DNA of 64,000 nt. It comes from an uncultured Pelagibacteraceae bacterium. GTDB lineage: Bacteria > Pseudomonadota > Alphaproteobacteria > Pelagibacterales > Pelagibacteraceae. The stretch spans positions 92,259 through 156,258 of the forward strand of contig CACNEM010000001.1 in the NCBI GenBank assembly GCA_902619495.1, written 5' to 3'. The notes below the pieces were generated by a model. That model saw only the letters and a program-made list of their open reading frames with translations. It did not search any database and was not told where the DNA came from. How positions within the stretch are numbered: the first letter of the stretch is position 1; each line of letters opens with the position of its first letter. Below, in pieces: positions 1 to 64,000 of the stretch. Made by a program: the position numbers and the translations under genes.

Positions 1-1
1 A

Positions 2-565
2 TTAAATATTTCTATAAATTTTTATTATAGCCTCTGGAAAAATTTTATATTCTAATTTCTGCGTTTTATCTTTTAAAGTATTAACATTATCAGATTTTAA
101 TATATAGAAGCTTTTTTGGGCTACAATTTTTCCTGCATCAAGTTTTTCATTTACAAAATGCACAGTACACCCTGTTTTTTTTTCATTATTTTTTAAAATT
201 CTTTTGTAAGTATTAAGACCTTTAAACTTTGGCAATAAAGAAGGATGAATATTTATTACTTTTTTTCCAAATTTTTTTAAAAATTCTTTTGAAATAATCT
301 TCATATATCCTGCTAAACAAATTAATGAAATATTGTGTTTTTTTAAATGATAAAAAATTTGATTTTCAAAATATCTCGTTTTTGTGTCGATACAAACAAA
401 TGGAATAGCATTTTTTTTTGCGTGATACAGTCCATATGCATCTCTATTATTTGTTATAACTAATTTTATTCTTATCGGAAAATTATAGTCTCTCGATTTT
501 AAAATTAAATTTTTTAAATTTGAGCCATTTCCAGAAATAAATATACAAGTTTTTACTTTTCCCAT
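2..565 (-). CDS. purN: Phosphoribosylglycinamide formyltransferase
   Basis: Transfers a formyl group from 10-formyltetrahydrofolate to GAR, the third step of de novo purine synthesis, in the cytoplasm. The 187-residue protein is complete, with its TAA at the very edge of the window. The GART core is clear: an SGNGSNL phosphate loop near residue 11, the catalytic Asn105 and His107 in NIHPSLLPKFKG, and Asp143 in GCTVHFVNEKLDAGK, matching N106/H108/D144 of the E. coli enzyme. The start overlaps the end of purM by 13 bases, so the two are translated from one mRNA. Length is slightly short of the usual 190-215 because the C-terminus is trimmed. Confidence 0.95.
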   Translation of the reverse strand: MGKVKTCIFISGNGSNLKNLILKSRDYNFPIRIKLVITNNRDAYGLYHAKKNAIPFVCIDTKTRYFENQIFYHLKKHNISLICLAGYMKIISKEFLKKFGKKVINIHPSLLPKFKGLNTYKRILKNNEKKTGCTVHFVNEKLDAGKIVAQKSFYILKSDNVNTLKDKTQKLEYKIFPEAIIKIYRNI

Positions 566-1587
566 TTTATTTTGTTTGAAAGATTAACTTTTCTATGGCT
601 TTTTGAAACAAATCCAATCTCATATGGTTTGAATTTTTTTGAAAATACTTTTTTAATTCTATAAATATTTTTTTTAGGAGCAATAACGCAAAATCCAATG
701 CCACAATTAAATGTCTTAAGCATCTCATTATCTGAAATATTATTTTTTTTTAACCAGTTAAATATTTTCAAAACTCTTATTTTTGAAAGATCAACATTTA
801 ATGTTAAATTATCTGGTATAGATCTAAGTAAGTTCTCAACTAACCCACCGCCAGTTATATGGGCCGCGGCATTAATTAAATTCTTGTCCAGTAATTTTAG
901 CACTTCTTTTGAATAAATTTTTGTAGGTTTTATAATTTCTTTTTTTAAATTTTTTGAAATTTTATTTCCCTTTAATATAGATCTTACTAAAGAGTAACCA
1001 TTTGAATGTATACCATTTGAAGGTATTGCAAGTATAATATCTTTTTTTTTGACTCTATTTTTGCTTAAAATTTTTTTTTTAGAAACTATTCCAACACTAA
1101 AACCGGCTAAATCAAATTTATTTTTTGAGTAAACTCCTGGCATCTCGGCTGTCTCACCTCCTATCAGAGAACAGGAAGACAGTTTACATCCATCAAAAAT
1201 ACCCTTGAGAATTTTTTTCATTTTATTCAGCTCAAGTTTTCCTACGGCTATATAATCTAAAAAAAATAGTGGTCTTGCGCCCTGAACTATCAAATCATTT
1301 ACACACATTGCAACAAGATCTACGCCAATTGTATCAAATTTTTTAAACTGGTTTGCAAGTTCAATTTTAGTTCCTACACCATCTGTACACGAAACTATAA
1401 CAGGATCTTTAATTTTGCTTTTACTAATATCAAATAAAGATCCAAATCCTCCAATTCTATCCTTGTTAAAAGTATTATTCGTTTTTTGGACATCTTTTTT
1501 TGATAAATAAGATATGTGTTTGACTAATTTATTTGCTAATGAAATATTTACGCCACTTTTTTTGTAACTATTTTTTATTTTTTTCAT
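553..1587 (-). CDS. purM: Phosphoribosylformylglycinamidine cyclo-ligase (AIR synthetase)
   Basis: ATP-dependent ring closure of FGAM to AIR, the fifth step of purine synthesis. At 344 residues it is full length. Family signatures are visible: GGFGSLFDISK near residue 46, the nucleotide/substrate loop CTDGVGTKIELA near residue 67, and GGETAEMPGVY in the middle. It is the first gene of a purM-purN operon. Its ATG lies only 25 bases from the divergent start of the next gene, leaving almost no room for a conventional promoter on either side. Confidence 0.95.
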   Translation of the reverse strand: MKKIKNSYKKSGVNISLANKLVKHISYLSKKDVQKTNNTFNKDRIGGFGSLFDISKSKIKDPVIVSCTDGVGTKIELANQFKKFDTIGVDLVAMCVNDLIVQGARPLFFLDYIAVGKLELNKMKKILKGIFDGCKLSSCSLIGGETAEMPGVYSKNKFDLAGFSVGIVSKKKILSKNRVKKKDIILAIPSNGIHSNGYSLVRSILKGNKISKNLKKEIIKPTKIYSKEVLKLLDKNLINAAAHITGGGLVENLLRSIPDNLTLNVDLSKIRVLKIFNWLKKNNISDNEMLKTFNCGIGFCVIAPKKNIYRIKKVFSKKFKPYEIGFVSKSHRKVNLSNKIKWEK

Positions 1588-1612
1588 TTATAAAAGTGAT
1601 ATTTAATGTTTA

Positions 1613-2659
1613 ATGAAACTTTATAAATTAATATCTATTATATTAATTATTTTTTTAAAAACTGGAAATGTTTTATCTGAAAATAATATATTTGATGTTA
1701 ATAATATTGAAATCGAATTAAAAGAGAAACTTTCCCAACAGACATTATCGAATAAAGCAATAAAAGAGGGTTTCAGCAGACTTACTGATAGAATACTTTT
1801 ACAGGAGGATAATAAAAAATTAACAGACTTAAAATTCTCTGAGATAAAAGAGCTCGTAAATTATTACCAGGTAGAGGACAAGGAAGATATTAAAAGTAAT
1901 TATGAAAAAATTAACTACAAAATTTCTTTCGATAAAGAAAAAATTCACAACCTTTTCTTTAAAAAGGGAATATCTTACTCTGAAATTTTAAATAAAGAAA
2001 TATATCTTCTTCCAATTTTTAAAAAAAAAGAACAAGTATTTATTTTTAATCAAAATTACTTTTATGATAATTGGAATGAAATATTTGAAAGTGAATTAGT
2101 AGAGTTTGTTTTGCCTCTAGAAAATATTGAAATTATTCAAAATGTTAATTCAAATAAAAATAATCTAATAGATCTTGATCTTAGTGAGTTACTAGAAGAA
2201 TATTCTGGTAAAAATTTAGCTTTAATTATTATTGAATATAACAATACGAATGAGGAAAAAATTTACCTTAAATCTCAAATTCAAGGAAAAAATATTGTTA
2301 AAAAATTAATTATTAAAAATAAAGATCTGCCAGAAGAAAAATTTTTTGAAAAAATCATAACAGAAGTAAAAAAAGAACTCATAAATTTGATTAAATCTCA
2401 AAATTTGATTGATATACGAACTCCATCTTTTTTAAATGCAAATCTTCAAATAAATGATTCGAGCAATCTAGAGGAATTAAAAATGAGATTAAAAAAAATA
2501 GACTTAATTGAAAAAATCTATGTTCAAGAATTTAATAATGAAAAAATTTATTTAAAAATAAAATATCTAGGAAAATTAGATAAAATTATAGGTCAATTAA
2601 AGGAAAACAATATTTTATTGAGATTAAAGCAAGATGAATGGAGTCTAAAGCTTTTATAA
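1613..2659 (+). CDS. DUF2066-like predicted secreted protein
   Basis: A 348-residue protein of unknown function. A short basic start followed by a hydrophobic stretch (about residues 3-20, ending near VLSEN) looks like a signal peptide, so it is probably periplasmic or lipid-bilayer associated. The rest is hydrophilic, with a SRLTDRILLQ segment and later LLPIFKKKEQ region that resemble DUF2066 proteins. The location fits: DUF2066 genes often lie between purM and hda in other proteobacteria (recalled, not checked). Its stop shares bases with the next start in a TAATG overlap (2657-2661), implying translational coupling. A profile search would settle the family. Confidence 0.5.
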   Translation: MKLYKLISIILIIFLKTGNVLSENNIFDVNNIEIELKEKLSQQTLSNKAIKEGFSRLTDRILLQEDNKKLTDLKFSEIKELVNYYQVEDKEDIKSNYEKINYKISFDKEKIHNLFFKKGISYSEILNKEIYLLPIFKKKEQVFIFNQNYFYDNWNEIFESELVEFVLPLENIEIIQNVNSNKNNLIDLDLSELLEEYSGKNLALIIIEYNNTNEEKIYLKSQIQGKNIVKKLIIKNKDLPEEKFFEKIITEVKKELINLIKSQNLIDIRTPSFLNANLQINDSSNLEELKMRLKKIDLIEKIYVQEFNNEKIYLKIKYLGKLDKIIGQLKENNILLRLKQDEWSLKLL

Positions 2660-3318
2660 TGAGCCAACTTATTTTTAAATTTCCTTTTAAAAAAAAGTAT
2701 TACGAACAAGATTTTTATGTATCAAGCAATAATTTTAATGCATATAAACTAATTGAAAACTGGCCCAACTGGCCAGGAAAATGTTTAAATGTTTTTGGAG
2801 CATCTGGATCTGGTAAGACCCATTTATCTAAAATATTACAAAAAAAAATAAAAAAAACTAAATTAATTGATGCTAAAAATTTGAATGATCAAATAATAGA
2901 AGAACTTAATAACTTAGAATGTCTGATAATTGATAGATATGACCACAATATTGAGGAAAAACTGTTTTATTCAATATTCAACCAGTCAAAGCAATTAGAT
3001 AATTTCATTCTGATTAATAGTATTCAATCTTTAAAGAAATATTCTTTTAAATTAAAAGATTTACAATCGAGAATAAACAGCTTAGTTTATATTGGAATAG
3101 ACTTACCGACAGATGAATTGTTGCAAGTGATTATATCAAAATCTTTCTCAGACAAACAAATAAATCTTAACCCAAAAATTTCACAGTTTATAATTAATAA
3201 TGTAGATAGATCTTATGATAAAATGTTTAAATTTCTTAAAGATATTGATGAATTATCTTTATCTACTGGAAAATCAATAAATATTAATCTAATAAAAAAA
3301 GTATTAAGAGATGAATAA
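2659..3318 (+). CDS. hda: Hda-like DnaA-homologous regulator of initiation
   Basis: A DnaA-type AAA+ ATPase without the DnaA DNA-binding domain (219 residues from the chosen start). In Hda, the protein binds the sliding clamp and promotes hydrolysis of DnaA-ATP to restrain replication initiation. Visible features are an N-terminal QLIFKFPF segment like a clamp-binding motif, a Walker A GASGSGKTH near residue 47, a Walker B-like CLIIDRYD, and LQSRINS near the sensor region. I chose the ATG at 2659, which overlaps the upstream stop (TAATG) and places the clamp motif at the N-terminus; an in-frame ATG at 2638 would add 7 residues inside the upstream gene. The stop overlaps the aspS start by 8 bases. 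Confidence 0.8.
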   Translation: MSQLIFKFPFKKKYYEQDFYVSSNNFNAYKLIENWPNWPGKCLNVFGASGSGKTHLSKILQKKIKKTKLIDAKNLNDQIIEELNNLECLIIDRYDHNIEEKLFYSIFNQSKQLDNFILINSIQSLKKYSFKLKDLQSRINSLVYIGIDLPTDELLQVIISKSFSDKQINLNPKISQFIINNVDRSYDKMFKFLKDIDELSLSTGKSININLIKKVLRDE

Positions 3319-5098
3319 ATATAGATCACATAATTGTTCAGAGTTGAGTGAAAAAGAAATAGGAAATGTCGTTCACCTATCTGGATGGCTTCATAGAAAA
3401 CGAGATCATGGTAATTTATTATTTATAGATTTAAGAGATCATTACGGAATAACTCAATGCGTGATTGAAAATAATAATAAATATTTTCCAGTGTTAGAAA
3501 AGTTGAAACCTGAATCTGTTTTAAAAATTAATGGTGAAGTTCTTAAAAGAAGTAAAGAAAACGAAAATCTTGAATTAAAAACAGGAAGAATTGAAGTTAA
3601 AATTAACTCAATTGAAGTTTTGTCAAGCGCAAAAGATTTACCCATACCAGTTTTTGGTGAACAAGATTACCCAGAGGACATTAGGTTAAAATATAGATTT
3701 CTAGATCTTCGAAGAGAGGAAATGCATAATAATATGATTTTAAGATCAGAAGTTATTTCTTTTATAAGAACTGAAATGGTAAAATTAGGTTTTTTAGAAT
3801 ATCAAACACCTATTTTAACTTCATCGAGCCCTGAAGGAGCTAGAGATTTTTTAGTTCCAAGTAGATTAAACCAAGGAAAATTTTACGCTTTGCCCCAAGC
3901 TCCTCAGCAATTCAAACAGTTAATTATGGTATCTGGTTTTGATAAATATTTTCAAATAGCTCCTTGTTTTAGAGATGAAGATGCTAGAGCAGACAGAAGT
4001 CCAGGTGAATTTTATCAATTAGATTTAGAAATGTCTTTTGTAGAACAAGAAGACGTTTTTAATGTTGTTGAGAAATTAATGTTTAACTTATTTAAAAAGT
4101 TTTCAACAAGAAAAATTCTTAATGAAGTATTTCCAAGAATTACTTATAAGGACTCTATGGATAAATATGGTACGGATAAACCCGATCTAAGAAATCCATT
4201 AATTATAAATGACCTGACAAGAGTGTTTACAAGAGAGGACGTTAAATTCGACATTTTTAAAAAATTAGTAAAATCAGGATCAATAGTAAAAGGAATTGTA
4301 ACAAAAAACACAAAAGATAAGCCAAGGAGTTTTTTTGATAATATTGATAAATGGGCGAAAGACCAGGGAGCTTCTGGATTAGCATATTTTACGTTTGAGC
4401 AAGATAAGTCAATTAAAGGGAAGGGGCCAGTTGGTAAATTTTTTGGAGAAGACTCTTTAAAAGAAATTATGAAACTATGCAATGCATCAATTGGTGATAG
4501 TATTTTTTTAGCATGTGGTAAGAAAAATGACTTAGAAAAAATTCTATCAAAAGCAAGAACTAAAATTGCAGATGATTTAAAACTAGTAGATAAAAATCTT
4601 TTTGCATTTTGTTGGATCGTGGACTACCCAATGTTTGAATTAGATGAAAAAACTAAAAAAATAATTTTTAGTCACAACCCCTTTTCAATGCCTCAAGGAA
4701 ATATTGATAAATTAAATTTTGAAAAACCCTTGGAAATGAAAGCTTACCAATATGATATTGTTTGTAATGGTGTTGAGCTATCATCTGGCGCTATCAGAAA
4801 TCATATTCCCGAATTAATGTATAAATTATTTTCTATTGCAGGATATGATAAAAATGAAGTTAATAAAAGTTTTAGCGGTATGATAAATGCTTTAACTTAC
4901 GGAGCACCACCTCATGGTGGAATAGCGCCAGGAATAGATAGAATAGTAATGCTATTAGCTAATAAGGAAAATATAAGGGAAGTAACTTTATTTCCAATGA
5001 ATCAAAACGCCCAAGATTTAATGATGCAAGCTCCATCACAGGTAGATAACAAATTGTTAAAGGAGCTCGGAATAAAATTAGATATAAAAAAAAGTTAG
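3311..5098 (+). CDS. aspS: Aspartyl-tRNA synthetase
   Basis: Charges tRNA-Asp with aspartate. The 595-residue length is that of the bacterial type with an inserted GAD domain. The N-terminal OB fold contains [19 protein letters not shown]; class II motif 2 reads [24 protein letters not shown] around residue 220; motif 3 is near [18 protein letters not shown] at about residue 535. It closes the short plus-strand run that begins at the DUF2066-like gene. Its TAG overlaps the stop of the convergent downstream gene by four bases. Confidence 0.97.
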
Positions 5099-5913
5099 CT
5101 TTTGGTTTTTAGATTAATTCTTACATCCGATAGATCGACTAACTTTTCTTCTAAATTACTTCTTACAAAGCCTTTTGAAGTTATATTTTTTACTATTTTT
5201 AAAAACTTATCATCAGAAGCATTTTCTTGAGTAATATTTTTAGAACTTGCAATCGATGGAGTGTGGGCTAGTTCCTCTTTACCAAGATAAGAGATAGCTA
5301 ATTCTCTGAAAACATAATCTAAAATCGAAGAAGCGCTTAATATTCTGTCATTTCCAATTACATTTCCAGATGGTTCAAACTTAGTATCAATAAATGCATC
5401 AACATACTCATCTAGGGGCACGCCATATTGCAGTCCCAAAGAAATTGCTATAGCAAAATTATTCATCATTGCTTTTACCAACTCACCTTCTTTATTTGTG
5501 TCTATAAAAATTTCTCCGATTTTACCATCGTCGTATTCTCCTGTATGCAAATAAACTTTATGGTCGCCAATTTGAGCTTTCTGTATATAACCTTTTCTTC
5601 TATCTGGCATTTTAAATCGTGAGTTGTTTTTAATTTTAATATTATTATCTCTAATCATAGAATTATTTTTTGATTGTATTTTTTCACTAATACTTTGTGG
5701 TAATGGATTTTCTAATTTTATATTCTTAGCCTTAGATTTTTTATCATCACTAATTTTTTTAGTTTTCCGGTTATTTAACTTTACATCTATTACTTCAACG
5801 CTGCCATCTTTTCGATTATCAATCTTTGATAATTCTTGATCGTTTAAATCATTGAGCGTATGAACTGTCTTAAAAGTACAAGTATAGTAAGTTTCTACGA
5901 TAAATTTTTTCAT
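5095..5913 (-). CDS. Stand-alone NrdJ C-terminal-like (TSCPD) domain protein
   Basis: A 272-residue protein whose residues about 102-228 strongly resemble the C-terminal TSCPD region of class II, B12-dependent ribonucleotide reductase (NrdJ): [64 protein letters not shown] and [16 protein letters not shown]. The catalytic barrel, radical-site cysteine and cobalamin-binding parts of a reductase are absent. Residues 1-50 form a separate conserved-looking module ([18 protein letters not shown]) followed by a Lys/Asn-rich linker. It is not a truncated pseudogene by appearance: it has a clean ATG and an unrelated, ordered N-terminus. Function is unknown; a role in nucleotide reduction or its regulation is only an inference. 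Confidence 0.7.
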
Positions 5914-5970
5914 AATAAATTGAAATATGTTATATTGAAGATATATATTAAATATTGTAAGTGTCTATCG

Positions 5971-5976
5971 TATAAT
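5971..5976 (+). promoter_or_regulatory. Candidate -10 element for the NDUFA12-DUF2155 pair
   Basis: A perfect TATAAT lies 38 bases upstream of the chosen NDUFA12 start, in the 101-base gap between two divergent genes. The best -35 at 17-base spacing is only TTAAAT (5948-5953), so this is a weak call in a very AT-rich background. A small dyad CAATT/AATTG follows at 5981-5993. Confidence 0.3.
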
Positions 5977-6014
5977 AATACAATTGTTAATTGTGTGGAT
6001 TTAAAATTTCTAAA

Positions 6015-6365
6015 ATGAGTTTAAAAGTTATTTTTACTTGGTGGAACAAGCAAACTTTCGGCACTTTTCTTAAAACATTATTTTTTGGAAAATTTGTTGG
6101 CAAGGATGAATTTGGAAATAAATACTACAAAAGTAAAAGCGATGAAAGATGGGTGATATATTCTGATAATATTGAGGCTACAAAAATCTCATCTAGCTGG
6201 TATTTGTGGATACATCACACTATAGACAAAATTCCAGATGATAAAGAAAATAAATTTTTATGGCAAAAAGAACATTCAGAAAATAAAACTGGAACAGATG
6301 AAAGTTATAAACCAACCAAAATTAAAAAAAATGCAATAAAAAAAAAATATGAAACATGGAAATAA
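6015..6365 (+). CDS. NADH dehydrogenase accessory subunit, NDUFA12 (B17.2) family
   Basis: A 116-residue homologue of the complex I accessory subunit NDUFA12, found in alphaproteobacterial and mitochondrial complex I. The start FTWWNKQTFGT, the FVGKDEFGNKYYKSK core, RWVIYSD and WYLWIHHTIDKIPDD follow the family pattern, and the C-terminus is Lys-rich. I start it at the ATG at 6015, which matches the family's usual N-terminus; an in-frame start at 5991 would add eight residues. It overlaps the next gene by 17 bases and pairs with DUF2155 as in other Alphaproteobacteria. The core complex I operon is 35 kb away. Confidence 0.9.
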   Translation: MSLKVIFTWWNKQTFGTFLKTLFFGKFVGKDEFGNKYYKSKSDERWVIYSDNIEATKISSSWYLWIHHTIDKIPDDKENKFLWQKEHSENKTGTDESYKPTKIKKNAIKKKYETWK

Positions 6366-6855
6366 AATCTTATTAGCTTTTTTATTTTTTTTTTTAAAAA
6401 CTCCCGTTGGTTTTTCGGAAGAAAGAATTTCTACTTCCCCATTATTAAATTTGGAAAAAATAAAACCGAGTTTTGAAGAATTAGATGTAGAAAAAGAAAA
6501 CTTTACAATTAAGAAAAACTTAAAAGAAAAAAAAAATTTTAATAAAGATACTCAAATTTCCCAGGCGGTGCTTATCGGTCTTGATAAAATTACAGCTAAA
6601 TCTTCAAAAATATATATCAATTTAGACGAAATAAAAAAATTTGGTCCATTAGAAATAAAAATTTTAAAATGTGGAAAAGTAAAAGTTAATAACAAAATGG
6701 ATGACGTTGCGTACATGCAAGTAAAAGATTTAACAAAAAGTGAGGATGAGAAGGTTTTTATATTTAATGGGTGGACATTTGCCTCTGACCCAAGTTTAAC
6801 ACCATTTGACCATGCAATTTATGACTTACAATTATTAAATTGCTACAAAATTTAA
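6349..6855 (+). CDS. DUF2155 domain protein with signal peptide
   Basis: A 168-residue protein with a hydrophobic N-terminus (ILLAFLFFFLKTPVGFS, about residues 6-22) that looks like a signal peptide. The C-terminal half carries the DUF2155 hallmarks: KILKCGKVKVNNKMDDVAYMQVKD, IFNGWTFASDPSLTPFDHAIYDLQLLNCY. Function is unknown; its constant pairing with NDUFA12 in Alphaproteobacteria hints at a link to respiratory complex or envelope biogenesis. The stop TAA shares the palindrome TTAA (6852-6855) with the stop of accC on the other strand. Confidence 0.85.
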   Translation: MKHGNKILLAFLFFFLKTPVGFSEERISTSPLLNLEKIKPSFEELDVEKENFTIKKNLKEKKNFNKDTQISQAVLIGLDKITAKSSKIYINLDEIKKFGPLEIKILKCGKVKVNNKMDDVAYMQVKDLTKSEDEKVFIFNGWTFASDPSLTPFDHAIYDLQLLNCYKI

Positions 6856-8189
6856 TAAAATTTTTCTTTTCCCAACCAATTGGTATCAAAATCTGAATTT
6901 ATAAATTTTTTATGTTTAAGTATTTTTTTGTGGAGATCAATCGTAGTGGTAATCCCCTCTAAAACAAATTCGTCTAAAGATCTCAAAGTTCTTTGAATTG
7001 CCTCTGTTCTATTTCTACCTTTACAAATTACTTTAGCAATTAAACTGTCATAATATGGGGTTATTTTACATCCTTGAAACACTGAACCATCAACTCTAGT
7101 TCTAAAACCCGATGGTTGATGGCATACACTAATAGTACCTGGACTGGGCTGAAAATCCAATGCAGGGTTTTCAGCATTAACTCTGCACTCAATTGAATGA
7201 CCTCGAGGATCAATATCACTTTGCTTTAAAGCTGTATCTCCCGTAAATGCAATCCAAAGCTGCTCTTTAACAATATCTATTCCAGTTTGCACTTCCGTAA
7301 CTGGGTGCTCTACTTGAACACGAGTATTCATTTCTAAGAAATAAAACTTTCCATCCTCATAAATATATTCAACAGTTCCTGCTCCTTCATAATTAATTTG
7401 TTCAACCATTTTAACTGTTTTTTCTAGAAGATCTTTTCTTTGATTTTCTGTTAGTACTGGACTAGGTGTTTCCTCAATTAATTTTTGATGTCTTCTTTGA
7501 ACCGAACAATCTCTTTCACCTAAATGAACAGTTTTATTTTTACCAGACATAATTTGAACTTCAATATGTCTTGGATTTTTAAAATACTTTTCAATGTATA
7601 ATTCATCGTTATTAAAAAATTTTTTTGCCTCAGTTTTTGCTGTTAAGAACATATTTTCTAATTGATTTTCTTCCTCCACAATTTTCATACCCTTACCACC
7701 GCCGCCACCAGCAGCTTTAATTAAAACAGGGTAACCAATATTTTTACAAATTGATTTTGCTTCCTCAAAAGATTTTACTCCACCTTCCGATCCCTCAATA
7801 ATAGGTAAACCATATTTTTTTGCTATTCGTTTTGCCTCTATTTTATCACCCATTTTTGAAATAATATCAGCACTTGGGCCAATAAATTTTATTCCATGTT
7901 TTTGAACTATTTCAGAAAATTTAGCATTTTCAGACAAAAAACCATAACCTGGATGAATTGCTTCTGCTCCAGTAAGATCTACAGCCGACATAATAGATGA
8001 GATATTTAAATAACTATTTTGAGGTTGATGAGATCCTATACAAACACTCTCATCTGCCAATCTCACATGCATCGACTCGGAGTCTACATCTGAGTGGACT
8101 GCTACAGTTCCTATACCCCATTCTTTGCAAGCTCTTATAATTCTAACAGCAATTTCCCCTCTGTTAGCTATTAAAACCTTTTTAAACAT
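6852..8189 (-). CDS. accC: Acetyl-CoA carboxylase, biotin carboxylase subunit
   Basis: Carboxylates the biotin on AccB using ATP and bicarbonate, the first half-reaction of malonyl-CoA formation for fatty-acid synthesis. Its 445 residues match the usual length. Signatures include KVLIANRGEIAVRIIRACKE at the N-terminus, the glycine-rich ATP-grasp loop AAGGGGGKGMKIV near residue 160, and EMNTRVQVEHPVTE near residue 290 with the catalytic Arg. It is the last gene of aroQ-accB-accC, 5 bases after accB. Confidence 0.97.
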   Translation of the reverse strand: MFKKVLIANRGEIAVRIIRACKEWGIGTVAVHSDVDSESMHVRLADESVCIGSHQPQNSYLNISSIMSAVDLTGAEAIHPGYGFLSENAKFSEIVQKHGIKFIGPSADIISKMGDKIEAKRIAKKYGLPIIEGSEGGVKSFEEAKSICKNIGYPVLIKAAGGGGGKGMKIVEEENQLENMFLTAKTEAKKFFNNDELYIEKYFKNPRHIEVQIMSGKNKTVHLGERDCSVQRRHQKLIEETPSPVLTENQRKDLLEKTVKMVEQINYEGAGTVEYIYEDGKFYFLEMNTRVQVEHPVTEVQTGIDIVKEQLWIAFTGDTALKQSDIDPRGHSIECRVNAENPALDFQPSPGTISVCHQPSGFRTRVDGSVFQGCKITPYYDSLIAKVICKGRNRTEAIQRTLRSLDEFVLEGITTTIDLHKKILKHKKFINSDFDTNWLGKEKFY

Positions 8190-8194
8190 TTTTA

Positions 8195-8620
8195 TTATTT
8201 TAGAAGAATTAATGTTTGACCAAACTCTACTGGTTGACCATCTTCTACTAGAATACTTTTAACTATGCCATCACTTGTTGACGGCACATGGTTCATAGTC
8301 TTCATTGCCTCTACAATCATAACAGTTTGACCTTTTTTAATTTTATCACCAACTTCAACAAATTTTTTTGCCCCTGGTTCTGGAGCTAAATACGCAGTTC
8401 CAATAATTGGAGATTTTACCCTAATTCCATCGCTATCATCTGATTTATTTAATACTGTTTTATTTGGAGATACAACAGCTGATGTTTTAGCTGGCTCAAT
8501 AGTTCTTGAAGCTTTTGAAACTTTAATTTTTTTTTGTCCGTCTTGATACTCTAGCTCTGTCAAAGAGAATTCCTTTAAGTGATCAACTAATTCCTTTATT
8601 AATTTTTTATCTATTTTCAT
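8195..8620 (-). CDS. accB: Acetyl-CoA carboxylase, biotin carboxyl carrier protein
   Basis: A 141-residue carrier that shuttles carboxybiotin between AccC and the carboxyltransferase. The biotinyl domain fills the C-terminal half, with the biotin-accepting Lys107 in VEAMKTMNHV. The N-terminal 35 residues form the usual helical segment, followed by a Ser/Thr/Lys linker. It overlaps the end of aroQ by 14 bases and precedes accC. The likely modifying enzyme is the BirA encoded at 54.7 kb in the same window. Confidence 0.96.
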   Translation of the reverse strand: MKIDKKLIKELVDHLKEFSLTELEYQDGQKKIKVSKASRTIEPAKTSAVVSPNKTVLNKSDDSDGIRVKSPIIGTAYLAPEPGAKKFVEVGDKIKKGQTVMIVEAMKTMNHVPSTSDGIVKSILVEDGQPVEFGQTLILLK

Positions 8621-9056
8621 TATCTAAAAACTTATTCATTGCTTTAATAGCCATTACGTATCCTTCCGGTCCAAAACCACATATTACTCCTTTAGCTAGT
8701 TTACTTATAAGAGAAATGTGTCTAAAATCTTCTCTATTATAAATATTAGTTATATGCAATTCAATAATAGGTATTTTGAGTATTTTTAAAGCATCATGAA
8801 TTGCTACAGACGTGTGAGTGTACCCCCCTGCATTAATAATAAGCCCATGACAATTATTTCTTGAATTTTGTATCTTATCAATTAATTCCCCTTCAATATT
8901 TGACTGAAAAAAAGATAAATCTATATTATTTTTTGAAGCATAATTTTTACAATTTTTTTCAATCTCCTTAAGAGTGACAGTTCCATATTGTTTTTTTTCT
9001 CTTTCACCTAAAAGGTTGAGATTTGGTCCATTAAGAACTATAATTTTGTTCATCAT
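8607..9056 (-). CDS. aroQ: Type II 3-dehydroquinate dehydratase
   Basis: Dehydrates 3-dehydroquinate to 3-dehydroshikimate in the shikimate pathway. At 149 residues it is a standard dodecameric type II enzyme. Motifs present are NGPNLNLLGERE, the catalytic Tyr24 in KKQYG, INAGGYTHTSVAIHDAL and ELHITNIYNREDFRHIS with the active-site His. Two tandem ATGs are possible (9056 and 9053); I used the first. The aroQ-accB-accC order is common in Proteobacteria. Confidence 0.95.
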   Translation of the reverse strand: MMNKIIVLNGPNLNLLGEREKKQYGTVTLKEIEKNCKNYASKNNIDLSFFQSNIEGELIDKIQNSRNNCHGLIINAGGYTHTSVAIHDALKILKIPIIELHITNIYNREDFRHISLISKLAKGVICGFGPEGYVMAIKAMNKFLDNENR

Positions 9057-9086
9057 ATTCTAATATTATTATTGATTAGCTTAATT

Positions 9087-9290
9087 ATGGCAAAAATACA
9101 ATTAAATGGAAAAAAAATATCAATTAAATCAAACTTTTCTATATTAGATTTGGTAAAAAAATATAATTTAGACAATAAAAAAATTGCTGTTGAATATAAC
9201 GGAGAAATTATCCCAAAAATTAAATATAAAAAAAAAATATTAAAAAACAAAGATAAATTAGAAATTGTTCATTTCATCGGAGGAGGTTAA
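9087..9290 (+). CDS. thiS: Thiamine biosynthesis sulfur carrier protein
   Basis: A 67-residue ubiquitin-fold carrier that holds sulfur as a C-terminal thiocarboxylate for thiazole synthesis. The sequence begins [10 protein letters not shown] and ends IVHFIGGG, giving the required Gly-Gly tail. I prefer the ATG at 9087 because it matches the usual ThiS N-terminus; an in-frame start at 9072 adds five residues. It sits directly before thiG. No TPP riboswitch fits in the 30 bases upstream. Confidence 0.92.
9281..9286 (+). promoter_or_regulatory. Strong Shine-Dalgarno for thiG
   Basis: AGGAGG lies inside the last codons of thiS and ends 5 bases before a TTG at 9292. Strong Shine-Dalgarno sequences are scarce in this window, and this one decides the thiG start in favour of the TTG. 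Confidence 0.8.
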
Positions 9291-9291
9291 T

Positions 9292-10065
9292 TTGAAAAAA
9301 GATATTTTAAAAATTGCAAATAAAAAAATTAATTCAAGATTAATTGTAGGGACTGGAAAGTATAAAAACTTTTTAGAAACTGCAAAAGCTATTAAAGCTT
9401 CAGGCGCTGACATGGTTACAGTTGCAGTTCGTAGAGTTAATATTTTAGATAAAAAAAAGCCAATCTTGACAGATTATTTAAACCCTAAAAAGATAATATA
9501 TTTACCTAATACCGCTGGCTGTTTCAATTCATATGATGCATTAAGAACACTTAGATTAGCTAGAGAGATGGGAGGATGGAAACTGGTAAAGCTAGAAGTC
9601 CTTGGTGATAAAAAAACCTTATATCCAAATATGATAGAGACAATTAAATCTACAAAAATACTTACTAAAGAAGGATTTAAAGTTATGGTTTACTGTACTG
9701 ATGATCCGTTACTTGCAAAGCAATGTGAGGATAATGGTGCAGTTGCCATCATGCCATTGGCATCGCCAATAGGATCAGGTTTAGGTTTACAAAATAAAGT
9801 AAATTTATCTTTGATTATAAAACAATCAAAAGTTCCTGTAATCGTAGACGCAGGAATTGGTACTGCATCTGATGCGACCATAGCTATGGAATTAGGTTGT
9901 GACGGTGTTTTAATCAATAGTGCCATAGCAAACTCGAAAAATCCGGTATTAATGGCTAAAGCTTTCAAAGATGCAGTAACTTCAGGAAGAAATTCTTTTT
10001 TAGCTGGAAGGATGCAAAAAAATTACTTTGCAATCCCAAGCTCTCCTACTAAAGGTGTGATTTAA
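9292..10065 (+). CDS. thiG: Thiazole synthase
   Basis: Builds the thiazole phosphate ring of thiamine from 1-deoxyxylulose 5-phosphate, the ThiS thiocarboxylate and an imine. From the TTG at 9292 it has 257 residues, the family's usual length. Seen in it are [11 protein letters not shown], the catalytic lysine region [11 protein letters not shown], and the phosphate-binding [14 protein letters not shown] and [28 protein letters not shown]. The start is set by the AGGAGG at 9281-9286. Its stop overlaps that of rne in TTAA (10062-10065). Confidence 0.95.
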
Positions 10066-11882
10066 TTTTTCTTTTTTTTTCTTACCCAAAGAGTTCTTAA
10101 TTTTTTTTTTGATTTACTTTTTTTTAAATCTTTTTTATCTTTTTTAGGATCTTTTTTTAATCCACTTTTTTGATCATACGATTTTTTTTTAAATTTTTTA
10201 ATTTCGATAATCTTATTTATATTTTCTATTTCATTAATTACTTTTTTTGATTTGTTTAGTAAATTAATCTTATACTCAGGTATAATTAACTTTTCATCGG
10301 AACATATTTCAATTTTACAAGAATATTTTTTTTGAAAATATTTTAATTCTTCTAATAAGTTTGTTTCAATAAAAAGTTTAACTTTTTCAGGAACATATGA
10401 TTTAATTATTTTTACTTTATCAGTAAAAGCCAAGTGTTGTACTTTTTTTAAAATTTTTTGAGAGAAAGATCCTAACGAAAGCTGAGTTTCCCATTTAATA
10501 GATCCCTCTCTTAATCTTTGTCTTGTCATTTCAAGTAAACCAAAATTGCTTATTCTACCTACTTGAATTCTTGCTCTATCTTTTCTGATGCTCTCTCTTA
10601 ACTTTTTTTCGACTGTTCTTCTATTATAGAAATTATTCATATCGATGAAGTCAATTACTATTAGGCCAGACAAATCTCTCAATTTAATTTGGTGAGCTAT
10701 TTCCTCTGCAGCTTCAACGTTTGTATTTAGTGCGGTTTTCTCAATATTTATTTGTTTTGTAGATTGACCAGAATTTATATCAATTGAAACCAAAGCTTCT
10801 GTAGGATTTATTACTATGTAACCTCCTGATTTGAGTTTAACCGTTGGTTCGTAAATATTATTTAATTCTTTCTCAATGTTTGCATCATGAAAAAGTGGAA
10901 TTTTACCTCTATATTTTTTTATATTTTTAACATTTTTTGGCATTAACTCTTTCATAAACTTCTTAGCTTTTTGATATGCTTCATTTCCTTCGACGTAAAC
11001 ATTTTTAGTATCATTATCATACGTATCCCTTAAGGTTCTTTTTATAATATCTCCTTCCTCATAAACTAAAGATGGAGCACTAGAGTCCAAAGCTTTTTCT
11101 TTAATCTCTTCCCAGGTCTTTAAAGTATTCTCAAAATCTTTTTGAATTTCATTTTTTGTTTTATTTGCACCCGCTGTTCTTACTATAACGCCCATGCTTG
11201 TTGGGATCTCAATTTCGTTTAAAATATTTCTAATTTTTTGCCTATCTGATGAATTAAAAATCTTTCTTGATATACCCCCACCTTTTGGAGTGTTAGGCAT
11301 CAAAACCATATATTTTCCAGCTAAAGAAATAAAAGTAGTTAACGCTGCTCCTTTCTGACCCCTTTCCTCTTTAATTACTTGTATCAAAACTATTTGACCT
11401 GGTTTAATGACTTCTTGAATTTTATATCTTTTTATGCCGAATGAAGATTTTACTTCTTCTCTATAATCTTTTTTAGCAAACTCTTTGTTCTCAATTAATG
11501 CCTCACTTTTTGTTTTTTCTTCATCACTAGTTTCTGGAGAATTTTGATGATTTTCAGAATTTATTTCATTAGCTTTGTCTTTAAGTTCCTCTCTAATTTT
11601 TTCTTCAGCAATTCTAATTTTTTCTTTATCTTCTGAGGGCAGTTGATAATAATCTGATTGAATATCATTAAATGCTAAAAACCCATGTCTTTCTCTCCCA
11701 AAATTTACAAAAGCTGCTTGTAAAGAGGGTTCAACTCTACTTATCGTTGCAAGGTATATATTATTTTTAAAATTTAAATTGTGCTTATCTTCAAATTCAT
11801 ATTCTTCGATAGAATTATTAGATTTAAGCACGATACGAGTTTCATTTGGATGCGATGCATCGATATATAAATTTTTTTCCAT
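10062..11882 (-). CDS. rne: Ribonuclease E/G family endoribonuclease, no zinc-link motif
   Basis: Endoribonuclease of RNA decay and rRNA processing, 606 residues. An N-terminal S1 domain ([27 protein letters not shown]) is interrupted by an acidic insert at about residues 85-150, as in alphaproteobacterial RNase E. The DNase I-like core has the metal-binding aspartates in [12 protein letters not shown] and [10 protein letters not shown], followed by [13 protein letters not shown]. Directly after this, where RNase E normally has the CPxCxG zinc-link, there is no cysteine pair. The C-terminus is a short Lys-rich tail rather than a degradosome scaffold. A weak Shine-Dalgarno (AAAGGA on the minus strand) precedes the ATG. 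Confidence 0.92.
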
Positions 11883-12028
11883 TTTAATTGAAATCCTTTT
11901 AATTTGTTGAATTTTTTTAATTTAAAATTTGTCATAATTTTTATTTTATACGATTTTTTTGACAATTACACGCTTTTAAATTTAACAATGCCTAAAGAAA
12001 GTCAAATTTATTATTAATAAATGAATAT
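11883..12028. other. Divergent intergenic region, rne / mrcA
   Basis: 146 bases between two divergent starts. A TTGACA reads toward mrcA at 11959-11964, but the -10 at 17-base spacing (TTAACA, 11982-11987) is poor. The same hexamer reads TTGTCA toward rne. A nine-codon open frame (11988-12017) is too short to support. No gene or structured RNA was recognised. Confidence 0.5.
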
Positions 12029-14386
12029 ATGTTAGATTTTCTTAATTTTTCTGTAAAATTCATAATAGTATTTTTTATGGTAATACTAGTTTTTGCCTTT
12101 TCAACATTATGGTATTTTTCTATTGGGCTTCCTGATTATAAAAAATTATCTAATTATCAACCTCCTATTTCAAGTAGAGTATATTCAGACAATGGTAAAC
12201 TTATTGCCGAATACGCAATAGAAAAAAGATTATTTTTACCATATGAATCTATCCCGGACAAAGTAATAAATTCCTTTTTGTCTGCTGAAGATAAAAATTT
12301 TTTTAGTCATCCTGGAGTTGACGCAAAAGGTATCTTAAGAGCAACAATTAATAATATTAAAAATATATCTCAAAATAAAAGACTTGAGGGAGCGTCGACA
12401 ATAACCCAGCAAGTTGCAAAAAACTTTCTTTTAACAAATGAAGTTTCAATGAAAAGGAAAATTAAAGAGGCGATTTTAGCTTTTAGAATCGAAAGAGCTT
12501 ATACCAAAGAAAGAATAATCGAATTGTATCTGAATCAAATATATCTAGGTCAGGGAACCTATGGGATAGCCGCAGCGAGTTTAGAATATTTTGACAAACC
12601 AATTAAAGAATTAGATTATGCAGACTCTGCTTTATTAGCTGCACTTCCCAAAGCACCAAGTAAATACAATCCTTATAAGTATCCTGAAGTAGCAAAGTTT
12701 AGAAGAGATTTAGTCCTTCAAAATTTACAAGAAAATAATTTTATTTCTAAAAACGAATTTAAAAAGCTAAAAAGCTCAAAAATTAAATTAAAAAGAAGAA
12801 AGATAGAGATAGTGAATGAAGCAAACTCTTATACAGAAGAAGTAAGAAGATCTGTTAATGAAAATTATGGTTTTGAAAAACTTTATTCACAAGGGTTAAG
12901 TATTAGAACACCACTTAACATTGATTATCAAATTAAAGCAATCAATGCACTAAGAAAAGGAATTGAGGATTACGACAGAAGACATGGTTGGAGAGGTCCT
13001 ATAACTAATAAATTAAGAAATAAGAATTGGGAAAACAAAATAGATCAATTTAAATTAGACCCAACATTAAACTGGAAATTTGCTGAAATAACAGACTTAT
13101 CAGATATTCAAATAAATTTTAAGATTATAAATAGTAAAAAAAATTTAACGGGATATTTATCTAGAAAAAATATAAAATGGACTTTGTCAAAAGATAAGCC
13201 TATTTCATCAAGATTTAAAGTTGGTGACATAATTTTTGTAAAAAAAGAAAACAATTTTTGGACACTAAAACAATATCCAAAAGTAAATGGAGGTATAATA
13301 GTTTTAAACCCTTATACCGGTGACGTAAAAGCTTTAGTGGGAGGATTTAATTTTAAATCAAGTGAATTTAACAGAGTAACACAAGCTAAGAGACAACCCG
13401 GTTCAGCATTCAAACCAATAGTTTATGCAGCAGCTTTAGAAAATGGTTTTGCGCCAAATTCAATAATACTTGATGCTCCTTTTGTTGAAAGCCAAGGAGT
13501 AGGATTAAAAAATTGGAAACCTGAAAATTACGGTAAAAAATTTTACGGCCCATCAACATTTAGAAAAGGAATAGAATATTCTAGAAATTTAATGACAGTA
13601 AGAATTGCTAAAATATTAGGTTTAGAAAAAATATTAGATTTATCAAAAAAATTAAATATCTATGATGAGATCCCTGAATTGTTATCTGTCTCTTTAGGTG
13701 CATCAGAGACTACTTTGATGAATTTATCATCTGCTTACGCATCTTTTGTTAATGGAGGTAAAAAAGTTAACCCTAATTTGATATCAAGAATTCAAGATAG
13801 GAGAGGTAAAACAATTTTTAAAGTAGAAAATAGAAAATGTTTTGGCTGTGAAAAATTTATAGATGATTCGTCTGAATTACCGAAAATTGAAAGTGAGGGA
13901 AATAGAGTATTTAGTGAAGAGACTGCTTATCAAATGGTAACTATATTAAAAGGAGCAGTGCAAAGAGGTACAGCAAAAAAATTAAGAACACTCAATGTAC
14001 CTTTAGCTGGCAAAACTGGAACTACAAATGATAATTACGATGCTTGGTTTATTGGATTTTCCTCTAATTTAGTTATCGGAGTCTATATCGGATTTGATAA
14101 CCCAAGATCACTAGGAAAGTTTGAAACAGGATCTAAAGCTGCCTTACCAATTTTCAAAAATTTTGTTGAAAAAGCTCTTTATAAAGATGATTTTGAAGAT
14201 TTTAAAATTCCTAAAAATATTTATCTGACTTCACTGAATTATAATACAGGTATGAAATCAACTCCAGGTGATAAAAATACAATTATTGAGGCTTTAAAAT
14301 CTAAAGATATTAACAGCATTGACAATAATAATTTAATTTCAATAAATGGTCGTGATAATCTAATCAAATTTAGACAATTTTATTAA
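12029..14386 (+). CDS. mrcA: Penicillin-binding protein 1A (bifunctional transglycosylase/transpeptidase)
   Basis: Polymerises and cross-links peptidoglycan in the periplasm. An N-terminal membrane anchor spans about residues 8-33. The GT51 glycosyltransferase domain follows with the catalytic Glu87 in AEDKNFFSHPGVD and the EGASTITQQVAKN motif. The transpeptidase domain has Ser459 in PGSAFKP, SRN in YSRNLMTVRIA and Lys662 in AGKTGTTNDNYDAWF. At 785 residues it is somewhat shorter than many class A PBPs. Its stop overlaps the prfB start (TAATG, 14384-14388); mrcA-prfB is a recurrent alphaproteobacterial pair. Confidence 0.95.
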   Translation: MLDFLNFSVKFIIVFFMVILVFAFSTLWYFSIGLPDYKKLSNYQPPISSRVYSDNGKLIAEYAIEKRLFLPYESIPDKVINSFLSAEDKNFFSHPGVDAKGILRATINNIKNISQNKRLEGASTITQQVAKNFLLTNEVSMKRKIKEAILAFRIERAYTKERIIELYLNQIYLGQGTYGIAAASLEYFDKPIKELDYADSALLAALPKAPSKYNPYKYPEVAKFRRDLVLQNLQENNFISKNEFKKLKSSKIKLKRRKIEIVNEANSYTEEVRRSVNENYGFEKLYSQGLSIRTPLNIDYQIKAINALRKGIEDYDRRHGWRGPITNKLRNKNWENKIDQFKLDPTLNWKFAEITDLSDIQINFKIINSKKNLTGYLSRKNIKWTLSKDKPISSRFKVGDIIFVKKENNFWTLKQYPKVNGGIIVLNPYTGDVKALVGGFNFKSSEFNRVTQAKRQPGSAFKPIVYAAALENGFAPNSIILDAPFVESQGVGLKNWKPENYGKKFYGPSTFRKGIEYSRNLMTVRIAKILGLEKILDLSKKLNIYDEIPELLSVSLGASETTLMNLSSAYASFVNGGKKVNPNLISRIQDRRGKTIFKVENRKCFGCEKFIDDSSELPKIESEGNRVFSEETAYQMVTILKGAVQRGTAKKLRTLNVPLAGKTGTTNDNYDAWFIGFSSNLVIGVYIGFDNPRSLGKFETGSKAALPIFKNFVEKALYKDDFEDFKIPKNIYLTSLNYNTGMKSTPGDKNTIIEALKSKDINSIDNNNLISINGRDNLIKFRQFY

Positions 14387-15475
14387 TGCAAAATTTTGAA
14401 ATAAAACTCGCTGCAACAGAAAAAACTCTTAATAATATAAGGGGGTATCTTTGATAAAAATAAAATTGAAGATAAATTAAAAAAACTAGAGATAACTCTT
14501 CTAGAAAAAAATTTTTGGAAGGACAAAAATCTAGCAAAAAAAACTGTAAAGCAAAAAAAGATTTTTGAGAATATATTAAATTCTTATCAAAACTCCATTA
14601 GAGAAAAAAATAACATTAAAGATTTATATAGCTTGGCAATTCAAGAAAATAATGAGGAAATCATCGAAGATTGTAACCTACAATTAGATAAAATTTTAAG
14701 AAATTTAAAAATGATAGAAATCAATTGTTTTCTCTCAGGAGAAAATGATGATTTTGACGTCTATCTGGAGATTCATGCAGGTGCAGGAGGCACAGAAAGC
14801 CAAGACTGGGCAGATATGCTTAGACGAATGTATATGAAATGGTTTGATAAAAAAAAATATAAGTATGAAATTATCAGTGAGCATAAGGGAGAAGAAGCTG
14901 GAATTAAATCTTCAACCTTAAAAGCGAATGGAGACTACTTATATGGATTAATGAAAGCAGAATCTGGTGTACATAGATTGGTAAGAATTTCACCTTTCGA
15001 TAGCGGTGCCAGAAGACATACGAGTTTTGCTAGTGTTTGGGTTTATCCAGCTGTAGAAGATGATATAGATATTAAAATAGAGGAAAAAGATTTAAGAATA
15101 GATACATACAGGTCAAGTGGAGCAGGAGGCCAACATGTAAATACTACAGATAGCGCTGTAAGAATTACACATTTACCAACAAAAATAGTTGTGCAGTGCC
15201 AAAACGAGAGATCTCAGCACAAAAATAAAGAAACTTGTTTTAAAATGCTTAAAGCAAGATTGTATGAGCACGAGTTACAAAAAAGGGAAAAAGAAAATCA
15301 AAAAGAGCTTTCATCAAAAACAGATATAGGCTGGGGGCATCAAATCAGATCTTATGTATTGCAACCTTATCAACTTGTAAAAGACTTGAGAAATAATACG
15401 GAAAATACAAATCCTGAAAGTGTTTTGAATGGTAATATTGATCAGTTTATAGAAGAAGGAATCAAAAATAAGTAA
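14386..15475 (+). CDS. prfB: Peptide chain release factor 2, made by programmed +1 frameshift
   Basis: Recognises UAA and UGA stops. Translation starts at the ATG at 14386, runs 22 codons and meets an in-frame TGA (14452-14454) in the canonical slippery context; after a +1 shift it continues from 14453 to 15475, giving 362 residues, close to E. coli RF2 (365). The downstream part carries the RF2 anticodon-like SPF motif (RISPFDSGARRH) and the peptidyl-hydrolysis GGQ in SGAGGQHVNTTDSAVR. Without the shift only a 22-residue peptide is made. Its stop overlaps the next start in TAATG. Confidence 0.96.
14440..14454 (+). promoter_or_regulatory. prfB programmed +1 frameshift site
   Basis: The sequence AGGGGGTATCTTTGA combines an internal Shine-Dalgarno-like AGGGGG, a CTT slippery codon at 14449-14451 and the in-frame UGA with following T. 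This is the classic arrangement by which low RF2 levels increase frameshifting and so RF2 synthesis. Confidence 0.95.
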
Positions 15476-17658
15476 TGAGAAAATTATTTCCAAGCCTGAT
15501 TTTAATTATTATTATTTCAGTATCTTTGCTGACTCTTATTTTATCTACAAAAGGTATTAAAACTAATAAATTTAATGAAATAATCTCAAATAAAATTAAT
15601 GATACAAACAGTAATTTAAGATTAGAGATAATGGATATAAAATTTAAGATTGACATTTCAGAACTAAGTTTATTTCTTGAGACCTTTAATCCAAAAATCA
15701 ATTATAGGAACACATTAATTCCTGTAAAAACCATTAAGGTTTACATAGATTTTTTATCTTTTTTTAAAGCGAGCCCAAACATAAAAAAAATAAATCTTGT
15801 TTTAGAGGAACTTAAGATAAATCAATTAAAAGAATTGTCATCAACTTTAAAACCTTCAAACTTTAAGAGTATTCTGAACAATAAAATTAAAGATGGAAGT
15901 TTAAATTCTGAATTAGAGTTATATTTTAACAAAGATAATTTATTTGATAACTTTATAGCTAAAGGAAAAGTCTCTAATTTGAATTTAAAAATTACAGAGG
16001 ACTTAAACTTAATTAATGCGAACTTTGACTTTTTTGCAGATCGTTATGACATTCTGCTTCAAAATATCAATACTAATTTAGATTTCATTCAAATTAAAAA
16101 TGGTGATTTAAAATTAAATATATCTGATGAGACAAGTTTAGAGTCTAATTTCAAAACTAAAATATTTTATAAAGGAGAAAAAAATTTTAAATTGTTAAAT
16201 ACAATAAAACGTTATACTTTCTTAAATGATATTCAAGATTTAGAGGCTGAAATTTCAAATAATTTAAAATTATCATTTGATGAAACTTATAAAGTGAAAA
16301 AATTTAGCTATTCTAATAATGGCAAAATTAAAAAAAGTTATTTAAGTTTTAAAAAATCTATAAATAATATCTTATCAACTGAAAAAATTAATAATTTTTC
16401 TTTGATAAATTCCGATATAAAAAGTGTATTTGATCAATCTAATAATAAAATTTCTATTTCAGGAAAGTATTCTTTCAACGAAGGAGAAAAACATAAATTT
16501 GATTTAACAAATACTAATGTAAAAAATTCAAATAATTTAATTTTAAATTTTCAATACAACAATGAAATTAAAATAGATATAATTAATTATGAAAAATCGA
16601 ATGATAAAATAGCTGATTTTAATGTTGAAGTAGAAAAGACTAATAACATCATTAATTTTAAAAATATTGAATTTTCAGAGGGGAATAATTTAATCAACAT
16701 GAAAAATCTATTATTAAAAAATAATAAATTTCAATCATTTAAAAATATTTATATTAAAACAGAAAAAAACAATAAGATAAATAACGATTTTAAAATTCAA
16801 TTTAAAAATAAAATTTCAATAAAAGGTTCAAAGTTTGATGCAACTAACCTTCCAAAAATTTTAAAGCAAAAATCAGAAAACAAGGTATTAGAAAAAATAA
16901 ATAAAAATATAGAAATAGATTTTTCAAATATAATAGCTCCTTTATCAGAAAACATTGAAAGTTTTAAATTAATTGGAAGAATAGAGAGGGGCAAGTTTGT
17001 TAAAATTTCTTCAAAAGGAAGTTTTGGAAGTAAAAATTTTTTAGATATTACAATGAAAGATGATAAGAAAAACAACAAAAAATATTTAGAAATTTACTCA
17101 GATTTAACTAGACCGCTTTTAACGGAATATAATTTTTTCAAAGGGTTAGCCGGAGGAAAATTATTATTTTCTTCAATTATTGAAGGAAATAATTCAACTT
17201 CAAAATTAATGATTGAAAATTTTAAAGTTATTAACGCTCCAGGTATGGTTAAATTACTCTCATTAGCTGACTTAGGTGGATTAGCTGACTTGGCAGCAGG
17301 AGAGGGTCTCTCATTTGATATTTTAGAGATAAAGATGGAAAGATCAGAAGATAATTTAAAATTAAATGAAATACTAGCGCTTGGTCCAAGTATATCAGTT
17401 TTAATGGAAGGTTATCAGGATCAATCTGTTACTAGTTTAAGAGGAACTTTGGTCCCAGCAAAAACTTTAAATAAAATGATATCAAAAATTCCGGTTATAG
17501 GCGATATTGTAATTCCAAAAGAAGTAGGAGAGGGTTTATTTGGAATAAGCTTTAAGATGAAGGGACCTCCAGGAAAAATAAAAACTACAATAAATCCAAT
17601 TAGAACTATTACACCAAGATTTATACAAAAAATAGTGGACAGAAAAAAAACTAAATAA
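15475..17658 (+). CDS. AsmA-like / DUF3971-type large envelope protein
   Basis: A 727-residue protein with one N-terminal membrane segment (about residues 5-24) and a long, beta-rich, Lys/Asn-rich body. The C-terminal 160 residues resemble the AsmA-like C-terminal domain: INAPGMVKLLSLADLGGLADL, GLSFDILEIKMERSEDNLKLNE, GTLVPAKTLNKMISKIPVIGDI and FKMKGPPGKIKTTINPIRTI. Proteins of this group (AsmA, TamB, YhdP) are thought to move phospholipid between inner and outer membrane; that role is inferred here. It is translationally coupled to prfB (TAATG) and its end overlaps tyrS by 8 bases. Confidence 0.75.
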   Translation: MRKLFPSLILIIIISVSLLTLILSTKGIKTNKFNEIISNKINDTNSNLRLEIMDIKFKIDISELSLFLETFNPKINYRNTLIPVKTIKVYIDFLSFFKASPNIKKINLVLEELKINQLKELSSTLKPSNFKSILNNKIKDGSLNSELELYFNKDNLFDNFIAKGKVSNLNLKITEDLNLINANFDFFADRYDILLQNINTNLDFIQIKNGDLKLNISDETSLESNFKTKIFYKGEKNFKLLNTIKRYTFLNDIQDLEAEISNNLKLSFDETYKVKKFSYSNNGKIKKSYLSFKKSINNILSTEKINNFSLINSDIKSVFDQSNNKISISGKYSFNEGEKHKFDLTNTNVKNSNNLILNFQYNNEIKIDIINYEKSNDKIADFNVEVEKTNNIINFKNIEFSEGNNLINMKNLLLKNNKFQSFKNIYIKTEKNNKINNDFKIQFKNKISIKGSKFDATNLPKILKQKSENKVLEKINKNIEIDFSNIIAPLSENIESFKLIGRIERGKFVKISSKGSFGSKNFLDITMKDDKKNNKKYLEIYSDLTRPLLTEYNFFKGLAGGKLLFSSIIEGNNSTSKLMIENFKVINAPGMVKLLSLADLGGLADLAAGEGLSFDILEIKMERSEDNLKLNEILALGPSISVLMEGYQDQSVTSLRGTLVPAKTLNKMISKIPVIGDIVIPKEVGEGLFGISFKMKGPPGKIKTTINPIRTITPRFIQKIVDRKKTK

Positions 17659-18889
17659 TTTTTATTAAGAAGTGTCTTTTCTTTCCTAACGAGATTTTTG
17701 AAATTTTATTTTCAAAATCGTTCAATTGAAGTAATTTTTTTTTCTCATCAATAGCCATATTATTTATTTTCAGACCTCTGTTTAAAATAATTCTTCTAGC
17801 CTCACTTTTAGAGGTCATAATCTTATTTTTTGATAGAAAATCTAGTATATCTATTCCATTCTCAATTTCTCTAGATTTTATTTTAATTTCAGGCAGACCA
17901 AAACTAATTCCTCTTGACTCAAAAGTCTGCTTTGCAGTTTGTTCTGCCTTTTCCGAGGCTGATTTTCCATGAAGAATTTTTGTAGCTTCATTAGCAAGTA
18001 ATATTTTAAGATTATTTATATTTTTTTCTTTGTTAAAAATACTATCAATCTCATGTACTTCTAGTTCTGTAAAAAAATATAAGAATCTCTTTACATCGCG
18101 ATCATCAGTGTTTCTCCAAAATTGCCAGTAATCGTAAGAGGAAAATAAATCTTTATTGAGCCAAATTGCACCTTTTTCTGTTTTTCCCATTTTAGACCCA
18201 GAGGCTAAAGTAATTAATGGAGAAGTTAAACCGAAAGCTTCTTTTCTGAGCATTCTTCTAATTAGTTCAACTCCGTTAACAATATTACCCCATTGATCCG
18301 ATCCACCAATTTGTAAAACACATTTTTTATTTACAAATAACTGATAAAAGTCATACGCTTGTAAAAGCATATAGTTAAACTCCATATAACTCAGCGATTG
18401 CTCTCTTTCTAATCTTAATTTCACACTGTCAAAAGTTAACATTTTATTTATAGTAAAATGGCTACCAATATCTCTTAAAAATTGTATGAAGTTTAATTTA
18501 GTAAGCCATTCGGCGTTATCAACATAAATAGGTTTTGTCTTCTTATTTGAGTTATCTAATATTTTGTTAAAAACTTTTTTAATACTTTTTATATTTTTCT
18601 TTATATCTTTCTGCTTTAAAATTTTTCTTGTATTATCTTTTCCAGATGGATCACCAATTAAAGTTGTACCCCCACCTAGAAGAACTATGGGACGGTGACC
18701 ATGTTTTTGCATAAGTTTTAAAATCATTATTTGCAATAAGCTACCAACATGAAGACTGCTAGCGGTACAATCAAATCCTATATACCCAGCTATTGTTTTC
18801 TTATCACATAGATCATCTAATTTATCTTTATCAGTGCACTGGTTGAGATATCCTCGAGACTGCATTTCTGCTAAAAATTTATTTTTCAT
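17651..18889 (-). CDS. tyrS: Tyrosyl-tRNA synthetase
   Basis: Charges tRNA-Tyr; 412 residues, the bacterial TyrRS length. Class I signatures are HVGS (in CTASSLHVGSLLQ, the HIGH equivalent) near residue 47 and KMGKT (the KMSKS equivalent) in GSKMGKTEKGAIWL. The specificity region shows MEFNYMLLQAYDFYQL and QIGGSDQWGNIVNG. An S4 RNA-binding domain ends the protein (SKSEARRIILNRGLKINN). It is transcribed away from anmK across a 55-base gap. Confidence 0.96.
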   Translation of the reverse strand: MKNKFLAEMQSRGYLNQCTDKDKLDDLCDKKTIAGYIGFDCTASSLHVGSLLQIMILKLMQKHGHRPIVLLGGGTTLIGDPSGKDNTRKILKQKDIKKNIKSIKKVFNKILDNSNKKTKPIYVDNAEWLTKLNFIQFLRDIGSHFTINKMLTFDSVKLRLEREQSLSYMEFNYMLLQAYDFYQLFVNKKCVLQIGGSDQWGNIVNGVELIRRMLRKEAFGLTSPLITLASGSKMGKTEKGAIWLNKDLFSSYDYWQFWRNTDDRDVKRFLYFFTELEVHEIDSIFNKEKNINNLKILLANEATKILHGKSASEKAEQTAKQTFESRGISFGLPEIKIKSREIENGIDILDFLSKNKIMTSKSEARRIILNRGLKINNMAIDEKKKLLQLNDFENKISKISLGKKRHFLIKII

Positions 18890-18944
18890 AGCGTATTTTG
18901 TTTAATCCACTATTATACGAAAATTGCTATAAATAAATAGAAAT

Positions 18945-20063
18945 ATGACTAAAAAATTCAAATCTTTGGGCTTAATGAGCGGCACTTCTGGAGACGGTGT
19001 GGATGCTTCGCTAATTATATCTAACGGAAAAGATAATTACGAATCAATAAAAGATAAATTTTATGAATATGACAATAAAACCTACAGTAATATTCACGCT
19101 CTGAAAGAAAAAATTAACAACAAAAAAGATTTAAAAAAATTAGGAAAAGAAATTTCTGAACTGGAAAGAGAAATTACTCTTTTTCATGCTAAAATAATAA
19201 AGGATTTTAAAAACCAAACCACAGAATTCATTGTCGGATTTCATGGTCAAACAATATATCACAATTCAAAAGAAAAAATTTCATATCAATTAGGTGATGC
19301 AAAGCTTCTTTTTCAACTTACTCAAAGAAAAATTTTATTTAATTTTAGAAAAAATGATCTTCTGAATGGTGGAGAGGGAGCGCCTCTTACTCCCTTATTT
19401 CATCAATTAATAACTGCACAAAATAAGTTAAATCTTCCATTATGCATTTTAAATATCGGAGGTATTTCTAACATAACAATTATAAATGAGCCAATCGGTT
19501 CAGAAAATATTTTTAGTAAAGATATTGGACCTGGTAATTGTCTTATTGATCAATGGGTTAGAAAAAACTCTAATAAAAAATATGATTTAGATGGAAATTT
19601 AGCGTCTAGTGGTGAGATAAATGAAATAATTTTAGAACAAGCACAAGAACTTTATGCAAATAGAATTATAAAAAAAAGATCTTTAGATGTAAGTGATTTT
19701 GATATTTCATTTGCACGAGGCCTTTCTCTAAAAGATGGCGCAAGAACTTTGACAGATTTTACTGCAAGTCTGATAGGAGATGAGCTTAAAAAGATCATAA
19801 ATCTAATTAATAATTCTATCAAAAATATTTATTTATGTGGAGGAGGTAGAAAAAATAAACTTTTGATTGAAAATATTAAACAATATCTTCCGTCAACGAT
19901 TAAATTAACGTTGATAGATGATTTTAAAATAAACGGTGACTTTATTGAGTCTCAAGCTTTTGCTTTTCTAGCAATCAGATCTTATCAAAAATTACCAATT
20001 ACTTTCCCGAACACTACTGGATGCAAGAAACCGTCCAGAGGTGGAGAGTTAATAGAAAATTAA
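18945..20063 (+). CDS. anmK: Anhydro-N-acetylmuramic acid kinase
   Basis: Phosphorylates and opens 1,6-anhydro-MurNAc in peptidoglycan recycling. The 372-residue protein starts with the ATPase loop GLMSGTSGDGVDASL and contains VGFHGQTIYH, NIGGISNITII, DIGPGNCLID and LCGGGRKNKLLIE, all family signatures. It is a single-gene unit between tyrS and a convergent hydrolase. Its TAA shares the TTAA palindrome 20060-20063 with the hydrolase stop. Confidence 0.94.
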   Translation: MTKKFKSLGLMSGTSGDGVDASLIISNGKDNYESIKDKFYEYDNKTYSNIHALKEKINNKKDLKKLGKEISELEREITLFHAKIIKDFKNQTTEFIVGFHGQTIYHNSKEKISYQLGDAKLLFQLTQRKILFNFRKNDLLNGGEGAPLTPLFHQLITAQNKLNLPLCILNIGGISNITIINEPIGSENIFSKDIGPGNCLIDQWVRKNSNKKYDLDGNLASSGEINEIILEQAQELYANRIIKKRSLDVSDFDISFARGLSLKDGARTLTDFTASLIGDELKKIINLINNSIKNIYLCGGGRKNKLLIENIKQYLPSTIKLTLIDDFKINGDFIESQAFAFLAIRSYQKLPITFPNTTGCKKPSRGGELIEN

Positions 20064-20716
20064 ATTAAAGCAGTTTTTTCTTTTAAGTATTTCTCAATTT
20101 CCAAAGTCAATTCTTTTTCTTTATTTTTAAAAAAATGATTTGAGTTTTTAATTTTTGAAAAGATTACTTCTACACCTTTTTGATTTTTAATTCTATTATC
20201 TAATTCTATAATACTCTCTTTAGTAACTAATTCATCATTATCGCTATAAACTACTTGACCAGAAGTAGGGCAAGGAGCTAAAAAAGAAAAGTCATAGACA
20301 TTTGGTTGAGGTGAAACTGCAATAAAATTATTTACTTCAGGTCTTCTCATGATTAATTGCATACAAATCAAAGACCCAAAAGAAAATCCTGAAACCCAGC
20401 ACTGACTATAATCAAGATTTTGTCTTTCTATCCAGTCAAGTGCTGCTGCAGCATCAGATAACTCTCCTTGCCCATTATCAAAAACTCCATCACTTTTGCC
20501 TACACCTCTAAAATTTACTTTAATTACTGAAAAACCATTTTCTAAAAAAATATTATACATTAACTGAACTATTCTATTATTCATTGTTCCACCGTACTGA
20601 GGATGCGGATGAAGAACTATTGCAACAGGAGAACCAAATTTTGGATTTTTGTAATACTTCGCTTCAAGTCTTCCAGCAGGCCCAGGTATAAAAATTTCTA
20701 AACTTTTTGGCTTCAT
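20060..20716 (-). CDS. Alpha/beta hydrolase, small dienelactone-hydrolase-like type
   Basis: A 218-residue alpha/beta hydrolase. It shows the conserved IVLHPHPQYGGTMNN oxyanion region, VNFRGVGKSDG, and the nucleophile elbow GFSFGS with Ser near residue 113; an Asp in YSDNDELV and a His in NSNHFF could complete the triad. Such proteins are widespread in Proteobacteria without an assigned substrate. It has no Shine-Dalgarno; the upstream bases form a Fur-box-like sequence instead. Confidence 0.8.
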   Translation of the reverse strand: MKPKSLEIFIPGPAGRLEAKYYKNPKFGSPVAIVLHPHPQYGGTMNNRIVQLMYNIFLENGFSVIKVNFRGVGKSDGVFDNGQGELSDAAAALDWIERQNLDYSQCWVSGFSFGSLICMQLIMRRPEVNNFIAVSPQPNVYDFSFLAPCPTSGQVVYSDNDELVTKESIIELDNRIKNQKGVEVIFSKIKNSNHFFKNKEKELTLEIEKYLKEKTALI

Positions 20717-20720
20717 ACTT

Positions 20721-20739
20721 GATAATGATTATTATTAAA
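20721..20739. promoter_or_regulatory. Fur-box-like sequence upstream of the Suf operon
   Basis: The 19 bases starting GATAATGAT match the classical Fur consensus at 15 of 19 positions by my count. It lies 4 bases upstream of the hydrolase start and about 110 bases upstream of iscR. The AT-rich background weakens the call. The same TTGATAATGATT 12-mer recurs at 40629-40640. Confidence 0.3.
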
Positions 20740-20790
20740 AAAAAAAGTACTGAGTTATAGCACGTTTTTATGCGACAAATATTTTTTTTT

Positions 20791-20815
20791 AATCCTGACT
20801 AAAAGAGTAGGATTT
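20791..20815. promoter_or_regulatory. IscR type-1-like operator
   Basis: An imperfect dyad (left arm ATCCTGACT, right arm AGTAGGAT, separated by AAAAG) matches 19 of 25 positions of the E. coli IscR type-1 consensus by my count. It lies 33 bases before the ATG of the Rrf2-family gene that heads the Suf operon, where autoregulation by an Fe-S-loaded IscR would be expected. A TAATAC at 20831-20836 could be the -10, placing the operator over the -35. Confidence 0.6.
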
Positions 20816-20847
20816 AAGCAAAAACTATTGTAATACAACATTAAATT

Positions 20848-21258
20848 ATGAGATTAACAAATAAAGGCCGATATGCAGTTATGGCAATGGCAGACTTAGC
20901 ATCAAATGCTAATGATGGTCCTATAAGTCTTACTGAAATATCGATAAGACAAAATATTTCATTGGCTTACTTAGAGCAAATTTTTTTAAAACTTAAAAAT
21001 AACAAGTTAGTAAAAAGCTCAAGAGGAGCTAATGGAGGATATGTGCTGGAAAAGCCAGCCTCAGAAATAAAGTTATCTAATATAATTTTTGCTGTAGATG
21101 AAGAAGTCAAAACTTTAAACTGTAAAAAAAATTCAAAAAAAGGATGTAATAATAAGTCAACCAAATGTATTACTCACAACCTATGGGATCAATTAGATCA
21201 GCATATTAATGGTTTTTTTGAAAAAGTAAAACTACAAGATTTAACGAAACTAAATTAA
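20848..21258 (+). CDS. iscR: Rrf2-family Fe-S cluster regulator, IscR type
   Basis: A 136-residue transcription factor, full length for the family. The N-terminal winged helix ([48 protein letters not shown]) is typical. The Fe-S ligand set is intact as Cys92, Cys100, Cys107 and His110 (CITHNLW); the first two cysteines are spaced by seven residues rather than the five of E. coli IscR. As first gene of the Suf operon, behind an IscR-like operator and 5 bases before sufB, it most likely senses Fe-S status and represses the operon. Confidence 0.92.
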
Positions 21259-21263
21259 AGATT

Positions 21264-22697
21264 ATGAAAAGTGGAGAGCTAAAAAATCAAGAATATAAGT
21301 ACGGATTTTCGACCGACATTGAAAACTTCAAAGCTCCAAAAGGACTTTCAGAAAAAACTATAAAATTTATTTCTGAATTAAAAAAGGAACCTAAGTGGAT
21401 GCTTGATTGGAGATTGAAAGCATATAATAGACTTAAGGTTTTAAAAGAGCCAAATTGGCAAAAACCTAAATATCCAAAAATAAATTATCAGGACTTATAT
21501 TATTATTCTGCTCCAAAAAGCATGAAAGAAAAACCAAAAAGTTTAGATGAAGTTGATCCAAAACTTATTGATACATACAATAAACTAGGTATTCCTTTGA
21601 ATGAACAAAAAAGATTGAGTGGTGTAGCAGTTGATGCAGTTTTTGACTCAGTTTCAGTAGCAACAACTTTTAAAGGTGAGCTTGATAAAAAGGGAATAAT
21701 TTTTTGTCCTATTTCTGAAGCAATTCAAAAACATCCAGAATTAGTAAAAAAATATCTTGGTTCTGTTATTCCTATTAGTGATCATTATTTTGCAACACTA
21801 AACTCAGCCGTATTTACTGATGGTTCTTTTGTATACATACCACCAAACACAAGATGTCCTATGGAACTTTCAACATACTTTAGAATTAATGCATCTGAGA
21901 CTGGTCAATTTGAAAGAACTTTAATTATTGCAGATAAAGGAAGTTATGTTAGTTATTTGGAGGGCTGCACAGCTCCCATGAGAGATGAAAATCAATTACA
22001 TGCAGCTAATGTTGAATTAGTAGCTTTGGATGATGCAGAAATAAAATATTCTACAGTTCAAAATTGGTACCCTGGTGATAAGGACGGGGTAGGTGGTATC
22101 TATAATTTTGTGACTAAAAGAGGGGCATGTAGAGGTAAAAACTCAAAAATATCATGGACACAAGTTGAGACGGGATCCGCTATAACTTGGAAATACCCTA
22201 GCTGTATTTTACAAGGCGATAATTCTGTTGGTGAATTTTATTCAATAGCTATTACTAACAATCATCAAAAAGCAGATACTGGTACCAAAATGATTCACTT
22301 AGGAAAAAATACAAAAAGTAAAATTATTTCAAAAGGAATTTCTGCAGGTCAAGCCGACAACACATATAGAGGACTTGTAGACATTGGTTCTAGAGCTAAA
22401 AATTCTAGAAATTACACTCAATGTGACTCTCTTTTAATGGGTAACAAGTGTGGAGCTCACACTGTGCCTTATATTAAAAATAAAAATTCATCTTCGACCG
22501 TAGAACACGAAGCTACAACATCTAAAATTAACGAAGATCAATTATTTTATTGCAATCAAAGAGGGCTGAACCAGGAAGAAGCAGTAAGTCTTATAGTAAA
22601 TGGTTTCTGTAAAGAAGTATTGCAGCAACTTCCCATGGAATTTGCAGTAGAGGCACAAAAATTAGTATCCATTAGCCTGGAGGGGAGTGTTGGTTAA
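21264..22697 (+). CDS. sufB: Fe-S cluster assembly scaffold SufB
   Basis: Core scaffold of the SufBCD complex, 477 residues. Recognisable blocks are [69 protein letters not shown]-type region ([12 protein letters not shown]) and the C-terminal [25 protein letters not shown] with the conserved Cys and Glu residues. The stop overlaps the sufC start in TAATG, one of several such couplings in the operon. Confidence 0.97.
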
Positions 22698-23431
22698 TGC
22701 TTCAATTACAAAATTTAAAAGCCTCAATTAATGATAAGTTTATTTTAAATGGATTAAATTTAGAAATAAAACCTGGAGAAGTGCATGCAATTATGGGCCC
22801 AAATGGTTCTGGAAAAAGTACTTTAGCAAATATTTTATCAGGTAAAAATGGTTATGAAGTAAGCGGAAATTTAAAGTACGAGGGTAAGAATTTGCAAGAT
22901 ATTCCAATAGAGGAACGAGCACAAAAAGGAATTTTTTTGGCATTTCAATACCCTCTGGAAATTCCAGGTGTAAATACAACTAACTTCCTTAAAACTTCAT
23001 TAAACACAATCAGGAAGGCTAAAGGAGAAAAAGAGTTGGATACTTTGACTCTTTTAAAACTTATTAAAGAGAAAGCTTCTGAATTAAACATTGATCAAAA
23101 GTTTTTATCCAGACAGCTGAATGTTGGTTTCTCAGGAGGTGAAAAAAAGAAAAATGAAATTCTTCAAATGAAACTTTTAGAACCAAAATTAGCTATTTTA
23201 GATGAGACAGACTCAGGATTAGATATCGATGCGCTAAGAATTGTTGCTGATGGAGTTAATTCTCATAAAAATAAAAAAAATGCATTTTTAATTATCACTC
23301 ATTATCAAAGATTACTTGACTATATTAAGCCAGATTTTATTCATGTTTTATCAAATGGAAAAATTATCAAAACAGGCTCTGCCGATTTAGGTCAGGAACT
23401 AGAAAAAACAGGATACGTAAATTTAAAATAA
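22697..23431 (+). CDS. sufC: Suf system ATPase SufC
   Basis: ABC-type ATPase that drives conformational change of SufB-SufD during cluster assembly; cytoplasmic, 244 residues. Walker A GPNGSGKST near residue 35, the SufC-specific signature FSGGEKKKNEILQM, Walker B LAILDETDSGLD and the H-loop ITHYQR are all present. It is coupled on both sides by one-base TAATG overlaps. Confidence 0.97.
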   Translation: MLQLQNLKASINDKFILNGLNLEIKPGEVHAIMGPNGSGKSTLANILSGKNGYEVSGNLKYEGKNLQDIPIEERAQKGIFLAFQYPLEIPGVNTTNFLKTSLNTIRKAKGEKELDTLTLLKLIKEKASELNIDQKFLSRQLNVGFSGGEKKKNEILQMKLLEPKLAILDETDSGLDIDALRIVADGVNSHKNKKNAFLIITHYQRLLDYIKPDFIHVLSNGKIIKTGSADLGQELEKTGYVNLK

Positions 23432-24672
23432 TGGATCAGCTATTCAATATAGATTTAAAAAAAATATTTACCTCTTCAGCTGAAGAAGCATTAGAAAGAA
23501 AAAAAAATTTTGATTTATTTTTAAAAACTGGTCTACCAAATAAAAAAGATGAAAATTGGAAATTTAGTGACCTGAATTTAATTATAAGTAAAAATTTTAA
23601 ACAAATTACTTTTCCTGATGATTTAAAATTTGATAAAAAAATTCAATTTATAAACGATTTTGATCATAACCACATTACTCTTATAAATGGAGTATATAAA
23701 TCTTGCGATTTAAGATTTGAAGAAAAAGACAAAGTAAAAATTGAAAGCCTAAAATCATTGGATAGTTTTGACACTGGAAAAGGTAATAATCTTTTTAATC
23801 TAAACAAAGCTTTATCTTCAGGTGGATTTAGTCTTGAGGTGCAAAAAGATTACAAATGTAAAAAACCAATCATAATTTATAATTATTTTTCATCAGATTT
23901 AGATAATAAAATTATAAATAACTCAAATCAGATTATGTTAAGTAAAAACTCCGAATTAACCCTGATAGATTATAATATTAACGAAAAAAGTAAATTCTTT
24001 AAAAATACTTTTGAAAAAATAAATGTTGGAAAAGGATCATTACTAAAAAGCATCACTATACAAAAAACAAAAAGCAATGGTTACTTTTACAAAAATATAT
24101 CAGGCACACAAGACTACAACTCAAGCTACCAAAATTTTATATTAAGTTCTGGGCTTAAATTCAATAAAATTGAAATTAATATGGATTTAGAGAAAGAAAA
24201 GAGTAGTTGCTATATCTTATCTGGATTGTGTTTGGGTAAAGAGGAACACCAAGAAATAAAAACTCAAATAAATCACTTGGCTCCTAATTGTAAAAGTTAT
24301 CAAAAAATTAAAAATGTTTTAGAAAATGACAGTATTGGGGTTTATCAAGGTAAAATATTTGTTAAAAATATTGCGCAAAAAACAGACGCATATCAACTAA
24401 GCAAAGCTCTAATTTTAGACGACCAAGCTGAATTTAATACTAAACCAGAGTTAGAAATTTATGCTGATGATGTTAAGTGTTCACATGGATCAACTTCGGG
24501 AAGTATCGATGAAGATGCTATTTATTATTTAATGACAAGAGGAATTAAATTACCAGTGGCAAAAAAACTTTTAATAAACGGTTTCTTAAACGAGATATTT
24601 GAAAATATACAAGAAGAAAAACTTAAAACTTTTCTAAAAAAAAGGATTATGGAGCAAGTTGATGGAATTTGA
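23431..24672 (+). CDS. sufD: Fe-S cluster assembly protein SufD
   Basis: Partner of SufB and SufC, needed for iron acquisition by the scaffold complex. 413 residues, with a diverged N-terminal half and the conserved beta-helix C-terminal part: GLCLGKEEHQEIKTQINHLAPNCKSYQKIKNVL, VYQGKIFVKNIAQKTDAYQ, ALILDDQAEFNTKPELEIYADDVKCSHGSTSGSIDEDAIYYL. The KCSHG motif holds the conserved His. Overlaps sufS by 11 bases. Confidence 0.96.
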   Translation: MDQLFNIDLKKIFTSSAEEALERKKNFDLFLKTGLPNKKDENWKFSDLNLIISKNFKQITFPDDLKFDKKIQFINDFDHNHITLINGVYKSCDLRFEEKDKVKIESLKSLDSFDTGKGNNLFNLNKALSSGGFSLEVQKDYKCKKPIIIYNYFSSDLDNKIINNSNQIMLSKNSELTLIDYNINEKSKFFKNTFEKINVGKGSLLKSITIQKTKSNGYFYKNISGTQDYNSSYQNFILSSGLKFNKIEINMDLEKEKSSCYILSGLCLGKEEHQEIKTQINHLAPNCKSYQKIKNVLENDSIGVYQGKIFVKNIAQKTDAYQLSKALILDDQAEFNTKPELEIYADDVKCSHGSTSGSIDEDAIYYLMTRGIKLPVAKKLLINGFLNEIFENIQEEKLKTFLKKRIMEQVDGI

Positions 24673-25879
24673 TAATATAAAATCTGATTTTCCAATTTTT
24701 AAACAAAAAATTAAAGGAAAGTCTTTGATATATCTAGATAGTGCTAATTCTTCACAAAAGCCAAAAATGGTTATAGATGAGATATCAAGATTTTATGAAA
24801 CTGAGTTTTCAAATGTTGGAAGAAGCGTTCACACATTAGCAGTTAAAGCAACTAATAAGTTTGAGGAAACAAGAGATGTGGTTAAATCCTATATTAATGC
24901 AAAACATAGAGAGGAAATTATTTTTACAAAAGGAGCTACAGAAGCAATAAATCTAGTCGCAAATACTTACGGAGAGAAATTTATAAAAGATGGTGATGAA
25001 ATTCTTGTAACTGAATTGGAGCATCACTCAAATTATGTTCCATGGCATTACTTAAGAAAAAAAAAAGGTGCAGTAATAAAATTTGCATCTGTAAATGATG
25101 ATGGAGAAATAGACATTAACGAATTTAAAAAAAATATTACTGAAAAAACTAAAATGATTGCTTTCACTCATATTTCAAATGTTACAGGCACAATCATGCC
25201 TGTAAAAAAAATTATTGATTTAGCTAAAACAAAAAATGTTCCAGTGTTAATTGATGGAACACAAGGAGCCCCTCATGCAGTTCTAGATGTGCAAGACTTA
25301 GATTGTGATTTTTATGCTATTTCATGTCACAAAATGTATGGTCCTAATGGCCTAGGTATTCTGTACGCGAAAAAAAAATGGGTTGATGAATTACCACCAT
25401 ATCAAGGTGGAGGTGGAATGATCAGTGAAGTTAAAAAAGACGAAATATCCTATGCAGAATCACCTAACAAATTTGAAGCTGGAACGATGCAAACTGCAGA
25501 TGTGGTAGCTTTTGCCAAGTCTATAAAGTTTATTCAAGATTTAGGAATTAAAAATATAGAAAACCATGAAAGCAAAATACTTGAGTATGGTTTGGAGAAA
25601 TTAAGAAAAGATAATTCTGTAAGTATTATTGGTAATCCAAAAAATAGAGCTTCTATTATATCTTTTACAATTAAAGGAATTCACCCTCACGATATAGCAA
25701 CAATTTTAGATGATGACGGAGTGGCTATAAGAGCCGGACATCACTGTTGTCAAATATTACATGACAAACTTGGAATTCCCGCATCAGCAAGAGCATCAAT
25801 TGGAGTTTACAATAACAAAGAAGATATGGAAGTTTTGTGTGAATCAATTAATAAATGTAAAAAAGTATTTCAGATCTAA
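24662..25879 (+). CDS. sufS: Cysteine desulfurase SufS
   Basis: PLP enzyme that removes sulfur from cysteine for cluster assembly. 405 residues from the ATG at 24662, which has GGAG seven bases upstream. Type II (SufS/CsdA) features: FTKGATEAINLVANTYG, TELEHHSNYVPW, the PLP lysine in AISCHKMYGPNGLGILYAKK, and the active-site cysteine loop IRAGHHCCQILH. The acceptor partner is likely SufU, encoded immediately after with no gap. Confidence 0.96.
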   Translation: MEFDNIKSDFPIFKQKIKGKSLIYLDSANSSQKPKMVIDEISRFYETEFSNVGRSVHTLAVKATNKFEETRDVVKSYINAKHREEIIFTKGATEAINLVANTYGEKFIKDGDEILVTELEHHSNYVPWHYLRKKKGAVIKFASVNDDGEIDINEFKKNITEKTKMIAFTHISNVTGTIMPVKKIIDLAKTKNVPVLIDGTQGAPHAVLDVQDLDCDFYAISCHKMYGPNGLGILYAKKKWVDELPPYQGGGGMISEVKKDEISYAESPNKFEAGTMQTADVVAFAKSIKFIQDLGIKNIENHESKILEYGLEKLRKDNSVSIIGNPKNRASIISFTIKGIHPHDIATILDDDGVAIRAGHHCCQILHDKLGIPASARASIGVYNNKEDMEVLCESINKCKKVFQI

Positions 25880-26323
25880 ATGGAATTAAAGGAATTATAT
25901 CAGGAAATAATTTTGGACCACGCTAAAAATCCGCGGAATAAAGGAAAATGTGAGGGTTATAATCACGATGCTAAAGCACATAACCCACTATGCGGAGATA
26001 AAGTGCATATTTATTTAAAACTTGAAAATGATAAAAACATCTCAGGTTTAAGTTTTGAGGGTGAGGGATGTGCAATATCTTTAGCCTCAGCATCAATTCT
26101 TACTGACACTCTAAAGGGTAAAGATTTAAATTTTTCAAAAAAAGTTACCGATGATTTTTTAAATATGTTGAAGAACAAATCAAAAATCACTTTAAATAGC
26201 TTATCGGAAGATCAGATTACAACTATATCATCGTTATCAGGTGTTCAAGAATTTCCAATGCGAATAAAATGTGCAACAATGGCATGGCATACACTTTTAT
26301 CTGCATTAAAAAAAAAAGGATGA
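25880..26323 (+). CDS. sufU: SufU-type sulfur acceptor / NifU-like protein
   Basis: A 147-residue NifU N-terminal-like protein. Its ligand residues are Cys38 and Asp40 (NPLCGDKV), Cys64 (GEGCAIS) and Cys131 (RIKCATMAW), with the SufU-type insert between the last two. In SufU these hold zinc and accept persulfide from SufS. No sufE is present in this operon, so this is the expected SufS partner. It directly follows the sufS stop. Confidence 0.93.
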   Translation: MELKELYQEIILDHAKNPRNKGKCEGYNHDAKAHNPLCGDKVHIYLKLENDKNISGLSFEGEGCAISLASASILTDTLKGKDLNFSKKVTDDFLNMLKNKSKITLNSLSEDQITTISSLSGVQEFPMRIKCATMAWHTLLSALKKKG

Positions 26324-26330
26324 GATAATA

Positions 26331-26633
26331 ATGACTGATTTAAAAGAAAAAATAATTTCTGAAATTAAGAAAATTTATGATCCAGAAATTCCAGTTAATA
26401 TTTATGAATTAGGCCTAATATACAAAATTGAAGTAAATGAGGAAAATAAAGTAATAATAGAAATGACCCTGACTTCACCTAACTGTCCAGTGGCTGAAAG
26501 TTTGCCAAATTCTGTTAAAGAGAATATATTAAAGATAGATGAGGTTAATGAAGTTGATTTAAAACTAGTATGGGATCCACCTTGGAGTAAAGATAAAATG
26601 TCAGAAATGGCTAAATTAGAATTAAATTTATGA
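26331..26633 (+). CDS. sufT: SufT / MIP18-family (DUF59) Fe-S maturation factor
   Basis: A 100-residue MIP18-fold protein. The family signature DPEIPVNIYELGLIYKIEV, the TLTSPNCPVAESLP loop with a conserved Cys, and the C-terminal VWDPPWSKDKMSEMAKLEL are clear. SufT is reported to help mature Fe-S proteins under high demand. It overlaps the next gene by four bases (ATGA). Confidence 0.93.
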   Translation: MTDLKEKIISEIKKIYDPEIPVNIYELGLIYKIEVNEENKVIIEMTLTSPNCPVAESLPNSVKENILKIDEVNEVDLKLVWDPPWSKDKMSEMAKLELNL

Positions 26634-26965
26634 GTGAACAGGTCATTAAATTAACAAAAAATGCAGCAGAAAGAATTAAAAAAATTATGTCTAATGCTGA
26701 AAACTCTGCTATAGGGGTTAGAATTGGCGTAAAGTCAGGCGGATGTGCTGGAATGTCTTATATAATGGAGTATGCAAAAGAAGTTAGATCGAACGAAGAA
26801 GTTATAGATGATAAGGGAGTTAAAGTTCTTATAGATCCAAAAGCTATTATGTATTTGTTAGGGACTGAAATGGATTACAAAAAAGAGAAATTTTCATCGC
26901 AATTTGTTTTCAAAAATCCTAACGAAACAGAACGTTGTGGTTGCGGCGAGTCTTTTAAAGTTTAA
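26630..26965 (+). CDS. sufA: A-type Fe-S carrier (HesB/IscA family)
   Basis: Carrier delivering clusters to target proteins, 111 residues. The three conserved cysteines appear in KSGGCAGMSY and at the C-terminal ERCGCGESF. It ends the Suf operon. I use sufA from position; it could equally be called iscA or erpA. Its stop and the glnA stop share TTAA (26962-26965). Confidence 0.93.
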   Translation: MSEQVIKLTKNAAERIKKIMSNAENSAIGVRIGVKSGGCAGMSYIMEYAKEVRSNEEVIDDKGVKVLIDPKAIMYLLGTEMDYKKEKFSSQFVFKNPNETERCGCGESFKV

Positions 26966-28368
26966 CCACTATAATACATTTGAAACTCTATTGGATGAGG
27001 TGTGTGCTCAAAGTTATAAATTTCTTGAAACTTTAATTCTATATATGCATCAATTTGATCATCAGTAAATACTCCTCCCTCTGTTAAGAACTTTCTATCC
27101 TTATCGAGGTTTTGCATAGCTTCTCTTAAAGAACCACAAACAGTTGGTAATTTTTTTACTTCGTCCTCAGACAGTGAATATAAGTCTTGGTCAAATGCTT
27201 TACCAGGATCGATCTTATTTTTTATACCATCAATACCCGCCATTAACATTGAAGCAAAAGTTAAATAAGGATTACCAGCTGCATCTGGAAATCTTATTTC
27301 CATTCTCGCAGCTTTCGGATTCATTATTACTGGGATTCTACAAGATGCGGATCTATTTCTTGCTGAATAAGCTAAGATTACTGGTGCTTCAAAACCTGGA
27401 ATTAGACGTTTATAACTATTTGTTGTTGCGTTTGAAAATGCGTTGATTGCTTTAGCGTGTTTTAAAATTCCACCAATATAGTATAAAGCTTCTTTGGATA
27501 ATCCTGCATACTCTTTACCCATAAAAACTGGAGTGTTACCTTTCCATATAGATTGATGACAGTGCATTCCAGAACCGTTGTCACCTTTTACTGGTTTAGG
27601 CATAAAAGTTGCTGTCTTTCCAAAAGAGTGTGTAACCATTTGAACAGCATATTTATATAGCTGTACATTATCAGCCATATTTGTCAAAGTACCAAAGTAC
27701 ATCCCTAATTCATGTTGACTAGGTGCTACCTCGTGGTGGTGTTTTTCAACTTTTACACCCATATCTTTAAGAGCTTTTAAATACTCTCCACGCATATCTT
27801 GAGCACTATCTACTGGTGGTACAGGAAAGTAACCACCTTTAATTCCTGGTCTATGACCCATGTTACCATTTTCATATTTTTTACCTGTATTGTAAGGACC
27901 TTCAGAACTATCTATACTAAAACTAGTTTCATTCATATCGTTTTTAAATCTTACGTCATCAAAAACAAAGAATTCTGGCTCTGGCCCAAAATAAGATTTA
28001 TCTCCTATACCTGATTTTTTTAAATATGCTTCTGCTTTTTTTGCAGTTCCCCTTGGATCTCTTCCATATGGATCTTTTTTTACAGCATCTAAAATATCGC
28101 AAAATATATTTACAGTTGGATGTGAGTTAAAAGGATCAATTATTGGTCTGTCTAAATCAGGTTTTAAAATCATGTCTGACTCATTAATAGCCTTCCATCC
28201 AGCTATAGATGAACCATCAAAAAATACTCCATTGCTTAACATATCTTCATCAACAACTGTTGAATCTATAGTTAGATGTTGAAGTTTACCCTTAGGATCG
28301 GTAAATCTTAAATCCACAAATTCAACTTGTTTGTCTTTGATAAGCTTTAGAACATCTTTTGAACTCAT
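26962..28368 (-). CDS. glnA: Glutamine synthetase, type I
   Basis: Condenses glutamate and ammonia into glutamine. 468 residues, GSI-beta length. Active-site blocks include VDLRFTDPKGKLQH, FDGSSIAGWKAINESDM, GPEPEFFVFD, HHHEVAPSQHELG, GMHCHQSIWK and RNRSASCRIP. The adenylylation-type tyrosine is at position 397 (DQDLYSLSEDE), exactly as in E. coli, so control by GlnE adenylylation is likely. The gene has a strong Shine-Dalgarno but I saw no convincing promoter in the 119-base upstream gap; AGTATA at 28427-28432 reads TATACT on the minus strand. Confidence 0.97.
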   Translation of the reverse strand: MSSKDVLKLIKDKQVEFVDLRFTDPKGKLQHLTIDSTVVDEDMLSNGVFFDGSSIAGWKAINESDMILKPDLDRPIIDPFNSHPTVNIFCDILDAVKKDPYGRDPRGTAKKAEAYLKKSGIGDKSYFGPEPEFFVFDDVRFKNDMNETSFSIDSSEGPYNTGKKYENGNMGHRPGIKGGYFPVPPVDSAQDMRGEYLKALKDMGVKVEKHHHEVAPSQHELGMYFGTLTNMADNVQLYKYAVQMVTHSFGKTATFMPKPVKGDNGSGMHCHQSIWKGNTPVFMGKEYAGLSKEALYYIGGILKHAKAINAFSNATTNSYKRLIPGFEAPVILAYSARNRSASCRIPVIMNPKAARMEIRFPDAAGNPYLTFASMLMAGIDGIKNKIDPGKAFDQDLYSLSEDEVKKLPTVCGSLREAMQNLDKDRKFLTEGGVFTDDQIDAYIELKFQEIYNFEHTPHPIEFQMYYSG

Positions 28369-28372
28369 TTTG

Positions 28373-28378
28373 CTCCTT
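28373..28378 (-). promoter_or_regulatory. Shine-Dalgarno of glnA
   Basis: On the minus strand this reads AAGGAG, four bases before the ATG (28368). It is one of the best ribosome-binding sites in a window where many genes have none. Confidence 0.7.
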
Positions 28379-28487
28379 TAATCATTATTATTAACTGAGC
28401 GGAACATATATAAGGATGTCTTTTAGAGTATAATTAAAAATATATATCAGCTATGCACTTATTACATACATACACTTATAACTTGAA

Positions 28488-29375
28488 ATGAGAGAAGCTA
28501 AGAGCATTGATCTAGCTTTATTATTCTTATTAGCAATTATTTGGGGATCGTCTTTTTTTAATATAAAAATTGCTACCTATTCTTATGAACCAATTACATT
28601 GGCATTAGTTAGAGTAATATTTGCGAGTATACCTTTATTGATCTTATGTAAATATAAGAACATTAAAATAGAGGCATTCGGTAGCGGATGGAATTGGTAT
28701 GCTCTTATTGGTTTATGTAATATAGCAATACCTTTTGTTTTGATTGCAATAGGTACAGCAAAAATAAATAGTTATCTTGCAGCGATATTAATGAGTACTA
28801 CTCCACTAAGCGGGTCAATACTTGCACATTTTTTTACAAAAGATGAAAAACTTTCTTATAAAAAATCTTTTGGAGTATTAATTGGTTTTGGTGGAATTAT
28901 ATTATTATTCTTTGATAAATTGATAATTAATAGTGAAAATTATATTTATGCCCTCATAACTATTTTAGGATCAACATTTTATTGTATAGGTGGCTTATTG
29001 ACTCTTAAAATAAGAGAGAAGAAAAATGAGAATGTTACAACTTCAACAACTTTATGGTCAGTTATTTTTCTAACCCCTTTATCATTAGCAATTGAAACAC
29101 CTTGGAACTCTAATCCTACTTTATCTTCAACTTTATCATTATTATATTTAGGTATAATTGCTACAGGTTTAGCTTGGTTAATTAGATTCAGAATTTTAAC
29201 AGTTAATGGTTTAGTTTTTCAAACACAGGTAGCGTATTTAATTCCTATTTTTGGGATTATTTTTGGATATTTTTTAATGGATGAAATTATTACGTGGAGA
29301 GTTTTAGTTTCATTAGTTATAATTCTAACAGGAATATATATTTTTAAAAAAAATAATAAAGGTCAACACAATTAA
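28488..29375 (+). CDS. EamA/DMT-family transporter
   Basis: An integral membrane protein of 295 residues with about ten hydrophobic segments arranged as two five-helix EamA repeats. The first repeat opens LLFLLAIIWGSSFFNIKIATYSYEPITLALVRVIFASIPLLIL, with the WGSSF signature; the second carries ATGLAWLIRFRIL and QTQVAYLIPIFGIIFGYFLMDE. It is probably an exporter or carrier of small metabolites in the inner membrane; substrate cannot be told from sequence. It ends one base before the next gene. Confidence 0.88.
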   Translation: MREAKSIDLALLFLLAIIWGSSFFNIKIATYSYEPITLALVRVIFASIPLLILCKYKNIKIEAFGSGWNWYALIGLCNIAIPFVLIAIGTAKINSYLAAILMSTTPLSGSILAHFFTKDEKLSYKKSFGVLIGFGGIILLFFDKLIINSENYIYALITILGSTFYCIGGLLTLKIREKKNENVTTSTTLWSVIFLTPLSLAIETPWNSNPTLSSTLSLLYLGIIATGLAWLIRFRILTVNGLVFQTQVAYLIPIFGIIFGYFLMDEIITWRVLVSLVIILTGIYIFKKNNKGQHN

Positions 29376-29376
29376 C

Positions 29377-30438
29377 ATGGGCACAGAATCAATAGAAGCT
29401 AGTTTTCTGTCAATTTTTGCATTAATAACTTTTTTTATCTTTCTTGTAATAAGTAAACTTTCACATAAGATAAAAAACGGAGCACTTCTAGACTCAAATT
29501 TTACAAAACCACAAGCGTTTCATGAATTACCTATAACTCGAAGCGGAGGAATTGCGAGCCTAATTTCATTGATTGTTTTTTTTGGAATTTACTATTTGCT
29601 TTACTCAAAAATTTTAATTGATTATATTTTAATAAGTTTCTCCATGTTTCTTATAGGTTTTCTTGACGATTTAAAAATTAATATAAAACCACTAAAAAGA
29701 CTTTTAATCATGATCTTCTTTCTTTCAGCATGTATTTATTTGTTACCTATCAGGATTTGGAATATAGATATTCCTTTTTTAACCTTTTTAATTAGAAATG
29801 ACATTTTTTCAACCTTATTTGTTTTATTATGTTTTTTATTTATAATAAATGGAGCAAATCTAATTGACGGTTTTAACGGACTGCTTGCAATAAATTTAAT
29901 AATTATCAATATTATTTTAACTTATATAAATATTTTGAATGCAAACGATGAATTTTCCTTAATCTTAATTGCTCAAATAATTTTACTACTTTCTTTCTTA
30001 CTATTCAATTTTCCCCATGCAAAAATTTTTCTTGGTGATAGCGGAGCTTATCTATTAGGTTCGCTTATAGCTTTAAACACAATTTTAACTAACAACATAA
30101 ACCCTAACGTTTCATCTTTTTTTTTCTGTACACTTTTATTTTACCCTTTTTTTGAAGTTTTCTTCTCGTTTTTTAGAAAAATATATCAAAAAAAATCCCC
30201 GATACACCCAGATGGTCTACATTTACACATGTTAAGTTTTTACTTAATGAGATCAAAATTTGGAAAATTTAAAGGTAACTTTTTAAATTCAATTATAATA
30301 AATGTTTGCTATTTAATTTTAATTTTTCCTGGGTTGTATTTTTTTGATAACCCAGTTTTAAGCAGATACTGGTTTTTTGCTTTACTCCTAATCTATTTAA
30401 TTATTTATATTAGACTTTATCGTTTAATAAAAAATTAA
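29377..30438 (+). CDS. WecA/MraY-family polyprenyl-phosphate sugar-1-phosphate transferase
   Basis: A 353-residue polytopic membrane enzyme that moves a sugar-1-phosphate from UDP-sugar to undecaprenyl phosphate. It has the family's Asp-Asp (FLDDLKINIKPLKR), NGANLIDGFNGL, the FLGDSGAYLLG catalytic loop and a C-terminal-loop HPDGLHLHML. The HxHxH-type final motif favours WecA-like GlcNAc-1-P transferases over MraY. It may start O-antigen or another surface glycan. It shares a promoterless 1-base junction with the EamA gene. Confidence 0.87.
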   Translation: MGTESIEASFLSIFALITFFIFLVISKLSHKIKNGALLDSNFTKPQAFHELPITRSGGIASLISLIVFFGIYYLLYSKILIDYILISFSMFLIGFLDDLKINIKPLKRLLIMIFFLSACIYLLPIRIWNIDIPFLTFLIRNDIFSTLFVLLCFLFIINGANLIDGFNGLLAINLIIINIILTYINILNANDEFSLILIAQIILLLSFLLFNFPHAKIFLGDSGAYLLGSLIALNTILTNNINPNVSSFFFCTLLFYPFFEVFFSFFRKIYQKKSPIHPDGLHLHMLSFYLMRSKFGKFKGNFLNSIIINVCYLILIFPGLYFFDNPVLSRYWFFALLLIYLIIYIRLYRLIKN

Positions 30439-30467
30439 ATTGATATATAAAACATCGACGTAACAAA

Positions 30468-30552
30468 GGGCAAGTGGCGGAATTGGTATACGCGCTGGTC
30501 TTAGAAACCAGTGCCGCAAGGCTTAAGAGTTCGAGTCTCTTCTTGCCCACCA
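30468..30552 (+). tRNA. tRNA-Leu (UAG)
   Basis: An 85-base tRNA with encoded CCA. Acceptor GGGCAAG pairs with CTTGCCC, discriminator A, then CCA. The anticodon stem CTGGT/ACCAG encloses loop CTTAGAA, giving anticodon TAG. A long variable arm and the GTTCGAGTC T-loop fit a class II leucine tRNA. The trigger factor ATG follows only six bases after the CCA. Confidence 0.97.
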
Positions 30553-30558
30553 AAATTT

Positions 30559-31932
30559 ATGAAAATAGAAGTACAATCGAAAAAAGGTCTAAGAACAATT
30601 TTGTCAGTTGTAGTTGATAAAAAAACAATACAATTGAAAATGGACGAGAGACTTAATGAATTACAAAAGGAAGTTACGTTAAAGGGTTTCAGGCCAGGTA
30701 AAGTCCCGTCATCTGTAATCAAAAGTCAATTTGGAAAATCTATTTATGGAGAAGTTATCGATAAAGTTTTGCGAGAAACTTCCTCTAAAGCAATTATAGA
30801 AAAAAAATTAAAAGTTGCAGGACAACCTAAAATTGATTTAAAACAATTCGGTGAAGGAAAGGACTTGAACTTTGAGCTTCAAATTGATTGTTTGCCAGAT
30901 ATAAAGTTAAAGTCTCTAGATAAATTTAAAGCTACTGAATATAAAATTATAATTGAAAAAAAAATTATTGACGACAAAATCAAAGAATTAGCGGAACAAA
31001 ATAAAAAATTCGAAGATAAAAAAGATAATGAAAAAGCTATTATTGGGGATCAAATAATTTTTGATTACTCAGCTACAATGGATGGTAATAAATTTGATGG
31101 AAGTGAGGGTAAGAGTGTTCAAATTGAACTAGGGAAAGATTTATTTCTAAAAGGGTTTGACGATCAATTAGTCGGAGTAAAAAAAGGTGATCTTAAAATT
31201 GTTGAATCAGTTTTGCCTGCCAATCATCCTAAAAAAGAATTAGCAAATAAAAAAACAAAGTTTGAATGTAAAATTTTAAAATTAAAAAAGTCTGTTCAAA
31301 ATAAAATTGATGATAACTTCGCAAAAATGATGGGTGCTAAAGATATTGCGGATTTAAGATCTCTTGTTGAAAAACAAATTTCAAGTCAATATAAACAAGC
31401 CTTTAATTCTATTACAAAAAAAGAAATTTTAGATCAAATCGAAAAAAGTCATGACTTAGATCTTCCAAAAAATTTAATAGAACAAGAAGTTTCGTTAATG
31501 ACCCAAAACCTTAAACCAGAGGATAAAGAGAAACACAAAGAAAAAAATGAAAATTTGGCAAAATCTAGAATTAAACTTGGCTTAATTTTAAATGAATTTG
31601 GAGAAAAAAATAATTTAAAAATTTCAGATGATGAAGTTAGATTTGAAATTCAAAAACAAATAAAAGGAATGCCAGGACAAGAAAAAATGATTTTAGAGTA
31701 TTATCAAAAAAATCCAAGTGCATCACAAAGTTTAAAAGGATCTTTATATGAAGAAAAAATAATTAAATTAATAAAATCTAAAATAGATCTTAAAACTGAA
31801 GAAATTGACACAAAAGAGGCTGACAAAATTATAGCTGATTTTAATCAACCTTCCAAAGGCGACAAACAAGCAAACAAAAACAAAACTTCAATTAAGGATA
31901 CAACAAAGTTAAAAAAAATTAGAAAAAAGTAA
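30559..31932 (+). CDS. tig: Trigger factor, ribosome-associated chaperone
   Basis: Binds nascent chains at the ribosome exit and has peptidyl-prolyl isomerase activity. 457 residues. The ribosome-binding loop GFRPGKVP is near residue 43; the FKBP-type domain (GDQIIFDYSATMDGNKFDGSEGK, LFLKGFDDQLVGVKKGD) spans about 150-240; a long charged helical C-terminus follows with a Lys-rich end. The start is fixed by alignment of MKIEVQSKKGLRTILSV with other trigger factors; an upstream in-frame start would lie inside tRNA-Leu. No Shine-Dalgarno exists in the six-base gap. Confidence 0.96.
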   Translation: MKIEVQSKKGLRTILSVVVDKKTIQLKMDERLNELQKEVTLKGFRPGKVPSSVIKSQFGKSIYGEVIDKVLRETSSKAIIEKKLKVAGQPKIDLKQFGEGKDLNFELQIDCLPDIKLKSLDKFKATEYKIIIEKKIIDDKIKELAEQNKKFEDKKDNEKAIIGDQIIFDYSATMDGNKFDGSEGKSVQIELGKDLFLKGFDDQLVGVKKGDLKIVESVLPANHPKKELANKKTKFECKILKLKKSVQNKIDDNFAKMMGAKDIADLRSLVEKQISSQYKQAFNSITKKEILDQIEKSHDLDLPKNLIEQEVSLMTQNLKPEDKEKHKEKNENLAKSRIKLGLILNEFGEKNNLKISDDEVRFEIQKQIKGMPGQEKMILEYYQKNPSASQSLKGSLYEEKIIKLIKSKIDLKTEEIDTKEADKIIADFNQPSKGDKQANKNKTSIKDTTKLKKIRKK

Positions 31933-31954
31933 TCAATAGTTGTATAAAACTTTA

Positions 31955-32566
31955 ATGAGTCGCAATTTTGAAGAAAAAATGAATAGCTTAATTCCTATGG
32001 TTGTCGAACAGACAAGCAAAGGAGAGAGAGCTTACGATATTTATTCAAGGCTTTTAAAAGAAAGAATTGTTTTTTTAGTTGGACCAGTCAATGATGCTGT
32101 TGCTTCTTTAGTAACAGCCCAGCTATTATTTCTAGAGTCGGAAAACCCGAATAAGGAAATTAATTTTTATATAAATAGTCCAGGGGGATTAGTAACAGCA
32201 GGGTTGGGTATTTATGATACTATGCAATATATTAATTCACCTGTTTCTACATTATGTATTGGCCAAGCATCTTCTATGGGTTCATTTTTATTGGCTGCGG
32301 GAGAAAAAGGTAAACGATACTCTTTACCAAATTCTAGAATCATGGTTCATCAGCCCTCCGCAGGTTTTCAAGGTCAGGCAACAGATATTCAAATTCACGC
32401 AAAAGAAATTTTATCTTTAAAAGAGAGGCTTAATAATATCTATTCTAAACATACTGGAAAATCAGTGAAAGAAATTTCTGAAGCATTAGAAAGAGATAAC
32501 TTCATGACAGCAGAGGAAGCTAAAAAATTTGGTCTAATAGACTCTGTTGTGGAAAAAAGAAAATAA
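31955..32566 (+). CDS. clpP: ATP-dependent Clp protease proteolytic subunit
   Basis: Serine peptidase barrel of ClpXP. From the ATG at 31955 it has 203 residues; an internal ATG at 31979 (195 residues) and a TTG at 31940 are alternatives, none with a clear Shine-Dalgarno. The catalytic triad is Ser107 (GQASSMGS), His132 (MVHQPSAG) and Asp171 (ERDNF). [29 protein letters not shown] is the typical start of the mature protein, so a short propeptide may be removed. It lies between tig and clpX as in most Proteobacteria. Confidence 0.95.
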
Positions 32567-32599
32567 AACACAATATATAGCTATCCCTACAACTTCAAC

Positions 32600-32628
32600 T
32601 TGATAACAAAAAGTTTGGCATTTATATT
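32600..32628 (+). promoter_or_regulatory. Candidate sigma-70-type promoter for clpX
   Basis: TTGATA (32600-32605) and TATATT (32623-32628) are separated by exactly 17 bases, in the 79-base gap between clpP and clpX. A start near 32635 would give a leader of about 11 bases. This is the best-formed two-part promoter I saw. Confidence 0.45.
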
Positions 32629-32645
32629 AGTTGTATTGATTCGTT

Positions 32646-33899
32646 ATGACTGAAAAAAATAATAAAAATATTCTTTATTGTTCCTTCTGCGGGAAAAGCC
32701 AACACGAAGTAAGAAAATTAATTGCCGGTCCTACAGTTTTTATTTGTGATGAGTGCGTTGAGCTCTGTATGGATATTATTAAAGAAGAAAACAAAAGCTC
32801 ATTGGTGAAACATCAAGACGGCGTGCCTTCTCCAAAAGAAATTTGCAACGTTCTCGACGATTATGTTATTGGGCAAAAATTAGCAAAAGAAATTCTCTCC
32901 GTAGCTGTTCATAATCATTACAAAAGATTAAATCATGAAACTAAAAATAATAAAGACGTTGAATTATCTAAATCAAATATTCTTTTAGTTGGTCCTACTG
33001 GATGTGGAAAAACCTTATTAGCTCAAACTTTAGCTAGAATTTTAGATGTTCCATTTACTATGGCAGATGCTACGACTTTGACAGAAGCGGGGTATGTAGG
33101 TGAAGATGTTGAAAATATAATTTTAAAACTATTACAATCTGCAGATTATAATGTTGAAAAGGCACAAAGAGGAATCGTTTACATTGACGAAGTAGACAAA
33201 ATTAGTAGAAAATCCGAAAACCCATCTATTACGAGAGACGTTTCTGGAGAAGGTGTTCAGCAGGCTTTATTAAAAATTATGGAAGGAACTATTGCTAGCG
33301 TACCTCCCCAAGGTGGAAGAAAGCATCCTCAACAAGAATTTTTGCAAGTTGATACTACAAATATTTTATTTATTTGTGGAGGTGCATTTGCTGGATTAGA
33401 TAAACTTATTGATAGTAGAGGAAAAGGAAGCTCTATAGGCTTTGGAGCAAAAGTAAAAAACTACAAAGAACAACCTCTTTCGGAATTAATGAAATTGTTA
33501 GAGCCTGAAGATTTAATTAAATATGGTTTAATTCCGGAATTTATTGGAAGAATGCCAATTATCGCAACACTTGATGATTTAGATGAAAAGTCGTTAGTAA
33601 AAATTTTAACTGAACCAAAAAATTCTTTAATAAAACAATATAAAAGGTTGTTTGAGTTTGAAGATGTAGAACTGGAATTTAAAGATGAAGCTATATCCGA
33701 GATAGCAAAGAAAGCGATTTCAAAAAAGACTGGAGCGAGAGGTTTGAGATCAATTCTTGAAAATATATTGCTTAAAACCATGTTTGAACTGCCTGATATG
33801 GAAAATGTTATAAAGGTGACTGTTGATAAAGCTTCAGTTAAAGGTAGCTCTGAACCCATTGTCACATACGGTGAAAAATCAACAACATCTGTAGCATAA
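32646..33899 (+). CDS. clpX: ATP-dependent Clp protease ATP-binding subunit
   Basis: AAA+ unfoldase that feeds ClpP; 417 residues. The N-terminal zinc domain has Cys12, Cys15, Cys34 and Cys37 ([19 protein letters not shown]). Walker A is [15 protein letters not shown], Walker [10 protein letters not shown], and sensor/arginine regions [19 protein letters not shown] and [14 protein letters not shown] are present. The pore loop reads GYVGED. Confidence 0.97.
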
Positions 33900-33901
33900 T
33901 C

Positions 33902-33942
33902 CTAATTTGTTTCTTGAAATTAGCAGATTAATTGTCATATTA
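33902..33942 (+). promoter_or_regulatory. Inverted repeat and possible heat-shock-like promoter upstream of lon
   Basis: A 7-base inverted repeat CTAATTT/AAATTAG (33902-33908, 33917-33923) overlaps a CTTGAAA (33913-33919) that has ATATTA 17 bases downstream (33937-33942). CTTGAAA resembles the -35 of RpoH promoters, and lon is a heat-shock gene elsewhere. The start point would fall at or just before the lon ATG. No T-run follows the repeat, so it is not a terminator. Confidence 0.3.
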
Positions 33943-33949
33943 ATAATTA

Positions 33950-36334
33950 ATGAAAGCCTCATATTTAAAACCTCTGCTACCACTTAGAGATATCGTGATT
34001 TTTCCTTCTATGGTAGTGCCATTATTTGTAGGAAGGGAAAAATCTATTAAAGCTCTACAAGAAGTGATGAAGTCCGACAAGTCAATTGTTTTAGTAACTC
34101 AAAAAAATTCTGAAGTTGATGACCCTGTTGGAAAAGATTTATATCAATATGGATGTTTAAGTAAAGTCTTACAACTTCTAAAGCTTCCAGATGGAACAGT
34201 AAAAGTTTTAGTTGAAGGTGAAAAAAGGGTAAAAATTTTAAAACATAGTGAAAGTTCAAATAATTTCTTAAATTGTGAAGTTGAAGTTGTAGATGATCAA
34301 AATACCTCAAAAGATCTTGAACAGTTTGCTTCAGGTTTAGTTAAAAAATTTGAGAGACTTCAAACATTAAGTAAAAGAGAGTTTAACGAGAGTTCAAATA
34401 ACATTAAGAATTTAAAAGACCCCTCACAAATAGCAAATAACATATCTTCAAATTTAAATATCCAGATTTTTGAAAAACAAGAATTGCTTGAGATTACAGA
34501 TCTTAAAAAAAAACTAGAGAAAATTCATGCGATTATAGAAAAGGAAACAAGCGTGATATCTGTTGAGAAAAAAATAAGAGGTAGAGTAAAAAACCAAATG
34601 GAAAAAACTCAAAGAGAATACTATTTAAATGAACAGTTAAAAGCTATTCAAAAAGAACTTGGAGAAATTGATGAAGGTAAAGATGAATTGTCTTCATTGT
34701 CGAAAGCTATATCTGAGGCAAAAATGCCTAAATTAGCAAAAGAAAAATGTTTATCTGAATTAAAAAAACTTAAATCGATGAGTCCTATGTCAGCTGAAGC
34801 CACAGTAGTAAGAAACTATTTAGACTGGATGACAGAACTACCTTGGTCAAATAAATCAAAGATAAATACTGATTTAAATAATGCTCAAAAGATTTTAGAT
34901 GAAGATCATTATGGTTTAGAAAAAGTTAAAGAGAGAATAATAGAATTTCTTGCAGTACAAAAAAGAATCCAAAAAATGAAAGGCCCAATTTTGTGTTTAG
35001 TTGGCCCTCCAGGTGTAGGAAAAACTTCATTAGGTAAATCGATCGCAAAGGCAACAAATAGAAAATTTATTAGAATTTCTTTAGGTGGAATTAGAGATGA
35101 AGCTGAAATCAGAGGTCACAGAAGAACATACATAGGTTCTTTACCTGGAAAAATAATTCAGATGATGAAAAAAGCTGGAACAAAAAATCCTTTATTTCTT
35201 TTAGATGAAATTGATAAAGTTGGTAATGATTATAGAGGCGATCCGTCATCTGCTTTGCTAGAGGCTTTAGACCCTGAGCAAAATAAAGAATTTAATGATC
35301 ATTACTTAGAAGTAGATTATGATTTATCAGATGTAATGTTTGTTACAACTGCAAATACTTTAAATATACTTCCACCATTGCTTGATAGAATGGAAGTTAT
35401 CAGGTTGTCAGGTTATACAGAGGATGAAAAGTTTAATATTTCACAAAAATTTTTAATACCTAATCAAAGTAAAAATAACGGTCTTAAAAAAGAGGAGTGG
35501 AATATTGATGAAAATGTTATTAGAAAAATTATAAGACATTATACTAGAGAGTCGGGTGTTAGAAATCTTGAAAGAGAAATCTCAAAAATTGCAAGAAAGC
35601 TAGTTAAAAAAATAGACAATAAAGAAAAAGTTAATAACCCTGTTTCAGAAAAAGATTTAAAAGACTTGTTAGGAGTGCAAAAATTCAATTACGGGGAAAT
35701 AGAGGAGGAAAACAGAATAGGAGTTGTAACTGGTTTAGCCTGGACAGAGGTAGGTGGTGAAATATTAAAGATAGAGTCAGTTGTAATGCCTGGGAAAGGA
35801 AAAATGCAAATAACTGGTAAACTTGGAGATGTAATGCAAGAGTCAGTAAAAGCTGCAAAATCTTATATTAGATCTAAAAGTTTGGAATATGGAGTAATAC
35901 CACCTTTGTTTGACAAAAAAGACTTTCATATTCACGTACCAGAAGGGGCTACACCTAAAGATGGCCCGTCCGCAGGAATTGGAATGGTAACGTCAATTAT
36001 TTCAGCAATCACAGAGATACCAGTAAACAAAAATGTTGCAATGACAGGTGAGATAACTTTAAGAGGATTAGTTCTACCTATTGGAGGATTAAAAGAGAAA
36101 TTATTGGCAGCTCATAGAGCAGGTATAAAAAAAGTTTTAATTCCTGTTGAAAACAAAAAAGATTTAGTAGAAGTTCCTAAAACTATTCTAGACTCCATGG
36201 AAATTATTCCTGTTAAAAATGTTGATGAAGTATTAAAAGTTGCATTGACAAAACCTTTAAAAAGAGTTGAGTGGGTAGAAGTAGATCAGATAGCTAAAGA
36301 TAAACAGAAAAAAGGTGAGCTAAGTACTCATTAA
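33950..36334 (+). CDS. lon: ATP-dependent Lon protease
   Basis: Cytoplasmic AAA+ serine protease, 794 residues, full length. The LAN substrate domain starts [26 protein letters not shown] coiled-coil region precedes Walker A ([15 protein letters not shown]) and Walker B ([12 protein letters not shown]). The protease domain holds the Ser674-Lys717 dyad in [11 protein letters not shown] and [14 protein letters not shown], 43 residues apart as in E. coli. It completes the tig-clpP-clpX-lon block. Confidence 0.98.
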
Positions 36335-36345
36335 ATACTTAAAAA

Positions 36346-37236
36346 TTAATCAATCCAATCTTTATATTTTAAAATATTATTAGAGATATAATCTGGTAAA
36401 AAGTTTAATTTAACTTTTTGTAAAGTAGATTTACCTGACCATTTATATCCTTTTTGATCAACAGTGTGATCGTACATTACTCTTTTTTCTGAGATTAATT
36501 TTTTTAAATCATCTAGTTTTAAACCGCTTTCTTCAAATTCATAGTGATGTGCAAAATTATTAAGTTTTTTTTCCAATTCTTCTGGAGTTTTTAAACAAGT
36601 AAAATGCCAACCACCGTTTTCTATAAAATATAAATTAGAATATTTTTTTTTGGAAAAATACGTGTCAATTCTCCATTTAGGATATTTTTTTCCTTTAATA
36701 TTTCTTAACCATTGCGGTGATGAAAAATTTTTGTATTTAGCACCTTTCGTACCTTGCCACTTAAATTGATCATAATAAAGATTAAATTTATAATAAAACA
36801 TTTTTTGTTCAAAAATAAGAATGTTATTTTTAATATTAGAAAAATTTAATTCTTGAAGATTTGGAATTTCATCTAAGTCGCTTATTAAAACTAAATCTTC
36901 TCCTGATAAGTCAGTCAATCCTTTTCTAAGATTTTCTCTTTGAAAGTAGTCTCTAGCCATTCCATTTAAAATAAGTTTTTCACCTCTTTTATGTTTTGGT
37001 TCATTTTCAACAAATTTTAAAATATTATTTGGTTGCTCGTCGACTACAATATAATTTATTTTATCTTTAAATTTTCTATAATTATTAATATCAAATTTTA
37101 ATTTTTTTTTGTTACCATTATGGGTGTAAGTAGCCTCACTAATTACGAATTTTTTTACGAATTTATCTAGAAAATTTAACCTTAAATCAAGAAGAAGGTC
37201 CTCATCATAATACATAAAGCAGTCGTATATATTCAT
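36346..37236 (-). CDS. Glycosyltransferase family 17-like protein
   Basis: A 296-residue protein that resembles GT17 (beta-1,4-N-acetylglucosaminyltransferase III type) enzymes: MNIYDCFMYYDEDLLLDLRLNFLDKFVKKFVISEATYTHNG at the start, DLVLISDLDEIPNL (DxD-like) near residue 118, WRIDTYF and GGWHFTCLKTPEEL later. No membrane segment is seen, so it acts at the cytoplasmic side. It is divergent to the three-module sugar enzyme, and the pair probably modifies a surface glycan. This is accessory content set among core genes. Confidence 0.75.
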   Translation of the reverse strand: MNIYDCFMYYDEDLLLDLRLNFLDKFVKKFVISEATYTHNGNKKKLKFDINNYRKFKDKINYIVVDEQPNNILKFVENEPKHKRGEKLILNGMARDYFQRENLRKGLTDLSGEDLVLISDLDEIPNLQELNFSNIKNNILIFEQKMFYYKFNLYYDQFKWQGTKGAKYKNFSSPQWLRNIKGKKYPKWRIDTYFSKKKYSNLYFIENGGWHFTCLKTPEELEKKLNNFAHHYEFEESGLKLDDLKKLISEKRVMYDHTVDQKGYKWSGKSTLQKVKLNFLPDYISNNILKYKDWID

Positions 37237-37289
37237 GTTATTTGAGTTATAATAAAATATAATATAAGTAAATATAAATTAAAATTTCT

Positions 37290-39842
37290 ATGAAAAAGAA
37301 AATAATAATAACAGGTGGATTAGGTTATATTGGCACTGAATTATGTAAACTTTATTCAGGAGTTAGTTGGAATCATGAAATAATTGTTATTGATAATAGA
37401 TTTATTTCTGAACGTATAAATCAACTACGAAACTGGAATATAGAATTTGTGCAAGGAGATATTCTTGATAGAGAACTTGTAACAAAATACTTTAAAGATG
37501 CAGATACTGTTCATCATTTAGCAGGAATTACAGACGTTCCAAGAGTAAAAAGTGAATCTTCTCAAATTCAAGATGAAAGAATAAAAGAAGTAGCTGAAAA
37601 AGGAACTCAAAATATTTTAGATATAATACCAAAAAAGTGTAAAATAATTTTTCCATCAACTCATGTTGTCTATGAGGGAATTAATGAGGTAAAGACCGAT
37701 ATTAAAGAAGAGGAAAAAACTAACCCAATTTTATCTTATTCAACATCTAAAGACATAAATGAAAAACAGTTAAAAAAATCTGGAAAAAATTTTGTAATTT
37801 TAAGGCTAGGATCAGTTTACGGTTATTCAACAGATACGATGCGTATGGATATCATGCCAAATTTATTTTCAAAAATTGCATCTCAAAACGGAACAATAAA
37901 AATGTTTGCAGGTGGTAGGCAGATAAAAAGTTTAGTGCCTTTAATTGATGTGGCGAGATGTTTTAAATTCATGGAGGAGAAAAATGAAATTAATTCTGAA
38001 ATTTTTAATCTCACAAAAGACACTATAACAGTTAAAGGAGTTGCTGAAATCTGCAAAAAATATAATCCAAAAATAAACCTCAAAGAAACTAATGATGAAA
38101 TTCCAAATTTAGGTTTTTCATTGTCTAATAAAAAATTATTAAATACAGGCTTTGAGTTTCTTTATAACTTAGATCAGAATATCAAAGAGATGATAGAGAA
38201 ATGGTCAAATCAAAATATTGTAAAAGATTTGGAGTACGTGAGAGATGGTGAAAACCTTTTTGTAGATAGTAGAGGTTCAATAAGCAATCATGAGTTGACT
38301 GAGCCCATTAATTTAATTGGATTAATTGAATCTAAAAAAGGAACTATTAGAGCAAATCATTATCACCCACAACAAGAACAAAAATGTTTATTTACCAAAG
38401 GTCAAATTATAGAAGTTTTTCAAGATATTTTAAATCCTGGTGCCCCAAAAATTACACAAGTTGTAAATGCAGGTCAGCTTTCGGTAATCAAACCAAATGT
38501 TGCGCATACAATGGTTTTTTCAAAAGATACTACATTTTTGAATCTAGTTAGAGGAGAAAGAGATCATGAAAATTATGGAATTACTCATACTATAAAACAT
38601 GTATTTGTAGATGAAAAAGAAAAAAACTTGTTATTAGGATGCTATAAATTTGAATGTAGATCATGTGGTAATCAAGATTTGAAGAGAGTCGTATCTTTAG
38701 GTTATCAACCTCTTGCAAATAATTTATTAAAAAAAAAAAATGATAAATGTGAACTTTATCCTTTAGAAGTTAATTATTGTAAAAAATGCCATAATTGCCA
38801 ATTATCAGTCTCAGTGGACCCAAAAAAAATGTTTTCAAACTACCTTTACACTTCATCAACCTCAAAAATATTTAGAAATCACTTTATTGATGCTGCAAAA
38901 AAATATTTAAAAGAATTAAAATTAAATAAGAAAAAATCTCTGATAATTGATGTTGGAAGTAATGATGGGGTTGCGTTAAAACCCTTTTTAGATATGGGTT
39001 TTAAAAATGTGCTTGGCATCGAACCTGCAAAAAACTTGGCGAAACTTGCTAATAAAAATAAGATCAAAACTTTCAATGGTTTTTTAGAGAAAAAAAACTT
39101 AAAAAAAATTAAAAAAAATGCGGACTTAATTTTAGCATCAAATGTTTTTGCACACTCCGATAAATTAAAAGAAATGGCTAATTGTATGCTTTCACTTTTA
39201 AGCAATAAAGGAACAATTATAATTGAAGTTCAATATTTAATGAATACCTTAAAAGATTTAACTTTTGATAATATTTATCACGAACATTATAATTATTGGT
39301 CTTTAACATCCTTAGTAAATTTTTTTAATCAATTTAACGCAAAAATAGTAAAATCAGAATGTGTAGATACTCATGGAGGATCACTGAGGATTTATATAAA
39401 GAAGGATAAAAAAGCAAAAGTCGATAAAAGTGTAAAAAAAATGCTTCAAGAAGAAGAAGATTTTGGCATAAAGAAATTTAAAACTTATAGAGACTTTGGA
39501 GAAAAAGTTTATAAAATCAGGGAAAACGTAAGAAAAAATATAAAAAAATTAAAAGAAAAAAATAAATTCATAATTGGATATGGTGCCCCAGCTAAAGCAA
39601 CTACTGCACTAAATTTCTTTAGAATATCAAATGAGATAGATTTTATTGTGGAAGATAATAAATTAAAACATAACAAATTTATTCCTGGAGTAAATATACC
39701 CATTCAAAGCAAATCAAAAGTTAAGAATAATGATAATACGCTTATTGTTTTAGCATGGAATTTTTTTAAAGATATTAAAAAAAATAATTTAAGTCTCTCG
39801 AATAATATAATTAATATTAAAGATCTTGAAGCTAATAAGTAA
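37290..39842 (+). CDS. Three-module sugar enzyme: SDR epimerase + cupin + C-methyltransferase
   Basis: An 850-residue fusion. Residues 1-308 are an extended SDR NAD-dependent epimerase/dehydratase (GGLGYIG 9-15, catalytic YSTSK 150-154). Residues about 309-445 are a cupin (ANHYHPQQEQK with His357/His359, VAHTM with His406). Residues about 450-850 are a sugar C-methyltransferase of the TylC3 type: zinc-binding Cys456, Cys459, Cys497 and Cys500, SAM loop DVGSNDG at 554-560, NIYHEHYNYWSL near 661 and the C-terminal GYGAPAKATT near 763. The first two modules have the layout of CapF. It likely makes a branched or deoxy nucleotide sugar; the product is unknown. Confidence 0.85.
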   Translation: MKKKIIITGGLGYIGTELCKLYSGVSWNHEIIVIDNRFISERINQLRNWNIEFVQGDILDRELVTKYFKDADTVHHLAGITDVPRVKSESSQIQDERIKEVAEKGTQNILDIIPKKCKIIFPSTHVVYEGINEVKTDIKEEEKTNPILSYSTSKDINEKQLKKSGKNFVILRLGSVYGYSTDTMRMDIMPNLFSKIASQNGTIKMFAGGRQIKSLVPLIDVARCFKFMEEKNEINSEIFNLTKDTITVKGVAEICKKYNPKINLKETNDEIPNLGFSLSNKKLLNTGFEFLYNLDQNIKEMIEKWSNQNIVKDLEYVRDGENLFVDSRGSISNHELTEPINLIGLIESKKGTIRANHYHPQQEQKCLFTKGQIIEVFQDILNPGAPKITQVVNAGQLSVIKPNVAHTMVFSKDTTFLNLVRGERDHENYGITHTIKHVFVDEKEKNLLLGCYKFECRSCGNQDLKRVVSLGYQPLANNLLKKKNDKCELYPLEVNYCKKCHNCQLSVSVDPKKMFSNYLYTSSTSKIFRNHFIDAAKKYLKELKLNKKKSLIIDVGSNDGVALKPFLDMGFKNVLGIEPAKNLAKLANKNKIKTFNGFLEKKNLKKIKKNADLILASNVFAHSDKLKEMANCMLSLLSNKGTIIIEVQYLMNTLKDLTFDNIYHEHYNYWSLTSLVNFFNQFNAKIVKSECVDTHGGSLRIYIKKDKKAKVDKSVKKMLQEEEDFGIKKFKTYRDFGEKVYKIRENVRKNIKKLKEKNKFIIGYGAPAKATTALNFFRISNEIDFIVEDNKLKHNKFIPGVNIPIQSKSKVKNNDNTLIVLAWNFFKDIKKNNLSLSNNIINIKDLEANK

Positions 39843-40362
39843 TTAAGTCTTTCCAAATCTCAAAAATATTTCTTATACTCTCAAAAAAATAATTTAAATA
39901 ATATTCTGACGCTGGTATATTTGCAATTATAAATCCCTGTGAAAAGTATAAAATACGCGACAAAGCAATCACAAAAACAATTAATATAATAAGCGAATTA
40001 TAAAATCCGAAAGAAACTTTTCCTTCCTCTTTTTTATTAATTTTTTTTATAGGTTGTGGGTCATCAAGTTTGATACCATGCTTTTTAGCTAGATATTCGG
40101 GTGAGTATAAACTGATTTCTCTTGATTTTTTTGTGGTAGGTTTTTTTATTTTTTTTTGTTTTTGTACTTTCTGTTGAGTCGGCTGAGGTTTTGAAACTAT
40201 TTTTTGTAGTTTTGAGATTGATTGAGGTTTTGTAACTTCACCTACAGGAAATTGTTTCCATTTTAAACCACAAAAACCGCATTGTACCAATCTACCAGAT
40301 GCTGGAATCGAGTTATCAGGTAGTGTAAATTTTTTTTCACCACAATTACAAGTTATAATCAT
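39832..40362 (-). CDS. Zinc-ribbon (MJ0042-type) single-span membrane protein
   Basis: A 176-residue protein with an N-terminal zinc-ribbon (TCNCGEKKFTLPD, then GRLVQCGFCGLKW; Cys5, Cys7, Cys28, Cys31), a Pro/Gln/Lys-rich linker and one membrane segment at about residues 124-146. MJ0042-type fingers head many alphaproteobacterial membrane proteins of unknown role. The first cysteine pair is spaced C-x-C rather than the usual C-x-x-C. Its end overlaps the fusion gene by 11 bases. Confidence 0.7.
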   Translation of the reverse strand: MIITCNCGEKKFTLPDNSIPASGRLVQCGFCGLKWKQFPVGEVTKPQSISKLQKIVSKPQPTQQKVQKQKKIKKPTTKKSREISLYSPEYLAKKHGIKLDDPQPIKKINKKEEGKVSFGFYNSLIILIVFVIALSRILYFSQGFIIANIPASEYYLNYFFESIRNIFEIWKDLITY

Positions 40363-40416
40363 AATATTTCAATAATACTGCTATTTATATAAATTACACT
40401 AAAATTTAAATACTTT

Positions 40417-40445
40417 TTTACTTTATAAAGTTTTTATTGTATATC
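40417..40445 (+). promoter_or_regulatory. Candidate promoter for the tRNA-Val/tRNA-Asp unit
   Basis: TTTACT (40417-40422) and TATATC (40440-40445) are separated by 17 bases; a start near 40452 would lie 11 bases before tRNA-Val. Each hexamer matches the sigma-70 consensus at four of six positions. The same transcript could continue into nuoA, since no terminator is visible after tRNA-Asp. Confidence 0.4.
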
Positions 40446-40462
40446 TCGATTTTATTTAATTG

Positions 40463-40538
40463 GGGCGGTTAGCTCAGTTGGTAGAGCATCTCGTTTACAC
40501 CGAGAGGGTCATAGGTTCGAGTCCTTTACCGCCCACCA
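40463..40538 (+). tRNA. tRNA-Val (UAC)
   Basis: A 76-base tRNA with encoded CCA. Acceptor GGGCGGT pairs with ACCGCCC, discriminator A. The anticodon stem TCTCG/CGAGA encloses loop TTTACAC, giving anticodon TAC. D-arm AGCTCAGTTGGTAGAGC and T-loop GGTTCGAGTCC are standard. Confidence 0.97.
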
Positions 40539-40546
40539 TTGAATAA

Positions 40547-40624
40547 GGGGGTGTAGCTCAGCTTGGTTAGAGCGCCTGCCTGTCACGCAGGAGGTCGCGG
40601 GTTCGAGTCCCGTCACTCCCGCCA
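40547..40624 (+). tRNA. tRNA-Asp (GUC)
   Basis: A 78-base tRNA with encoded CCA, eight bases after tRNA-Val. Acceptor GGGGGTG pairs with CACTCCC with one G-U pair; discriminator G, as expected for Asp. The anticodon stem CCTGC/GCAGG encloses loop CTGTCAC, giving anticodon GTC. The tRNA-Val/tRNA-Asp pair upstream of nuo is common in Alphaproteobacteria. Confidence 0.97.
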
Positions 40625-40628
40625 CTAG

Positions 40629-40647
40629 TTGATAATGATTTTCATCT
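40629..40647. promoter_or_regulatory. Second Fur-box-like sequence, upstream of nuo
   Basis: The 12-mer TTGATAATGATT found before the Suf operon recurs here, followed by TTCATC. The 19 bases from 40631 match the Fur consensus at 13 positions by my count. It begins five bases after tRNA-Asp and about 150 bases before nuoA. Confidence 0.25.
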
Positions 40648-40729
40648 AGCCAGTTATAATTAAGCATAATTTGATCAACATAATGCTTCTATCTGTCCTG
40701 TACTCTTTAATAATAAATGTTATAAATAT

Positions 40730-40775
40730 TACCTACTAATACAAGAATCCTTAAACTACGGTATTAAGGTAGGTA
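40730..40775 (+). promoter_or_regulatory. Alternative hairpins sequestering the nuoA ribosome-binding site
   Basis: Helix A pairs 40730-40742 (TACCTACTAATAC) with 40761-40775 (GTATTA, bulged AG, GTAGGTA), 13 base pairs around an 18-base loop. Helix B pairs CCTTAA (40749-40754) with TTAAGG (40764-40769) around a 9-base loop. The two exclude each other, and both cover the AAGGTAGGT (40766-40774) that is the likely Shine-Dalgarno, nine bases before the nuoA ATG. This suggests translational control; it could instead be a DNA operator. Confidence 0.45.
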
Positions 40776-40783
40776 TTAAAAAC

Positions 40784-41152
40784 ATGATTTATAATTTTTT
40801 ATCAGAATATTTATCAATAATAATTTTTTTATTCATTGCTTTGTTCTTAAGCATTGGGTTTATATTAGCAAATTATTTAGCATCCCCATCTAATCCAGAC
40901 CCTGAAAAGTTGTCCGCTTATGAGTGTGGTTTTGAAGCATTTGACGACTCGAGAATGGAATTCGATGTAAGATTTTATCTAGTTGCAATATTATTTATAA
41001 TTTTTGATTTAGAAATAGCTTTTCTTTTTCCGTGGGCTATATCTTTAGGCAATTTAGGTGCATTAGGTTTTTGGTCAATGATGATTTTTTTAGCTATTTT
41101 AACAATTGGATTTATTTATGAGTGGAAAAAGGGAGCTTTAGAGTGGGAATAA
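40784..41152 (+). CDS. nuoA: NADH-quinone oxidoreductase subunit A
   Basis: Membrane-arm subunit of complex I, 122 residues with three membrane helices. The conserved loop [43 protein letters not shown] (the last part is helix 2) is diagnostic. It is the first gene of a complete nuoA-N operon and is preceded by the structured leader described at 40730-40775. Confidence 0.97.
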
Positions 41153-41679
41153 AATTTAATTTAAGTCCAAACAAAGAGAAACAAATTCCAGAGGAATTTA
41201 AAGATTTGGCGAAAGATTTTGCAGAAAAAGGTTTCATAACTACCTCGTCAGAAAACTTAATTAATTGGGCTAGAACCGGCTCATTACATTGGATGACATT
41301 TGGTCTTGCTTGTTGTGCGGTTGAAATGATGCAGACTTCGATGCCAAGATATGACTTAGAAAGATTTGGTGCAGCCCCTAGAGCATCGCCGAGACAATCC
41401 GATGTGATGATAGTGGCTGGAACTTTAACAAATAAAATGGCACCAGCTCTTAGAAAAGTTTACGATCAAATGCCTGAACCAAGATATGTTGTGTCCATGG
41501 GTAGTTGCGCTAATGGAGGTGGTTATTATCATTACTCATACTCTGTAGTAAGAGGATGTGATAAAATCGTTCCAGTTGATATTTATATTCCTGGATGCCC
41601 TCCTTCAGCAGAGGCCCTTCTTTATGGAATTTTACAACTTCAAAAAAAAATAAGAAGAGAAGGAAATATACAGAGATAA
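41143..41679 (+). CDS. nuoB: NADH-quinone oxidoreductase subunit B
   Basis: Carries the terminal cluster N2 that reduces quinone. From the GTG at 41143 it has 178 residues; GGGAG seven bases upstream supports this start over a GTG at 41122. Ligands are in [23 protein letters not shown] and VPGCPP-type [11 protein letters not shown]. It overlaps nuoA by 10 bases. Confidence 0.96.
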
Positions 41680-41682
41680 TCA

Positions 41683-42300
41683 GTGAAAGAAAATTTAAAA
41701 AAATTAAAGAATTTAATTAACTCCGAGCTTACAGGCAAAGTTCAGAATTCATTTATTAAAGATGACGAGTTAACTATTGAAATAAATGAAAATGATTTGA
41801 TTGAAGTTACTCAATTTTTAAAATCTAATGAAAAATGTAAGTTCAGACAATTAATTGATATTGCAGGAGTTGATTTTCCGGAGAAAGAAAAACGTTTTAA
41901 ACTTATTTACCTTTTTTTATCTCATGAAAATAATTTTAGAATAAAATTATCAATTAACTTTACACCAAAACAACTTATAAATTCTTTAACAAAAATTTTT
42001 CCATCTGCCAACTGGATGGAAAGAGAGGTCTTTGATATGTATGGAATTAAATTCAAAAATCATCCTGATTTAAGAAGAATTTTAACTGATTATGGTTTTA
42101 AAGGTCACCCATTGAGAAAAGACTTTCCATTGACAGGATTTAATGAAGTGAGATACAGCGAGAAGGAAAAAAAAGTAATTTATGAACCAGTAAAGTTAGA
42201 GCAAAATTACAGAAACTTTGATTTTGAGAGCCCATGGGAAGGCACAAACTATATCAAAGAGTTGAAAAAAACAAAAAATAATAATGACAAAAAAAACTAA
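41683..42300 (+). CDS. nuoC: NADH-quinone oxidoreductase subunit C
   Basis: The 30-kDa subunit of the quinone-reducing module, 205 residues, separate from nuoD as in Alphaproteobacteria. The signature [43 protein letters not shown] (split here by function into docking and loop parts) is clear. Start is a GTG three bases after nuoB. It overlaps nuoD by 17 bases. Confidence 0.96.
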
Positions 42301-43459
42301 ATCATTGAACCTTAATTTTGGACCTCAGCATCCAGCAGCGCATGGAGTATTGAGACTTATATTAGAATTAGACGGAGAAATTGTAGAAAAAGCTGATCCA
42401 CACATTGGGCTTTTACATAGAGGAACTGAAAAGTTAATTGAGCAAAAAACTTATACTCAAGCCTTACCTTATTTTGATAGGTTAGATTATGTAGCTCCAA
42501 TGAACCAGGAACATGCTTTTGCTTTAGCAGCTGAGAAACTATTAAAAATAGAAGTTCCTATAAGGGCAAAATATATTAGGGTAATTTTTTGTGAAATTGG
42601 AAGAATTTTAAGTCATATTTTGAACGTTACCACCCAAGCTCTTGACGTAGGGGCTTTGACTCCTTCTTTGTGGGGTTTTGAAGAAAGAGAAACTTTAATG
42701 ACTTTTTATGAACGCGCCTCTGGATCAAGATTACATGCTAACTATTTTAGGACTGGTGGAGTTCATCAAGACATACCATTAAAGTTAGTTGAAGATATTG
42801 AAAAATTTTGCAAGTCTTTCCCAAAAATATTAGATGATCTAGAGAGTTTACTCACCGATAATCGTATATTTAAGCAACGAAACGTAGAGATTGGAATAGT
42901 TTCTAAACAAGAAGCTTTGGATCACAGCTTTTCAGGAGTTATGTTGAGAGGTTCTGGAGTGCCTTGGGACTTAAGAAAATCTCAACCATATGAGATATAT
43001 CAAGATTTAGATTTTAAGATTCCAGTAGGAAAAAACGGGGACTGTTATGACCGATATCTTTGTAGAATTGAAGAAATGAGAGAAAGCATTAAAATTATAT
43101 TACAATGTATAGACAAACTTCCTAAAGGACCTGTTAAATCTATAGATGGAAAAATATCTCCTCCAAATAGAGATGATCTTAAACAATCTATGGAAGCTCT
43201 GATACATCATTTTAAATTATTTACAGAGGGTTATAGAGTTCCTGAAGGTGATGTTTATACAGCAGTTGAGGCACCTAAAGGAGAGTTTGGTGTTTATCTA
43301 ATTTCTGATGGGAGCAACAAACCTTATCGATGTAAAATTAGAGCCCCGGGATTTTCGCATTTACAAGCAATGGATTATCTTATTCGTGGGCATATGTTAG
43401 CAGATGTTCCAGCTGTATTAGGATCTTTAGATATAGTATTTGGGGAGGTAGATCGATGA
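42284..43459 (+). CDS. nuoD: NADH-quinone oxidoreductase subunit D
   Basis: The 49-kDa subunit forming the quinone site with NuoB; 391 residues. Motifs include [14 protein letters not shown] with the quinone-contacting His, [31 protein letters not shown] and the C-terminal [14 protein letters not shown]. It overlaps nuoE by four bases (ATGA). Confidence 0.97.
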
Positions 43460-44061
43460 GTTTGAAAAAAGTTCATGATATCCAACCCAAAGATTTTAAA
43501 TTTTCAAATGAAAATTTAAAAAAAGCTGAGGAAATTTTAAAAAAATATCCTAAAGAAAATAAAAAAAGTGCAGTAATGCCGTTTCTATATTTAGCACAAA
43601 AACAGAATGATAACTGGATACCGTTATCAGCCATGAAGTACATAGCGAAATTTTTATCGATGCCTTATATTTCAGTTTATGAAGTAGCAACATTCTACAC
43701 AATGTATAATTTAGCTCCAGTAGGAAAACATTTTATTCAAGTGTGCACTACAACTCCTTGCCTCATTCGTGGAGCAGATAAAATCGTGAAACTTTGTAAA
43801 GAAAAAATTTCACCTAATGAAAATCAAATCTCTAAAAATGGAAGTTGTTCTTGGATGGAGGTAGAATGTTTAGGTGCATGCGTAAGCGCTCCAATGATAC
43901 AAATAAATGAAAGTTATTATGAAGATCTTGATGAGAAAAGTACTATAGAAATTTTAGACTCGCTTATTAAAGATAAACCTTTAAAACCAGGTTCTTACAG
44001 AGGTCGTAAAAACACTGCTCCTGAAAAAGAATATTCAGCAAATGGAGAAAATTATGCTTAA
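43456..44061 (+). CDS. nuoE: NADH-quinone oxidoreductase subunit E
   Basis: The 24-kDa subunit holding the [2Fe-2S] cluster N1a in the NADH module; 201 residues. The thioredoxin-like cluster domain has ligands in [11 protein letters not shown] and [12 protein letters not shown]. The N-terminal helical part includes [20 protein letters not shown]. Its end overlaps nuoF. Confidence 0.96.
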
Positions 44062-45385
44062 ACCTGAAGATAAAATTTTTAAAAATTTGTACAACAACCA
44101 TGGATGGGAAATTAATTCTGCAATTAAAAGGGATGACTGGAAAGATACAAAAGATTTAATTTCTAAGGGAAGAGAATGGATTATTAATGAAATTAAAACT
44201 TCTGAACTAAGGGGAAGAGGTGGGGCCGGTTTTTCAACAGGTCTTAAATGGTCTTTTGCACCAAAGAAAGTCGGTTCAAGACCACATTATTTGGTAATCA
44301 ATGCTGATGAGTCAGAACCTGGGACTTGTAAAGATAGAGATATATTGAGATTTGAACCTCAAAAATTAATTGAAGGTTGTTTGATCGCTGGTTTTGCAGT
44401 AAATGCACACGTCTGTTACGTTTATATTAGAGGCGAATACTTAAATGAGGGTAAAAGACTTCAAGATGCAATTAACCAGGCATATGAAAAAAATTATTTG
44501 GGAAAAAATGCATGCGGTTCAGGTTGGGATTTTGACATTCATATTCATTATGGAGCAGGAGCTTATATTTGCGGTGAAGAAACCGCACTGTTAGAAAGTA
44601 TTGAGGGTAATAAAGGGCAACCAAGACTTAAACCCCCTTTTCCTGCTTTAGTTGGTCTATATGGGTGCCCAACGATAGTTAACAACGTAGAAACAATAGC
44701 AGTAGTTCCAACTATTTTAAGAAGAGGTGGTAAATGGTTTGCTTCTATTGGCAAACCAAAAAACACTGGAACAAAAATATTTTGTATATCCGGTAACGTA
44801 AATTCTCCTTGTAATGTTGAGGAGGAAATGGGAATTCCTTTAAAAGAACTAATTGAAAAACATGCTGGTGGTGTGATCGGTGGTTGGGAAAACCTTCAAG
44901 CTGTTATACCAGGTGGGTCATCAATGCCATTATTACCAAAAAATATTTGTGACACGATCACAATGGATTTTGACTCTTTAATTGAAAATAAAAGTGGATT
45001 AGGTACTGCAGGAATAGTTGTAATTAACAAAGATCAAGACATCGTTGAATGCATGGCCAGAATAGCAAGGTTTTATAAACATGAAAGTTGTGGACAGTGC
45101 ACACCTTGTAGAGAAGGTGTAGGTTGGATGTGGAGAATCCTTGACAGAGTAGTCAAAAGAAAGGCCACGTTTAGTGATATTGATTTATTATCTGATGTAA
45201 CAAAACAAATAGAAGGCCATACAATTTGTGCATTTGGAGAAGGATCTGCTTGGCCTGTTCAAGGATTATTAAGACATTTTAGAAAAGAAATCGAAAGTCG
45301 TTGTAGAGAGGAACCTTTAATTAAAAAAAGAACTAACAACCCTTATCTTGTGGATCAACATCTTTTGGAGAATAAGAATGCCTAA
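44054..45385 (+). CDS. nuoF: NADH-quinone oxidoreductase subunit F
   Basis: The 51-kDa NADH-binding flavoprotein. From the ATG at 44054 it has 443 residues; an in-frame ATG at 44042 would add four. FMN/NADH motifs [14 protein letters not shown] and [15 protein letters not shown], the [20 protein letters not shown] loop and the N3 cluster motif [16 protein letters not shown] (with a fourth Cys in HTICAFGEG) are present. Confidence 0.97.
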
Positions 45386-47435
45386 AATTTTTATAAATGG
45401 AAAAGAGATAGAATTTGAAAAAGGAATGACAGTCTTACAAGCTTGCGAGCTTGCTGACGTAGAAATACCAAGGTTTTGTTACCACGAGAAGTTATCAATA
45501 GCCGGAAACTGTAGAATGTGTCTAGTTGAGATGGAGAAATCACCAAAACCAATCGCATCTTGCGCAATGCCTGCAGCAGAGGGTATGAGCATAAAAACAA
45601 ACACAGCTTTAGTTGAAAAAGCTAGAAAAGGTGTGATGGAGTTTTTATTAGCTAATCATCCTCTTGATTGTCCGGTTTGTGACCAAGGTGGAGAATGTGA
45701 TTTACAGGACCAGTCTATGTACTACGGAGTAGATAAATCAAGATTTGTGGAAAATAAAAGATTAGTTAAAGAAAAATATATGGGTCCACTAATTAAAACA
45801 CAAATGACTAGATGTATTCATTGCACAAGATGTGTAAGATTTGCAACCGAAGTCGCAGGCGTTCCTGAAATTGGCGCAATCGGTCGCGGGGAAAATATGG
45901 AAATTACAACTTACCTAGAGAAAGCTATGGAGTCAGAACTTTCTGCTAACGTAATTGATCTATGTCCGGTAGGGGCTCTTACTTCAAAACCGTATGCTTT
46001 TGAAGCAAGACCTTGGGAGCTGAAAAAAACAGAAAGTATAGATGTTATGGATGCTGTGGGGTCAAATATAAGAGTAGATACATACAATTGGGAGGTAAAA
46101 AGAGTTTTACCAAGATTAAATAACGACATAAATGAAGAATGGATTTCTGATAAAACAAGATACTCATGTGACGGTTTACTCAAACAGAGATTAGATGTCC
46201 CATACATAAAAAAAGATAATAAACTTCAAAAAACCACTTGGGATGAAGCAATTAAGCTTCTAATAAATAAAATTAAATCAGTATCACCAGATGAAATAGG
46301 TGGTCATATCGGAGATATGATTAATTTAGAAAATGCCTTAGGCTTTAAAAAACTTTTTAAATCTTTAAATATTTCAAATTTAGAATTTAGAGAAAAAAAA
46401 TTTTATATCAACTCATCAGAAAAAAGTAATTATATATTTAATTCTTCTATTAGAGGGATAGAGGAGTCAGATCTAATTCTATTGATTGGGACAAATCCAA
46501 GACATGAAGCAACTATGCTAAACGCAAGAATAAGAAAAACTTTTGTTAAAAAGCATATTCCTATTTACGCGGTTGGGGATCCTGGTGATTTGACATATAA
46601 TTATATTAAAATTGGAAACACTACAGGAGATTTAAAAAAGATTTTAAATAAAAACGGAGAGTTTTCAGAAAAATTACTTTCGTCAAAAAGACCATTAATA
46701 ATCATTGGCGAGTCTGCTCTTGAATTAAAAAGTGGTAAATATATTTTTGAAGAATTTAGGAATTTTTTAATAAAAAATAATTTTATTTCTAAAGAATGGA
46801 ATGCCCTAAATTTTTTACCTCAAAATGCTTCTACTGTTGGGTTAATTGACCTTAAAATTTTATCAAAAACAGATGAAGAAAAGAAATCTTTTTTTGACAA
46901 ATTAAATAACAATCAATTCAAATTATTATATCTTTTAGGTTCGGACAATTTAGATATAAAAAAAAATAATGAATTTATTATATATCAAGGTAGTCATGGT
47001 GATAGAGGCGCTGAAATAGCTGATCTAGTACTACCAAGTGCAGCTTTTACGGAACAAAATGGACTTTATGAAAACTTAGAAGGAAGAGTTCAAGAGTGTA
47101 AAAAAGCCTCTTATCCTATTGGGGAAGCGTTAGAAGACTGGAAGATATTTAACTTAATATTTAAAAAATTAGACAATAATGAAAATTTATTAAACTTTGA
47201 TTTATTAAGAAAAGAAGTTCTAGATTTAATTCCAAATTTTACAAAATTAAATGAATTACCAAGTTTTAAAAAAAATGAAATTAAAGAAGTTACATCCAGC
47301 TTTGTTGATGAAGAAGTAACGATTAAAGAATTAGACTACTTTTATACCAATTCAATTTCAAGAGCATCTAAGACAATGAGTGAATGCCGTCAAATAAAAC
47401 AAAACTCAAAAAAAACAGGTACAGATAACATATGA
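45378..47435 (+). CDS. nuoG: NADH-quinone oxidoreductase subunit G
   Basis: The 75-kDa Fe-S subunit, 685 residues from the ATG at 45378, preceded by GGAG. N1b ligands lie in [15 protein letters not shown] and ASCAMPA; N5 in [19 protein letters not shown]4 in [13 protein letters not shown] and [10 protein letters not shown] molybdopterin-oxidoreductase-like domain without cofactor follows. It overlaps nuoF by eight bases and nuoH by four. Confidence 0.96.
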
Positions 47436-48439
47436 TTGAGTATTTACAAATTTTAGGACAAGAAATTTATAAGATTATTTTTTTACTTGTACCAATTTTA
47501 GTATCGGTTGCTATGATTGTTTGGCTAGATAGAAGAGTTTGGGGATTAGTACAAAAAAGGAGAGGACCTAATGTTGTTGGGCCTTTTGGACTTTTTCAAA
47601 CTCTAGCTGATGCTTTAAAATATATTTTTAAAGAAATAATAATACCTGCTAGTGCAAATAAAGCAGTATTTATTCTTGCACCAATTGTTACAATGACTCT
47701 AGCTTTAATTGCATGGGCAGTAATACCTCTAAGTGAAGAATTAGTTTTATCTGATATCAATATTGGAGTTTTATACTTATTTGCAGTTTCTTCTTTAGGT
47801 GTCTATGGAATAATAATGGGAGGATGGGCCTCTAACTCAAAATATCCTTTTTTAGGAGCAATTAGATCGGCTGCTCAAATGGTTTCATATGAGGTATCGA
47901 TTGGGATAATTATAATTAATGTTCTTTTATGTGTTGGATCTTTAAACTTAAACGATATTGTTATTGCACAAAAGGAATTATGGTATGTAATACCACTTTT
48001 TCCAATGTTTGTAATTTTTTTCATTTCTTCACTTGCAGAAACGAATAGACCGCCTTTTGATTTACCTGAAGCAGAAGCCGAGCTTGTTGCAGGCTATCAA
48101 ACAGAATATTCAGGAATGATGTATGCAATGTTTTGGCTTGGTGAGTATGCAAATATTCTTTTAATGTGTGCATTAGGCTCAATACTTTTTCTTGGAGGTT
48201 GGTTACCAATAATGGATATTTATCCGCTTAATTTAATTCCTGCTCCAGTTTGGATGTTATTAAAAATTTTATTCTTATTCCTGCTCTTTGCTCTAATAAA
48301 AGCAATAGTTCCAAGATACAGATACGATCAACTCATGAGATTAGGGTGGAAAATTTTTTTACCGTTTTCATTAATTTATTTAGTTTTAACATCGAGCTTC
48401 TTATTTTATTTTGATAAATTACCTAAGGTGAATTTATAA
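47432..48439 (+). CDS. nuoH: NADH-quinone oxidoreductase subunit H
   Basis: Membrane subunit that joins the quinone cavity to the proton pumps, 335 residues and eight helices. Signatures are [53 protein letters not shown] and the late [13 protein letters not shown]. The stop overlaps the nuoI start in TAATG. Confidence 0.97.
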
Positions 48440-48924
48440 TGAACTTTGTTAGACTTTTTAAAACAGTTTTTCTAGTTGAGTTTATTTCTGGATTATATTT
48501 AGCTATAAAGGAACTATTTAGAAAATCAAAAACTATAAACTATCCTTTTGAAAAAGGTCCAATTAGTCCACGAATGAGAGGGGAGCATGCACTTAGACGA
48601 TATCCGAACGGAGAAGAAAGATGTATAGCTTGTAAGCTGTGTGAAGCAGTTTGCCCGGCACAAGCGATAACTATTGAGTCTACAGAGAGGGCTGATGGAA
48701 GTAGAAAAACAACAAGGTACGATATTGATATGCTAAAGTGTATATATTGTGGTTTATGTCAAGAATCATGTCCTGTTGATGCAATTGTACAAGGACCAAA
48801 TTTTGAATTTGCCACAGAAACTCGCGAGGAACTTTACTACAACAAAGAGAAACTTTTAGATAATGGTGATAGGTGGGAGTCAGTTCTAGCAAAAAATATA
48901 AAGCTAGATAAACCTTATAGGTAA
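48439..48924 (+). CDS. nuoI: NADH-quinone oxidoreductase subunit I
   Basis: Ferredoxin-like 23-kDa subunit with clusters N6a and N6b; 161 residues. Two [4Fe-4S] motifs are seen: [16 protein letters not shown] and [16 protein letters not shown]. The N-terminal helix anchors it to the membrane arm. nuoJ starts at the very next base. Confidence 0.97.
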
Positions 48925-49551
48925 ATGATAGTTCATTCAATTTTTTTTTATTTTTTTTCGATTATAGCAATTTTTTCTTCTTTGATGGTAATTACATCAA
49001 GAAGCACTATTAACTCAGTTTTTTTCCTTATATTAGATTTCATTTCAGTTGGTTGTTTATTTATTATGGTAGGAGCTGAATTTTTAGGGATGATACTTTT
49101 GATTGTTTATGTTGGAGCAGTAGCAGTTTTATTTTTATTTGTGGTAATGATGCTTAATGTTGCAGAGCAAAAACAGTCCTGGTTCATCGGTAAAAAATCA
49201 ACTCATATTCCAACTGGATTAATTGTAAGTGTTTTAATTTTATTAGAGCTTTTAGTTGTAGTAGGTGGATGGAAATATAAAGAGGATGTAATGTCCAGTA
49301 GCACGCTGGTTTTATCGGACATTACAAATACACATCAAATAGGTCTAGTGATGTATACTGATTATATTTTATATTTTCAACTAGCAGGAATAGTTCTACT
49401 TCTTGCTATGATTGGAGCAATTCTTCTTACATTTAGAGAAAGGGTTGGAGTAAAGAAACAAAGTTATTTAAATCAAATTTCTAGAAACCCCTCAACTGCA
49501 GTTGAATTAAAAGATGTAAAGTTTAATCAGGGAGTCAAAATTGATGATTGA
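48925..49551 (+). CDS. nuoJ: NADH-quinone oxidoreductase subunit J
   Basis: Membrane subunit of 208 residues with five helices. Helix 3 with the pi-bulge region reads [29 protein letters not shown], typical of the family. The C-terminal tail is hydrophilic. Overlaps nuoK by eight bases. Confidence 0.95.
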
Positions 49552-49855
49552 AATTGGTTTAGGTCATTATTTATCATTAGGAGCTATAATTTTCTTCTTG
49601 GGAGTAATTGGGATTTTTTTAAACAGAAAAAATGTGATTGTTATTTTAATGTCTATAGAGCTTATTCTTTTAGCAGTTAATATAAATTTAATTTCCTTTT
49701 CTATTTTTTCTGGCGACATTGTTGGTCAAATTTTTACAATGTTAATTTTAACTGTTGCTGCAGCGGAAGCAGCAATAGGTTTAGCAATTATTGTTGTCTA
49801 TTACAGAAATAGAGGGTCTATCAGAGTTGAAGATATTCATGGAATGAAAGGCTAA
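49544..49855 (+). CDS. nuoK: NADH-quinone oxidoreductase subunit K
   Basis: Small three-helix membrane subunit, 103 residues from the ATG at 49544, which has GGGAG nine bases upstream. The conserved glutamates appear in [14 protein letters not shown] and [15 protein letters not shown]. An in-frame TTG one codon earlier is less likely. Confidence 0.96.
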
Positions 49856-51763
49856 ATGGCATACGCAATATTATTTTTACCATTAATTGGATCAATACTA
49901 GGATATTTAGGTAAATCAACAATAAAATATTTTTCAGAAATCCTTACAAGTTTTTTTGTAAGCATCTCAGCCGTTTTATCAATTTTTGTTTTCTGGAATG
50001 GTATTCAAAATAATATTTATGGAAATTATAAAATTTTTGAATGGATCACTTCTGGAGGATTTTCAGCTAATTGGTCTATAAATATTGATCCGTTGAGCTC
50101 TGTCATGCTGGTAGTGATAACATTTGTATCTGCTTTAGTGCATATTTATTCTATTGGATATATGAGCCATGATCCTCACAAACCTAGATTTATGTCTTAC
50201 TTATCACTATTTACTTTTTCTATGTTGGCTTTAGTAGTTTCTGACAATTTTTTACAATTATTTTTTGGGTGGGAAGGGGTCGGTTTATGTTCATATTTAT
50301 TAATAGGTTTCTGGTATAAAAAAGAAACAGCTAATAATGCAGCTATTAAAGCTTTTATAGTAAATAGAATTGGTGATTTTGGTTTAGCTATTGCAATATT
50401 TTTAATCTTTTTCTTTTTTGGTACAATTAATTTTGAAGAGGCTTTTGAGGCGTCTGCACAATTTTATGAAAAAAAATTAGTTTTTTTTGGATTTGAGTTA
50501 AACTTAATTACATTAATTTGTATTTTCCTATTTATTGGTGCTATGGGAAAATCGGCACAATTTTTACTTCACACTTGGCTTCCTGATGCAATGGAGGGAC
50601 CTACACCAGTTTCAGCTTTAATTCATGCCGCAACAATGGTTACTGCAGGTGTTTTTCTAGTAGTGAGATGTTCACCTATGTTTGAGTATTCCCAAGTTGC
50701 TTTGAATTTAGTTGCTATTGTTGGAATGATAACAGCAATTTTCGCAGCATCAGTTGCATTAGTTCAAAATGATATAAAAAAAATAGTTGCCTACTCAACT
50801 TGTAGTCAGCTTGGCTATATGTTTTTTGCAGCAGGTATTGGTGCATATCATGTTGCAATGTTTCATTTGTTTACTCACGCTTTTTTTAAAGCACTATTAT
50901 TTTTAGGGGCTGGTTCTGTAATTCATGCATTTAAAGATGAGCAGGATATTAGAAATATGGGCGGAGTTAGAAAAAAACTTCCTTATACTTATATTTATAT
51001 GTTATTGGGAACTTTAGCTTTAACTGGATTCCCTTTTCTTTCTGGTTTTTACTCAAAAGATGCAATTATTGAGTTTGCGTATTTAAGAAATTCATCTTTA
51101 GGAAATTATGTAGCATCAATCGGTATTCTCACAGCATTTTTAACTTCTATTTATTCATGGAGATTGTTCTTTAAAACTTTTCATGGACCTTATAATAACA
51201 AAAAAATTCCAATTAATGAAACTCATGAGTCCCCACTAGTTATGTTGATCCCTTTGGTATTTTTAGGCTTAGGGGCGATATTTTCTGGATACATTTTTAA
51301 AGGTATTTTTATAGGGCATCACAGCAATGAATTTTGGCAAGAATCGGTCTTTTTTTTAAATGAAATAAAACATGATGTAATTCCGTTATGGTTTTTATTA
51401 ATCACCCCGATATTAGTTTTAGTAGCAATTCCTATCTCATTTTATTTATATATTTTAAATCCAAAAGTTTTAGAGGATTTTAAAAATACAAATATGCCAT
51501 TATATAACTTCTTATTAAACAAATGGTATATTGATGAATTTTATGAAAAGGTTTTTGTAAGTCCTGTAAAAAAAATTGGTTCTTTTTTTTGGAAAAAAGG
51601 GGATATAGGTATAATAGATAAGTTTGGACCTGATGGTATTTCAAAATTAGTTAAGATAATTTCTAATAAAACTGGTCGTCTTCAAACAGGGTTCATTTAT
51701 GATTATGCTTTTGTGATGCTTTTAGGCTTATCAATTTTACTAACTTATTTGATTTTAAAATAA
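49856..51763 (+). CDS. nuoL: NADH-quinone oxidoreductase subunit L
   Basis: Distal antiporter-like proton pump, 635 residues. The antiporter core shows FFGWEGVGLCSYLLIGFW, LLHTWLPDAMEGPTPVSALIHAATMVTAGVFLVVR (pump helices 7-8) and CSQLGYMFFA. The long C-terminal part would form the lateral helix typical of NuoL. Starts directly after the nuoK stop. Confidence 0.97.
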   Translation: MAYAILFLPLIGSILGYLGKSTIKYFSEILTSFFVSISAVLSIFVFWNGIQNNIYGNYKIFEWITSGGFSANWSINIDPLSSVMLVVITFVSALVHIYSIGYMSHDPHKPRFMSYLSLFTFSMLALVVSDNFLQLFFGWEGVGLCSYLLIGFWYKKETANNAAIKAFIVNRIGDFGLAIAIFLIFFFFGTINFEEAFEASAQFYEKKLVFFGFELNLITLICIFLFIGAMGKSAQFLLHTWLPDAMEGPTPVSALIHAATMVTAGVFLVVRCSPMFEYSQVALNLVAIVGMITAIFAASVALVQNDIKKIVAYSTCSQLGYMFFAAGIGAYHVAMFHLFTHAFFKALLFLGAGSVIHAFKDEQDIRNMGGVRKKLPYTYIYMLLGTLALTGFPFLSGFYSKDAIIEFAYLRNSSLGNYVASIGILTAFLTSIYSWRLFFKTFHGPYNNKKIPINETHESPLVMLIPLVFLGLGAIFSGYIFKGIFIGHHSNEFWQESVFFLNEIKHDVIPLWFLLITPILVLVAIPISFYLYILNPKVLEDFKNTNMPLYNFLLNKWYIDEFYEKVFVSPVKKIGSFFWKKGDIGIIDKFGPDGISKLVKIISNKTGRLQTGFIYDYAFVMLLGLSILLTYLILK

Positions 51764-51764
51764 A

Positions 51765-53243
51765 ATGAACTTTCCAATATTATCAACACTGATATTTTTA
51801 CCTTTAATCAGCTCCTTTTTTATTTTGTTATCAAAAGATAAAACAAATAACAGTAGTTCAATATATATTTCTTTATTTAGTAGTATTGCCACTTTCTTTC
51901 TCTCACTATTTTTATGGTATTCTTTGGATGTAAACTCATCTGAATTTCAATTTGTGGAAGAAAAATCCTGGATAAATAATTTTATAAAATTTAAATTAGG
52001 AATAGATGGTATATCAATACTTTTCATAGTTTTAACAACTTTTATCACTCCGATTTGTATAATTTCTTGTGTGAATAGCGTTAAAGTTAGAGTTAAAGAA
52101 TTTTTAATAGCTATTTTAATATTAGAAACATTCATGATCGGCGTATTTTGTTCACTTGATCTTGTAATATTTTATTTATTTTTTGAAGCAGGTTTAATAC
52201 CAATGTTTTTAATTATCGGAGTTTGGGGTGGTCCAAGAAGAGTTTACTCTGCTTTTAAATTTTTTCTATTTACTTTACTTGGCTCAGTACTAATGCTTGT
52301 AGCTATTATTGTTATTTATTGGTTGACAGGTACGACAGATATTACTCAAATATATGAGATTAAAATTCCTAAAGAGTATCAGAATATATTATGGCTAGCT
52401 TTTTTAAGTTCTTTTGCAGTGAAAATGCCTATGTGGCCGGTTCATACTTGGTTACCAGATGCTCACGTTGAAGCTCCTACAGCTGGTTCTGTAATACTTG
52501 CTGCTATTTTATTAAAAATGGCTGGATATGGTTTTTTAAGATTCTCAATACCTATGTTTCCTTTAGCTTCAGAATATTTTACACCATTAATATTTACTTT
52601 AAGTATAATCGCTATTATTTACACATCCTTAGTCGCATTAATGCAAGACGACATGAAAAAATTGATTGCTTATTCTTCTGTTGCTCATATGGGTTATGTC
52701 ACATTGGGAATTTTTACACTCACTAAACAAGGTATAGAGGGAAGCATATACCAAATGATCAGTCACGGATTAATATCTGCAGCATTATTCTTATGTGTTG
52801 GAGTAGTCTATGATAGGTTACATTCCAGAATGATTAGTACTTATGGAGGGCTAGTGAATTATATTCCAAAGTACTCTTTTTTATTTTTAATATTTGCTTT
52901 AGCTGCACTTGGTTTACCAGGAACTTCAGGCTTTCTAGGTGAGTTTCTTGTTCTGGCTGGCGCGTTCCAAAAAAGTTATCTAGCAGCTATGTTAGCAACA
53001 TTTGGTGTAGTTCTAGGAGCCGCTTATATGCTTTGGCTTACAAAAAGAGTTATTTTTGGTTCTACAAATAATTCTGAGATTAAAAATTTAGATGACATTA
53101 ACAAATATGAAATAGTGATGTTAGTAACCTTAGCATTTCTAATTATTTTTTTTGGGTTTTACCCACTTCCTCTAATGGAAACTTTTAACGTATCAGTTAA
53201 TAGTTTGATAGATAACTATGAAACAGCGCTCATTTTAAAATAA
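51765..53243 (+). CDS. nuoM: NADH-quinone oxidoreductase subunit M
   Basis: Antiporter-like proton pump, 492 residues with about 14 helices. Typical blocks are LVIFYLFFEAGLIPMFLIIGVWGG with the key Glu, VKMPMWPVHTWLPDAHVEAPTAGSV and YSSVAHMGYVTLG. One base separates it from nuoL and two from nuoN. Confidence 0.97.
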   Translation: MNFPILSTLIFLPLISSFFILLSKDKTNNSSSIYISLFSSIATFFLSLFLWYSLDVNSSEFQFVEEKSWINNFIKFKLGIDGISILFIVLTTFITPICIISCVNSVKVRVKEFLIAILILETFMIGVFCSLDLVIFYLFFEAGLIPMFLIIGVWGGPRRVYSAFKFFLFTLLGSVLMLVAIIVIYWLTGTTDITQIYEIKIPKEYQNILWLAFLSSFAVKMPMWPVHTWLPDAHVEAPTAGSVILAAILLKMAGYGFLRFSIPMFPLASEYFTPLIFTLSIIAIIYTSLVALMQDDMKKLIAYSSVAHMGYVTLGIFTLTKQGIEGSIYQMISHGLISAALFLCVGVVYDRLHSRMISTYGGLVNYIPKYSFLFLIFALAALGLPGTSGFLGEFLVLAGAFQKSYLAAMLATFGVVLGAAYMLWLTKRVIFGSTNNSEIKNLDDINKYEIVMLVTLAFLIIFFGFYPLPLMETFNVSVNSLIDNYETALILK

Positions 53244-53245
53244 GT

Positions 53246-54658
53246 ATGATAGATAACTTAAATATAATGTTACCTGAGATTTTTTTATCTTTATCTATTT
53301 TTTCTATTTTGATGATTGGTGTTTTTACCAAAAATAGTTTTAATTTAATATTTAATCTTACATCATTAATTATTTTAGTTACTATTTCAATTATTTTATC
53401 AAGTCCAAATAATCAAGAAAAAATATTTCTTGATAGCTTTACGAGAGATGCCTTTTCAAATTATTTCAAAATTTTAATACTATTGTCTTCTTTGTTTGTT
53501 CTTAATTCATCTAAGAATTTTATCATAGATAATAAATTAGATAAGTTTGAGTATCCTATAATCATCTTGCTGTCTATTTTAGGAATGTTTTTCATGGTAA
53601 GCTCGAATGATTTAATTCTCTTTTACTTAGGATTAGAACTTCAGTCTTTATCGCTTTATATTCTTGCGTCGATTGACCGAGATAATATAAGATCAACGGA
53701 GTCGGGAATAAAGTACTTTGTTTTAAGTGCTTTATCCTCAGGTTTATTATTATATGGATGTTCATTGCTTTATGGATTTACAGGTTCTACTAATTTTGAA
53801 TTAATTGCTACTCAACTTAATAAAGAAAATGCAGGTGCAGTTTTTGCAATGGTATTTATATTAGTTGGTCTTGCTTTTAAAGTTTCTGCAGTTCCTTTTC
53901 ATATGTGGACCCCTGACGTCTATGAGGGAGCACCAACATCTATAACAAGTTACTTCGCAGTTGTTCCTAAAGTTGCTGGTTTAGCATTATTAATTAAATT
54001 TATGTTTATTCCTTTTTCAAATATTTTATTAGAATGGCAAACAATTATAATATTTATATCTATCGCATCTATGATTTTAGGAGCTGTTGCAGCAATGATC
54101 CAAAAAAATTTTAAAAGGCTTCTTGCTTATAGCTCTATAGGCCATATTGGCTACGCTCTAGCAGGAGTTGCTACAGGTGCAATTTCAGGTTATCAAAGTG
54201 CAGTAGTTTATATATCAATTTACGTCGTTATGAATATAGGAGCATTTTCGTGCTTATATCTATTAAAGAAAGATGGACAGTATAAAGAAAACATATCTGA
54301 TTTATCTGGTATTTCTAAAAAACATCCTCTTTTAGCAATTTCATTATTAATAATTTTATTCTCTTTAGCTGGAGTCCCACCACTGGGGGGTTTTTTTGCA
54401 AAATTTTACGTTTTTGTTGCTGTGTTAGAAAAAGAAATGTATGCACTAGCAATTATTGGATTATTAACAACAGTTATGTCAGCATTTTATTATTTAAAAA
54501 TTATTAAAACTATTTATTTTGATGACGCCATTATCACTTTTGAAACAAAAAACAGGACTGCTCAAGTATCGATATTTGCTTGTTGTACAATTTTAATAAC
54601 GTTTTTTTTATACCCTTCTTTTTTGAATAATATGGTTAATATATTATTCGTTAGTTAA
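53246..54658 (+). CDS. nuoN: NADH-quinone oxidoreductase subunit N
   Basis: Third antiporter-like pump, 470 residues. Family blocks are FYLGLELQSLSLYILAS, VSAVPFHMWTPDVYEGAPTSITSYFAVVPK and YSSIGHIGYALAG, with GVPPLGGFFAKFYVF near the C-terminal end. It closes nuoA-N; its stop overlaps birA in TAATG, so the operon appears to run on into the next genes. Confidence 0.97.
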   Translation: MIDNLNIMLPEIFLSLSIFSILMIGVFTKNSFNLIFNLTSLIILVTISIILSSPNNQEKIFLDSFTRDAFSNYFKILILLSSLFVLNSSKNFIIDNKLDKFEYPIIILLSILGMFFMVSSNDLILFYLGLELQSLSLYILASIDRDNIRSTESGIKYFVLSALSSGLLLYGCSLLYGFTGSTNFELIATQLNKENAGAVFAMVFILVGLAFKVSAVPFHMWTPDVYEGAPTSITSYFAVVPKVAGLALLIKFMFIPFSNILLEWQTIIIFISIASMILGAVAAMIQKNFKRLLAYSSIGHIGYALAGVATGAISGYQSAVVYISIYVVMNIGAFSCLYLLKKDGQYKENISDLSGISKKHPLLAISLLIILFSLAGVPPLGGFFAKFYVFVAVLEKEMYALAIIGLLTTVMSAFYYLKIIKTIYFDDAIITFETKNRTAQVSIFACCTILITFFLYPSFLNNMVNILFVS

Positions 54659-55221
54659 TGAAGATTAAGATTAAAAAATATAAAAAAGTTCAAAGCACTA
54701 ACGACATTGCTTTGAAACTTATAAAAAATAATATTTCAGAACCTACTATAATCACAAGTGAAAAACAGACTAAAGGTAGAGGTAGAGTTGGAAAAAAATG
54801 GATTTCCAAAAAAGGGAATCTTTTTTTATCCCTATTTTTTAAATTTGATCACAACAAAATTAACTTCAAACAATTTGCAATTTTAAATGCATTTTTATTA
54901 AAATCAGTTATATCTAAAGCAATTTCAAAAAAAATTAAGATAAAATGGCCTAACGATTTAATTTTAGAAAGGAAAAAATTTTGTGGGATTTTACAAGAAG
55001 TAATTAAATTTGATAAATTCAATTTTTTAATAGTGGGCATAGGGTTAAATACTAATGTAGCTCCACAAAACAAAAGCTTTAAATCTACTAGTTTAAAAAA
55101 TATATTGAACAAAAAAATTAATAATAAAAATATTTTGAAAAAAATTATTATTGCTTATGAAAAATTTCTTGAGGAAAAAAATAAATTGTCTTTTTCTGAT
55201 TTGAAAAAGAAATATAAATAG
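54658..55221 (+). CDS. birA: Biotin-[acetyl-CoA-carboxylase] ligase, minimal form
   Basis: Attaches biotin to AccB. Only 187 residues: the catalytic domain alone, with STNDIA, the biotinyl-AMP loop KGRGRVGKKWISKKGN, IKWPNDLILERKKFCGILQE and GIGLNTN. There is no N-terminal helix-turn-helix, so no repressor role, and the usual small C-terminal SH3-like domain is absent or very reduced. birA after nuoN is standard in Alphaproteobacteria. Confidence 0.92.
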   Translation: MKIKIKKYKKVQSTNDIALKLIKNNISEPTIITSEKQTKGRGRVGKKWISKKGNLFLSLFFKFDHNKINFKQFAILNAFLLKSVISKAISKKIKIKWPNDLILERKKFCGILQEVIKFDKFNFLIVGIGLNTNVAPQNKSFKSTSLKNILNKKINNKNILKKIIIAYEKFLEEKNKLSFSDLKKKYK

Positions 55222-55226
55222 TTAAA

Positions 55227-55973
55227 ATGTATTATATTGTTGGTGATATTGGAAATACTTCAACTAGAATTTGTTTATTGAATGGTTCAAAAATTTGTAA
55301 GTCTACAACTTTTGATACTAGCAAAATTCTTTTAAAAGGTTATATAAAAAAGATTTTAAATAGATATTTTAAAAAAAATTTAAAAAAAGAAATATTATTT
55401 TCGTGTGTTGTACCTTTTGCTTTAAAAAAAATTAAAAAAATTTTAAAAAAGGGCAATTATAAAGTTATAGAAATCAAAAATCTTAATTTAAAAAAGATTA
55501 TTCAAATAAACATTAAAAATATAAAACAACTTGGTTCAGATAGAATTGTAAATTCTATTGAAGGTAAAAAATTTAAAAACTGTTTGATAATTGATTTTGG
55601 AACTGCAACAACTTTTGATATTGTAAAAAATGGAATATACGAAGGAGGTGTTATAGCTCCTGGTGTAAAATTATCTATGGAAATTCTAAGTCAATCTACA
55701 GCCTTACTACCAATGTTCAATTTGAAAAATAAACAAAATAGTTACGGAAAGAACACAAAAGACGCTTTAAATGCAGGTTTTATCTGGGGTTATGATGGAT
55801 TGATAAATAATATAATTAATAAAATAACTAAAAACTGGAAAATGAATTATAAGATAATACTTACCGGCGGGTATGCAAATTTATTTAAGAAAATTATTAA
55901 AAGAAAAACTATTGTTGATCAGAATATAACAATAAAAGGAGTTTCAAAAGTTTACAGGGAATTTTATGAGTAA
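55227..55973 (+). CDS. coaX: Type III pantothenate kinase
   Basis: First step of coenzyme A synthesis; 248 residues of ASKHA fold. Motifs: the phosphate loop GDIGNTSTRICL, QLGSDRIVNSIEG, IDFGTATTFDIV and GGVIAPGVKLSMEILSQSTALLP with the catalytic Asp in the first. It is separated by five bases from birA and overlaps rnj by eight. Confidence 0.94.
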   Translation: MYYIVGDIGNTSTRICLLNGSKICKSTTFDTSKILLKGYIKKILNRYFKKNLKKEILFSCVVPFALKKIKKILKKGNYKVIEIKNLNLKKIIQINIKNIKQLGSDRIVNSIEGKKFKNCLIIDFGTATTFDIVKNGIYEGGVIAPGVKLSMEILSQSTALLPMFNLKNKQNSYGKNTKDALNAGFIWGYDGLINNIINKITKNWKMNYKIILTGGYANLFKKIIKRKTIVDQNITIKGVSKVYREFYE

Positions 55974-57627
55974 GGAAGAATTACTTTTTTGTCCTTTAGG
56001 TGGATCAGGAGAGATAGGTGGAAATATGAATTTATATGCCTATGGAAAAAAAGATGATCAAAAGTGGATTATAATAGATATGGGCGTATCTTTCGCTGAC
56101 GACTCAGTGCCAGGAATTGATCTTATAATGCCAGATGCTGGTTTTATTATCGACAAGAGAGATGATTTACTTGGTATCGTTTTAACACACGCTCACGAGG
56201 ATCATATAGGAGCAGTTGCTCACATATGGCCAAGTTTAAAATGTAAAATGTATGCTACACCTTTTACAGCTGCTCTCATTTTTGAAAAATTCAAAGAAAA
56301 AAAAATTGATATTTCATCATATTTAGAAGTAGTGCCTTTAAACAGTAAAATTAAACTTGGAAGTTTTGAAATTGATTTCGTAACTTTAACACATTCCATT
56401 TTAGAGCCTAATGGCTTGAGCATTAAAACTCCATTAGGAACAATTTTACATACCGGTGATTGGAAAATTGACCCAAATCCATTAATAGGCGGTCAAATTG
56501 ATGAACAAAAATTAAAATCTATTGGTGATAGCGGAGTATCAGCAATGATATGCGACTCAACAAATATTTTCAGTCCTGGAAGAGCAGGTTCAGAATCTGA
56601 GGTAAGAGATAGTTTATTAAGAATCATGGGCATAAAAACTAACCGGATTCTTATTACATCTTTCGCTTCTAATGTAGCTAGAATGGAGTCTGTTTTTTAT
56701 TGTGCAAAAAAAACAGGAAGAAATATTTGTTTAGTAGGCAGGTCTATGCAAAGAATATATAAAGCAGCAAAAAAATGTGGTTATCTTCAAGGTCTTTTAG
56801 AGCCTTTAGAACCAAGGGATGCTAAAAAAGTAGCTAAAAATAAAATTTTATACTTAGCTACTGGTAGCCAAGGAGAGCCGATGGGTGCGATGACAAGGAT
56901 AATTAATGGTATTCATCCAGATGTACATCTAGAAAGTGGAGACTGTGTAATTTTTTCTTCCAAAATAATACCAGGTAATGAGAAAAAATTATATCATTTG
57001 CAAAATTTAATAGTAAGAAATAAGATTGAAATGATCAGTGAGGAAAACGCTTTTGTTCATGTTTCTGGTCATCCTAATAGAGATGATCTAAAAGACATGT
57101 ACAATTGGGTGAAGCCTCAGTGTGTAATACCAGTTCATGGAGAACACCGTCATATGGCTGAACACGTATCTTTCGCTAAAGAAATGCAAGTTCCAAAAAC
57201 TTTATTAATTGAAAATGGTGATATAATTAAACTTCTTCCTGGAAATAAACCAGAAATTATTGATAAAGCGCCGTCAGGAAAAGTTTATTTAGATGGAAAT
57301 ATTAACGTTGAAACAGACTCCCAATCTATTAAAGATAGAAAAAATCTTTCTGCAAATGGATATTTAGAGATTACATTAATTGTTTCAAATAATGGAAGCA
57401 TAAAAAAACCAATTATTTCTTACAAGGGTATTCCCGAGAGGGATGAGGAAGATACTTTTATTTTCGATATGGAAGATGAAATAATGAATATTTGCAGAAC
57501 TTTTTCAATGGACAACAAAAGTCAGCAGCAAAATTTGATTGAAACCTTAAAACAAAATTGCAGAAGAATTGTAAGAGAAAAAACTGGAAAAAAACCTTAT
57601 ACAAATATCAATATTGCTAGGATTTAA
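55966..57627 (+). CDS. rnj: Ribonuclease J
   Basis: Metallo-beta-lactamase/beta-CASP RNase with 5'-exo and endonuclease activity; 553 residues. Zinc ligands include His75, His77, Asp79 and His80 in LTHAHEDHIGAV, LTHSILEPNG and LHTGDWKID; the beta-CASP region holds ATGSQGEPMGAMTRI and VHVSGHPNRDDL. Its stop overlaps the next start (TAATG). It coexists here with an RNase E/G. Confidence 0.95.
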   Translation: MSKEELLFCPLGGSGEIGGNMNLYAYGKKDDQKWIIIDMGVSFADDSVPGIDLIMPDAGFIIDKRDDLLGIVLTHAHEDHIGAVAHIWPSLKCKMYATPFTAALIFEKFKEKKIDISSYLEVVPLNSKIKLGSFEIDFVTLTHSILEPNGLSIKTPLGTILHTGDWKIDPNPLIGGQIDEQKLKSIGDSGVSAMICDSTNIFSPGRAGSESEVRDSLLRIMGIKTNRILITSFASNVARMESVFYCAKKTGRNICLVGRSMQRIYKAAKKCGYLQGLLEPLEPRDAKKVAKNKILYLATGSQGEPMGAMTRIINGIHPDVHLESGDCVIFSSKIIPGNEKKLYHLQNLIVRNKIEMISEENAFVHVSGHPNRDDLKDMYNWVKPQCVIPVHGEHRHMAEHVSFAKEMQVPKTLLIENGDIIKLLPGNKPEIIDKAPSGKVYLDGNINVETDSQSIKDRKNLSANGYLEITLIVSNNGSIKKPIISYKGIPERDEEDTFIFDMEDEIMNICRTFSMDNKSQQQNLIETLKQNCRRIVREKTGKKPYTNINIARI

Positions 57628-57881
57628 TGGGTATAACAGGCTCTATAATCGTTTATGTAATGATTTGGTGGATAATATTTTTTTCAGTTTTACCAATCGG
57701 AATTCGATCAAATAAAGAAGTTTTTAAGGAAAAAATTGGCGGAATTGATCCTGGAGCTCCAAAAAATCCTAGAATAGGAAAAAAGTTTTTAATAACTACA
57801 TTAATTACTACTATAATTTTTGCAGTCATATATTATCTTGTTGAGATTGATTTGTTAAATTTAAGAAAGTTTTTACAATAA
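57627..57881 (+). CDS. DUF1467 family small membrane protein
   Basis: An 84-residue protein with two predicted helices (about residues 5-24 and 54-71) and the DUF1467 loop VLPIGIRSNKE...GIDPGAPKNPRIGKKFLITT between them. Function unknown. It is coupled on both sides by TAATG overlaps and sits between rnj and proS, its usual alphaproteobacterial position. Confidence 0.9.
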   Translation: MGITGSIIVYVMIWWIIFFSVLPIGIRSNKEVFKEKIGGIDPGAPKNPRIGKKFLITTLITTIIFAVIYYLVEIDLLNLRKFLQ

Positions 57882-59194
57882 TGTATCTTTCAAAATTATT
57901 CATACCAATAACAAAAGATTTGCCAGCTGAAGCAAAGATTAAGTCCCATCAATTAATGCTGAGAACTGGCATGATTAAACAGTCCTCTGCAGGGATTTAC
58001 TCTTGGCTACCACTTGGATTCAAAGTTATGAAAAAAATTGAACAAATTGTAAGAGAAGAACAGAACTTCATTGGCGCACAAGAAATGCTTATGCCAACTA
58101 TTCAATCATCAGAGATTTGGAAAGAAAGTGGACGATATAATGATTATGGAGAAGAAATGTTAAGAATTAAGGATCGACAAGGAAGAGAGATGTTATATGG
58201 ACCAACAAACGAAGAACTTATAACTGATGTTTTTAGATCAAGTTTAAAATCTTATAAGTCTCTACCTCAACTTCTGTATCATATTCAATGGAAGTTTAGA
58301 GATGAAATAAGGCCAAGATTTGGAGTTATGAGATGTAAAGAATTTTATATGAAAGATGCTTACTCTTTTGATTTGTCTGATGAAGAGGCAAAAAAATCTT
58401 ATAATAAAATGTTTTATTCATATTTAAAAACATTCAATAGAATGGGTTTAAAAGCAATTCCGATGTCAGCAGATACTGGACCTATAGGAGGAGATCTGTC
58501 TCACGAATTTATAATTTTAGCAGACACAGGAGAAAGCCAGATTTATGCTGATAAAAATATTTTTGAAATAAATCCTGATCTATATAAGTTAAACGATCAA
58601 TCTCTTCAAAAAATGAGAGAAGATTTTTCTAAAGTATATGCCGCAACAGATGAAAAATATAAAGAGGAGGAGTTTAATAAAATGGTTAAAAAAAATAATC
58701 AAATGATTACAAAAGGAATTGAGGTTGGTCATATATTTTATTTTAGCGACAAATATTCAAAACCTATGAATTGTACGATCGATGATAAAAACGGAAAAAA
58801 AACATTTGTAAAAATGGGTTCTTACGGGATAGGTGTTTCTAGATTAGTTGGAGCTATTATAGAAGCCAAATATATCAATGAAGTTATGAAATGGCCAAAA
58901 TCGATATCACCATTTGATGTAGTTATAATACCAAGTATAAGCAAAAATAATAAAGAAAACCTAGATAAAGCTGAAAAAATTTATGATGAATTAAAAAAAC
59001 AAAATATTGACGTATTGTTAGACGATGTTGACGAGAATATGTCTAACAAATTTAAAAAACATGACTTAATTGGAGTTCCTTACCAAATAATTATTGGTTC
59101 AAAATCTAAGGGAAACAATTTTGAATTTAAAGAATTAAATTCTCAAAGTGAAATATTAAGTCTTGAAAAAATTAAATTAAAAATAAAAAAATAA
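57881..59194 (+). CDS. proS: Prolyl-tRNA synthetase, short type
   Basis: Charges tRNA-Pro. At 437 residues it is the short bacterial form without the INS editing domain, as in other Alphaproteobacteria. Class II motifs are GIYSWLPLGFKVMKKIEQIVREEQ, LYGPTNEELITDVFR, IQWKFRDEIRPRFGVMRCKEFYMKDAYSFD and the motif 3 MGSYGIGVSRLVGAIIE. An anticodon-binding domain ends the protein. Confidence 0.96.
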   Translation: MYLSKLFIPITKDLPAEAKIKSHQLMLRTGMIKQSSAGIYSWLPLGFKVMKKIEQIVREEQNFIGAQEMLMPTIQSSEIWKESGRYNDYGEEMLRIKDRQGREMLYGPTNEELITDVFRSSLKSYKSLPQLLYHIQWKFRDEIRPRFGVMRCKEFYMKDAYSFDLSDEEAKKSYNKMFYSYLKTFNRMGLKAIPMSADTGPIGGDLSHEFIILADTGESQIYADKNIFEINPDLYKLNDQSLQKMREDFSKVYAATDEKYKEEEFNKMVKKNNQMITKGIEVGHIFYFSDKYSKPMNCTIDDKNGKKTFVKMGSYGIGVSRLVGAIIEAKYINEVMKWPKSISPFDVVIIPSISKNNKENLDKAEKIYDELKKQNIDVLLDDVDENMSNKFKKHDLIGVPYQIIIGSKSKGNNFEFKELNSQSEILSLEKIKLKIKK

Positions 59195-59195
59195 A

Positions 59196-60428
59196 TTGTT
59201 TACAAAAGCAGAGAGACTTATTTCCTTAAGAAATTTAAGACCTAAAAAAAAGGAAGGTTTTCTAAAAATTATTTCGATATTTTCTTTTTTAGGAATAATG
59301 CTAGGTGTTGCAATTTTAATAATTGTTATGTCTGTTATGAATGGGTTTAAAACAGACTTAACAAAAAAAATTTTAGGCTTAAATCCTCATATTGTAATTC
59401 AGCCGAATGGGTTCAAAATAAACGAGAACTTTACTGATGAATTAAAAAAAAAATTTGGTGATATTAGTTTAAGTAAGTCTTATTCTGGGGAAGGGATTAT
59501 TATAAATAACGATAATGCAAAGGGTGTAATTCTTAAAGGAGTTAATAAAAAGGAAAAAAATATTATCAAATTTTTTGATAATTTTATCTCACAGGGAGAA
59601 CTAAAAAATTTTAGTTCAAATTATGTATTTATTGGAACTGAACTTGCTTATGATCTAAATTTAAAAGAGGGTGACAATTTAAATCTTATGTCATCAGCTT
59701 TTGTAGCCACACCATTAGGCAGTTTACCAAAACAAGAAACTTTTAAGGTTGCTGGAATTTTTAATACTGGTTTTTTAGATTTCGATAAAAATGTAATTTT
59801 TTTAAATATAGATGATGCATTATCAATATTCGATAAGGAAAAAAAAGATCTGAACATTGAAATATATTTAGAAGATCCCCTTAAAGCTAATGATTACAAG
59901 AGCAAAATTCAAAAAATTAATCAAAATTATTTTATCTACACTTGGTCGGACATGAATAAATCCTTCTTTAGCGCTTTACAAGTTGAAAGAAACGTAATGT
60001 TTATAATTCTGTCTTTAATAGTTGTTGTTGCTGCATTTAATATAGTATCTGGTCTTACCATACTAATTAAAAATAAAACTAAAGAAATAGCTATTCTAAA
60101 AACACTTGGGCTGAGCAATCAATCAATAAAAAAAACATTTTTTTTAACAGGTTTTACAATAGGTTTTCTAGCTACCATCTGTGGAATAGTCATAGGGATT
60201 ATATTTTCTATCAATATTGAAAAATTTAGAATTTTTTTATCTTCAGTATTTAATTTAGAAATCTTTCCAGCAGATATATATTTTTTAGAAAAATTACCAA
60301 GTGAAATAAGTTTTGACTCTATAATAATTATTTTTTTAATTTCTTTAATTATATCTGCATTAGCATCTTATTTACCAGCTAAGAGAATAACTAATATGAA
60401 CACATTCAGGGCTTTAAGATATGAATAA
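59196..60428 (+). CDS. lolC: Lipoprotein-releasing ABC transporter permease
   Basis: Inner-membrane permease that releases lipoproteins to LolA; 410 residues. It has one N-terminal helix (SFLGIMLGVAILIIVMSVMNGF), a large periplasmic domain and three C-terminal FtsX-type helices. Start is a TTG at 59196, giving MFTKAERLISLRNLR, which fits LolC/E N-termini; no nearby ATG is better. A single permease gene suggests a LolC/E homodimer (LolF-like). Overlaps lolD by eight bases. Confidence 0.93.
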   Translation: MFTKAERLISLRNLRPKKKEGFLKIISIFSFLGIMLGVAILIIVMSVMNGFKTDLTKKILGLNPHIVIQPNGFKINENFTDELKKKFGDISLSKSYSGEGIIINNDNAKGVILKGVNKKEKNIIKFFDNFISQGELKNFSSNYVFIGTELAYDLNLKEGDNLNLMSSAFVATPLGSLPKQETFKVAGIFNTGFLDFDKNVIFLNIDDALSIFDKEKKDLNIEIYLEDPLKANDYKSKIQKINQNYFIYTWSDMNKSFFSALQVERNVMFIILSLIVVVAAFNIVSGLTILIKNKTKEIAILKTLGLSNQSIKKTFFLTGFTIGFLATICGIVIGIIFSINIEKFRIFLSSVFNLEIFPADIYFLEKLPSEISFDSIIIIFLISLIISALASYLPAKRITNMNTFRALRYE

Positions 60429-61110
60429 AATACTTTTAGAAATAACAAATTTAAAGAAAAAATATGATCATTTAAACAAGTCAATAACCCTCTTTGATAA
60501 TTTTAATATTAATATAAAAGAAGGAGATTTAGTTGCAGTTGTGGGACCATCTGGCTCTGGAAAATCATCCTTGTTACATCTTTTAGCTTTACTTGATGAT
60601 CCTTCAAAAGGCAAAATAGTTCTTAACAATCAAGAAACAAAAAATTTATCTGAATCCGATAAAAATAAATTAAAACAAACTATTGTTTCTATAATTTTTC
60701 AAGACAATAATTTATTAACTGATTTTACTGCTATTGAAAATGTTATGATGCCTTTAATAATAAGAGGTGAAAATAAAAAAACTATTATGAAAAAAGCTGA
60801 AAAGATTCTTAAAGAAGTAAAAATTTTTGACAGATCTAATCATTTTCCAAATCAACTTTCAGGAGGAGAGCAACAAAGAGTTGCAATAGCTAGAGCATTA
60901 ATAGCAGAAACAAAATTAATTTTAGCTGATGAACCTACTGGAAACTTAGATTATAAAACTTCAATAGAAATATTTTCACTTTTTTTAAAATTAAAAAAAC
61001 GAAAAAAAACAATAATTTTTGCAACTCATAATAGAGAACTTGCTAACAGGGCTGATTACAAGTTGTTTATTTCTAATGGTAATATAAAACGAGTTAATGC
61101 CCGTTACTAA
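60421..61110 (+). CDS. lolD: Lipoprotein-releasing ABC transporter ATPase
   Basis: ATPase partner of LolC; 229 residues. Walker A GPSGSGKSSLLHLLALLDDPSKG, signature LSGGEQQRVAIARALI, Walker B LILADEPTGNLD and H-loop FATHNRELA are intact. The LolD motif region around VSIIFQDNNLL is present. The end overlaps dnaE by 14 bases. Confidence 0.95.
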   Translation: MNKILLEITNLKKKYDHLNKSITLFDNFNINIKEGDLVAVVGPSGSGKSSLLHLLALLDDPSKGKIVLNNQETKNLSESDKNKLKQTIVSIIFQDNNLLTDFTAIENVMMPLIIRGENKKTIMKKAEKILKEVKIFDRSNHFPNQLSGGEQQRVAIARALIAETKLILADEPTGNLDYKTSIEIFSLFLKLKKRKKTIIFATHNRELANRADYKLFISNGNIKRVNARY

Positions 61111-64000
61111 TAAAGATTTTAACAACATAAAAATTCATACTCAATATTCAATTTGCGAAGGCGCAATAAAAATTGATGATCTTGCAGAATATTGTAAAAA
61201 CCATAAAGTAAAGTCTCTAGGATTAGCGGACAGTTACAACTTGTGTGGAGCTTTGGAATTTGCAGAGAAATTATCCAAAGTCGGGACTCACCCGATAATA
61301 GGAACTCAAATAAACTTAAAAGCATTTAATACCGTAGGAAAAATCACTTTATATGCTAAATCGGAGATAGGTTATAAAAATTTAACTACGCTATCCTCTA
61401 TGAGTTATCTAAAAAGCAATTCTAATGAGGATCCAGCTTGTGAAATTAAAGATATTTTATCAAATAATAAAGATTTAATATTACTTACTGGAAATTATAG
61501 AAATTTTTTTGGAAAATTATTTAATGCTAATAAAATTAAAGATTTAAATGAAACTTTAGATATACTTAAAAAGAATTTTAATGATAATTTATATTTTGAA
61601 ATTCAAAGACATAATGAAAATGATGAAAAAAACTACGAAAATTTTATTTTAAATAAATCAAAATCATCTGATATTCCATTAATAGCGACGCAAGAAGTTT
61701 ATTATTTAGAAAAAGGAATGTACGAAGCACACGATGCTTTAACATGTATTGGAGAAAAAAATTTTGTTGATGATAAGAATAGGTTTAAATACAGTGACCA
61801 ACATTTTTTAAAAAAGAATGAAGACATTAATAAATTATACGCCGATATCCCTGAGGCTTTAGAAAACAATTACAATTTCCATTTAAGATTCAATTTCAAA
61901 CCTAAAAAGTCAAAACCTATACTTCCTTCTATTTCTCATGAAAACAACAAAACGCCAGAGGAGGAAATTTATATTCAAGCTACAGAGGGTTTAAAAGAAA
62001 GGCTAGAAAACTTTGTTACAAAAAAGAATTTTTCAAAAAATAAAGAAACTCTTAAAATTATTTATGAAGATAGATTAAAACATGAATTAAATATTATAAA
62101 TTCTATGGATTATGCTAGTTACTTTTTAATTGTTTCTGACTATATTAAATGGGCAAAAAAAAATTCTATTCCAGTTGGGCCAGGAAGAGGTTCTGGAGCA
62201 GGATCACTAGTTGCTTATTGTTTAGATATTACTGATCTTGACCCGATAGAATATGATTTAATCTTTGAGAGATTTCTTAATCCAGATAGAATTTCTATGC
62301 CAGATTTTGACATAGATTTTTGTGAAGAAAAAAGAGACCAAGTGTTTGACTATCTTAAAACTAGATATAAAGATGGAGTAGCCCACATTATTACCTTCGG
62401 AAAGTTAAAGGCTAGAATGGTATTGAGAGATGTTGGAAGAGTTTTAGGTCTATCATATGGGCATGTGGACAGAATTTGTAAAATGGTCCCATTTGATCCA
62501 TCTCGTCCATTGACTTTGCAAGAGTCAATAGACAGAGAACCCAGATTTAAAGATGAAATCAAAAATAATCGTAAGGTTGAAAAACTTCTTGAACTATCAT
62601 TAAAACTTGAAGGTCTTAATAGAAATATGGCTACACATGCTGCAGGCGTAGTTATTGCAGGTGAAAAACTGTCTGAACAGTTTCCACTTTACGTCGATCA
62701 TAGTTCAAATCTTATTTTACCGTCTACCCAATACGATATGTACTCATCGGAGAATGCTGGACTTGTCAAATTTGATTTGTTGGGTTTAAAGACTCTCACG
62801 GTAATTGATAAAACTATCAAAAGACTGAAATCAAAAAAAATTAATTTAGATTTAAGTAAGATAAATCAAAATGATGAAAAAGTTTTCTCTCTTTTATCTA
62901 CAGGCGAAACAACAGGTCTATTTCAATTGGAAAGCTCTGGAATGAGAGAAGCTATAAAACAAATGAAACCAAACAAGTTTGATGACATAATAGCTTTAGT
63001 AGCCTTGTATCGCCCAGGTCCGATGAGCAATATACCTATTTATAATGATTGTAAAAATAATCTTAAAGAGCCAGATTATATTCATCCAGTATTAAAAGAA
63101 ATACTTAAACCAACTTATGGGATAATTATTTATCAAGAGCAAGTAATGCAAATAGCTCAAATTTTAGCAGGATTTACTGCAGGGGAAGCTGACATTTTAA
63201 GAAGAGCTATGGGAAAGAAAAAAAAATCTGAGCTGGATAGACAAAAAGAAAGATTTATAAACGGTGCCGTGAAGAAAGGAATTACTAAGGATGTTGCAAA
63301 TTTTGTTTTCACAAAAATAGAGCCTTTTGCTCAATACGGTTTTAATAAAAGTCACGCTGCAGCGTATGCTTTGATAGCTTATCAAACCGCATTTTTGAAG
63401 GCATATTATAAAGAAGATTTTATAGCAGCTACAATGTCCACTGAACTTACCAATACCTCAAAATTAAGAGAGTTTGTTGAAGAATTAAAAAGATTAAAAG
63501 TTGAAATTGTTAGACCTTCTATTAATAGATGTTTTGCAGAATTTAAAGCTATCGATGGAAAGATTTATTATGGTTTGGGTGCGATTAAAAATGTGGGATT
63601 TGAAGCAATTTCAAATATTGTTTTAGAAAGAGAAAAAAATGGAAAATTTTCATCATTTTCGGATTTTATAAACAGAGTAAGCTCTAAAGATGTAAATAAG
63701 CTGCAGCTGGAAGGTCTTACTAAAGCAGGTGTTTTTGATGATTTTGAAAAAGATAGAAACAAAATATTTTCCTCAATTCCAAAAATTTTACAAACTATAA
63801 AAAATATTAATGATGATAAAGACAGTAATCAAACTAGTCTTTTTGAGAGTAATGAAAGTTTAATTAAGGGATTTGAATTTTTACCCTCCACAACTTGGAA
63901 AAAAAAAGAACTGTTAGCGGAGGAATTTAAATCATTAGGGTTTTATATATCTGATCATCCGCTCAATGAGTACAAAGAAGTTTTTAATCAATTAAAAATA
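61097..64000 (+). CDS. dnaE: DNA polymerase III alpha subunit (partial, runs off window)
   Basis: Replicative polymerase; 968 codons are visible without a stop. An N-terminal PHP domain begins NIKIHTQYSICEGAIKIDDLAEY; its first metal-binding positions look degenerate (Asn10, Lys12 before His14), as in E. coli. The polymerase active site has VGPGRGSGAGSLVAYCL and MPDFDIDF with Asp403 and Asp405, aligning with E. coli D401/D403. FGKLKARMVLRDVGR, GLFQLESSGMRE and ALYRPGPM follow. The start is the ATG at 61097, inside the lolD end. The C-terminal part lies beyond the window. Confidence 0.96.
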   Translation, partial: MPVTNKDFNNIKIHTQYSICEGAIKIDDLAEYCKNHKVKSLGLADSYNLCGALEFAEKLSKVGTHPIIGTQINLKAFNTVGKITLYAKSEIGYKNLTTLSSMSYLKSNSNEDPACEIKDILSNNKDLILLTGNYRNFFGKLFNANKIKDLNETLDILKKNFNDNLYFEIQRHNENDEKNYENFILNKSKSSDIPLIATQEVYYLEKGMYEAHDALTCIGEKNFVDDKNRFKYSDQHFLKKNEDINKLYADIPEALENNYNFHLRFNFKPKKSKPILPSISHENNKTPEEEIYIQATEGLKERLENFVTKKNFSKNKETLKIIYEDRLKHELNIINSMDYASYFLIVSDYIKWAKKNSIPVGPGRGSGAGSLVAYCLDITDLDPIEYDLIFERFLNPDRISMPDFDIDFCEEKRDQVFDYLKTRYKDGVAHIITFGKLKARMVLRDVGRVLGLSYGHVDRICKMVPFDPSRPLTLQESIDREPRFKDEIKNNRKVEKLLELSLKLEGLNRNMATHAAGVVIAGEKLSEQFPLYVDHSSNLILPSTQYDMYSSENAGLVKFDLLGLKTLTVIDKTIKRLKSKKINLDLSKINQNDEKVFSLLSTGETTGLFQLESSGMREAIKQMKPNKFDDIIALVALYRPGPMSNIPIYNDCKNNLKEPDYIHPVLKEILKPTYGIIIYQEQVMQIAQILAGFTAGEADILRRAMGKKKKSELDRQKERFINGAVKKGITKDVANFVFTKIEPFAQYGFNKSHAAAYALIAYQTAFLKAYYKEDFIAATMSTELTNTSKLREFVEELKRLKVEIVRPSINRCFAEFKAIDGKIYYGLGAIKNVGFEAISNIVLEREKNGKFSSFSDFINRVSSKDVNKLQLEGLTKAGVFDDFEKDRNKIFSSIPKILQTIKNINDDKDSNQTSLFESNESLIKGFEFLPSTTWKKKELLAEEFKSLGFYISDHPLNEYKEVFNQLKI

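Follow-up and report, generated by a model that had tools for sequence, protein, structure and literature searches.

Bacterial tRNA and mRNA can be produced as a single co-transcript, an example being the thrU-tyrU-glyT-thrT-tufB unit of Escherichia coli. The locus studied here, a tRNA-Leu(UAG) gene followed by tig (encoding trigger factor) in the SAR11 family, resembles that unit in that a tRNA and, after it, a protein gene with a role in translation share one strand. It differs in that the SAR11 spacer between tRNA and tig is 4–21 nt in length and mostly lacks a Shine-Dalgarno (SD) sequence, so that there is no ordinary leader between the tRNA and the tig AUG.

Another likeness may be found in mitochondrial tRNA punctuation, where a tRNA abuts the coding region and its excision defines the 5′ end of the mRNA (PMC9181182). 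The SAR11 tRNA abuts the start of tig in the same manner, and its excision would thus set the 5′ end of the message. In contrast to the mitochondrial system, the tRNA gene includes the CCA, no RNase Z is found over the cut-off in the SAR11 genomes searched, a minority of genes is involved, and the 5′ ends are predicted ones. The SD is missing at the start of 75.4% of Caulobacter genes, and the 375 leaderless mRNAs of this bacterium equal those with leaders in translation efficiency (PMC4117421). The tig start is similar in having no SD. However, the leaderless 5′ ends of Caulobacter correspond to transcription start sites, or to RNA-seq ends located at the AUG (PMC4117421), whereas the proposed 5′ end of tig would come from tRNA processing with a few leader bases left. 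Finally, tRNA-Leu(TAG) is a known site of SAR11 podovirus integration, where the prophage has trigger factor as its neighbor (PMC6811365); this is the same locus, although that paper concerns integration and not the expression of tig. Among the results listed by our literature searches there was no direct report of tig/tRNA co-transcription or of SAR11 start-site maps.

The junction of tRNA-Leu(UAG) and tig

The window is the whole stretch of 64,000 nucleotides that was analyzed, from an assembly of 870,201 bases in 23 contigs that is about 77% complete. ARAGORN places tRNA-Leu(UAG) at 30468–30552 on the + strand, including an encoded CCA at 30550–30552; the Rfam match (RF00005) covers 30468–30549, without the CCA. 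The six bases AAATTT follow (30553–30558, presumed to be the region of tRNA 3′ processing), and then the ATG of tig at 30559–30561. The junction sequence is therefore CTTGCCCACCA, then AAATTT, then ATGAAAATAGAAG, i.e., the tRNA abuts the coding region with a gap of 6 nt. This agrees with an earlier sequence-only reading of the locus, which had also held that the spacer carries no SD and is too small for a separate promoter. Both points stand. For a duplex with the anti-SD the energy comes to about +1.4 kcal/mol, and a site scan called neither a promoter-like nor a terminator-like site between the tRNA and the ATG. The tRNA is the sole Rfam match at the junction, with no further structured RNA.

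The tig gene (30559–31932, + strand) encodes a protein of 457 amino acids with Trigger_N, FKBP_C and Trigger_C domains. Since Trigger_N matches from position 1 of its profile, the ATG at 30559 is the right start. The reading frame is open back to a GTG at 30511 within the tRNA, but an N-terminal extension of trigger factor was rejected; the spacers of the SAR11 junctions put tig in each of the three frames with respect to the tRNA (34, 37 and 12 junctions), and hence the extension is not coding. The nearest named relatives of this trigger factor are from Pelagibacteraceae single-cell genomes and HIMB058, most of them 74–81% identical, which places the window in SAR11. Downstream on the same strand are clpP (31940–32566), clpX (32646–33899) and lon (33950–36334), open reading frames whose identities were read from their translations. 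Upstream, a glycosyltransferase family 4 gene (29377–30438, + strand; Pfam PF00953) ends 29 nt before the tRNA.

Could tig have a start of its own, from a promoter inside the tRNA gene or by leaderless initiation at the AUG? Compact genomes often have promoters within upstream genes, and GGTATACG in the D-loop of the tRNA bears a weak resemblance to a −10 element. However, this motif is GGTAGACACG in some relatives, and no promoter-like site was called on the + strand in 30300–30558. For transcription to begin at the AUG itself, a −10 element would have to lie within the CCCACCA that ends the tRNA. We consider a separate start of either kind to be very unlikely.

The short spacer is conserved in SAR11

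We located trigger factor in 151 of 197 genomes of the family, many of which are incomplete. The junctions were taken from these loci, from further genome stretches and from the search for relatives of the window's trigger factor. In every one of the 83 distinct intact SAR11 junctions, tRNA-Leu(UAG) lies directly before tig, a recurrence indicating that the adjacency is not due to chance. The sequence-only reading had proposed comparing the spacing in other SAR11 genomes, and the short spacing proves to be conserved. The spacer ranges from 4 to 21 nt with a mode of 6–7, and is 10 nt or shorter in 71 of the 83 junctions. By length, there is one spacer of 4 nt, five of 5, 19 of 6, 21 of 7, three of 8, 11 of 9 and 11 of 10 nt; the longer ones comprise four of 11 nt, two of 12, one of 13, one of 15, three of 16 and one of 21 nt.

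These spacers are 91% A/T. SD-like bases occur in nine of them and are absent from the other 74. Eight of the nine are 11–21 nt long and belong mainly to genera g9 and g12, and the remaining one, CAGGATATT, is a 9 nt spacer from one genome of the window's own genus. On one single-cell contig (CACCPE010000011.1 of AG-901-J13; loci L261 and L271) there are two tRNA-Leu-tig junctions that face opposite ways and have identical spacers, which may reflect amplification or a chimeric assembly.

The gene pair outside SAR11

The same gene pair is found beyond the family. tRNA-Leu(UAG) lies 7–273 nt upstream of tig in 57 of 67 alphaproteobacterial genomes outside SAR11. These genomes were drawn from two sets with three members in common, in which 26 of 30 and 33 of 40 have the pair; the spacing of 273 nt, that of L078, was worked out from the ends of the loci. 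Some 11 of the 57 pairs have tight spacers (24 nt or shorter), several with SD-like bases. We therefore reject the idea that the synteny is a SAR11 invention, as the pair is class-wide and tight spacing occurs elsewhere too. Judged by its distribution among these genomes, the pair is most simply seen as ancestral in alphaproteobacteria, with the SAR11 arrangement a compressed form; since the outside genomes hold the same pair at 7–273 nt, SAR11 would have shrunk an old spacer.

Prophage-type junctions

At four junctions of prophage type, namely those of G044 (L065), G006 (L058), AH-326-M23 (L252) and an IMG/VR contig (L126), just the 3′ half of the host tRNA-Leu precedes tig. Evidently the adjacency of an intact tRNA to tig is not obligatory. 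In three of the four an intact phage-type tRNA-Leu lies 164–207 nt upstream of tig, with the 3′ half of the host tRNA and the spacer retained; in the G006 junction no intact phage tRNA was recognized. A co-directional tRNA-Leu is thus usually still supplied upstream of tig. An integrase-like frame lies upstream in L065 and L252, and in the phage HTVC011P the integrase gene is followed by tRNA-Leu. A search for viral contigs that carry the tRNA end of g4 type found none.

Probable transcription of the tRNA with tig

A promoter-like −10 element, TATATAA, lies upstream of the tRNA at 30444–30450 (+ strand). A TATA-type hexamer is present between −36 and −11 from the tRNA in 70 of 83 SAR11 junctions, compared with 24% in shuffled sequences, and mostly starts at −25 to −22; these are not 70 independent events, because related genomes share ancestry. 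In genus g4 a TTGGACA box can be seen by eye some 15–17 nt before the hexamer. The strict consensus scan does not call the TATATAA of the window, and we therefore treat it as a conserved motif and not as a mapped promoter.

The tRNA and tig are on one strand of the window with no terminator in between. Given the upstream TATA element, the lack of an SD and the lack of a promoter or terminator between the two genes, it is very likely that they are co-transcribed.

Possible processing of the transcript

What might release the message from the tRNA? RNase E/G is present in all eight SAR11 genomes tested. A search of the same number for RNase Z (TIGR02651) gave nothing over the curated cut-off, with weak matches only. 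Profile matches across the 197 family genomes place RNase PH over its cut-off in 25, all of genera g5, g7, g9 and g12, and not in the window's own genus. In g1–g4 and g6, where RNase PH was not found, the matches are weak and PNPase-like (mostly frames of about 690–705 amino acids), a pattern suggesting that the clade as a whole has lost this tRNA 3′ exonuclease. RNase Z being without a match over cut-off and RNase PH absent from the genus, gene content makes RNase E/G the best candidate for the 3′ cut. RNase D-like frames of about 200–225 amino acids are general among the SAR11 genomes tested, and frames of 291–406 amino acids occur only in the tested genomes of g5, g9 and g12.

We considered whether loss of RNase PH might be the cause of SD-less spacers. 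This was rejected, as there is no clean correlation across genera. Among those with the enzyme, g9 and g12 have SD-like spacers, and the spacers of g5 and g7 are mostly not SD-like.

The reading that we prefer is as follows. The tRNA-Leu and tig genes would form one transcription unit, with RNA polymerase starting at a sigma-70-type promoter shortly upstream of the tRNA, where the conserved TATATAA lies. The polymerase would copy the tRNA and continue into tig, with nothing to stop it. RNase P would trim the 5′ side of the tRNA, and the cut after the CCA would fall to an endonuclease at work in the A/U-rich spacer, RNase E/G being the most likely one. The tig mRNA so produced would keep a leader of roughly 0–10 nt and be translated without an SD, as other alphaproteobacteria do with leaderless or SD-less mRNAs. 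The arrangement would have arisen by streamlining of the ancestral alphaproteobacterial pair, and not as a purpose-built regulatory device. We assign a probability of roughly 55% to this explanation as a whole. Of its parts, a short-leader tig mRNA generated by tRNA 3′ processing is plausible, and we put the odds that this processed message is the one mainly translated at somewhat above one half.

Alternatively, the co-transcript might be translated unprocessed, with initiation on the unstructured A/U-rich ACCA-spacer-AUG segment next to the folded tRNA; processing of the tRNA would then later destroy the tig message instead of creating it. In the unprocessed message, ACCA and the spacer together give the AUG some 10 unpaired nt on its 5′ side, past the acceptor stem; initiation without an SD is usual in SAR11; and the SD kept by some relatives in spacers of 11–21 nt would serve a message with a leader. 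The tRNA alone is predicted to fold into a cloverleaf, and the predicted accessibility of the tig start site in the co-transcript is much like that in a message beginning at 30553. Because accessibility is similar with or without the tRNA, folding permits translation of the unprocessed form but favors neither message. Set against this, the tRNA would need quick excision for its own use, and with the folded acceptor stem some 10 nt from the AUG there would probably be little room for the 30S subunit. We regard translation of the unprocessed message as rather improbable.

The genomic background

How unusual is the tig junction for a SAR11 genome? We used the complete 1.2 Mb genome G003, with simple ORF calls from the first ATG. 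Its 16S rRNA has an intact anti-SD (GGATTACCTCCTTTCT), and a core SD is found before 11.6% of its genes, compared with 4.0% in shuffled sequences; the corresponding figure for genes of the window is 15.8%. With a core SD in just 12–16% of SAR11 genes, the missing SD before tig was rejected as an unusual signal. Same-strand gaps between coding sequences in G003 have a median of 2 nt. A same-strand ORF lies within 20 nt after eight of 31 tRNAs in G003 and seven of 22 in the window's own genome, compared with none of the 31 tRNAs scanned in a 3.7 Mb relative and one of 33 in a 0.9 Mb relative (ATG-started ORFs). With the SD rare, coding gaps small and other SAR11 tRNAs abutting genes too, any surprise at the tig junction is tempered.

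The short spacer might then be simply neutral genome compaction, with tig like any SD-less gene and the tRNA without particular effect. The median coding gap of 2 nt, the ~84–88% of genes without a core SD, the other tRNAs that adjoin genes and the separation tolerated in prophage-type junctions all favor this. However, a tRNA, unlike a coding sequence, must be excised, and if it is co-transcribed an effect on the 5′ end of tig is hard to avoid; moreover, the synteny itself has been kept across most of the class. We think that compaction without consequence for tig is unlikely, though less so than translation of the unprocessed message. Since compaction is compatible with either form of transcript, the confidences placed in these alternatives overlap. 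Were compaction all that has happened, the locus would still show clearly how an ancestral gene pair can be compressed to its limit.

The sequence-only reading went further, suggesting that expression of the chaperone is tied to tRNA maturation. As regulation this did not hold up. Proximity is its sole support; the synteny is old with spacers of up to 273 nt outside SAR11, SD-less starts are normal in SAR11, and no intact tRNA adjoins tig in the prophage-type junctions.

Other genes that abut tRNAs

In the window's genome several tRNAs besides tRNA-Leu(UAG) lie 2–18 nt before a same-strand protein gene. Histidyl-tRNA synthetase (hisS) follows tRNA-His after 4 nt (L105, 1582–2913), a TypA-like GTPase follows tRNA-Met(CAU) after 2 nt (L112, 2–1495), and an AMP-binding enzyme follows tRNA-Leu(CAA) after 4 nt (L122, 1592–3082). 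A similar-looking 4 nt neighbor of tRNA-Leu(CAA) is also present in G003. Genes that abut tRNAs are a recurrent feature of SAR11; of the cases examined, tig is conserved best.

It is tempting to see in tRNA excision a general SAR11 route to near-leaderless mRNAs, serving tig, hisS, the TypA-like GTPase, the AMP-binding enzyme and others, but we hold this view only tentatively and think it doubtful. It would be a free-living parallel to mitochondrial punctuation, possibly eased by a reduced set of tRNA 3′ exonucleases (no RNase PH was found in the core clade). If the processed form is the message in use, SAR11, among the most abundant bacteria of the sea, makes some of its mRNA 5′ ends by tRNA excision; a mitochondria-like trait would be present in a free-living alphaproteobacterium, and streamlined genomes could dispense with leaders. 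The tRNA-Leu(UAG)-tig pair provides a concrete conserved locus for this question of 5′ ends, and tRNA-His-hisS a second case in the same genome. Lastly, in G003 a gene read as EF-Tu begins 40 nt after a tRNA-Gly(UCC), in this instance with an SD.
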